From IMG/VR virus record IMGVR_UViG_3300042453_002532, positions 1 through 26,112 of that record: 26,112 nucleotides of DNA; one strand, written 5' to 3'. How positions within the stretch are numbered: position 1 is the first letter of the stretch; each line of letters begins with the position of its first letter. Under the pieces are notes generated by a model. That model was not told the origin of the DNA and ran no database searches. It worked only from the letters and a program-made list of their open reading frames with translations. The DNA is from a virus. Shown here piece by piece: positions 1 through 26,112 of this stretch. The position numbers were made by a program, and so were the translations under genes.

Positions 1-471
1 GCAGACAAAGTAGCTGCTGAAAAAACGGGAGTACCGTGGTATATCGTAAGCCCTGTTACGGAGTCGTGGGGAGAGTACATTCCCTGCGGCTACACCTCCC
101 CGCTTATCGGTCGCAGATGGGTATGGGCGGTACAAGACTGCTGGACGCTGGCACGAGACTGGTACGCCGAGCAAGGCATTGCACTTCCTGACTGGGACAG
201 ACCGTTGAACCCGCAAGACTTTATCAACTCTCCGCGCTTTGACAGCTGCTGGAACGAAGCAGGTTTCCGCGAACTGCAAGAAGACGAGGAGTTGCAACCA
301 GGAGACGGCCTACTTATGTCTATACGCTGCGCCGCAGGACTAAACCATTGCGGCATCTACATCGGCGAAGGCATGATTCTACACCACATGCAAGGGCGCT
401 TAAGCAGCCGCGACCTCTACGGCGGTTGGCTGGTAAAGTGTACCGGGAGGAGACTTCGCTATGCTTCGTAG
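1..471 (+). CDS. Tail assembly protein, NlpC/P60 (lambda gpK-like), 5' end missing
   Basis: The reading frame is open from base 1 to the TAG at 469-471 (156 codons visible), so the N-terminus lies outside the window. It carries an NlpC/P60 cysteine peptidase core: residues 31-47 of the visible part read [17 protein letters not shown], with Asp46-Cys47 as the catalytic Cys site, and NHCGIYIG supplies the likely catalytic His near visible residue 116, with HH at 128-129. This matches the C-terminal domain of lambda gpK, which acts at the tail tip during assembly and may cut peptidoglycan during entry. The next gene starts inside it (11-bp overlap at 461-471) and encodes a gpI-like protein, the same K-I-J order as in lambda. 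An upstream JAMM/MPN domain, present in lambda K, cannot be judged here. The family call is firm; the exact role in entry is inferred. Confidence 0.88.
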
Positions 472-1396
472 AATACGGTTATACGGTGCGCTTGCCAAGT
501 TTGTTGGTACTCGTGTCTTGTATGCTGATGTAAGCAGCGCTGCTGACGCAGTGCGTTTTTTAGTTGCTAATTTTGCAGGTATTGAGCAGCACATGAGCGA
601 CAGCTACTATAAAGTTGCTGTCGGCACGTACACCCTGGCCGAGGACGATCTTCACGCACCAGTAGGCAGCCAAGACATCCAAATCGTTCCAGTCATAGGT
701 GGCGCTGGCGCGGTAGGACGCATCATCCTCGGTGTTGTTCTTATCGGTCTTTCGTTTATTCCAGGTATCGGTGCCCTTGTAGCTCCTGTGCTCTTCGGCT
801 TAGGCGCGAGTCTGATACTGGGCGGGGTTTCGCAACTGCTCACGCCGGTCCCGGTACTACCTAAAGGGCAAGACAGACAGGACGATCCACAAAAAAGTTA
901 TAGTTTTTCGGGTGTTCAGCAAACATCACGTCAAGGCATTCCTGTTCCCATTGTGTACGGGAAGCGTCTAACAGGAAGCGTAGTCATTTCTGCTGGTGTA
1001 AGCACCGACGTACCAGCCGGAGATTACGCGGCCTCATACACATACCCTGGACACATCGACACGTCTACACGCTTTAAGTATTTGGTTTATTATGACTGGG
1101 ATACTTGTCTATTCGGCCCTAATGGCGTTATAGAAAACGGTAATGCTATCGACGGCGCCAACGGCTGGCTTGTCGATGGGCGGGTTTTACTTAGACCTAT
1201 ATCCAATGCGCAAGCAGTCGTCGTCTGGGCTACTGGAAACATGACATCAATATACGCTCCTAGCACGGTTGTTGCTATTGATACGCTTTATTCAGTAGGT
1301 GTTATAGTTTCCAACACTGTAACGCGCAGAGCCTCCGCTTGCGGAGATAGTTATTGGATACGCTCAGAGTTAACCAACACGTTTGTGGCACCATGA
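461..1396 (+). CDS. Tail assembly protein gpI-like with extra C-terminal region
   Basis: 311 aa. Residues 1-80 look like the ubiquitin-like N-terminus of lambda gpI ([13 protein letters not shown], ending in a QIVPVIGG segment). Residues 84-127 are a long Gly-rich hydrophobic stretch, and residues 160-182 ([20 protein letters not shown]) match the usual end of gpI proteins. In lambda, gpI is needed for tail-tip assembly and may not remain in the virion. Lambda gpI is about 223 aa; here about 125 further residues (roughly 185-311), rich in Tyr, Trp and Val, follow the normal end, and I do not recognise them. The ATG at 461 overlaps the upstream stop by 11 bp and the TGA overlaps the next ATG (ATGA, 1393-1396), so translation is probably coupled. 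No Shine-Dalgarno site is visible. The position between gpK-like and gpJ-like genes supports the assignment. Confidence 0.8.
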
Positions 1397-4074
1397 CTAG
1401 CGACCGTAACTCGATTATCGGTGCTGGCGGAGGCGGATGTTTCACGCCTGACACGCTGGTGCGTACAGCTAACGGTGATGTAAGCATTGCGACTATAAAA
1501 GCTGGAGACACAGTTATCGCGTTTGATGATACGGGAGCGCTGCATGAAGCCTCCGTATTGGCCGTACACGTACACGAAGATAACGAGGTATTTAGATACA
1601 ACTTATGGGGTTCCCGCTATATCGACGCTACGCCAAACCATTGGGTACTTAACCAGTTCAACACGTTTGTAGAGATAAGCACACTGAGTTTAGACGACTG
1701 TTTCGTAGACGTAAATAACCACCTGCGCCCGTACAAAGGGTGCGCAAAACTACCTAACACAGCTGTATACAATCTTACAGTAGATAAGTATCACACATTT
1801 ATAGCTAACGGCATCCGCGTTCACAACGCGGGTTTAGGCGCGGACACCATCGCCGGATCTGGAGGCGGTGGCGGGAAAGGACGGGGCGGCGGCGGAACCC
1901 GCGTGCCGGTAACAGCCCCAGATAGTCTTAACTCCGTACAGTACGCGCATGTCCTTGACCTAATCTCTGAGGGCGAAATAGAAGGTCTAGTCGATGGCCT
2001 AAAATCTGTATACATAAATAATACGCCGCTACAAAATAACGACAACAGCTACAACTTTGAGGACGTAGAACTATTTACGCAGACTGGTACTCAAGACCAA
2101 GGTTGGGTGCCGTTGGGTTCGGGTGGTGTTGAAAACGAGGTAAACGTAGGTGTTACGGTACGTCAAGCCATACCTATTACCCGTTCTATTACAAACTCGG
2201 AGGTAGACGCAGTACGAGTAAAGATTGCAATCCCTGCGCTGCAATCCATCGACAACACCAACGGTGATACCTACGGTACATCCGTAACGCTGCGCATATC
2301 CGTACAGTACAGCGGCACTGGGTTCGTCGATGCAGTCGTCGATACTATATCTGGCAGAACTTCCGATAGATACGACAAACAGTATGTCGTAGCCCTGAAC
2401 AGTAGGACGCCAGGGGTGGTTGTTGATGTGCGTGTAACTAGAGTTACTGCAGATAGCGGGAGTCAGCTGCTCAGCAACGAGTTCGCCTGGACTAGCTACA
2501 CGGAGATAACATACATTCGTCTTGCATACCCAAACAGCGCCCTTATAGGTCTACGAGTAAACGCACAACAGTTCAATTCCGTACCACAGCGCAGTTACCT
2601 GATTAAAGGTATAAAAGTTCAAATACCTTCTGGGGTCACAGTAGACTCCACCACGGGACGGATTATCTACCCAACAAACTTCGTCTGGAACGGCACATTT
2701 AGCTCTGCCGTTTGGACCTCCTGCCCTTCCTGGATTTTGTGGGACTTGCTTACCGATAGCCGTTACGGATTCGGTGATCACATCGCACCAGGGCAACTCG
2801 ATAAGTGGGCATTTTTTGCCGCATCAAAGTACGCTAACGAGCTTGTAGCCGATGGCTTCGGAGGACAAGAAGCCCGCTTCTCGTGCAACGCGGTTATCCA
2901 AACATCAGACGACGCATACAAGCTCATCAATGATTTACTTTCTGTCATGCGGTGTCAGGGTTTCTGGGCGTCTGGTGCGTTAACTATCGCACAGGACAGA
3001 CCCGCAGACCCGGTATATCTATTCAGCCCAGCCAACGTGTCTAAGGAAGGCTTCAGCTATAGCGGATCAAGCCTAAAGGCACGGCCGAACGTGGCTGTTA
3101 TTAGCTACTTCGACAACGATCTACGCGATATCGGGTATGAGGCAGTTGAGGATATTGCATCCGTAGATAAGTATGGTGTGGTTAGAGCTGATATTACAGC
3201 TTTTGCTTGTACCAGTAGAGGTCAGGCGAATCGAATAGGTAGATGGCTGCTCTACACGGAACAGAACGAAACAGAAGTTGTATCGTTTAAGTGTGGTGTT
3301 GAAGCGGGTTATCAGGTGCGTCCTGGGCAACTCGTTCGCATCGCCGATCCGCTGCGCATGGGTTCGCGCAGAGCAGGGAGAATTGCATCCGCCACTACTT
3401 CGCAAGTAACTGTAGACAACGCTGCTGAAACAGATTTATCAGGTAGCCTAATTCAAGCTGTACTTCACGTTATTCTGCCTACAGGCGTAGTAGAGTCCCG
3501 TGGCATAAGCAGCATTGCAGGCGGTGTAATTTATGTAAGCACGCCGTTCAGCGTAGCCCCTAATGTAAATTCTGTATGGATTATTGAAAATCCAACTGTG
3601 GCGCCCTCCACATGGCGTGTAGTCAGTGTTAAGGAGGAAGATGCTACAACTTATGTTGTATCGGCTCTAGCATATTCTGCAGCTAAATATGGATACGTCG
3701 AGGCAGGCGAAAAACTAGCCCCACGCAGTCTGACAAACCTCAATCCACTGCCGCCAGCTCCCACTGACGTACGCGGCATCGAAGCCGACGTTGACATAAA
3801 TGGCGTAATCGTAAAAAAGGTTGTATTTACCTGGGTGCCTCCCCAAGGTATAGCTCAATTCCGCGTGCGCTATCGCTACGAATCCGACAACTTTACAACG
3901 CTAGTAGTCCAGGGCACAACCTTTGAAATTGTGGGTGCATTAGCTGGTACTTACTACATACAGGTAAACGGCATCACCGCTAGCGGAGAAGTCACCTTGG
4001 CTAGCTTGGGGCAATATCAGGTAGGCCCATACGTTGACACAGACTACTGGGCTAGCGACTACACGGCTAGTTAA
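1393..4074 (+). CDS. Tail tip / host-specificity protein gpJ-like with embedded Hint domain
   Basis: 893 aa from the ATG at 1393, chosen because it makes a 4-bp ATGA overlap with gpI; a TTG at 1354 is the alternative. Residues 16-145 are a Hint (intein-like) domain inserted between two glycine-rich stretches. From about residue 170 the protein aligns by eye with lambda gpJ: DLISEGEIEGLVDGLKSVYI, ITRSIT, ASSYTEI-type and WD.LTDSRYGFG blocks, the DGFGGQEARFSCNA block, and CTSRGQANRIGRWL. A fibronectin-III-like segment (about 775-865) precedes the end. gpJ forms the tail tip and contacts the receptor; without the Hint domain this copy is about 760 aa against 1132 in lambda. The far C-terminal receptor-binding part is missing or unlinked. 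The stop is TAAGCTGCG, a context shared with two later genes. Codon use is more AT-rich than in the right-hand modules. Confidence 0.9.
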   Translation: MTSDRNSIIGAGGGGCFTPDTLVRTANGDVSIATIKAGDTVIAFDDTGALHEASVLAVHVHEDNEVFRYNLWGSRYIDATPNHWVLNQFNTFVEISTLSLDDCFVDVNNHLRPYKGCAKLPNTAVYNLTVDKYHTFIANGIRVHNAGLGADTIAGSGGGGGKGRGGGGTRVPVTAPDSLNSVQYAHVLDLISEGEIEGLVDGLKSVYINNTPLQNNDNSYNFEDVELFTQTGTQDQGWVPLGSGGVENEVNVGVTVRQAIPITRSITNSEVDAVRVKIAIPALQSIDNTNGDTYGTSVTLRISVQYSGTGFVDAVVDTISGRTSDRYDKQYVVALNSRTPGVVVDVRVTRVTADSGSQLLSNEFAWTSYTEITYIRLAYPNSALIGLRVNAQQFNSVPQRSYLIKGIKVQIPSGVTVDSTTGRIIYPTNFVWNGTFSSAVWTSCPSWILWDLLTDSRYGFGDHIAPGQLDKWAFFAASKYANELVADGFGGQEARFSCNAVIQTSDDAYKLINDLLSVMRCQGFWASGALTIAQDRPADPVYLFSPANVSKEGFSYSGSSLKARPNVAVISYFDNDLRDIGYEAVEDIASVDKYGVVRADITAFACTSRGQANRIGRWLLYTEQNETEVVSFKCGVEAGYQVRPGQLVRIADPLRMGSRRAGRIASATTSQVTVDNAAETDLSGSLIQAVLHVILPTGVVESRGISSIAGGVIYVSTPFSVAPNVNSVWIIENPTVAPSTWRVVSVKEEDATTYVVSALAYSAAKYGYVEAGEKLAPRSLTNLNPLPPAPTDVRGIEADVDINGVIVKKVVFTWVPPQGIAQFRVRYRYESDNFTTLVVQGTTFEIVGALAGTYYIQVNGITASGEVTLASLGQYQVGPYVDTDYWASDYTAS
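1438..1827 (+). other. Hint / bacterial intein-like (BIL type A-like) domain inside gpJ
   Basis: Residues Cys16 to Asn145 of the gpJ-like protein. Block A is CFTPDTLVRTANGDV, with Cys as residue 1. Block B is ATPNHWVL with the T-x-x-H signature (Thr80, His83). The C-terminal blocks are YHTFIANG and RVHN, ending His144-Asn145. There is no homing-endonuclease insert (about 130 aa in total). The residue after Asn is Ala, not Cys, Ser or Thr, so canonical intein splicing lacks its +1 nucleophile; type A BIL domains share this trait and are known to cleave and sometimes splice. The glycine-rich flanks (GAGGGG before, AGLGAD then GSGGGGGKG after) are flexible linkers where cleavage would be tolerated. 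Domain identity is clear from the motifs; its activity is inferred. Confidence 0.88.
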
Positions 4075-4091
4075 GCTGCGAACCAGGCACC

Positions 4092-4415
4092 CTATTCTTT
4101 ATCCTGGACCGTTTCTGTGTACTCATTCGCAAGCGCAATCAATGTTTGCCTAGTCGCGGCCCGCTGCGCTCTACATGCAGCTACATCCGCACTAAGTCGT
4201 TCTTTCACTGCCTCATCTGCTACAGCTAAAGCATGAGCCGGCGCTACGCCTGCATCCTCTAACTCCGGCGCTACGCCATCTGCTAGCACATGCAGCGCCG
4301 CTGCTAATGCCAAGCGCATAGCAAGGTAGGGCACCATATCCGCATCCGAGGAAGCGGCATTACTAGCAGCCTCCAGCATGTCAGAAGCCAATGTAGAAAA
4401 CCTGCAAGCAGTCAC
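4092..4415 (-). CDS. Ala-rich helical hypothetical protein on the opposite strand
   Basis: 107 aa from a GTG at 4415; an internal ATG (Met13, position 4379) would give 95 aa. I do not recognise it. The composition (Ala, Leu, Glu, Asp, Arg; a predicted all-helical C-terminus ending NEYTETVQDKE) looks like a real soluble protein rather than antisense noise, and there is no competing rightward gene of similar length at 4075-4509. It lies tail to tail with the gpJ gene, 17 bp apart, and runs against the direction of the whole tail/lysis module. In lambdoid phages the gene after J is often a host-range or lysogenic-conversion gene, but nothing here shows such a role. No signal peptide or membrane segment is evident. 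This could still be a shadow ORF. Confidence 0.4.
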   Translation of the reverse strand: MTACRFSTLASDMLEAASNAASSDADMVPYLAMRLALAAALHVLADGVAPELEDAGVAPAHALAVADEAVKERLSADVAACRAQRAATRQTLIALANEYTETVQDKE

Positions 4416-4509
4416 GAAGGGTAGAAGCGCTGGTGCGATCCTAGTCCACGTTTCTCCTAGTGCGCTCTCCGGGCAAAGTGCCTAAGCTGTAGGCGCTTTC
4501 CCTGGATCT

Positions 4510-4647
4510 ATGACTGTCAAAAGCAAGACCGGCACTGCTCGCGTCGAGCACGTACCAGGCAAGCCCAAGCTCACCCGCCAAGGTCAGGGCCAGCACAGCA
4601 AACCCAACCACGGCCGAAAGCTGCGCCGCGGCCAGGGTAAGCCGTAG
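4510..4647 (+). CDS. Small basic 45-aa protein (KTGTARVE type)
   Basis: ATG at 4510 to TAG at 4645-4647, 45 aa. The sequence is strongly basic and polar: MTVKSKTGTARVEHVPGKPK followed by a QGQGQHSKPNHGRK-type tail rich in Gly, Gln, Lys and Arg. I remember very similar short proteins from cyanophages and marine picocyanobacteria, where they are annotated only as hypothetical. The charge (about 13 Lys/Arg, one Glu) suggests nucleic-acid binding, which is inference. It sits between the tail module and the lysis genes, preceded by no clear ribosome-binding site, with about 84 bp to the next small gene. It is the first rightward gene after gpJ that I can support. Confidence 0.55.
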   Translation: MTVKSKTGTARVEHVPGKPKLTRQGQGQHSKPNHGRKLRRGQGKP

Positions 4648-4731
4648 CGCTGCGCTACAGCGCCGCCGCTGTGCAGAGCCGCTGCCTATGCAACCCTTGC
4701 GGGCTAGGCTGCCTATGCGACACCTCCTCTT

Positions 4732-4884
4732 ATGGCCGCCCCTACTCCTGAGCAAGTAACCGGCATCGTGGCCTCCTTGCTGGCCGGCTCCGAGATCCTC
4801 AGCCTCCTGCCTGGCGTCAAGGCCAACGGCTGGGTTCAGCTGATCCTCGCCGCACTGCGCGGCATTGCCTCCCGTAAGCGCTGA
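4732..4884 (+). CDS. 50-aa hydrophobic/amphipathic protein in lysis module
   Basis: ATG at 4732 (context CTCTTATGG) to TGA at 4882-4884, 50 aa. The protein starts MAAPTPEQVTGIVASLLAG, continues with SEILSLLPGVKANGW and a second hydrophobic helix QLILAALRGIA, and ends in basic SRKR. The two short hydrophobic segments, small size and position directly before an XhlA-like protein and an endolysin make a holin or holin-partner role possible, but neither helix is long enough to be a confident transmembrane segment. The TGA is 4 bp before the next ATG, so the two are probably co-translated. I recall similar short cyanophage proteins without assigned function. The start is one of the CTTATG starts described in the findings. 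Confidence 0.6.
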   Translation: MAAPTPEQVTGIVASLLAGSEILSLLPGVKANGWVQLILAALRGIASRKR

Positions 4885-4888
4885 TCCA

Positions 4889-5149
4889 ATGGGCGAGCCA
4901 TCGCACGGCGAGATCCTCCGCGCCATCGGCGTGCTGGAGGGCCAGCTCAAGCAGCTGCTCGACGCCGCCATAAGTGACAAAGGGGAACGCAGCAGCTTGG
5001 GCGTTCGTGTTGGCCGCCTTGAAACGCGCATGGCGCAAGTAATCATCCTCGCAGTGGTTGCTGCAATGCTCAGCCCCATCATCTGGTCTGAGATCAAAGG
5101 CGCCTTTGCTTATCGGCAGTCGCTTCCTCAACACATGCAACGCCCATGA
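4889..5149 (+). CDS. XhlA-like coiled-coil/membrane protein, lysis accessory candidate
   Basis: 86 aa from the ATG at 4889; a TTG at 4865 in the same frame would add eight residues but overlaps the previous gene. Residues 1-55 (HGEILRAIGVLEGQLKQLLD ... VGRLETRMAQ) form a heptad-like coiled coil, and residues 51-70 (QVIILAVVAAMLSPIIW) are a single transmembrane helix followed by a short charged tail. This layout, a soluble coiled coil then one C-terminal membrane anchor in about 80 aa, is that of XhlA/hemolysin-type phage proteins, which act at the membrane with a holin during host lysis. The gene ends in an ATGA overlap with the endolysin gene, tying it to lysis. Assignment is by topology and context, not by a catalytic motif. 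Confidence 0.6.
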   Translation: MGEPSHGEILRAIGVLEGQLKQLLDAAISDKGERSSLGVRVGRLETRMAQVIILAVVAAMLSPIIWSEIKGAFAYRQSLPQHMQRP

Positions 5150-6324
5150 CTTCCGGCCCATTACGCCTAAGCGACCTGTTTAAGTTCTATCGCGGCCTTC
5201 CGCATCAAATGGCCGCCGTAAGCGAATTGGAAGCAGCAATAAACAAACGCGCTCCCCAACTCCTAAGCCGAGACCAAGACTGGTTCAAGACCTGGAGCGT
5301 CCCAGGCAAACAGACCGACCTCGCTGATGCAATTTCCTTGATTAAGGAGTTTGAAGGCTGCCATCTTAGCGCCTACCCCGATCCGCTAAGCGGCGGCGAC
5401 CCTTGGACGATCGGTTACGGCACAACGCGCTATGGCGCTGGCGACCCCGTAAAACGCGGCGACAAGATCAACGTAATCGAAGCCGATATGCTTCTCCGCC
5501 TTGAGGTGGACCGCATCGCCGAACGCCTCCGCTCCACCGTGCCCAGCTGGGCCACGCTGAACGATTCGCAGCGCTGCGCACTTGTAAGCTTCGCTTACAA
5601 CTTAGGTGCCGACTTTTACGGCAAGCCTGGGTTCGACACCATCAGCGCAGCGCTGCGCGACAAGGACTTTACTGCCGTACCAGCGGCACTGCTGCTTTAC
5701 CGCAACCCTGGTACGAATGTCGAAGCCGGCCTACTGCGCCGCCGTAAGGCCGAAGGGGCACTGTGGCAAAAAGGCACCCCACAACTGCAACAGCAGGGCA
5801 TTTTGTTGCGCGTCCCTTATGAGGCACAGAACGACAACGCCAGCGGCACCGGCTACCGCGAATGCTTCAGCAGCAGCGCTGCCATGGTAAGCCGGTTCTA
5901 CGGCAAAGTTGCCAACGATAATGCTTACAACAAGATCCGCGCTAGGTACGGCGATACCACCGACGCGCAAGCGCAGATCAAGGCGATGCAATCGCTGGGA
6001 CTTAACGCGCGGCTGCGCACGAACTGTAATCCCGCTGTAATTGACACCGAATTAGAGGCTGGCCGCCCCGTGATGGTCGGCTGGCTGCACAAGGGGCCTG
6101 TCGGTGCGCCTACCGGCGGCGGTCACTGGAGCGTGATTATCGGCGCAACCAGCGGCGCCTACATCCACAACGATCCGAACGGCGAGGCCGACATGGTGAA
6201 CGGCGGCTACCTCAACCACACCAAAGGTGCCGGAATCGCCTACAGCCGTAAAAACTGGTTGCGTCGCTGGGAGGTTGATGGCCCCGGCACCGGCTGGGCA
6301 ATGCTTGTAAGCCACGCCCCTTAG
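5146..6324 (+). CDS. Two-domain endolysin: GH24 lysozyme plus C39-like peptidase
   Basis: 392 aa. Residues 1-58 are an N-terminal module (LSDLFKFYRGLPHQM) of unknown role. Residues 60-207 are a T4/P21-type GH24 lysozyme: IKEFEGC with catalytic Glu70, then YPDPLSGGDPWTIGYGTT and the C-terminal AGLLRRRKAEGALW signature. Residues 220-392 look like a C39-like (Peptidase_C39_2) papain-fold domain with Cys240 in RECFSSSAAM, His327 in GGGHWSVIIG and the acidic/amide site HNDPNGE (342-343). The lysozyme cuts the glycan strand; the second domain would cut peptide cross-links, giving two activities against peptidoglycan. The start codon overlaps the XhlA-like stop (ATGA). No signal peptide is present, so release probably needs a holin. 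The domain calls are strong; the peptide substrate is unknown. Confidence 0.88.
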   Translation: MTSGPLRLSDLFKFYRGLPHQMAAVSELEAAINKRAPQLLSRDQDWFKTWSVPGKQTDLADAISLIKEFEGCHLSAYPDPLSGGDPWTIGYGTTRYGAGDPVKRGDKINVIEADMLLRLEVDRIAERLRSTVPSWATLNDSQRCALVSFAYNLGADFYGKPGFDTISAALRDKDFTAVPAALLLYRNPGTNVEAGLLRRRKAEGALWQKGTPQLQQQGILLRVPYEAQNDNASGTGYRECFSSSAAMVSRFYGKVANDNAYNKIRARYGDTTDAQAQIKAMQSLGLNARLRTNCNPAVIDTELEAGRPVMVGWLHKGPVGAPTGGGHWSVIIGATSGAYIHNDPNGEADMVNGGYLNHTKGAGIAYSRKNWLRRWEVDGPGTGWAMLVSHAP

Positions 6325-6335
6325 GCTAAGTACAC

Positions 6336-7205
6336 ATGGAACCCAATCTTGTGAACATCACATCTATACGCAAGACACCGGAGCTTCTAGAGCTGCGCAT
6401 CCCCTACACAACCTTTAGCGAAACAGCGACATTCCTGCTACTTAGTGACATCCACTTAGACAACCCGAAGTGTGACCGCAAGCTGCTAAGCAAACACCTC
6501 GATGAATGCCGCGCCCAGAACGGCCACGTCCTTATGTTCGGAGACGTGCTCTGTTTGATGCAAGGTAAGAAAGACCGCAGAGCAAGCAAGGGCGACATTC
6601 GCCCTGAACACCTAGGCGGCAACTACTTTGATCTTGTATTCAGTGAAGCGGCAGAGTTCTTCAAGCCATGGCAAGACATTATCCTTATGGCAGGCGATGG
6701 CAACCATGAAACTGCCGTAAGCAACAACCAGGAGATTGACCCCCTGGAGAATGTTGTAAGGCTGATGCGCAACACCGGCAGCAACATCGAGCACATGGGT
6801 TATCAGGGTTGGCTTAGGTTCAGCTTTACGCAAGACGGCAATAGCAGGACCAGGCGCTGCATGTTGTTCTTCCATCACGGCGCATGGGGTGGCATTGTTA
6901 CGAAGGGCACCATGGGCGGTGGCCGCTATGCCTCGATCGCTCCAGACGCCGACATCCTCGTAAACGGCCACAACCACGAGCGCAGCGTCGTCGCCCACTC
7001 CTGCTACCGCGTCGATCAGAACGGTCGCGCCTGGGTGGAGCAGCGCTGGCACGTCCAGTGCGGCACCTACAAGCAGGAGTTCGGAGGAACCGGCGGATGG
7101 GCGGTGGAACGCATCGTCATGCCAAAGTCACTCGGCGGAATCTGGCTTACACTGCGTCCACGCACTCGCGGGGGCGTTGAAGTTACCTGCACCCCCACCG
7201 TATGA
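6336..7205 (+). CDS. Calcineurin-like metallophosphoesterase
   Basis: 289 aa. It has the metal-binding motifs of the calcineurin-like phosphoesterase superfamily in order: DIH (Asp38, His40) in LLLSDIHLDNP, GD (Asp70), GDGNHE (120-125), HH (180-181) and GHNHE (211-215). These residues hold a two-metal centre that hydrolyses phosphomono- or phosphodiesters; the substrate cannot be told from sequence. It follows the endolysin gene by 11 bp and overlaps the next small gene (ATGA at 7202-7205), so it belongs to the rightward operon. Phage enzymes of this superfamily may act on DNA ends, cyclic nucleotides or nucleotide signals; an Mre11-like nuclease is one option, but no partner SbcC-type gene is visible here. 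Confidence 0.85.
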   Translation: MEPNLVNITSIRKTPELLELRIPYTTFSETATFLLLSDIHLDNPKCDRKLLSKHLDECRAQNGHVLMFGDVLCLMQGKKDRRASKGDIRPEHLGGNYFDLVFSEAAEFFKPWQDIILMAGDGNHETAVSNNQEIDPLENVVRLMRNTGSNIEHMGYQGWLRFSFTQDGNSRTRRCMLFFHHGAWGGIVTKGTMGGGRYASIAPDADILVNGHNHERSVVAHSCYRVDQNGRAWVEQRWHVQCGTYKQEFGGTGGWAVERIVMPKSLGGIWLTLRPRTRGGVEVTCTPTV

Positions 7206-7384
7206 GGCAGTACGTCCTAGAGATCGAGTACACAATCGTCGTCGAAAGCGAAGACGACGATCCCGAAACTGTAAGTGACGATTTCGCCTCCAGGCTTACA
7301 GAATTAGCGCCATCGAACGACCATATCTTAGGTCTTTCGGTCAACGTCCTACCAATCCCGGAGTTGCGTGGATCATCAGATTGA
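7202..7384 (+). CDS. Small acidic hypothetical protein (60 aa)
   Basis: 60 aa, ATG overlapping the phosphoesterase stop (ATGA). The N-terminal half is a beta-like strand (RQYVLEIEYTIVVE) followed by an acidic stretch (SEDDDPETVSDD) and a helix; the protein is acidic overall. I do not recognise the family. It overlaps the following HNH gene by 17 bp (7368-7384) in another frame, which supports translation of all three as a coupled set. Small acidic phage proteins can be inhibitors or DNA mimics, but there is no motif here that shows it. Confidence 0.6.
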   Translation: MRQYVLEIEYTIVVESEDDDPETVSDDFASRLTELAPSNDHILGLSVNVLPIPELRGSSD

Positions 7385-7667
7385 TGGCACATCTCTCGTC
7401 CCCAAGCGCTCCGCTAAGCAGCGATTCAGACAGCAAATCTTTGAAGCATGGCAGCACTGCTGCGCCTACTGTGACGCCGCCGCCGATACCTTAGATCACG
7501 TCAAACCACGGCATAAAGGCGGCAACACCGTTGTCAGCAACTTAGTTCCTGCGTGTCGTACCTGTAACCGCAGCAAGGGCAGCGAGAACTGGCACGACTG
7601 GTTTACCGCTCAATCGACCTGGACCGTAGCACGCGCAGCAAGGATTCAGGATTGGTTGGACGACTAA
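7368..7667 (+). CDS. HNH endonuclease
   Basis: 99 aa from a GTG at 7368, the only start upstream of the domain that keeps its N-terminus. A compact HNH fold is clear: CAYC (Cys32, Cys35), the core LDHVKPRHKGG (Asp43-His44), SNLVPACRTCN (Asn58, Cys63, Cys66, Asn67), so the zinc-binding four-Cys form of the ββα-metal nuclease. Such small phage HNH proteins nick or cut DNA; roles include helping terminase in packaging, host DNA degradation and homing. No terminase lies in this window, so the role is open. It overlaps the upstream gene by 17 bp. The stop is TAAG. Confidence 0.88.
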   Translation: MDHQIDGTSLVPKRSAKQRFRQQIFEAWQHCCAYCDAAADTLDHVKPRHKGGNTVVSNLVPACRTCNRSKGSENWHDWFTAQSTWTVARAARIQDWLDD

Positions 7668-7791
7668 GTAGCTGCTGGTAGAACTCAACGGCTTTCCAAT
7701 CCTCCACGAAGTCGCGTTCCATCCCCACGTAGCTCACACGCCACACCGGCGCACCAGCGCCATCTATGCGTTGTAGACGAGGTAAGCCCAT
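7603..7791 (-). CDS. Possible small protein on opposite strand (62 aa)
   Basis: ORF from an ATG at 7791 to a TAA at 7603, 62 aa, overlapping the 3' end of the HNH gene in antisense by 65 bp. The reading frame has a protein-like composition (GLPRLQRIDGAGAPVWRVSY then FVEDWKAVEFYQQLL) with Trp, Tyr and Phe spaced as in folded proteins, and the interval 7668-7834 has no rightward gene. Upstream codons in the same frame (RRLSSYAKA) also look coding, so the start may be further right at a non-standard codon. No family recognised. I give it as a candidate because composition favours it, but antisense overlap counts against it. Confidence 0.35.
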   Translation of the reverse strand: MGLPRLQRIDGAGAPVWRVSYVGMERDFVEDWKAVEFYQQLLSRPTNPESLLRVLRSRSIER

Positions 7792-7834
7792 TGCCTTAGC
7801 ATAAGAGCTAAGCCTTCGTGCCCCCGGTGTTTCA

Positions 7835-8143
7835 ATGGCTAATGAAGACGCTGCCTTACCCTCAACACATTGGCTCGTACCCGAACTCGACCTGCAGACA
7901 CAGCTGCGCTTAGAGCTGGACCGCCGCACCGCCGCTAAGCTAAGCCGCGACGAACTTTCTGTCCTAGTAGACAAGCTAATCGTTGACTGGTATCACCGCA
8001 GTGCGCTGCTCGACAACCTCCTAGGGCGCATACGCAGCATGGAGGTTGAACTAGCACTACTAATGGCAGAACCCGGCCCTGCTGCCCCAACCGAAGAACA
8101 TTACGAGTGGGCCGCCGACCTCCTACGCGACCTAGGCCACTAA
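7835..8143 (+). CDS. Helical hypothetical protein (102 aa)
   Basis: 102 aa from the ATG at 7835 (context TTTCAATGG), soluble and almost wholly helical: LQTQLRLELDRRTAAKLSRD, then LVDKLIVDWYHRSALLDNLL and RIRSMEVELALLM, ending in an acidic and Trp-containing tail. The pattern of Leu and charged residues suggests a coiled-coil or small helical bundle. I do not recognise a named family. It is the last rightward gene before the convergent junction and lies 167 bp after the HNH gene. Its stop is TAAGCGCCG, inside the TAAG-rich junction. In that gap I see no clear promoter. Confidence 0.7.
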   Translation: MANEDAALPSTHWLVPELDLQTQLRLELDRRTAAKLSRDELSVLVDKLIVDWYHRSALLDNLLGRIRSMEVELALLMAEPGPAAPTEEHYEWAADLLRDLGH

Positions 8144-8148
8144 GCGCC

Positions 8149-8177
8149 GCAGCTTAGCGATGCAGCTTAGCGCTAAG
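8149..8177. repeat. Direct repeat and perfect palindrome at convergent junction
   Basis: Between the converging gene sets, GCAGCTTAGCG occurs twice (8149-8159 and 8162-8172). The second copy runs into the 12-bp perfect palindrome CTTAGCGCTAAG at 8166-8177. It could form a short hairpin in both transcripts, but there is no T-run on either side, so it is not a canonical intrinsic terminator. It is built from the over-represented TAAG/CTTA word. Confidence 0.7.
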
Positions 8178-8196
8178 TCGCACGGTGTCCGCCACG

Positions 8197-8475
8197 CTAC
8201 TTATCAAGCCAAAACGCCACACAATCCTTAGCGTGCTTACCGCCGCTGCGCTTGCCCTCGGGGAATCCCAGGCCGCACGATCCCTCGATGAACTGCCAGT
8301 GGATGCACTGCTGGCAGCGCGTTTTTCCATTCGTCGCCACCAGGGCATCGGCGTAGAGCTGCTCGGCCTCCATAAGCGCCGTCTCCAGTTCCGTACCACG
8401 CAAAGGCAGCTCCAGCACGCCCTGCTTTGTCCGCAGCCGCAGCATCCACCCCTCAGCCTGGGGGATCAGCACCAT
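8197..8475 (-). CDS. Small Cys/His-containing hypothetical protein
   Basis: 92 aa from the ATG at 8475, or 102 aa from an ATG at 8505; I prefer the shorter form because it cuts the overlap with the upstream dNMP kinase gene from 53 to 23 bp. The N-terminal half is beta-like (MVLIPQAEGWMLRLRTK) followed by a helix; the C-terminal half has a likely metal site, CQQCIHW then SCGLGFPEGKR and HAKDCVAFW (four Cys with nearby His). This resembles small zinc-binding proteins I recall from cyanophages. It is the last gene of the leftward arm. Function unknown. Confidence 0.65.
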   Translation of the reverse strand: MVLIPQAEGWMLRLRTKQGVLELPLRGTELETALMEAEQLYADALVATNGKTRCQQCIHWQFIEGSCGLGFPEGKRSGGKHAKDCVAFWLDK

Positions 8476-9016
8476 CCTGCCCGAGTGGTATCTGAGAGAC
8501 GGCATGAAGCAGCTGCTCTAATGTTCCATCGTTCACAATATAACGCGCAAAATGGGGCCAATCATCTAGGCTTCCCTCCGAGGCGTGCGTGTGCGTATTA
8601 ACCATTCCTTTACGAGTAATCTTCCACATCTCACCCCCTAAGCTGCGGATCAGCTCTGCTTCGTTTTCAAACCTTACATCGTCCACAACAACGTACTCGT
8701 GCCGCTTAATACGCGCTTGCCACACACGCAGCCACACATCAGGCGCAACGCAAGTTCTTCCCCACTCCGTACCCAAGGTCTGCAGCAGGTGACGCGTACT
8801 CACCCCTAAGTCGGTGAGCACAATCTCCTTATCGACGTAAAGCCGCTGCGCAGCCTGTTCCGGCGTATAACCGATGCCTACAAGCAACGGAAACACCATT
8901 TCCTTCAATGGTTCTGCGAAGGGCACCCGCACAAACACGCTGCTCTCCAGCGCATGACTAACCGCCGTCTTACCGCTACGAGGCGCAGGAGAATAAAGTC
9001 CAATAAGCTTAGTCAT
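8453..9016 (-). CDS. Deoxynucleoside monophosphate kinase (T4 gp1-like)
   Basis: 187 aa. Near the N-terminus is a P-loop variant, YSPAPRSGKTAVS (Gly15-Lys16-Thr17), followed by a helix and PFAEPLKEM, the layout of phage dNMP kinases of the T4 gp1 / adenylate-kinase-like group. VVVDDVRFENEAELIRSLGG is typical of the Walker B side and the lid region of this family. The enzyme phosphorylates dNMPs to dNDPs, turning degraded host DNA into precursors for phage DNA synthesis. It starts in an ATGA overlap with the upstream sigma-factor stop (9013-9016), so the two are co-translated. Length is close to other short phage members of the family (T4 gp1 is longer). Confidence 0.82.
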   Translation of the reverse strand: MTKLIGLYSPAPRSGKTAVSHALESSVFVRVPFAEPLKEMVFPLLVGIGYTPEQAAQRLYVDKEIVLTDLGVSTRHLLQTLGTEWGRTCVAPDVWLRVWQARIKRHEYVVVDDVRFENEAELIRSLGGEMWKITRKGMVNTHTHASEGSLDDWPHFARYIVNDGTLEQLLHAVSQIPLGQDGADPPG

Positions 9017-9894
9017 ACAAGCCTCACTGATTTCAAGCGCAGACGCATTTTAAGGTGTGCAGCCTCGATGCGCTGCCTAATGCGTTCTCTTGAAACATTG
9101 TCCTCAGCTGCGATGCTAGACAGTGACATCGGTTCGCCGCCATTAAGCCCGTATCTGCGCTGGATCGTAAGCAGTTCGCCTTCAGTTAGGCAGGCGAGGG
9201 CGATCTGGAACATCGCCTGTTTTTCATCCTTCTCCATGCAGTCCTTCTGCCTATCCAGCGAGTCGGTGTCTGGGATAAGCTCCAGGATTGGGCTGCCCGT
9301 CTCACTTACCAAGGCATCGAGGCTGCGATGCCAGGCGTTCCGGGCTAGCAGCGTCTGCATGTGCGCAACCTCAACATCTGCCTCTGCCGCCATCTGCGCA
9401 ACAGACGGCATCTTGCCGTGCTCCTGCAGATGCGCCTTCTGAAACCGCACCACCTTATACACCTTGTCGAGTCCGTGCTGCGGCACACGGATAAGCCGCT
9501 CCTTAGCGTCAATGCCCCGCGTAATTGCCTGCCTCACCCACCAATAAGCGTAAGTGGAGAACTTATAACCCTTACTGCTGTCGAATAGTTCGACTGCGCG
9601 TGTAAGTCCGAATGCACCTTCCTGTACTAAGTCCATAAGTTCCATGCCGCTACCATTCAGACGCCGCGTGTACTGCTTAGCAACACTGACAACCAACCTA
9701 AGATTGCAGTTAATCAGCTTACGCTTAGCGCGTTCAGCCACCTTAAGTGTGCGCTTCTCTTGGGCGCTAAGTTCCTGCTTATCGGCTAGGGCAGTGCCGC
9801 ACTCGATTTGACGCGCTAGTTGAATCTCTTGTTCCGCGGTGAGCAGCGGATACCTAGCGATTTCGTTTAAGTAATCCTTAACAGAGTCGGTCAT
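9013..9894 (-). CDS. Group 2-like sigma-70 factor of cyanobacterial type
   Basis: 293 aa. Region 1.2 begins at residue 3 (DSVKDYLNEIARYPLLTAEQ), close to cyanobacterial SigB/C/D-type factors. Region 2 covers 58-128: NLRLVVSVAKQY, MELMDLVQEGAFGL and GYKFSTYAYWWVRQAITR, the core-binding and -10-recognition segments. Region 3 follows (RLIRVPQH at 134-140), and region 4 has the helix-turn-helix SLSSIAAEDNVSRERIRQRI at 258-277. All four regions are intact and the non-conserved region is absent, as in group 2 sigmas. It would bind host core RNA polymerase and direct it to phage promoters. The start has the context AAGCTTATGAC. Its stop overlaps the dNMP kinase start. Known myoviral cyanophages use a shorter gp55-like sigma, so this host-like version is notable. 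Confidence 0.93.
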   Translation of the reverse strand: MTDSVKDYLNEIARYPLLTAEQEIQLARQIECGTALADKQELSAQEKRTLKVAERAKRKLINCNLRLVVSVAKQYTRRLNGSGMELMDLVQEGAFGLTRAVELFDSSKGYKFSTYAYWWVRQAITRGIDAKERLIRVPQHGLDKVYKVVRFQKAHLQEHGKMPSVAQMAAEADVEVAHMQTLLARNAWHRSLDALVSETGSPILELIPDTDSLDRQKDCMEKDEKQAMFQIALACLTEGELLTIQRRYGLNGGEPMSLSSIAAEDNVSRERIRQRIEAAHLKMRLRLKSVRLV

Positions 9895-9948
9895 AAGCTT
9901 GATGGGGATTTGCGTAGGTTACCAAGCAACGCGGTTAAGCGCTGCAGC

Positions 9949-10167
9949 TTACTCTTGGCCTGGTTCAAGCAGCTTTACAGTTCGTCGCCTTCCAGCCTTT
10001 TCGATCCACCGGAAAGCATCGCTGGGTAGGAGCAGCTCAGGCGCCTGGAGCGTGTACCAGCGGTGCTCACACGCTTGGCAATGCCTCCTTCTAACGATCT
10101 GATCACCATCGGCATAAGCCGTCATGACAACGCTATTGCGCTGGCACGCACATCCTGGGCATCGCAT
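9949..10167 (-). CDS. Zinc-ribbon protein like the NrdR N-terminal domain
   Basis: 72 aa from the ATG at 10167 (context GCGCTTATGCG). The protein opens MRCPGC (Cys3, Cys6) and continues VRRRHCQACEHRW (Cys30, Cys33), a four-Cys zinc ribbon with the RRR-x-C-x-x-C-x-x-RW spacing of NrdR, the repressor of ribonucleotide reductase genes. NrdR also has an ATP-cone of about 100 aa; here only about 35 residues follow, so the nucleotide-sensing part is absent. A DNA-binding or transcription role is likely from the fold. It is followed by a 54-bp gap and then the sigma gene. Ogr/Delta-type zinc activators are an alternative family. Confidence 0.72.
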   Translation of the reverse strand: MRCPGCACQRNSVVMTAYADGDQIVRRRHCQACEHRWYTLQAPELLLPSDAFRWIEKAGRRRTVKLLEPGQE

Positions 10168-10172
10168 AAGCG

Positions 10173-10502
10173 CTAAATTACCGTCTTAGTGTTGAATTGG
10201 GGGTCTGATTCGTCCAGACCATGGGCCAGCGGGTCGAACGAGCCTTCGACATTAGCATCCCCAACAGGCGCTGGAACGTCCCCCTTCCTCTTAGCGTCCA
10301 TGTCCGCCAAGCTGCTAAGCCATGAGTCCAGCGATTCGCGCATAGGCAGCCCTTTTGCGATGCTTAGGAAGCGGCGCAACTCTTTCACGTCGCGCACGAA
10401 CACCGAAGTGCCGCTGGAGTAGGCGATAAAGTAGCGCCCATTGTAATCGCGCCCAGTCTCGATAGACTGGTGCAAACTCAGGCGTAAGGTGTCGCGCTTC
10501 AT
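10173..10502 (-). CDS. Hypothetical protein (109 aa)
   Basis: 109 aa from the ATG at 10502, chosen because it makes an ATGA overlap with the upstream membrane-protein gene; the frame is open further upstream but overlaps that gene. The N-terminal 55 residues look like a beta-rich fold (RLSLHQSIETGRDYNGRYFI, then YSSGTSVFVRDVKELRRFL), followed by a helix and a polar, acidic C-terminus. No named family recognised. It ends 5 bp before the zinc-ribbon gene. Last member of the mini-gene array in transcription order. Confidence 0.65.
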   Translation of the reverse strand: MKRDTLRLSLHQSIETGRDYNGRYFIAYSSGTSVFVRDVKELRRFLSIAKGLPMRESLDSWLSSLADMDAKRKGDVPAPVGDANVEGSFDPLAHGLDESDPQFNTKTVI

Positions 10503-10639
10503 AGGCGTGGCGTACGGTTTGTGGGTGTAGCTAGCCTCAGCAGCAAGGGCAGCAGGCGCACAAAGGCCGCTTTGATGCACAGCTCAACCGCTGCGCCGAG
10601 GGCGAGCAGCAGGGCGAGGGCAAGCAGGGTGTTAAGCAT
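10499..10639 (-). CDS. Small hydrophobic membrane protein (46 aa)
   Basis: 46 aa from the ATG at 10639. Residues 2-18 (LNTLLALALLLALGAAV) and 24-37 (AAFVRLLPLLLRL) are hydrophobic, separated by a short segment with Glu19, and a polar C-terminus ends NRTPRL; one or two membrane helices are likely. Both ends are fixed by overlaps: its ATG overlaps the preceding gene's stop by 8 bp (ATGCTTAA) and its TGA overlaps the next ATG (ATGA). These junctions are the main reason to accept such a short ORF. Function unknown. Confidence 0.65.
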   Translation of the reverse strand: MLNTLLALALLLALGAAVELCIKAAFVRLLPLLLRLATPTNRTPRL

Positions 10640-10916
10640 CGGCACCCTCCACCTCAGGCACCGGCTCGATGGCAGGGCGGCCCCAGCGGGCAAGGACGGC
10701 GCGGGCGTAGTCCTTGTCGGTGCTGAAAGGGTCTTCAAACACAGCAACGGCCAAGGCCATTAGCTCCTCATCCGTCGGCCCCTGCGGCTCGGGCTGGGCA
10801 AGCAAGGCGCGGGCGTTGTTCCGCCAAGCATCCCAATCCACTCGTTGGCCATCTTCATATTGATCCAGTTTTTGAAGGATCTCAGAGCACAGGGCTTTGT
10901 AATCGGGGTCAGGCAT
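10632..10916 (-). CDS. Mini-gene array protein with TDEEL ... ARAVLARWGRP motif
   Basis: 94 aa. It starts MPDPDYKALCSEILQKLD, has ALLAQPEPQGPTDEELMALA in the middle and ends with RAVLARWGRPAIEPVPE. I recall this modular pattern, a short helix pair around PEPQGPTDEEL and a C-terminal RAxLARWGRP, as widespread in cyanophage hypothetical proteins. A longer relative with two copies lies at 11098-11625. A good ribosome-binding site (AAGGAG, 6-7 bp spacing) precedes the ATG, within the end of the upstream gene, which overlaps by 8 bp (ATGCCTGA). Role unknown. Confidence 0.75.
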   Translation of the reverse strand: MPDPDYKALCSEILQKLDQYEDGQRVDWDAWRNNARALLAQPEPQGPTDEELMALAVAVFEDPFSTDKDYARAVLARWGRPAIEPVPEVEGADA

Positions 10917-11085
10917 CTAAGTCTCCTTCACTTGTGGGGGCAGTGCTCCAAATTGTGTGAAGCTCATCGCATCGACGTTTCAGCATGTCCGTTTGCAGCC
11001 AATAATCGAGGGGTGACGCAAAAGTCTCAACATTGATCTCTCGGATGATGATTGTTTTCTCTTGCTTAGCTGGGTAGAGAGCCAT
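10909..11085 (-). CDS. Hypothetical protein of the mini-gene array (58 aa)
   Basis: ATG at 11085 to TGA at 10909, 58 aa. The sequence reads MALYPAKQEKTIIIREINVE, then a helix with TFASPLDYWLQTDMLKRRCD, and ends PTSEGDLDA. I do not recognise the family. The 8-bp overlap with the next gene (ATGCCTGA) and 12-bp gap from the previous stop fit the array. Its C-terminal PTSEG is also the near-C-terminus of the unrelated protein at 12404-12619, because both genes share 15 bp of DNA that carries the next gene's ribosome-binding site. Confidence 0.65.
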   Translation of the reverse strand: MALYPAKQEKTIIIREINVETFASPLDYWLQTDMLKRRCDELHTIWSTAPTSEGDLDA

Positions 11086-11097
11086 TAGTATGCTTAT

Positions 11098-11625
11098 TTA
11101 GGATTGTTCATTATCCATCGGCGCCACCGGCTTGATTGCGGGGCGGCCATAGCGGGCTAAAGCGGCGCGGACAAAGCTGAGAATCTCGCCGGGCTCAGAG
11201 GTAATCCTTCCACCATCAACGGTGTATGAGTCGGGTTCAGGAAGATTACTGGCACGACTAAGCAATTCAAGCAATTCCTCATCCGTCGACCCCTGCGGCT
11301 CTCTTCCGTGCGGGCCGCGGCCCCAGCGGGCTAAAGCGGCGCGGATCGTCTCGCTGAACTCGTCTGACTTGAAACAACGTCGCCACCCATGCACTTCTGG
11401 GTCCATTTCCTCTAAGGGGACTTCCGCAGCAGCGTCTGCCCATTCTTCTATCTCTTGATCCGTTGGTTCCTCATCCATCGGCCCCTGCGGCTCGGGCTGG
11501 GCTAGCAGGGCGGCGCGGGCGCGGGCCATAACAATCCGCAGGTGGCCGGGGTAACGCACTTCGGGATGTCGGTTTTCATCCAGTCCTTGCAGTAGCTCAG
11601 CGCACAGCGCACGGAAGTCAGTCAT
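11098..11625 (-). CDS. Array protein with two TDEEL/RAALARWG modules
   Basis: 175 aa from the ATG at 11625 (8-bp ATGACTGA overlap with the upstream stop); the frame stays open upstream inside the neighbour. The protein begins MTDFRALCAELLQGLDENRH like the 10632-10916 product, has ALLAQPEPQGPMDEEPT near residue 45, a first TIRAALARWGRGPHG, then EPQGSTDEELLELLSRA and a second VRAALARYGRPAIKPV. It is thus a tandem duplication or fusion of the short family unit. GGAG lies 8 bp before the start. Function unknown; the family seems to be a mobile small-protein module in cyanophages (recollection, not a search). Confidence 0.72.
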   Translation of the reverse strand: MTDFRALCAELLQGLDENRHPEVRYPGHLRIVMARARAALLAQPEPQGPMDEEPTDQEIEEWADAAAEVPLEEMDPEVHGWRRCFKSDEFSETIRAALARWGRGPHGREPQGSTDEELLELLSRASNLPEPDSYTVDGGRITSEPGEILSFVRAALARYGRPAIKPVAPMDNEQS

Positions 11626-11935
11626 TAGTTTGCTCCGATTTGTAGGGTCCAGTGAGTTGGCCGTGTTCGTCAGTAAAGCCAGCTTCAAAAAGAAACTGCC
11701 TGGCAGCGTCCTTGTCGCCAGCTAAGGCTCGCTCCATCAGTGTTGGAGCGGTAAGCTCAGCGGCCATGTCTTCCAAGGTTGAGCACCGAACACCTACAAG
11801 GGTGGTATCATCGCTGTAGCTCTCCCAAGCGTTAGCCAAAAGAATAAGCACATTAGCGATGCCATGGCGCATGTTCTGGCCGTATTCAAACTCTTCAATC
11901 AAACGCTGGGCGCGTTGAGTTAGGTGGTCAGTCAT
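11618..11935 (-). CDS. Helical hypothetical protein of the mini-gene array (105 aa)
   Basis: 105 aa from the ATG at 11935, set by the 8-bp ATGACTGA overlap with the upstream stop. Sequence: MTDHLTQRAQRLIEEFEYGQ, then HGIANVLILLANAWESY, a middle segment with STLEDMAAELTAP, and an end GFTDEHGQLTGPYKSEQTND. Predicted mostly helical and soluble. I recognise no family. It follows the array plan at both ends (8-bp overlaps), with no clear Shine-Dalgarno site, so it may rely on coupled re-initiation. Confidence 0.65.
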   Translation of the reverse strand: MTDHLTQRAQRLIEEFEYGQNMRHGIANVLILLANAWESYSDDTTLVGVRCSTLEDMAAELTAPTLMERALAGDKDAARQFLFEAGFTDEHGQLTGPYKSEQTND

Positions 11936-12179
11936 TTTGAGCGGCAGCAAATAAGTTGGTTGCGATTTCATTGCGACGCTTCTGCGTTTGACAGACAAGC
12001 TCGATGTAAGCATTTATGGCGGAAGCAGCGAGGAGTCGGTCTTGCATGCCAAAGCAGTAATCCTTTCGTGTGTACCTGAGCGCGTGCTCCAAGTCACGCA
12101 GTCGGCTACCAGGAATGGGCCATACCGTTCCATCAAAGTGAACAAACGGACTGCCTTCATGGATGGTGAAATCAGCCAT
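11928..12179 (-). CDS. Hypothetical protein of the mini-gene array (83 aa)
   Basis: 83 aa from the ATG at 12179 (8-bp ATGGCTGA overlap with the upstream stop; GAGGG lies nearby). It starts with a small beta-like part MADFTIHEGSPFVHFDGTVW followed by helices (RLRDLEHALRYTRKDYCFG and LAASAINAYIELVCQTQKRR). No known family. The frame extends upstream on the same strand but there it runs through the coding part of the neighbour, so the overlap start is preferred. Confidence 0.65.
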   Translation of the reverse strand: MADFTIHEGSPFVHFDGTVWPIPGSRLRDLEHALRYTRKDYCFGMQDRLLAASAINAYIELVCQTQKRRNEIATNLFAAAQND

Positions 12180-12411
12180 TGCACTTACCCTCCAGCTCGG
12201 CGGCGATGGCGAGAAGCTGATCGCGCACTTTGCAACGATTGCGAATGGCGGCAAGTGAAAAGGATCCTTTGTCGATGTCACTAGGCTCCGGCACCACCTG
12301 ATTGGCAGCAGCTCGCAGGGCGGCGGCTGCAATCTCATCGGCAGGCGCAGGGCAAATTTCGCGCACGGCATCCAGAATCGCCTGAGCGGCGGGGGAGAGA
12401 GGCTCAGCCAT
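12172..12411 (-). CDS. Array protein, LSPAAQAI ... LLAIAAELEG family, copy 1
   Basis: 79 aa from the ATG at 12411. It begins MAEPLSPAAQAILDAVREIC, has AALRAAANQVVPE in the middle and ends QLLAIAAELEGKCNG. A paralogue with the same three blocks lies at 12612-12818. I recall this three-block family from Synechococcus phages and some cyanobacteria, unnamed. GAAGGA precedes the start within the shared 15-bp boundary sequence. Both junctions are 8-bp ATGGCTGA overlaps. Role unknown; the even spacing of Ala and Leu suggests a small helical domain. Confidence 0.72.
   Translation of the reverse strand: MAEPLSPAAQAILDAVREICPAPADEIAAAALRAAANQVVPEPSDIDKGSFSLAAIRNRCKVRDQLLAIAAELEGKCNG
12187..12213. repeat. 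27-bp direct repeat, copy 1 (copy 2 at 12624-12650)
   Basis: Bases 12187-12213 and 12624-12650 are identical and encode the IAAELEG end of the two paralogous array genes. In both places the repeat is followed on the coding strand by a few bases and then the ATGGCTGA junction, so the homology reaches the boundary with the next gene. Confidence 0.85.
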
Positions 12412-12619
12412 CAAAGTTTCCTTCACTTGTGGGTTGGTGCTTCTTGGCGTGCTGCTTGCAATAAAGACCGTCAGGGCCATGGCCACGTTTGCGGCAGCAT
12501 TGGTGAGGAATCCAGGTGCCTGGCGCAGAAGGCCAGACTTCTTCAATGCAGCGGGTCGGGTCTTCTGCTTGCCCTTGAGGGCAGCCACCCCAGACCCCGT
12601 ACCGGCGTTGGTCAGCCAT
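12404..12619 (-). CDS. Small zinc-binding-type protein (HQCCRKRGHGPDGLYCKQHA)
   Basis: 71 aa from the ATG at 12619. Conserved-looking Cys/His positions are Cys13, Cys24, Cys41, Cys42, His47, Cys54 and His57, in the pattern GGCPQG, DPTRCIEEVW, HQCCRKRGHGPDGLYCKQHA. Proteins with DPxRC and GHGPxGLFCKQHAK are frequent in cyanophages as I remember them, always hypothetical. A structural zinc site and a DNA- or RNA-binding role are plausible but not shown. The start is set by the 8-bp ATGGCTGA overlap and has GGAGG upstream. Its last residues, PTSEGNFDG, come from the shared boundary DNA. Confidence 0.75.
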   Translation of the reverse strand: MADQRRYGVWGGCPQGQAEDPTRCIEEVWPSAPGTWIPHQCCRKRGHGPDGLYCKQHAKKHQPTSEGNFDG

Positions 12620-12818
12620 TGCCACCCTCCAGCTCGGCGGCGATGGCGAGGAGGCAAAGGCGTATTGAGTGCCTGGCAAAGCCCGCATGTGTTTCCGGCA
12701 CCACCTGATCCGCAGCAGCGCGGAGGGCGGCGGAAAGGTCGTACTCGTATGGGCAGTCCTCCGGAGTGTTGTAAGCGGCATTCCATACAGCCTGCGCTTG
12801 TGGCGACAGTTCAGTCAT
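12612..12818 (-). CDS. Array protein, LSPQAQAV ... LLAIAAELEG family, copy 2
   Basis: 68 aa from the ATG at 12818 (ATGA overlap with the upstream stop). Blocks MTELSPQAQAVWNAA, SAALRAAADQVVPET and LLAIAAELEGGNG align with the 12172-12411 product. The middle between blocks has diverged, while 27 bp at the 3' end (12624-12650) are identical to 12187-12213 of the paralogue. Function unknown. The pattern of identical ends and divergent middles suggests recombination or recent partial duplication rather than simple drift. Confidence 0.72.
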   Translation of the reverse strand: MTELSPQAQAVWNAAYNTPEDCPYEYDLSAALRAAADQVVPETHAGFARHSIRLCLLAIAAELEGGNG

Positions 12819-12844
12819 TCAGGTAGCGCCTCCAGTGCGCGGCG
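12813..12844. repeat. 32-bp direct repeat, copy 1 (copy 2 at 13187-13218)
   Basis: Bases 12813-12844 and 13187-13218 match in 31 of 32 positions (T versus A at 12824/13198). Each copy spans the end of one array gene (RRALEALPE), a GGAGG ribosome-binding site, the ATGA stop/start overlap and the first codon or two of the next gene. The genes on either side do not otherwise resemble each other. Confidence 0.88.
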
Positions 12845-13192
12845 GATCGTGTTGTAAGTGTTTTGTTTGTCGTCGTGATCTGGATTGCCATAGATGTAGG
12901 TATCTAAGGCGGCATAAGCCTGCTCCTTCAAGCTCGGCGGCTTGGGGCGGCGAATCATATGGAGATCTATTGCAACATGCTTGCCGTCGCAAATCAATTC
13001 ACGGGCAAGCACCTCACAGCACGCCTCCAGTTCCTGGTCAGCCCCTGCTTGAAACGCTTGGATCAATAAAACATCAGGATGTTCTTCTTCGTCAAACCAT
13101 TTGTCTTCCCACTTCTTTAGTTGATCAGAAGGTGGAATAGCTGGGTGTGGATCAATGACAAACAACTTGTCACCGTTGATTTGTTTAGTCAT
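12815..13192 (-). CDS. Hypothetical protein of the mini-gene array (125 aa)
   Basis: 125 aa from the ATG at 13192 (ATGA overlap). Sequence begins MTKQINGDKLFVIDPHPAIP and continues with an acidic helix (LKKWEDKWFDEEEHPDVLL), a helix with AGADQELEACCEVLARELI, and ends TIRRALEALPE. The C-terminal RRALEALPE recurs in the next upstream gene, and the DNA there is a near-identical 32-bp repeat. No named family. A ribosome-binding site (GGAGG) sits inside the repeated boundary. Confidence 0.68.
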   Translation of the reverse strand: MTKQINGDKLFVIDPHPAIPPSDQLKKWEDKWFDEEEHPDVLLIQAFQAGADQELEACCEVLARELICDGKHVAIDLHMIRRPKPPSLKEQAYAALDTYIYGNPDHDDKQNTYNTIRRALEALPE

Positions 13193-13455
13193 TCAGGAAG
13201 CGCCTCCAGTGCGCGGCGCTCCCATGCCCAGGCCACAGCCTGCTTAGCGATGTGCTGGTCCGACTCGGCCAGCGTGGCCTCGCCGCCCATGCTCGACCAC
13301 TCCTCAACCAAGCCACTCGGCAGCTCAGGAGTTGGCTGGTTGAGCACATGCTCAACCCACGCGACGTGGGTCATGACTGCGTGCGGTCCAGGCGGCAGAC
13401 CATAGGACTCCTGCCACCACTTGCGGAAGGCTTGTTCAACTGCAATGCGATCCAT
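13189..13455 (-). CDS. Hypothetical protein of the mini-gene array (88 aa)
   Basis: 88 aa from the ATG at 13455, which shares one base with the upstream TGA (TGATG). It starts MDRIAVEQAFRKWWQESYGL, with several Trp and His (VMTHVAWVEHVLNQ), and ends AWERRALEALPE. I recognise no family. The C-terminal segment and its DNA are shared with the 12815-13192 gene although the rest of the two proteins does not align. Confidence 0.66.
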   Translation of the reverse strand: MDRIAVEQAFRKWWQESYGLPPGPHAVMTHVAWVEHVLNQPTPELPSGLVEEWSSMGGEATLAESDQHIAKQAVAWAWERRALEALPE

Positions 13456-13655
13456 CAGCCCAGCTCCTCGCTGTAAAACGCGCTAAGGGGTCCGTAGAAG
13501 TTCTGCAGATCAGGGAAAGCTGCAAACAACGTAAGCCTGTTGGACGGATCTGCAGCCAAGCCTGCGTCAGCAAGCTTGCGCATAAAGTTGCCTCCAAACC
13601 TCTGCGCTGTAAGCAGGGTGTGGATCTGTTGCTCAGCAGTAAGTGGTAATGACAT
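13455..13655 (-). CDS. Hypothetical protein, first gene of the mini-gene array (66 aa)
   Basis: 66 aa from the ATG at 13655 (context GCCTTATGT). Sequence MSLPLTAEQQIHTLLTAQRF, then GGNFMRKLADAGLAADPSNR and a segment FAAFPDLQNFYGPLSAFYSE. It reads as a small, mostly helical soluble protein. No family recognised. It opens the run of overlapping genes and so its upstream region (13656-13706) would carry any array-specific promoter; I see no good -10/-35 pair in those 51 bp. Confidence 0.65.
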   Translation of the reverse strand: MSLPLTAEQQIHTLLTAQRFGGNFMRKLADAGLAADPSNRLTLFAAFPDLQNFYGPLSAFYSEELG

Positions 13656-13706
13656 AAGGCTTAGTAAGCGGGTGTAGGAGATCGTGAAGTAGAGAAGCGT
13701 CGCCGC

Positions 13707-14150
13707 TTAGGGAACAAACCACTTACGTTGGCCCGTTGACTCGATCCAAGCCTGGTACGCAGCGCGTGCTTTGTCAAGCACTTCCTGTTCGATCTCCCGA
13801 AGCTCGGCTTCGCCGAACTCTTCAACGAGCATAGCACGAAATTGTGCCCTGTAAATACGGTCGTATTCCGACCGCTGCAGCACCGTCGTACCGCCTTGCC
13901 GAAGGCTGTGCGCCTCGGTGGCGAACTTGAGCGCGATCCGCTTCTTGGTGCCGATCTTGTGCAGCCAGTTCTGATCCAGAGGAATGCCGCTGGAACGCTC
14001 CTTGGCCTTGGCCTCGGTCACAGCATCACTGAGCGCCGCAACAACGTCACTCAGCTCCTTATGAAATTCCATAAGTTCCAAGTCGCTAAGCTCGCGCAAC
14101 TTGTCGAACTCGACTTCGGTGGACAAAGCGTTACTAAAAAACGTAAGCAT
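13707..14150 (-). CDS. Charged helical hypothetical protein (147 aa)
   Basis: 147 aa from the ATG at 14150; an in-frame upstream start at 14186 would add 12 residues. The protein is strongly charged and helical: VEFDKLRELSDLELMEFHKE, then a KAKERSSGIPLDQNWLHKIG loop, KKRIALKFATEAHSLRQGG and a C-terminal helix EELREIEQEVLDKARAAYQA-like segment ending RKWFVP. A coiled-coil is likely in residues 12-45. No enzymatic motif is visible. It lies between the array and the AT-hook-like gene, with gaps of 51 and 76 bp, so it may be its own transcription segment. Confidence 0.68.
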   Translation of the reverse strand: MLTFFSNALSTEVEFDKLRELSDLELMEFHKELSDVVAALSDAVTEAKAKERSSGIPLDQNWLHKIGTKKRIALKFATEAHSLRQGGTTVLQRSEYDRIYRAQFRAMLVEEFGEAELREIEQEVLDKARAAYQAWIESTGQRKWFVP

Positions 14151-14226
14151 CAACAGTAAGGGGGTGTGGGTAAGGGGAGGCCGCACATCGTAAGTGGTGT
14201 GCGGCTAAACGGCGCAGTTAAGCAGC

Positions 14227-14574
14227 TCAGACGGGGCAGGCTGCTTCAGCCTTAGCTTCAGCCTTGGCCTTGGGCTTACGGCCGCGCTTGGCGTCGGTCT
14301 CGGGCGGTTTCGGACCAGCGATCAGGTAGCAGCCGGTGCCATCCGCCTTCTTGCGCACGGAAAACTTCACCGTGGTCGAGTTGGCGGTCATGGTGCCAGC
14401 CACCTGGCTGATGGTGGTGGCGCGGTAGCCGGCCTCGGCGTCGTGCGTGTCATAGGCGACCTCGATGGCCTCACCGACCTGCAGAGCGGCGAGCGCATTC
14501 CGCAGAGGGGTCGTCTTCGATGTGCGCGTGGCACGGCCCGGCAAATCCGCAGCCGACAGAACAGAGAACGTCAT
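14227..14574 (-). CDS. Hypothetical protein with basic AT-hook-like tail (115 aa)
   Basis: 115 aa from the ATG at 14574 (context CACTTATGA). Residues 1-85 look like a beta-rich globular domain (TTPLRNALAALQVGEAIEVA, ATTISQVAGTMTANSTTVKF). The C-terminus has KRGRKPKAKAEAKAEA: RGRKP is the core of an AT-hook, and the Lys/Ala repeats resemble histone H1-like tails. A minor-groove DNA-binding or nucleoid-associated role is inferred. The gene precedes an RHH-like gene in the opposite reading direction of the map, so a cluster of small DNA-binding proteins sits just downstream of the polymerase gene. Confidence 0.7.
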   Translation of the reverse strand: MTFSVLSAADLPGRATRTSKTTPLRNALAALQVGEAIEVAYDTHDAEAGYRATTISQVAGTMTANSTTVKFSVRKKADGTGCYLIAGPKPPETDAKRGRKPKAKAEAKAEAACPV

Positions 14575-14629
14575 AAGTGGTGCGTAAGACGCATGGAAAG
14601 CAGCAGCTTAAGCATGGCACAGCTCGATG

Positions 14630-14872
14630 TCAAGCCTGGAGTCTTCCCTGCACCTGATTCTGAATGCTCTTGCGTCTAAGCGCCTGGTCTTGTGCCTCGG
14701 CTAAGCCGTAGGTAGCGGTCTCGGTCGAGCGCTTGATGGCCGAGTACAGCAGCTCCCGCGCATACGCCGTGGTACGCATCCCGGCATCCTGCGCCAGCTG
14801 CTCCAACAACTCCGCCCTGTGCGGATCCAGCAGGAGCTGGTAATACCGCTTGCTGCCGTGCAACCTCGCCAT
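14630..14872 (-). CDS. Ribbon-helix-helix-like small protein (80 aa)
   Basis: 80 aa from the ATG at 14872 (context CACTTATGG); the open frame continues upstream but without a better start. The first half, GSKRYYQLLLDPHRAELLEQ then LAQDAGMRTTAYARELLYSA, follows the ribbon-helix-helix plan: one short strand with alternating residues, helix A, a turn at GMRTTAY and helix B. RHH proteins dimerise and bind DNA, often as repressors of their own operon. The rest is a charged helix (EAQDQALRRKSIQNQVQ). Fold by eye only; target sites unknown. Confidence 0.65.
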   Translation of the reverse strand: MARLHGSKRYYQLLLDPHRAELLEQLAQDAGMRTTAYARELLYSAIKRSTETATYGLAEAQDQALRRKSIQNQVQGRLQA

Positions 14873-14897
14873 AAGTGGATGTGACAATGTACTAAGC

Positions 14898-15077
14898 CTA
14901 CCACCGCGCGGCGGGATCGACATGCTTCCGCCACGCATTGCTCTGCTGCCTCCGGGCCGAACCACGCTGCTTAGCGCACCCCTTCCTTACCAACCTGGCA
15001 AACTCCAAGAACTCCGCAGCCCGCTGCAGATCCGCAACGCTCGCCTGCCGCATCTCAGCCTGTAGCCACGCAACCAT
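14898..15077 (-). CDS. Small basic hypothetical protein (59 aa)
   Basis: 59 aa from the ATG at 15077; an upstream GTG at 15098 would add seven residues. Sequence MVAWLQAEMRQASVADLQRA, a helix AEFLEFARLVRKG, then a basic tail (CAKQRGSARRQQSNAWRKH). It is basic and helical and is followed 25 bp later by the RHH-like gene, so the two may form one unit. No family recognised. The tail-region composition could also arise by chance in GC-rich DNA, hence moderate confidence. Confidence 0.5.
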   Translation of the reverse strand: MVAWLQAEMRQASVADLQRAAEFLEFARLVRKGCAKQRGSARRQQSNAWRKHVDPAARW

Positions 15078-15132
15078 AATTTCGCGTCCCGTCCGCACTA
15101 AGCCGCGCTAAGCCCCGCTACATCGCGCTACA

Positions 15133-15164
15133 GGCTAAGCAGCGCTGTACGCCGCCGCTTAGCC
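15133..15164. repeat. 8-bp inverted repeat GGCTAAGC / GCTTAGCC after DNA polymerase gene
   Basis: GGCTAAGC at 15133-15140 and GCTTAGCC at 15157-15164, separated by 16 bp. It lies just beyond the stop of the leftward polymerase gene (15177) and could form a hairpin in that transcript, though no T-run follows. The interval 15099-15176 is otherwise non-coding and dense in GCTAAGC words. Confidence 0.6.
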
Positions 15165-15176
15165 CGCCGCCCCACC

Positions 15177-17045
15177 CTACTTAGCGTCGGCCCAGGTTTT
15201 GCCGTAATTGGCCTCGGCCAGCGCCGGGATTTCACCCAGCCATAAGCTCTCTGCGCTCTCCATGCACTCCTGCAGTATTCCCATCCACTTGGTTTCCTCC
15301 CCTTCCTTGACCAGCAGCAGAATTTCGTCGTGAATAACAGCGGCTAAGCGGGCCTCAGCTTCGCTGGCACGGCTTAGTGCGGGCCACAGCTTGCCCAACG
15401 CACACTTCAAAATCGCCGCACCACTCCCCTGCACCGGCGTATTACACCTGACAGTAACCCTATTCATATCCCCAGGCAAATAACGCCGCATCCCACTAAG
15501 CGGAATGCGAGTCTCAGCCCACTTGTTCCCGCTCGACTCGTAACTAAGCTGCGCGTTTCGTTTTTGCCACTCGTTAACACCCATGTAAGTGCTGTGGAAC
15601 GTATCCCTAATCTGCTGCGCCTCTTCAAGCGTCATCGTAATACCCATAGCACCGGCATAATCCCTAAGACCACTCGCACCCGCGCCATACAGCAAACCGA
15701 AATTTGCAGACTTAGCCACCTGCCTACGTTGTTTCATCTCCTTAGCATCCTCAACCGGCTCGCCATAAATCGCCTCAGCGGTAATGGTGTGCAAGTCCTT
15801 ATCTGCCTGGAACGCCGCAATCATCGTTGCATCCTCGGCAACCGCTGCGGCCAAACGCAGCTCCATTTGCCCGAAGTCAGCGCACACGAAGTTCCAACCG
15901 TCCGGCGCCTCAGCCGCAAGCCTAAACGAATTATCACGCGGAACTTGCTGTAAGTTTGGCTTAACGCAACTCATGCGTCCAGTTTCTGCACCCAACTGCA
16001 TATAACCAGAACGAATAAAGCCATCGTCTTGCTGATGCTCTAACAACGAACTTACCATCTGCCTACGCTTCTCGGCACGCTTCCACAACAAGTAAGTCTG
16101 GACAACAGCGTGGTCCGCTGCATACGAACGAAGCGACTTCCGTGACGCACTCGGTTTACCGTCCAGCAACGGAACAGTCCCAAGAAGCGTTGTAAATTTC
16201 GCAATAAGCTGCTTTGGCGAATTTAGGTTGAATCCCGGTGGCTTCTTCGTCCCAAGCCGTACAGCGCCTTCTGCCCTGGCCCGTAGGTTGAAACTTCCGT
16301 CCTCGTCGCGGGGCAACTTTTCCGACTCCGGCAGCGCCGCATCCAAATCCTCGACGAACTTCTTGCCGTACATCTCAATGTCGCGCTCCAGCGATTCCTG
16401 CACCTCGACAAGTTTCTGCCTGTTGAACGGGAGCCCGGTGCGCTGCATCTGCGCCATGGCCGGCAAGCACTTGCACTCCAGCCCGAACGCCGTCGTGAGT
16501 CGTGCCACCGCCAACCGTTCCTGCAGCACCAGATCGAGATCGAGCAGCGCCTGCACGTCCGCTGCCGCGTAGGCCAGCTGCTCCCTGCTCAGGACTGGTG
16601 CGCTCCAGTCGCTCGCCTGCAGCTCCTTGCTGAGCGTGCGCTCCAAGTAACGCTCCACCACAAATCCCAAGCCATGCTTGAGATTCGGAACGCCATTGGT
16701 AAGCAGCTTAGATGCCAACATTGTGCAGTAAGTCACGCCGTTGGGAATAATGCCGTGCTCCTGCAACCAGCCCAGGTCAAACACCGCATTGTGCGCGATG
16801 TAAGTGCGCGGTGTAGCAAAAAAGTCCCTTACTTGCTGCCACCCCTTCTCATCCAGCTCCCAGCAGTCAATAACAACAATGGCGCGGTCGCGGGCACCGA
16901 TCTGCAGCAGCCGCAACCCACCAACAACCGGCTGTAGCCCAGTGGTCTCTGAGTCAAACGCCACCGTCACCGACGCGGCAACCTTCCACAGATGCTCAAC
17001 ACCAAACAGCACAGGCGGCATAGCCGACGCAACAGGCTCAGACAT
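15177..17045 (-). CDS. polA: Family A DNA polymerase with 3'-5' exonuclease
   Basis: 622 aa. Exonuclease domain, residues 20-180: FDSETTGL (Asp31, Glu33), HNAVFDLGWL (Asp90) and YAAADV (Tyr159, Asp163), all catalytic residues present. Polymerase domain, about 190-622: ETGRMSCVKPNLQQVP, motif A CADFGQMELRLAA (Asp390), motif B RRQVAKSANFGLLYG (Arg441, Lys445, Phe449) and motif C IHDEILLLV (Asp573, Glu574). No 5'-3' exonuclease domain, as usual in phage Pol A. Phe449 matches E. coli Phe762, the residue that discriminates against dideoxynucleotides. It would be the phage replicase, working with the primase-helicase encoded just upstream. The stop lies in a TAAG context. Length is typical of phage Pol I-like enzymes. 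Confidence 0.95.
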   Translation of the reverse strand: MSEPVASAMPPVLFGVEHLWKVAASVTVAFDSETTGLQPVVGGLRLLQIGARDRAIVVIDCWELDEKGWQQVRDFFATPRTYIAHNAVFDLGWLQEHGIIPNGVTYCTMLASKLLTNGVPNLKHGLGFVVERYLERTLSKELQASDWSAPVLSREQLAYAAADVQALLDLDLVLQERLAVARLTTAFGLECKCLPAMAQMQRTGLPFNRQKLVEVQESLERDIEMYGKKFVEDLDAALPESEKLPRDEDGSFNLRARAEGAVRLGTKKPPGFNLNSPKQLIAKFTTLLGTVPLLDGKPSASRKSLRSYAADHAVVQTYLLWKRAEKRRQMVSSLLEHQQDDGFIRSGYMQLGAETGRMSCVKPNLQQVPRDNSFRLAAEAPDGWNFVCADFGQMELRLAAAVAEDATMIAAFQADKDLHTITAEAIYGEPVEDAKEMKQRRQVAKSANFGLLYGAGASGLRDYAGAMGITMTLEEAQQIRDTFHSTYMGVNEWQKRNAQLSYESSGNKWAETRIPLSGMRRYLPGDMNRVTVRCNTPVQGSGAAILKCALGKLWPALSRASEAEARLAAVIHDEILLLVKEGEETKWMGILQECMESAESLWLGEIPALAEANYGKTWADAK

Positions 17046-17127
17046 AGATCCAAAGCGATAAAGAGACGCCCCAGCCTAAGCTTGGAGCGCCCCTTACCGT
17101 AGCACACCGTAAGCGGTGGCGCCACGC

Positions 17128-17310
17128 TCACACGCTCGGCGGCTTACCCGGCCTACCGCTGGTCCGTGGCGTCGATCCAGGCGGCTTGGCGGCCTCGCGC
17201 CAGCCGCGGGGCGGCTCCGGCATCCACGCCGCCAACTGCACAAGGAACGCCGTCAGCCGCTCCTCGTCCTGCTTGGCCTTGCGCAGCGCCTTGCTCACGT
17301 TGAGTCCCAT
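17128..17310 (-). CDS. Small hypothetical protein between primase-helicase and polymerase
   Basis: 60 aa from the ATG at 17310. A GTG at 17343 would give 71 aa and a GTGA overlap with the primase-helicase stop, which is also attractive. Sequence MGLNVSKALRKAKQDEERLT, then AFLVQLAAWMPEPPRGWREA and a Pro/Gly/Ser-rich basic end (GSTPRTSGRPGKPP). An N-terminal helix followed by a disordered tail. No family recognised; position suggests a replication accessory factor, as inference only. It ends 82 bp before the polymerase start. Confidence 0.55.
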   Translation of the reverse strand: MGLNVSKALRKAKQDEERLTAFLVQLAAWMPEPPRGWREAAKPPGSTPRTSGRPGKPPSV

Positions 17311-17339
17311 GAGTCTCGCCCCCGTGGGGGTAGCGCCGC

Positions 17340-19847
17340 TCACTTCCACAGCTCCTCCGCCTCCCGCCGCAGACGCTCCAGCTCCTCGACGCTCCGCTCA
17401 GCGGGCTCAGCGAGCCTCGCGCGTATAGTTCCCGTATCTGTCCCATCAGGGTTACTTCGCTTGCGCTGCAACGGTTTTGCAATGGGACACCCTTCCTCTT
17501 TTTCGGGAAGTGTCCCATCTGTCGTACCAGCACCGCTCACGTTTTCCACAACCACGCCCTCACCTGTGGAAAACTCCTCATCGCTAATGGGACACACCCC
17601 CTCGTTTTCACCCCCCTGTCCCATTGCAGAATCCGCTCCAGCAGAAGGGTTTTGCCCTATGAGACACGTTCTACCTACTTCTACGCGCGAGGAACTTAAA
17701 ACCGCCTGGTAATGGTGGAGCGCCTTACCCCCCTTATCAGCCTGAGTCTTATCTGCGACACAGATGAGACCGCGCTTCTCCAAGCGCTGCAGCGCCTTCC
17801 TGATCGCTGTGACCCTGCCGCCAACGATCGGATCGGCGTTCAGCTCTGCCCTGGTACGCGCTTCGGGGTAGATCACGCGCAACCGCGCCAGCACGCGGTC
17901 GGTGATGGCGCTGGGGCCTGTTTCCGCTGGATCGACCTCTGGCACGTAGTCGCTGAGGGTGAAGGTCAGGTCGTCCTCCAGCTTCAGCAGCAGCCCTGTG
18001 CCCCCACGACCGCTCCGCGACTTCTCGATGGCTATGAGACGCGCATTCGCCCCAACGGCCTCTTGTTGGCGCTCTGAGGGCCGTTTCAGCGCCCACACCT
18101 CGTCCACAGCATCCCTAATTGCCGAAGTCCCCCTAAAACCGCCCTGCTTATTCGCGTGATGAATAATTACGATGGTTGCTGCCGGAAACAACACACCATT
18201 ATTACGTGTAAGCCAATACAACGGCGTAGCAAAATCACTCTTGTTCTCATCGAACGCCTTACCACCACTACACCCAATAAGCGAATCAATAACCACAAGG
18301 CTTGGACGTAGCTCCTCCATAAGGCTTATGAACTGGGCGTAGCGCTGGAGCGCCCAGTCGGTGCGGATCGTGACCGGCGCATGAGCGGGCATCTCGACCT
18401 CCTGGAGCTGCTCTTGGAGCTGCACCAGCGGCTGGTCGCCGTTCAGCAGCAGCACAGGCCCCTGCTGGACCGGCACATGCTTCCCGCGAACGACGAACGG
18501 CAGCCCCATCGCCACATGCTTCGCCAGCGTCCACGCCGACATCGACTTACCATCCCCACCAGCCCCATAGATGAGTACAACAGACGGACTAGGCAGCAGA
18601 TCAGGAATGAGGTACTTACGCTCAAACTCCTGCTCCATAAGTTGTGCGATCGACATGGTGTCTGTCTGACCCTCGTACTGGATCTGATCAACCAGCAACC
18701 GCTCCAACGCCTCCTTATCCCTATACCCCGACTCCACCGCCAGCGCGTGCATCTTGTAATTCAGTTCCGCCGGATTATCAATCTGCAACACCTCCTTAGC
18801 CCGCCTAATTACTTCGGCGAAGTCGAGTACGACATGGCGGTAAGCCTGAGCCTGTGTGCTCTCGACCTCCTCAAGCGTTGCCCTGCTGGAGTCCTGAAAT
18901 CGCAACCTCCCTGGGTCGTACTCGTCCGCCAGCTTCACCAGGCTGCCCAGCCCCAGGTTCCCCGGCTTCCCGACCCGCTCCACAAGGCGCGGCCACTTCT
19001 CCTCGCACGGGTTCCCCTTCGTCCAGTCGTCTTCAAACGCCGGATCCTGCTCGCTCCATGCCGTCCACAGCGCCAAGCCCATCTCAGTGGGCAGCGCCTC
19101 AGCCACCATCGCGCCGATCTGCCACCACTGATCCTCACTCCCCCTGCCCAGGTGGGGCATGACCTGCAGGCAGTCGTGAACGATCTCTGCAACCTCATCG
19201 CTGGTCCGACCCGAGAAGTCCAGGCCGCGGCGATTCTTCACCAGGCCCTGCACCGGCGCATCCGCCTGCTTCCGCGCCCGCATCTCAGCGAGCAACCACT
19301 CCGGCGCATCGGGAATTGCATCAAAGCTCCCCGAAACAAGCTTGTAGTGCCCCGGCTTGGCCTTAGCGTCCCTCGACCCCGGATAAGCACCGGCAATTAC
19401 GCCCTGCATCCCCCATAAGATTTCGTAGCCGCTGTTTCCTTGGCTAAGTGTCATACCGCGCACTAAGGCGCGTTGGTCGGCTGGCACGCGAAAAACGAAC
19501 TTGGCCGCATTCGGCTTTGTGCTGCGGACTTGCGGAGCATCGGCAATGGACTCGCCCCACTTCTTAAGCAGCGCAGCAAGATTCGCATCAACATCCAGAA
19601 TTACGATGCCGTCGCTGCGGATGCCGGTGAACAGGCCCACGGCCTGGAACGTCTCGGGCTTCTGCTCCAGCAGCAACGCCACATCCTCCGGGTTGAACCG
19701 GCGGTGGTGGGACGCCTCATGTGGCGCCTTCCCCTGGCTCTCCGATTCGTGCTTCCCGAACTTGACCCCTTTGGCGTAGATGGGGGCGTAAGCGGGGCCT
19801 ACAGGCAGTGTTCGCACGAAGCGAATCAGCCCTTGGTGCGTGTTCAT
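17340..19847 (-). CDS. Primase-helicase: PrimPol domain plus RepA/RecA-type ATPase
   Basis: 835 aa. Residues 1-190 resemble the bifunctional primase/polymerase (PrimPol) domain, with IVILDVDANL (Asp85, Asp87) as the metal-binding pair and a conserved HYKLVSGSFDAIPDAPEWLL end. Residues 215-310 look like a PriCT-type linker (WWQIGAMVAEALPTE, LALWTAWSEQDPAFE). Residues 415-600 are a RecA-fold, RepA-like (AAA_25) helicase: Walker A YGAGGDGKSMSAW (428-435), Walker B SLVVIDSLIG (Asp521), HHANKQGGFRGTSAIRDAVD. A winged-helix-like segment (about 650-720) and a low-complexity tail follow. It would prime and unwind phage DNA for the Pol A enzyme. It is the first leftward gene after the divergent region and starts CGCATGAAC without a clear ribosome-binding site. 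Confidence 0.88.
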   Translation of the reverse strand: MNTHQGLIRFVRTLPVGPAYAPIYAKGVKFGKHESESQGKAPHEASHHRRFNPEDVALLLEQKPETFQAVGLFTGIRSDGIVILDVDANLAALLKKWGESIADAPQVRSTKPNAAKFVFRVPADQRALVRGMTLSQGNSGYEILWGMQGVIAGAYPGSRDAKAKPGHYKLVSGSFDAIPDAPEWLLAEMRARKQADAPVQGLVKNRRGLDFSGRTSDEVAEIVHDCLQVMPHLGRGSEDQWWQIGAMVAEALPTEMGLALWTAWSEQDPAFEDDWTKGNPCEEKWPRLVERVGKPGNLGLGSLVKLADEYDPGRLRFQDSSRATLEEVESTQAQAYRHVVLDFAEVIRRAKEVLQIDNPAELNYKMHALAVESGYRDKEALERLLVDQIQYEGQTDTMSIAQLMEQEFERKYLIPDLLPSPSVVLIYGAGGDGKSMSAWTLAKHVAMGLPFVVRGKHVPVQQGPVLLLNGDQPLVQLQEQLQEVEMPAHAPVTIRTDWALQRYAQFISLMEELRPSLVVIDSLIGCSGGKAFDENKSDFATPLYWLTRNNGVLFPAATIVIIHHANKQGGFRGTSAIRDAVDEVWALKRPSERQQEAVGANARLIAIEKSRSGRGGTGLLLKLEDDLTFTLSDYVPEVDPAETGPSAITDRVLARLRVIYPEARTRAELNADPIVGGRVTAIRKALQRLEKRGLICVADKTQADKGGKALHHYQAVLSSSRVEVGRTCLIGQNPSAGADSAMGQGGENEGVCPISDEEFSTGEGVVVENVSGAGTTDGTLPEKEEGCPIAKPLQRKRSNPDGTDTGTIRARLAEPAERSVEELERLRREAEELWK

Positions 19848-19878
19848 GCGCTACAATCCTATGCGTGAAGAGGCATCG

Positions 19879-19913
19879 CGCCCCTCAACAGCCCAGCTGT
19901 GAGGGGCGTTTTT
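19879..19913 (+). terminator. Strong hairpin with T-run in the divergent region (leader terminator or attenuator)
   Basis: An 8-bp GC-rich stem (CGCCCCTC at 19879-19886 with GAGGGGCG at 19901-19908), one bulged A, then a 5-bp stem ACAGC/GCTGT and a CCA loop, followed by TTTTT (19909-19913). It reads as an intrinsic terminator for rightward transcription. No rightward gene ends here, so it may block read-through, attenuate the right operon or end a short transcript. A TACAAT box lies just upstream at 19852-19857 without a good -35. Confidence 0.75.
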
Positions 19914-19914
19914 C

Positions 19915-19943
19915 ACTGTAAGCCCTTGGCCTTGAAAGCGCAA
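19915..19943 (-). promoter_or_regulatory. Candidate leftward promoter for the replication arm
   Basis: On the minus strand, TTGCGC (19938-19943) and TACAGT (19915-19920) are separated by exactly 17 bp and point toward the primase-helicase gene. Matches to consensus are 3/6 and 4/6, so the site is weak by sequence; the ideal spacing and its place upstream of an 11-kb leftward gene run support it. Its transcript would begin with the hairpin at 19879-19908. Confidence 0.3.
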
Positions 19944-20044
19944 CGATGTACTACGCCATGGGTTGCTGGCCGTGCTAAGCTGCGTGAGCACTCGGCACCG
20001 CCCCTCTGGGCACCGCCTCCTGCATCCACACCCCACAACCTCTT

Positions 20045-20623
20045 ATGGGACTCCTTTCCAAGACCGCCCAAGCCGCCGTCGCTGGCGGTGGCGCCTACCT
20101 GAACCCCGGCAAGATTGCCGCGGGCTCGGCCGTCCGCTTCTGCCTGCTCAGCGAAGAGCCGCTTGAGTTCTACGAGTGCTGGGGCGAAGGCTCTGACGGC
20201 AAGGCCAAACCCTTCCGCTTCGACTCCGAGCCCAGCCCCGACGACATCGCGCTGGCCATGGGCGACTTCAAGCGCCGCATGAACCGCGAGGGCAACGGCT
20301 TTGAGGCTGTCAAGTTCTGTCTCGCTATCCCCTGCTACAACTTTGAGGCAGCTCAGGTGCAAGTCCTGCAGCTCAGCCAGAAGTCGATCATCCGCGAACT
20401 CGACGCGGTAAGCCAGATGGAGGACTACTCCGACATCCTGGCCATCGACTTCCTGCTCGGCAAGGAAGGCAGCGGCCTGAACACCGAGTACAAGCTCACC
20501 CCGGTCCCCCGCAAGAAGGGTGCCGACAAGGCCATCGCCGAAGCCTGGGAAGAGACCCGCTCCGCCGGCTTCGACCTGAGCAGGCTGCTGGAAGGTGCCG
20601 ACCCCTTCAAGCCCGCCGAATAA
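20045..20623 (+). CDS. Putative phage single-stranded DNA-binding protein
   Basis: 192 aa from the ATG at 20045 (context CTCTTATGG). The middle has aromatic, beta-rich segments (VRFCLLSEEPLEFYECWGEG, KPFRF, NGFEAVKFCLAIPCYNFE) and then SDILAIDFLLGKEGSGLNTE and YKLTPVPRKK. A core followed by x-REG-x-GLNT-x-Y-x-x-TP resembles what I recall of phage ssDNA-binding proteins of the gp32-like kind, and the C-terminus has an acidic helix ending DPFKPAE. The next gene encodes a PD-(D/E)XK exonuclease, and SSB plus exonuclease is a common phage recombination pair. A strong terminator follows at 20714-20746. The stop is TAAGCTGCG. Identity is tentative; a structural comparison would settle it. Confidence 0.5.
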   Translation: MGLLSKTAQAAVAGGGAYLNPGKIAAGSAVRFCLLSEEPLEFYECWGEGSDGKAKPFRFDSEPSPDDIALAMGDFKRRMNREGNGFEAVKFCLAIPCYNFEAAQVQVLQLSQKSIIRELDAVSQMEDYSDILAIDFLLGKEGSGLNTEYKLTPVPRKKGADKAIAEAWEETRSAGFDLSRLLEGADPFKPAE

Positions 20624-20637
20624 GCTGCGGCACCGCC

Positions 20638-20692
20638 AAGCGTAAGCTGCTGCACACATAAGCTGATGTGCGGTAGCTTCACCCTTACGCTT
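20638..20692. repeat. 9-bp inverted repeat AAGCGTAAG / CTTACGCTT enclosing a smaller hairpin
   Basis: AAGCGTAAG at 20638-20646 and CTTACGCTT at 20684-20692 are exact reverse complements. Inside them CACAT and ATGTG (about 20656-20660 and 20667-20671) can form a second stem. It lies in the 3' region of the SSB-like gene, before the intrinsic terminator, and both arms contain the TAAG/CTTA word. I could not fold it into a tRNA. Confidence 0.6.
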
Positions 20693-20713
20693 AGTTGGGT
20701 ATGAGTACGCACG

Positions 20714-20746
20714 AGGAGTAAGTGTTGCACCACTTACTCCTTTTTT
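20714..20746 (+). terminator. Intrinsic terminator after the SSB-like gene
   Basis: A perfect 10-bp stem, GGAGTAAGTG (20715-20724) with CACTTACTCC (20731-20740), a 6-base loop TTGCAC and a run of six T (20741-20746). This is a textbook rho-independent terminator for rightward transcription. It separates the SSB-like gene from the exonuclease gene, whose start must lie beyond it. Confidence 0.85.
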
Positions 20747-20781
20747 GTGTAAGCTGTTACAGCTACGTTGCGTTGCTGTCG

Positions 20782-21603
20782 TTGTCCACTCTTGATCCCA
20801 CCGAAGCACTAAGCGGCTTAGCTAAGTGGAAGCTGGAGCGTGACGACGAAAGTGACCCTAATGGGCGTATTTACCGCGATAAGCAGGGTGAAATTTACCA
20901 TAGCGTTACCCGTATTCTTAAGGAGACCAGCAACAGCAAGGCGGCGTTGGAGGCTTGGGCCGCCCGCTTAGGCGAAGAACGCGCCGCCCAGGAGCGCGAC
21001 ACCGCAGCGCAGCGCGGCACGCTCACCCACAACTGCGCCGAGTACCTGCTGCGCACCGCCAAGCGCATGGCCGACGCCACCGCTAAGCGCCGCAACTCCT
21101 GGTACACGAAATCAGACGGCCTCGGCCGCTCCCCCGCCCCACTCACTAAGTGGGCACTTACCCAAGTGCTCCCTAGCGTCCCTAAGGCCGGTCTTAGCGC
21201 TGCCGGCTATCGCCGTGGCTTACTCGGCTGGATAAGCGAAAATGTAACTGCTATCCACGCAATCGAATTTAGCGTGCATCATCCTGCAGGTTTCGCTGGC
21301 ACCTGCGACGGACTAATTGACTACAAAGGTAAGGGGCCTTTCGTCGCCGACTGGAAAACCTCCTTCAACAAACGCTCCGAAGAACTCCTTACCGACTACA
21401 CCGACCAAATCGGCGCCTACAGCCTCGGCCTACGCCACCTCACCGGCATCCAAGCCGTAGGCGGCCTCATCGTCGTAGCACGCCGCGCCGGTAAGCCGGA
21501 TGTGCGCGAACTAAGCGCCCTGGAAGTGCGCGGCGCCGAATGCCGCTACCTAGAGCGCTGCGAAGCCTACTTCGATGCGCTGCATAAGCAGCTAAGCAGC
21601 TGA
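20782..21603 (+). CDS. PD-(D/E)XK exonuclease (RecB/MGME1-like)
   Basis: 273 aa from a TTG at 20782; no ATG exists near the N-terminus, the TTG at 20773 is the alternative, and the TTG at 20722 is unlikely because it lies in the terminator stem. The nuclease core is clear: GTLTH (79-83), IEFSVHHPAGFAGTCDGLID with Asp176, FVADWKTS with Asp190 and Lys192, and DQIGAY (208-213), in the order of RecB-family exonucleases such as MGME1 and Cas4-like enzymes. N-terminal SVTRILKETS also fits. It would resect DNA ends for recombination, replication or host DNA breakdown. It follows the SSB-like gene but is separated by a terminator, so it may have its own promoter. Stop TGA. Confidence 0.85.
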   Translation: MSTLDPTEALSGLAKWKLERDDESDPNGRIYRDKQGEIYHSVTRILKETSNSKAALEAWAARLGEERAAQERDTAAQRGTLTHNCAEYLLRTAKRMADATAKRRNSWYTKSDGLGRSPAPLTKWALTQVLPSVPKAGLSAAGYRRGLLGWISENVTAIHAIEFSVHHPAGFAGTCDGLIDYKGKGPFVADWKTSFNKRSEELLTDYTDQIGAYSLGLRHLTGIQAVGGLIVVARRAGKPDVRELSALEVRGAECRYLERCEAYFDALHKQLSS

Positions 21604-21616
21604 GCGATTGCGCAGC

Positions 21617-21678
21617 TTACGGCGTTAAGTCTTGTCACCTAAAATGGTTGGAGCTGCGGCGTAACAGCGCCCAGCTCC
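21617..21678 (+). promoter_or_regulatory. Candidate promoter and operator before the Bro-N gene
   Basis: TAAAAT (21640-21645, 5/6 to a -10 box) lies 17 bp after TTACGG (21617-21622, weak -35). Just downstream, GGAGCTG (21650-21656) and CAGCTCC (21672-21678) form a 7-bp inverted repeat overlapping the expected start of transcription, a typical place for an operator. The gene 28 bp further on encodes a Bro-N antirepressor-like protein, which would fit a regulated or self-regulated promoter. Confidence 0.35.
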
Positions 21679-21705
21679 CGGATCACTCACCGAAACTGAG
21701 CAACC

Positions 21706-22467
21706 ATGGCCATTCAAGCAAACCTCGGCGGCCTCTGGACCTGCGATCTCGGCGAGATCCGCATGACACCCCAGGGACAGCCCAGCGTCTTCGACATGAT
21801 CCGCGTCCTCGGCGGGCAGAAAAACCCGCGCGACGCATGGCAGCGTCTCGTTGAGTCCCACCCTGAGGTTGTCGGAAAGTGCGACAACCTCCTCTTTCCC
21901 GGCCGCGGCCAGCGTGAAACACCGATCGCCCGCACCAAGGAGGACGCCTACTACATCCTCGGCTTGCTGCCTGGAGCGGTCGGCCGGAAATACCGCGAGC
22001 AGGCCGCTGAACTGTTCAGCCGGTTCCTTGACGACCCTGCCTCAGTTGCGTCAGCCGCTGTCGAGCGGATGTCTGACGAGGAGCGCGATCGGCTTGAAGC
22101 CCGCCTAAAGGGAAAACGTACCAGGCATGTGTTTACAGATGTACTTAAAGACCATGGAGTAGTGCAAGTGGGATACGGGAACTGCACTAATGCGGTTTAT
22201 GTGCAAATACTTGGGGCTACCGCACGACAGCTAAAAGTAGGAATTGCGGCCACTAAAAACCTACCCGTGCAGCGCGTAAACCCCCGCGATCACTTCTCGG
22301 TACAGCAGCTCGGCGACGTTGAAACCGCAGAGCGTATTGCAGCCGGCCAAATTCGCCGCCAATCCGCGCACGGAAACACTGCCGTAGAGCACGTAGTCCT
22401 CCACAGCGCCGCCTATACACGTCGCCTTCTCGATGGCGATATTGACATCCCCGGCCTAAGCCACTAG
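21706..22467 (+). CDS. Bro-N / antirepressor-like protein
   Basis: 253 aa. Residues 10-110 follow the Bro-N type found in many cyanobacterial proteins: SVFDMIRVLGGQKNPRDAWQ, SHPEVVGKCDNLLFPGRGQR, ETPIARTKEDAYYILGLLPG and a helix REQAAELFSRFLDD. A charged linker (120-140) leads to a second domain (142-235) with VGYGNCTNAVYVQILGATAR and NPRDHFSVQQLGDVE, a partner domain I remember C-terminal to Bro-N/KilA-type proteins. Bro-N proteins bind DNA or repressors and regulate phage development. The ATG context is ACCATGG. It has its own candidate promoter and operator, and two hairpin terminators follow. Antirepressors suggest a temperate ancestor, but no integrase is seen here. Confidence 0.75.
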   Translation: MAIQANLGGLWTCDLGEIRMTPQGQPSVFDMIRVLGGQKNPRDAWQRLVESHPEVVGKCDNLLFPGRGQRETPIARTKEDAYYILGLLPGAVGRKYREQAAELFSRFLDDPASVASAAVERMSDEERDRLEARLKGKRTRHVFTDVLKDHGVVQVGYGNCTNAVYVQILGATARQLKVGIAATKNLPVQRVNPRDHFSVQQLGDVETAERIAAGQIRRQSAHGNTAVEHVVLHSAAYTRRLLDGDIDIPGLSH

Positions 22468-22503
22468 GTTGGTTGGCGTGCTCCTCCTCCGGGGCGGTTA
22501 GGT

Positions 22504-22543
22504 CCAACTCCCAGACGTTTCTCGGCGCAGGGGAGTTGGGTTT
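22504..22543 (+). terminator. Hairpin after the Bro-N gene (first of two)
   Basis: CCAACTCCC (22504-22512) pairs with GGGAGTTGG (22531-22539) around an 18-base loop and is followed by a short GTTT. The stem is perfect but the loop is long and the T-run poor, so on its own it is a weak terminator. Confidence 0.5.
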
Positions 22544-22552
22544 GCTTCTGAG

Positions 22553-22590
22553 AGACCTCCCGGTTGGCGCCGGGGGGTCTTTCGCTTTGT
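22553..22590 (+). terminator. Terminator-like hairpin after the Bro-N gene (second of two)
   Basis: AGACCTCCCGG (22553-22563) pairs with CCGGGGGGTCT (22570-22580) with one G-T pair and loop TTGGCG, then TTCGCTTTG. A strong GC stem with an interrupted T-rich tail. With the preceding hairpin it insulates the Bro-N gene from the gpZ-like gene. Confidence 0.65.
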
Positions 22591-22651
22591 TGGCTCAGCG
22601 CTGCCTAGCACCCGCACCCCTTAGCCTCTTAGCACCGCCGCACCTCCACTT

Positions 22652-23344
22652 ATGGCTCGCACAATCGAGTTCGACGTGGAGAGCATCTTCCGCAGGCTGA
22701 ATGCGCTGGAAGGTACGCAGATCAAATACGCCGCCAAGCGGTCCTTGCAGCGCTTCGGTTTTGAGGCCCAACAGCACCTGGGCCTCCAGATGGCAGGCCG
22801 CTTTGAGAACCCCGTAAGTTATACGCTTGGCTCCGCGAGGTATGATCCCAGACTTATCGAAGATCAAGGTAGCGTAGCTCTGCGCCTCTACATAAATCCC
22901 GATGGCTCTAAGGGTACGGCGCCCGCCACCTACCTTTACCCCACAGATCGTGGCAGCGGTGATAGCACTGCTTACACCACACGCTTCGGCAAGGGCCTAA
23001 GCAAGATTGGCATCACCAATAAGTTTCCCGTACCTTACGCGGGCGGTAAGGAGGTGCGTACCAACAAGTACGGCAACATGCTGCCAAGCCAGTACCAAGA
23101 AACACTTAGAGGCTTGCAGACCAAAGGTTCTACGATCTTCGCCCTGCCGAACGGCTCCCCAGGCGGCCTGCTGCCTCCCGGCATCTACAAGCGCCGCGGC
23201 CGCTCCGCCTACCTCCTCTTCTCCCTGCTCAACCAGCCCCCACAAGTCCGCCAAGCGTTCGACTTCTACGGCATAACCCAGCGCCTCGCACAGCAGCGCC
23301 TCCCTAAGCTGATAGGCGAAGAGCTGGCCAAAGCGCTGCGCTAA
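22652..23344 (+). CDS. gpZ-like minor tail / tail completion protein
   Basis: 230 aa from the ATG at 22652 (context CACTTATGG). N-terminal helices with IKYAAKRSLQRFGFEAQQHL, then VSYTLGSARYDPRLIEDQGS, a strand ALRLYINPDG, a middle part with GLSKIGITNKFPVPYAGG, and a C-terminal part IFALPNGSPGGLLPPGIYKR then SAYLLFSLLNQPP and long helices. This plan, an N-terminal helix pair (AxxRxLxxF), a basic loop, GIYKR followed by a strand and a C-terminal helix, resembles lambda gpZ-like minor tail proteins, which join the tail terminator to the head-tail connector. It is isolated from the gpK-I-J cluster and its neighbours are regulatory and small genes. HK97 gp10-like proteins are an alternative. Confidence 0.55.
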   Translation: MARTIEFDVESIFRRLNALEGTQIKYAAKRSLQRFGFEAQQHLGLQMAGRFENPVSYTLGSARYDPRLIEDQGSVALRLYINPDGSKGTAPATYLYPTDRGSGDSTAYTTRFGKGLSKIGITNKFPVPYAGGKEVRTNKYGNMLPSQYQETLRGLQTKGSTIFALPNGSPGGLLPPGIYKRRGRSAYLLFSLLNQPPQVRQAFDFYGITQRLAQQRLPKLIGEELAKALR

Positions 23345-23463
23345 GCCGCGCCGCTGCGCTGCTGCGCCGCTTAGCTTACGTTTTACAACACCCCTTACAC
23401 GACCCCTTACCCCGCTTCAGCTTACGTGTGCTACGCTTACCCGTGTTCAACCCCTTAGCACCA

Positions 23464-24195
23464 ATGCTTACACCCCTTATCCGCCTGGCCGACGCCGCCT
23501 ACCGCGCCGGCGTCCCCCTTATGTCCGACAGCGCCTTCGATCGCCTGGCCAGCCTCGCGCCCAACGCCCTGCCCCCTCTCACGACGCTGCTTAGCCTCGA
23601 CTGCCACCCCGACCCGCACGACTGGCTGGAGCGCAACCCCGGCCCCTACGCCGTCCAGCTCAAGGCCGATGGCGTAAGCGTCAACCTCGTCTACCTCGAC
23701 GGCCGCTTCAGCCACGCCCACCTACGCAGCGGCCGCGACTGCACCGACGCTGCCCTCCGCGCTGGTGCGCTGCTCGACCTCCCCGGCTCCCCCGTGGGCC
23801 GCATCGAGGTCCGCTGTGAGGCCATGGCGTTTGCCTACACCAACCCCGGCAAGCCCCCCACCCGCAACGCCTGCGCCGCCGCCCTCCGCCGTAAGGGGTT
23901 GCAGGACAAGCTAAATCTCAGCCTTCTCGCCTTCGACATCACCGGCATCGACGCCATCACCACACACTGCGGCGCCATGGTCTGGCTCAAGTGCGCCGGC
24001 TTCGCCACCCTCGACACCCTGGAAGCCGCCACCGCCACCGAGGTATTTGAGCTGTTCGACGCCTTCTGCGTCTGCCAACACACCCTGCCCTTCCCCTGCG
24101 ACGGCATCACCGTCAAGATCAACTCCAAGATCCGCCAGCGCCAGCTCGGCAACGACTCCCGCGCCCCACGCTGGGCCATAAGCATGAAGCCGTAA
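23464..24195 (+). CDS. Stand-alone NAD-type DNA ligase adenylation domain
   Basis: 243 aa from the ATG at 23464 (a GTG at 23428 is in frame). It reads as LigA domain Ia plus the nucleotidyltransferase domain: LADAAYRAGVPLMSDSAFDR (Ia-like), motif I QLKADGVSV with adenylated Lys67, motif III RIEVRCEAM (Glu115), an N-P-x-x-x-P-T-R-N-A-x-A-A-A-L-R segment, motif IV CDGITVKIN and motif V APRWAISMK ending at Lys242. One residue later the protein stops, so the OB-fold, zinc finger, HhH and BRCT parts of LigA are all missing. Full LigA is about 670 aa. This fragment could take AMP from NAD+, but sealing DNA would normally need the OB-fold. The protein may be a remnant or work with a partner. The stop context is TAAGCTGCG. 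Confidence 0.82.
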   Translation: MLTPLIRLADAAYRAGVPLMSDSAFDRLASLAPNALPPLTTLLSLDCHPDPHDWLERNPGPYAVQLKADGVSVNLVYLDGRFSHAHLRSGRDCTDAALRAGALLDLPGSPVGRIEVRCEAMAFAYTNPGKPPTRNACAAALRRKGLQDKLNLSLLAFDITGIDAITTHCGAMVWLKCAGFATLDTLEAATATEVFELFDAFCVCQHTLPFPCDGITVKINSKIRQRQLGNDSRAPRWAISMKP

Positions 24196-24264
24196 GCTGC
24201 GCAGCGCTAAGCCGCAGCACTAAGCCGCGGCACTGCCCCACACCACGTACCCACACTTAGTTTC

Positions 24265-24495
24265 ATGAGTCTCACCCCCACAGACCCCTACAGCACATCC
24301 CCTCGCCCCATGACACCCACCGCCGCCCTACGCGAAGCCAAACTCCGCTTAGCCAACGACATCGAGAACCTCCTCGACACCTTCACTAAGCTGACGGACC
24401 TAAGCGTAAGCGAGATCTATGTAGAGCAAGTGCTCATGCACACGCCTCATCCCGTATTCAACCGCCACCTCGTGCGCCTGCGCATAAGCCTGTGA
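24265..24495 (+). CDS. Small helical hypothetical protein (76 aa)
   Basis: 76 aa from the ATG at 24265; an internal ATG at 24310 would give 61 aa. After a Pro/Thr/Ser-rich start comes a helix AALREAKLRLANDIENLLDT, then FTKLTDLSVSEIYVEQVLMH and an end with HLVRLRISL. The second part resembles small cyanophage proteins I have seen without names. A GTGA overlap joins it to the next membrane-protein gene. Function unknown. Confidence 0.62.
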   Translation: MSLTPTDPYSTSPRPMTPTAALREAKLRLANDIENLLDTFTKLTDLSVSEIYVEQVLMHTPHPVFNRHLVRLRISL

Positions 24496-24641
24496 ACCGC
24501 AAAATCCTCCTAATCTGCGACGTATTTTGCTTCGTAATCGCAGCTGGAACGATCGCCCTCATCACCTGGGGCATCACCACCTACCCCTCCCCCACCCACA
24601 GCGGCACACAACCCCTAAGCCGCCCCACACCCACGCGCTAA
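24492..24641 (+). CDS. Small single-pass membrane protein (49 aa)
   Basis: GTG at 24492 (GTGA overlap with the upstream TGA) to TAA at 24639-24641, 49 aa. Residues 4-28 (KILLICDVFCFVIAAGTIAL then ITWGI) are a transmembrane helix with a short basic N-terminus, followed by a Pro/Thr-rich tail. Signal-anchor topology is likely. Its stop codon lies inside the first unit of the 15-bp tandem repeat. Role unknown; a membrane-targeted host-takeover protein is one possibility. Confidence 0.58.
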   Translation: MNRKILLICDVFCFVIAAGTIALITWGITTYPSPTHSGTQPLSRPTPTR

Positions 24642-24696
24642 GCCGCTAAGCGCTAAGCCGCTAAGCGCTAAGCCGCTAAGCGCTAAGCCGCTAAGC
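24637..24696. repeat. Four perfect 15-bp tandem repeats (GCTAAGCCGCTAAGC)
   Basis: Units at 24637-24651, 24652-24666, 24667-24681 and 24682-24696 are identical; a degenerate fifth begins GCTACGCCGCC. Each unit contains TAAGC twice. The array starts at the stop codon of the 49-aa membrane protein and lies in a non-coding gap (24642-24748). It could be an iteron-like binding site, a recombination product or slippage of the over-represented word. Confidence 0.9.
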
Positions 24697-24748
24697 GCTA
24701 CGCCGCCCAACTGCCCCTTACCCCTTACCCCTTACCACGCCGCAGCTT

Positions 24749-24925
24749 ATGACCCTCCTACCGTTTACCTGCAGCGCTTCCCGTCCTGGTGCGCCGCCTA
24801 TCCGCATCGGCATCCTGGCCCGCTCCAAGAGCGACGCCCACACCACCGCCACCGAACTCTTCCCCGCCTACACCATAGGCTTGGTGGAACTAAGTCCCGA
24901 GTGGACCGATAAGCACGACGCTTAA
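24749..24925 (+). CDS. Hypothetical protein (58 aa)
   Basis: ATG at 24749 (context AGCTTATGA) to TAA at 24923-24925, 58 aa. Sequence MTLLPFTCSASRPGAPPIRI, then GILARSKSDAHTTATELFPA and YTIGLVELSPEWTDKHDA. It looks like a small mixed fold; no family recognised. It is preceded by CCCCTTACCCCTTACC, a pyrimidine-rich leader rather than a Shine-Dalgarno site, as are several neighbours. Confidence 0.55.
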   Translation: MTLLPFTCSASRPGAPPIRIGILARSKSDAHTTATELFPAYTIGLVELSPEWTDKHDA

Positions 24926-24963
24926 GCTTCCACGCATCCAAGCACCTAAGCCGCCCCTTACTT

Positions 24964-25161
24964 ATGACAGCATCCAACCTGCAACTTACGCAGCTTAAGC
25001 GTTACTGGTTCCAGATCGAGGCAACCAATCAAATCCAGTGCGTGTGGGCCGTGAGCTTCACCGAGGCCAAAGACAAAGCCGCTAAGCGCTACCTACCGCA
25101 GTGGCGCGGCATAAGCTGGATTGACGTAAGCGGCGGCACCTCCACAGGGCGAGACTCATGA
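24964..25161 (+). CDS. Hypothetical protein (65 aa)
   Basis: 65 aa from the ATG at 24964 (context TACTTATGA). Sequence MTASNLQLTQLKRYWFQIEA, a strand NQIQCVWAVSFTEAKDKA, then KRYLPQWRGISWIDVS. The W-F-x-I-E and T-x-x-x-A-K-x-x-A pattern suggests a small alpha/beta protein like phage proteins that carry a short beta-hairpin and one helix. No named family. The leader CCGCCCCTTA is again pyrimidine-rich. Confidence 0.6.
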   Translation: MTASNLQLTQLKRYWFQIEATNQIQCVWAVSFTEAKDKAAKRYLPQWRGISWIDVSGGTSTGRDS

Positions 25162-25213
25162 GTCTCACGCCCCAGCGCCTAAGCTCCGCCGCTCCCCTTA
25201 TCCCTTAGCACCT

Positions 25214-25534
25214 ATGTCGCGCCTCCTTACCCGCCACCAACTGCTAAGCCTCTACCACTCCATCCCCCTTACCGCCACTTACGAAGACCGCCTCGTCGCC
25301 TATGGCAATGCGGTCCAGTCCTGGCTAAGCAGCCCCGAATCGGAAGATCCGCGCTTACCCCTCTCCTCCCTCTGCCTACCGCAGCGCATCTATGGCGCCC
25401 TCCGCCGCGCCGGCTACACCTACGTCGATGACGTGCGCAACGCCACCGACGCCCAACTGCTCAGCGCCCGCGACTTCGGCCCTAAGGGGCTGCGCCTGCT
25501 CCGCGACGCGTTAAGCGCCGCGCCGCGCCGCTAA
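25214..25534 (+). CDS. RNA polymerase alpha C-terminal-domain-like protein
   Basis: 106 aa from the ATG at 25214 (context CACCTATGT). Residues 1-45 are helical and unique (LLTRHQLLSLYHSIPLTATY). Residues 48-101 align by eye without gaps to the alpha-CTD of bacterial RNA polymerase: LPLSSLCLPQRIYGALRRAG, YTYVDDVRNATDAQLLSARD and FGPKGLRLLRDAL. Of the DNA-contacting residues of E. coli alpha, Arg265 corresponds to Arg58, Gly296 to Gly89 and Lys298 to Lys91, while Asn268, Cys269 and Ser299 are replaced by Gly, Ala and Gly. The rest of alpha is absent. It might occupy UP elements or activator surfaces and so alter host transcription. A general HhH DNA-binding protein is the alternative. Confidence 0.75.
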   Translation: MSRLLTRHQLLSLYHSIPLTATYEDRLVAYGNAVQSWLSSPESEDPRLPLSSLCLPQRIYGALRRAGYTYVDDVRNATDAQLLSARDFGPKGLRLLRDALSAAPRR

Positions 25535-25688
25535 GTGGCTAAGCGGCTAAGCGGCGGTGGAACGCTCACCGCTGAGCCTGTGTTACAAAATCTTACGTGG
25601 CCTGGCTGTCTGGCCTAAGCGGGCGGCGATGCCTTAATGTACTTGCACAGCGCACCGACAGCGCTCCCCACCCCTCCACTTAAACACC

Positions 25689-26112
25689 GTGACTTACCTG
25701 CTCACCAGCCAGGCCACCCACTCCGACACCACCGAGGCCCAAAGGGTCTCACGGATGCAGCGCCACGAGATCACCAGCGGCTACAGCCGTGACCGTCACC
25801 TCCTGCTTACCGCACCGCCGCAGATCGCACTGCAGGCCGGTGGTACGCCCATCGGCCCCGACGCCACACCTCGCCAAGCCTTCGCCGCGGCCGGCGCCGA
25901 CTTCGCCGTAAGCGCTAAGCCGATCGCATTCGACAACGCTGTCGAGTACGGCGGCGATGCCCCTGAGTGCGACTGGCGTTGCGTCAGCAGCCACAAGGCG
26001 ATCGTCCGCGAGGACATCGGCCGCTGCCTGGGCATTGTGGGTCGTAATTACACCCCCGTCCAGAACGAAGCGCTCATCGGCCTCTTCGACTTCCTGCACG
26101 AAGATGCCCAGA
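25689..26112 (+). CDS. DUF932 (phage/plasmid-like protein), 3' end missing
   Basis: Open from a GTG at 25689 to the window edge, 141 codons visible; an ATG at 25755 is a later option. The motif CLGIVGRNYTPVQNEAL (residues 113-129), followed by FDFLHED, is the hallmark of DUF932 (TIGR03299-type phage/plasmid-like proteins), as is the preceding region with SSHKAIVREDIGR. These proteins of 300-400 aa are common on phages and plasmids near replication or recombination genes; a role in DNA repair or replication is suspected but not proved. Upstream 25535-25688 holds no gene that I can support; it contains TAAGCGGCTAAGCGG and no obvious promoter. Confidence 0.8.
   Translation, partial: MTYLLTSQATHSDTTEAQRVSRMQRHEITSGYSRDRHLLLTAPPQIALQAGGTPIGPDATPRQAFAAAGADFAVSAKPIAFDNAVEYGGDAPECDWRCVSSHKAIVREDIGRCLGIVGRNYTPVQNEALIGLFDFLHEDAQ

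Follow-up and report, generated by a model that had tools for sequence, protein, structure and literature searches.

A cyanosiphophage-lineage, group-2-type sigma factor and its inferred role in steering host RNA polymerase to phage promoters

Why a cyanophage would encode what looks like a complete sigma factor of its host, and where such a gene came from, are the questions raised by an open reading frame in the window, the 26,112 bases of an IMG/VR virus record analyzed here. Group 2 sigmas were already known from cyanophages, those of cyanosiphophages having been published and deposited in GenBank years ago (PMC2784084, PMC3751600, and PMC6157547). A near-identity search found no isolate phage that is near-identical to the window. 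We conclude that the window sigma is a new, divergent member of an old, already described phage sigma family, and the most likely reading is that it directs the core RNA polymerase of the host to promoters of the phage, probably late ones.

The sigma reading frame and its neighborhood

Features of the window (coordinates, strand, description, and basis):
5146..6324, plus strand: lysozyme/endolysin of the opposite-strand module that sigma faces (protein matches)
8453..9016, minus strand: deoxynucleoside monophosphate (dNMP) kinase, with an ATGA overlap with sigma (Pfam DNMK, phrog_139)
9013..9894, minus strand: sigma-70 group-2-like factor, regions 1.2 to 4, 293 aa (Pfam, PHROG, NCBIfam, and alignment)
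9640..9680 (approximate), minus strand: loop TRRLNGSG with a 4-residue phage-lineage insertion, before region 2.2 (alignment and pattern count)
9949..10167, minus strand: NrdR-like zinc-ribbon-only protein, 72 aa, directly upstream of sigma (Pfam Zn_ribbon_NrdR)
10173..10580, minus strand: phrog_37139 protein of the sigma operon, upstream of sigma in many relatives (PHROG match)
15177..17045, minus strand: family A DNA polymerase, leftward replication operon (Pfam, PHROG, and NCBIfam)
17340..19847, minus strand: primase/helicase-like protein at the start of the leftward operon (Pfam and PHROG)
25214..25534, plus strand: stand-alone RNA polymerase alpha-CTD-like protein, 106 aa (PF03118)

The sigma gene is intact and starts with ATG, and its product surpasses the Pfam gathering scores for all four of the sigma domains: region 1.2 at 51.9 bits, region 2 at 68, region 4 at 38, and region 3 narrowly, at 26.0 bits against a cut-off of 25.3. 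The earlier note had called the protein a complete group 2 sigma, and the four domain matches bear that out. Region 1.1 is missing, because the protein starts at region 1.2 (residue 3), and regions 1.2 to 4, the lack of region 1.1, and the -10 and -35 readers together are those of group 2 of the sigma-70 family. When the protein was aligned in Escherichia coli numbering, the core-binding residues D403, Q406, and E407 were retained, as were most of the residues that read the -10 and -35 elements, with identity at Y430, W433, W434, Q437, and T440 for the -10 element and at R584, E585, R588, and Q589 for the -35 element; we take the roles of all these residues to be those assigned in E. coli sigma-70. 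The best PHROG was phrog_351, "RNA polymerase sigma factor" (248.8 bits, E 3.2e-73), and the best NCBIfam model was TIGR02997, the cyanobacterial RpoD/SigA family (253.7 bits). Because TIGR02997 is the nearest model and yet its curated cut-off of 384.5 was not reached, the window sigma is sigma-A/group-2-like but divergent.

An AlphaFold model of the protein (mean pLDDT, 83.8) resembled primary sigmas in holoenzymes with Z scores of 18 to 19, and Syn7942 SigA was among the structural matches (residues 1 to 189, 4.4 A). The pTM of the model was 0.49, and the arrangement of the domains is therefore unsure. The best PDB sequence matches were actinobacterial SigA/HrdB, which raised the question of an actinobacterial host. 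Such a host was rejected on two grounds: the phage clade falls with cyanobacterial sigmas, in a tree with only one actinobacterial sequence, and the lysozyme and the phrog_37139 protein both indicate Synechococcus phages.

The sigma gene is located close to the end of a leftward replication block that includes the primase-like protein and the family A DNA polymerase, and it faces a rightward block that ends in lysozyme, metallophosphatase, and HNH nuclease. Synteny was counted at 80 viral loci, of which 75 had enough DNA downstream of sigma, and the opposite-strand lysozyme followed sigma in 75 of those 75. The same was true of four of four isolate phages (S-CBS1, S-CBS3, S-LBS1, and KBS-S-2A), in which a sigma gene is annotated at the same place, where the leftward replication operon ends and faces lysozyme. 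The stop codon of sigma (TGA, 9015 to 9013) and the start codon of the kinase (ATG, 9016 to 9014) share four bases as ATGA, and the earlier proposal that sigma is cotranslated with a dNMP kinase agrees with this start-stop geometry and with the Pfam match. The kinase is directly downstream of sigma only in the window's subclade (19 loci, L002 to L020, and the fragments L027 and L047), and the arrangement was absent from relatives outside that subclade among the 80 viral loci. The NrdR-like zinc-ribbon gene is kept directly upstream of sigma in most close relatives within the subclade.

The endolysin at 5146 to 6324 on the plus strand is a phage lysozyme fused to a C39/AvrRpt2-like cysteine peptidase domain, and small genes at 10600 to 13220 on the minus strand contain repeated DNA blocks with the appearance of tandem duplications, similar blocks being found in related phages. 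A NAD-dependent DNA ligase of 255 aa at 23428 to 24195 on the plus strand consists of the adenylation domain alone. At approximately 1438 to 1833 on the plus strand, a Hint/intein-like domain is located toward the N-terminal end of the tail tip J protein, and its ordinary splicing is doubtful because Ala comes after the final HN. Finally, CTTA/TAAG is over-represented across the window (CTTA, 351 against 142 expected), and extremely so as CTTAG, GCTTAG being the strongest of these words (78 against 12 expected). Within codons, CTTAG occurred 64 times against 26 in synonymous shuffles, an excess beyond codon usage. The over-represented words are dense at 24620 to 24709 and around the sigma gene, and the excess is common to near relatives but was not seen in distant cyanosiphophages or hosts. 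When viral contigs were searched for an exact copy of one GCTTAGC-motif array of 22 bases, none matched.

Descent of the phage sigma

Whether the gene was taken from a cyanobacterial host, as the earlier note proposed, can be judged from its relatives. The nearest cellular homologues are picocyanobacterial group 2 sigmas, with 40 to 44% identity and promoter readers in common, and the kinship to cyanobacterial group 2 sigmas that had been claimed therefore stands. They differ, however, in lacking an insertion of 2 to 4 residues and in lying outside the phage clade, and the nearest host protein is 44% identical to the window sigma, whereas the nearest distinct phage protein is 70% identical. 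Relatives in IMG/VR number in the hundreds. The best isolate-phage matches by tblastn were in S-CBS3, KBS-S-2A, and S-CBS1, where the annotation reads group 2 sigma or RpoD, and the S-CBS1 and S-CBS3 records label the gene "group 2 RNA polymerase sigma factor." The sigmas of these three isolates (rpsD4 in S-CBS3) have the domains, the phage clade, the place before lysozyme, and the type of insertion in common with the window sigma, but they are approximately 42 to 43% identical to it and have no dNMP kinase directly downstream.

In a careful maximum-likelihood tree of 63 rows, 26 of them phage, all 26 phage rows were on one side of a branch that was present in 92% of bootstrap trees and had support of 93/88, short of the starred level. 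The all-phage clade excluded both group 1 SigA and the group 2 clades of the hosts. A constraint that united the window's subclade with the nearest group 2 sigmas from picocyanobacteria cost 91.8 log-likelihood units and was rejected with a p-AU of 2.9e-7, in a test for which the constrained group was picked after the first tree had been inspected. The viral set was gathered by similarity to the window protein and is thus biased to near relatives, and the host set was partly gathered likewise. The careful tree did not include the very long branches, namely, P-SS2, S-LBS1, and the cyanomyovirus sigmas. Where cyanomyovirus sigmas were placed (S-H34, S-B68, S-CREM2, and ACG-2014f), they appeared to stand elsewhere, on long branches, in keeping with the earlier distinction between the window sigma and the gp55-type sigma of myoviral cyanophages. 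The gp55 protein is a much reduced sigma, and the window sigma, complete from region 1.2 to region 4, is not of that type.

The insertion marks the same lineage. Between regions 2.1 and 2.2, phage sigmas carry 2 to 4 extra residues, the window reading YTRRLNGSGMEL and hosts YQNQGLEL. By pattern count, the spacer was 16 to 18 in all 74 viral contigs that could be scored, the single value of 18 in the genome list being the window itself, and also in five of five isolates (P-SS2, S-LBS1, S-CBS1, S-CBS3, and KBS-S-2A). In 125 of 125 host sigmas and in E. coli the spacer was 14, and the insertion was found in none of the 125. The sigmas of P-SS2 (ORF 113, described as a group 2 sigma, from a Prochlorococcus siphovirus) and S-LBS1 (RpoD-like, from a Synechococcus siphovirus) resemble the window sigma in having the insertion, here of 3 to 4 residues, but they are very divergent long branches in which the -35 readers are not kept in the alignment and the placement is uncertain. 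The loop precedes the region 2.2 helix, which, from E. coli sigma-70 numbering, we take to bind the beta-prime clamp helices. Adjoining a core-binding helix, the insertion is a candidate for what sets the phage holoenzyme apart from that of the host. No earlier description of it was found in the accessible portions of the cyanosiphophage sigma literature.

Recent host capture of the sigma gene is largely refuted by the tree, the AU test, and the lineage insertion. The proposal of a gene taken from a cyanobacterial host fails in that form, and the phylogeny with host sigmas gave the very outcome, a place among phage sigmas, that the earlier note had named as counting against it. It is possible, however, that the whole phage sigma clade descended from a picocyanobacterial group 2 sigma.

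Promoters and a second candidate transcription factor

Promoters that the sigma might read did not stand out in the window. The earlier note had suggested a search for matching promoters, and in three scans of the window, sigma-70-type promoters numbered 2, 0, and 5 against 3.6, 1.2, and 5.7 in shuffles, which is no excess. The divergent junction at 19848 to 20044 had no convincing conserved promoter block; all that stood out was a terminator-like hairpin and a TGTACTA block, which was weak. The window does not include the terminase and head genes, and the actual late promoter may therefore be outside it too. The hairpin, followed by a T run at approximately 19870 to 19915, is conserved in the relatives L230 and L238 and points rightward, though the genes on its left read leftward.

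The alpha-CTD-like protein is possibly a second transcription factor of the same phage. It matched PF03118 with 31.2 bits against a gathering score of 23.8, and 34 of its 36 PDB sequence matches were RNA polymerase alpha, the other two being weak RifR matches. Structure prediction gave a helix-hairpin-helix fold, for which alpha-CTD and RAD51 N-domain chains tie (Z, 5 to 6.6). Among relatives, the gene was found in one contig only (L238, 10001 to 10309), which encodes a sigma protein identical to that of the window, and it was absent from 33 other sigma-bearing records, many of them fragments. Matches to alpha-CTD occur in a few isolate phages, e.g., Bacillus phage Goe8. As we read the alignment, the protein appears to keep the DNA-binding arginine (R265) and to have lost the acidic sigma-contact residues. 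In region 4 of the window sigma, the alpha-contact patch is altered, the equivalents of K593 and R596 being A and L. Perhaps the altered region 4 and the free alpha-CTD-like protein form a phage-built initiation module in which the contact between sigma region 4 and alpha-CTD is rewired on both sides, but we regard this as a long shot.

Role of the phage sigma

How the window sigma serves the phage is a matter of weighing alternatives. We assign a probability of roughly 0.6 to the reading that this cyanosiphophage-lineage, group-2-type sigma redirects the core RNA polymerase of the host toward phage promoters, most plausibly late ones. The sigma would be produced along with the replication genes from promoters driven by host sigma and would compete with SigA for the host core enzyme, and the phage-sigma holoenzyme would then go to phage promoters of a sigma-70-like kind, with the rightward late genes as the most plausible targets. 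The proposed likeness is to the gp55-type late sigmas of T4-like phages, insofar as a phage sigma would redirect host polymerase to phage genes. The two sigmas of P-SS2 have likewise been proposed, by the authors describing that phage, to modulate host RNA polymerase (PMC2784084).

Alternatively, the phage sigma might be a general replacement that reads SigA promoters and, through its abundance or affinity, only draws core enzyme away from host templates to those of the phage, with no specificity for late genes. Its -10 and -35 readers are indeed the same as those of SigA, and canonical sigma-70 promoters are what the authors of the P-SS2 paper expected the group 2 sigma of that phage to read (PMC2784084). 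Canonical promoters are few in the window, however, and the conserved position, with the replication module on one side and the late module on the other, hints at timing, such that we consider general replacement unlikely but worth keeping in mind. It is improbable that the gene was recently captured from the present host and still acts like a stress (group 2) sigma of the host, holding the infected cell in a favorable state. While the picocyanobacterial kinship and the host-like promoter-reading residues speak for recent capture, hosts reach at most 44% identity when other phages reach 70%, the protein sits inside an all-phage clade from which its subclade could not be moved to the hosts, and the 125 host sigmas lack the insertion. 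Finally, there is next to no chance that the gene is decaying or a passenger without a role. The dN/dS of the gene was 0.006 to 0.04 against nine relatives at 94 to 96% DNA identity, a sign of strong purifying selection, and the gene is intact in all full-length relatives; together with the conserved synteny, these results refute a passenger or decaying gene for the lineage.

Redirection of host polymerase to phage promoters, which the earlier note had raised and which had been put forward before for P-SS2 (PMC2784084), is thus the reading we prefer. Full-length cyanosiphophage sigmas look like stolen host genes, but the tree makes them a phage lineage of long standing, which has an insertion of its own and a constant position in the genome. 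On those grounds, the cyanosiphophage sigmas are probable core regulators of this phage group, and the isolates S-CBS1, S-CBS3, KBS-S-2A, and S-LBS1 allow the timing and promoter choice of such sigmas to be studied directly.

What the first reader, a model, noticed from the sequence alone, without database searches (positions are those of the whole stretch)
10173..13655. Thirteen-gene mini-gene array with a stereotyped 8-nt overlap
Thirteen small genes (46-175 aa) run leftward with almost no spacing. Seven of twelve junctions are 8-bp overlaps of the same form, ATG-NCT-GA or ATGCTTAA (10632-10639, 10909-10916, 11618-11625, 11928-11935, 12172-12179, 12404-12411, 12612-12619), so the second codon of each gene (GCT, ACT, CCT or CTT) contains the upstream stop's first base. 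Three are ATGA, one is TGATG and one is a 12-bp gap. Ordinary phage overlaps are mostly 1 or 4 bp; a repeated 8-bp type across unrelated genes points to one ancestral junction that has been copied or exchanged.
Basis: seen in the sequence. Interest (0 to 1): 0.85.

Follow-up and report, generated by a model that had tools for sequence, protein, structure and literature searches.

The report
Swappable overlapping small-gene array in cyanophages
A stretch of thirteen tiny virus genes, each starting inside or right at the end of the one before, is a fast-changing block of interchangeable genes in viruses of cyanobacteria; the repeated 8-letter overlaps mark joints where genes are swapped, and one simple start sequence may let almost any gene be plugged in.

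Summary
An 8-nt ATGNNTGA overlap is not exotic: it is the shortest overlap possible in that frame and the third commonest in prokaryotes. Seven of eleven is still high (about 10% in T7, lambda, T4 and Fruitloop; 32% in related arrays). 'One ancestral junction' is too strong: at least four tail lineages are involved, and homologous gene pairs switch between 8 and 4 nt. 'Copied or exchanged' is well supported. Near-identical gene tails carrying the next gene's Shine-Dalgarno sit on unrelated proteins and precede many unrelated genes. A relative with ~94%-identical flanks has the array interior replaced, with breakpoints exactly at a stop and a start codon. Homology breaks at 84% of 8-nt junctions against 50% of 4-nt and 34% of 1-nt junctions. 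Best explanation: a hypervariable, translationally coupled mini-gene array of cyanophages whose junctions are exchange points. Starts reading ATGACTGA carry stops in both other frames, so an incoming gene can close an upstream gene in either frame; this last step is supported but partly family-driven and unproven.

The parts
13455..13655 (-). array gene 1 (66 aa)
   Evidence: pN/pS median 0.55; shorter start 13583 preferred by the caller
13189..13455 (-). array gene 2 (88 aa), upstream boundary gene conserved in L011; ends RRALEALPE; 1-nt overlap with gene 1
12815..13192 (-). array gene 3 (125 aa), phrog_32006, same RRALEALPE tail; ATGA junction
12612..12818 (-). array gene 4 (68 aa), AAELEG-tail family; ATGA junction
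12404..12619 (-). array gene 5 (71 aa), tail PTSEGNFDG; 8-nt overlap with gene 4
12172..12411 (-). array gene 6 (79 aa), AAELEG-tail family; 8-nt overlap with gene 5
11928..12179 (-). array gene 7 (83 aa), weak phrog_3472 match; 8-nt overlap with gene 6
11618..11935 (-). array gene 8 (105 aa); 8-nt overlap with gene 7, no Shine-Dalgarno
11098..11625 (-). array gene 9 (175 aa), MTDFRALC start and internal repeats; 8-nt overlap with gene 8
10909..11085 (-). array gene 10 (58 aa), tail PTSEGDLDA; follows a 12-nt gap
10632..10916 (-). array gene 11 (94 aa), tail EVEGADA; 8-nt overlap with gene 10
10499..10639 (-). array gene 12 (46 aa, hydrophobic leucine-rich peptide); 8-nt overlap with gene 11; conserved in other arrays together with about 16-31 nt of the preceding gene's tail
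10173..10502 (-). array gene 13 (109 aa), downstream boundary gene; homology with L011 starts at its start codon
12809..12844 (-). junction repeat (36 nt, 94% to 13183-13218) spanning tail, Shine-Dalgarno, stop and start
   Evidence: bodies without blastp hit
13183..13218 (-). second copy of that junction repeat
12401..12433 (-). junction repeat (33 nt, 88% to 10906-10938), 8-nt type
10906..10938 (-). second copy of that junction repeat
12624..12653 (-). tail repeat CTCCTCGCCATCGCCGCCGAGCTGGAGGGT (30 nt, 97% to 12187-12216) carrying the next gene's Shine-Dalgarno
12187..12216 (-). second copy of that tail repeat
10502..13189 (-). exchangeable interior of the array: replaced in L011 between ~94%-identical flanks

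Best explanation
A hypervariable array of small accessory genes in a cyanophage lineage, expressed as one leftward, translationally coupled unit. (1) Shown: each gene's last codons usually encode the next gene's Shine-Dalgarno in a fixed phase (NNG-GAG-Gnn, giving L/V-E-G/A tails), and start and stop codons interlock by 8, 4 or 1 nt. (2) Shown: near-identical junction DNA is shared by unrelated genes, and array contents are replaced between junctions in close relatives. (3) Inferred: junctions are exchange points, by short-homology or illegitimate recombination filtered by selection for an intact junction. (4) Inferred: many genes here start ATGACT(G/A)A, which carries a stop in both other frames (A-TGA-... 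and ATGAC-TGA). Such a gene closes an upstream reading frame in either frame, giving a 4-nt or an 8-nt overlap roughly equally often when a join is new. Older operon joins drift to, or are selected for, 4 or 1 nt. The 8-nt junctions are thus mostly young joins, not copies of one ancestor. (5) Inferred: expression runs by termination-reinitiation coupling, so an inserted gene is translated at once.
For: Tails: 272 similar-tail pairs (24/30 nt or more) on proteins with no blastp hit between bodies, against 2-4 for mid-gene windows. An exact 24-nt ELEGGN junction found by DNA pattern in 58 IMG/VR stretches precedes at least 15 mutually unrelated genes. Tail similarity is also 24 times more likely when only the downstream genes are homologous than when neither gene is (0.62% vs 0.026%). 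Replacement: L011 has 93-95% identity in the flanks but a different array interior, with breakpoints at the stop codon at 13189 and the start codon at 10502. 56 of 204 replacement or indel events have both ends within 15 nt of a gene boundary (per-end null 9.4%), and 32% of homology ends lie within 6 nt of a junction against 7.5% at random. Young joins: homology breaks at 84% of 8-nt junctions, 50% of 4-nt and 34% of 1-nt (p = 1.7e-7 for 8 vs 4; 78% vs 43% without the retrieval families). The 8:4 ratio is 76:60 at broken and 15:57 at unbroken junctions, and 2:61 next to genes over 300 aa. Dual-stop starts: 52% of broken against 15% of unbroken junctions, and 53% vs 16% within 4-nt junctions (p = 3.5e-5). 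ATGACTRA begins 14.8% of ATG genes here against 8 of 349 in six control phages. Shine-Dalgarno: 73% at 8-nt, 49% at 4-nt, 17% at gaps over 20 nt, 8-9% at internal ATGs; phase fixed.
Against: Gene-boundary breakpoints are general in phage mosaicism, so part of the signal is not special. With one junction per downstream family, the dual-stop enrichment (23% vs 9%) keeps its direction but loses significance (median p 0.14, 87 families). Given a fourth base A, ATGACTRA is only weakly enriched at 4-nt junctions over widely spaced starts (p = 0.04). One 8-nt junction (11928/11618) has no Shine-Dalgarno. Loci were retrieved by array proteins, so families are over-represented. No expression or coupling data exist.
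Confidence: 0.6

Rival explanations
1. One ancestral 8-bp junction was duplicated or transferred across the array.
For: Within a tail lineage the overlap length is conserved (90-99% of similar-tail pairs). Two tail pairs in the window are copies on unrelated bodies.
Against: At least four different tail lineages give 8-nt overlaps in this window. Pairs homologous on both sides with diverged tails are mixed 4/8 in 416 of the 1173 that use 4 or 8. 199 different last-8-residue tails occur among 282 8-nt junctions.
Confidence: 0.12
2. Ordinary compact operon: small phage genes overlap minimally, and the 8-nt form is just the shortest overlap in its frame combined with a lineage preference for Met-Thr/Ala-Asp/Glu starts; no exchange function.
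For: The -8 ATGNNTGA overlap is the third commonest in prokaryotes and the shortest in its phase (PMC10666635). ATGACTRA is also found at 6-7% of non-overlapping starts in the pool.
Against: Does not explain shared tail DNA on unrelated proteins, the concentration of homology breaks at 8-nt junctions, or 8-nt being commoner than 1-nt here.
Confidence: 0.2
3. The tails are conserved because the C-terminal peptides matter (for example protein-protein docking or degradation tags), and the DNA similarity follows from protein selection.
For: Tails such as IAAELEG and RRALEALPE are conserved at protein level within families.
Against: Near-identical synonymous codons and similarity running past the stop into the next start (36 nt). 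The last residues change with the frame (PE* vs PND* vs QLDD*) while the Shine-Dalgarno codons stay. Phase-fixed GGAGG is seen in all overlap classes.
Confidence: 0.08

Closest known systems
Minimal unidirectional gene overlaps with termination-reinitiation coupling (-4 ATGA, -1 TGATG, -8 ATGNNTGA; PMC10666635, PMC6728339, PMC3887535)
   Same: Same overlap forms; the Shine-Dalgarno lies in the upstream gene; 8 nt is the shortest phase-1 overlap.
   Different: Elsewhere -8 is rarer than -1; here it is commoner than -1, concentrated in small-gene arrays, and associated with homology breaks.
Start-Associated Sequences of Cluster K mycobacteriophages (PMC3203893)
   Same: A repeated sequence at the ribosome-binding position of many small non-structural phage genes, with an AGGAG core.
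   Different: SAS is one 13-bp consensus (GGGATAGGAGCCC). Here several different repeats are coding (the C-terminal codons of the previous gene), with interlocking start and stop.
Promoter-early-stem-loop (PeSL) cassettes of T4-type phages and the S-PM2 'ORFanage' (discussed in PMC4503421)
   Same: Plastic regions of small orphan genes exchanged between phages, with shared regulatory sequence proposed as the site of shuffling; cyanophages include such regions.
   Different: PeSL are promoter plus stem-loop elements. Here the shared sequence is a translational junction inside overlapping genes; no PeSL search was made.

Membership tests
Termination-reinitiation coupled gene pairs | Stop and start codons overlap or lie within a few nt | tested here: met
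   11 of 12 junctions overlap by 8, 4 or 1 nt
Termination-reinitiation coupled gene pairs | Downstream translation depends on upstream translation | not testable with these tools
   needs reporter or ribosome profiling data
Start-Associated Sequences (Cluster K) | Single 13-bp consensus GGGATAGGAGCCC just upstream of starts | tested here: not met
   The sequences upstream of the 13 starts show different GGAGG-type tails, none reading GGGATAGGAGCCC
PeSL cassettes | Early promoter plus stem-loop between exchanged genes | not tested
   11 of 12 junctions have no intergenic space, which leaves little room for such an element; no promoter or stem-loop search was run
Hypervariable phage small-gene region | Content differs between close relatives with conserved flanks | tested here: met
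   L011 with 93-95% identical flanks, interior replaced

The most novel reading that the evidence does not exclude
A plug-and-play gene array: start octamers that hold stop codons in both other reading frames (ATGACTGA), fed by a Shine-Dalgarno written into the previous gene's last codons, act as universal acceptors. A new gene can be joined downstream of almost any other gene, end it cleanly and be translated at once, and the overlap length (8 vs 4 nt) records how recently the join was made.
Probability: 0.3. Interest if true: 0.78.

Novelty: new variant of a known kind. Interest (0 to 1): 0.58.

Why it matters
How phages trade genes one at a time without breaking expression is an old question. 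Here the joints are visible, repeated and phase-fixed, so the idea that exchange happens at coding-sequence junctions that also carry translation signals can be tested by counting and by reporters. It also warns that shared C-terminal tails in these proteins (LEG/LEA-type) may reflect the next gene's ribosome-binding site rather than shared protein function.

Tried and rejected
No nucleotide match to named phages. Pfam gave no match for the ten array proteins tested and PHROGs gave only two families of unknown function, so individual functions stay unknown. The idea that dual-stop octamers are specially enriched at all 4-nt junctions was tested against starts with the same fourth base: only weak (p = 0.04). 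It became strong when junctions were split by whether homology breaks there, and weakened again with one junction per family. Single-linkage body families were too coarse (one family of 395) and were replaced by pairwise tests. A scan of bacterial genomes found only two relatives, in a Cyanobium MAG and an actinobacterium MAG, which may be binned phage. Two literature searches for prior descriptions of this junction type in cyanophages returned nothing on point and one on junction sequences returned no paper; subscription papers are mostly not held. No structure predictions were run: they would not bear on the junctions.
Full report
What is there. The window is a 26,112-bp IMG/VR virus record with a tail-tip J protein, lysozyme, DNA polymerase A, primase/helicase, a phage sigma-70 factor and a dNMP kinase. 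Relatives of array proteins are found in Synechococcus phages S-RIP1, S-H1, S-CBS2 and B23, so it is most likely a cyanophage. The 13-gene leftward array at 10173-13655 is exactly as described: seven 8-nt, three 4-nt and one 1-nt overlaps, and one 12-nt gap. A dynamic-programming gene caller without any overlap-length preference recovered the same junctions, differing only in the start of the outermost gene. All 13 genes have homologues with pN/pS below 1.

Is it more than chance? An 8-nt ATGNNTGA overlap is the shortest possible in its frame and the third commonest in prokaryotes (PMC10666635). Among 1-, 4- and 8-nt overlaps in T7, lambda, part of T4 and part of Fruitloop it makes 10%, so 7 or more of 11 has P = 2.5e-5. 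Among small-gene junctions of related contigs it makes 32%, so P = 0.03. The whole lineage is therefore enriched, and this array is near the top of it. Next to genes over 300 aa the 8-nt form almost vanishes (2 against 61 4-nt).

Anatomy of a junction. In all overlap classes the Shine-Dalgarno core sits in one codon phase of the upstream gene, NNG-GAG-Gnn, which writes L/V-E-G/A into the C-terminus. Given that phase, an 8-nt overlap leaves 6 or 9 nt between GGAGG and ATG, and a 4-nt overlap leaves 4, 7 or 10. A motif is present at 73% of 8-nt, 49% of 4-nt, 52% of 1-nt and only 17% of widely spaced starts, against 8-9% at internal out-of-frame ATGs. In the window 9 of 13 starts have one. The gene caller rewards such motifs, which inflates all the called-gene rates somewhat.

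Tails are shared DNA. In the window, genes 13189 and 12815 have no body similarity but share 36 nt at 94% across stop and start; 12404 and 10909 likewise share 33 nt at 88%. Across 1,451 junctions, 272 similar-tail pairs (at least 24/30 nt) link proteins with no detectable body similarity, against 2-4 for mid-gene windows; gene starts behave like tails (270). Tails stay with upstream families when the downstream gene changes (14.8% of such pairs), and are 24 times more often similar when only the downstream genes are homologous than when neither is. The exact DNA string GAGCTGGAGGGTGGCAATGRCTGA, sought without reference to any protein, occurs in 58 stretches of IMG/VR and precedes at least 15 mutually unrelated genes.

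Genes are swapped at the junctions. Contig L011 is about 94% identical to the window on both sides, but the interior between genes 13189 and 10173 is different: six genes in place of ten, some from the same families, with a 139-nt piece 98% identical to the end of gene 12172. Similarity stops at the stop codon of one boundary gene and begins at the start codon of the other. L041 keeps the downstream boundary gene and flank (92%) but also has a different array; there the strong similarity begins about 78 nt inside the boundary gene. Over all loci, 32% of homology ends fall within 6 nt of a junction (7.5% at random), and 56 of 204 replacement or indel events have both ends within 15 nt of gene boundaries (per-end null 9.4%). 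Breaks are commonest at 8-nt junctions: 84% of unique 8-nt junctions against 50% (4-nt) and 34% (1-nt), and still 78% against 43% (8 vs 4) without the two tail families that dominate the retrieval. Boundary breakpoints are a general feature of phage mosaicism; the excess at 8-nt joints is the specific part.

Why 8 and 4. A gene beginning ATGACTGA offers a stop in both other frames. Such dual-stop starts make 52% of junctions where homology breaks and 15% where it does not, and 53% against 16% among 4-nt junctions alone, where the second stop is unused. At broken junctions 8-nt and 4-nt overlaps are about equal (76:60); at unbroken ones 4-nt dominates (57:15). That is what random-phase joining followed by drift or selection to shorter overlaps would give, and a lower coupling efficiency of -8 is reported (PMC10666635). 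Caveat: with one junction per downstream family the dual-stop trend keeps its direction but is not significant (median p 0.14). Homologous gene pairs with diverged tails switch between 4 and 8 (416 mixed, 410 4/4, 347 8/8), so the overlap length is not a single inherited mark.

Function. The proteins are unknown (no Pfam match for the ten tested, two PHROGs of unknown function). From their position in a run of leftward genes that also includes an NrdR-like zinc ribbon, a sigma factor and a dNMP kinase, and from their variability, the likely role is accessory host-takeover or anti-defence functions; this is inference.

Known or new. It resembles Start-Associated Sequences of Cluster K mycobacteriophages (PMC3203893) and the plastic regions of T4-type phages and the cyanophage 'ORFanage' (PMC4503421). 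It differs in that the shared element is coding, overlapping and translational. I rate it a new variant of a known kind.

Noticed in passing
window 1354-4074 (+): Tail-tip protein J homologue has an N-terminal Hint/PT-HINT match (aa 35-160, E 4e-10) before the FNIII-A_GpJ domain: a possible intein.
   Followed up: no
window 9013-9894 (-): Phage-encoded sigma-70 factor with regions 1.2, 2, 3 and 4, next to an NrdR-like zinc ribbon protein (9949-10167); S-CBS2 also carries an RpoD-like sigma factor close to its own run of 8-nt overlaps.
   Followed up: no
window 10499-10639 (-): A 46-aa hydrophobic, leucine-rich peptide gene is conserved at 74-96% nt identity in many otherwise different arrays, together with about 16-31 nt of the preceding gene's tail.
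   Followed up: partly
window 12918-12952 (-): A 35-nt stretch inside gene 12815 (encoding RRPKPPSLKEQA) is 100% identical in dozens of contigs whose matching gene is otherwise diverged; perhaps an internal module boundary.
   Followed up: no
related contigs: Shine-Dalgarno motifs are scarce at non-overlapping starts (17%) but common at overlapping ones (49-73%), as if they served coupling more than de novo initiation.
   Followed up: partly
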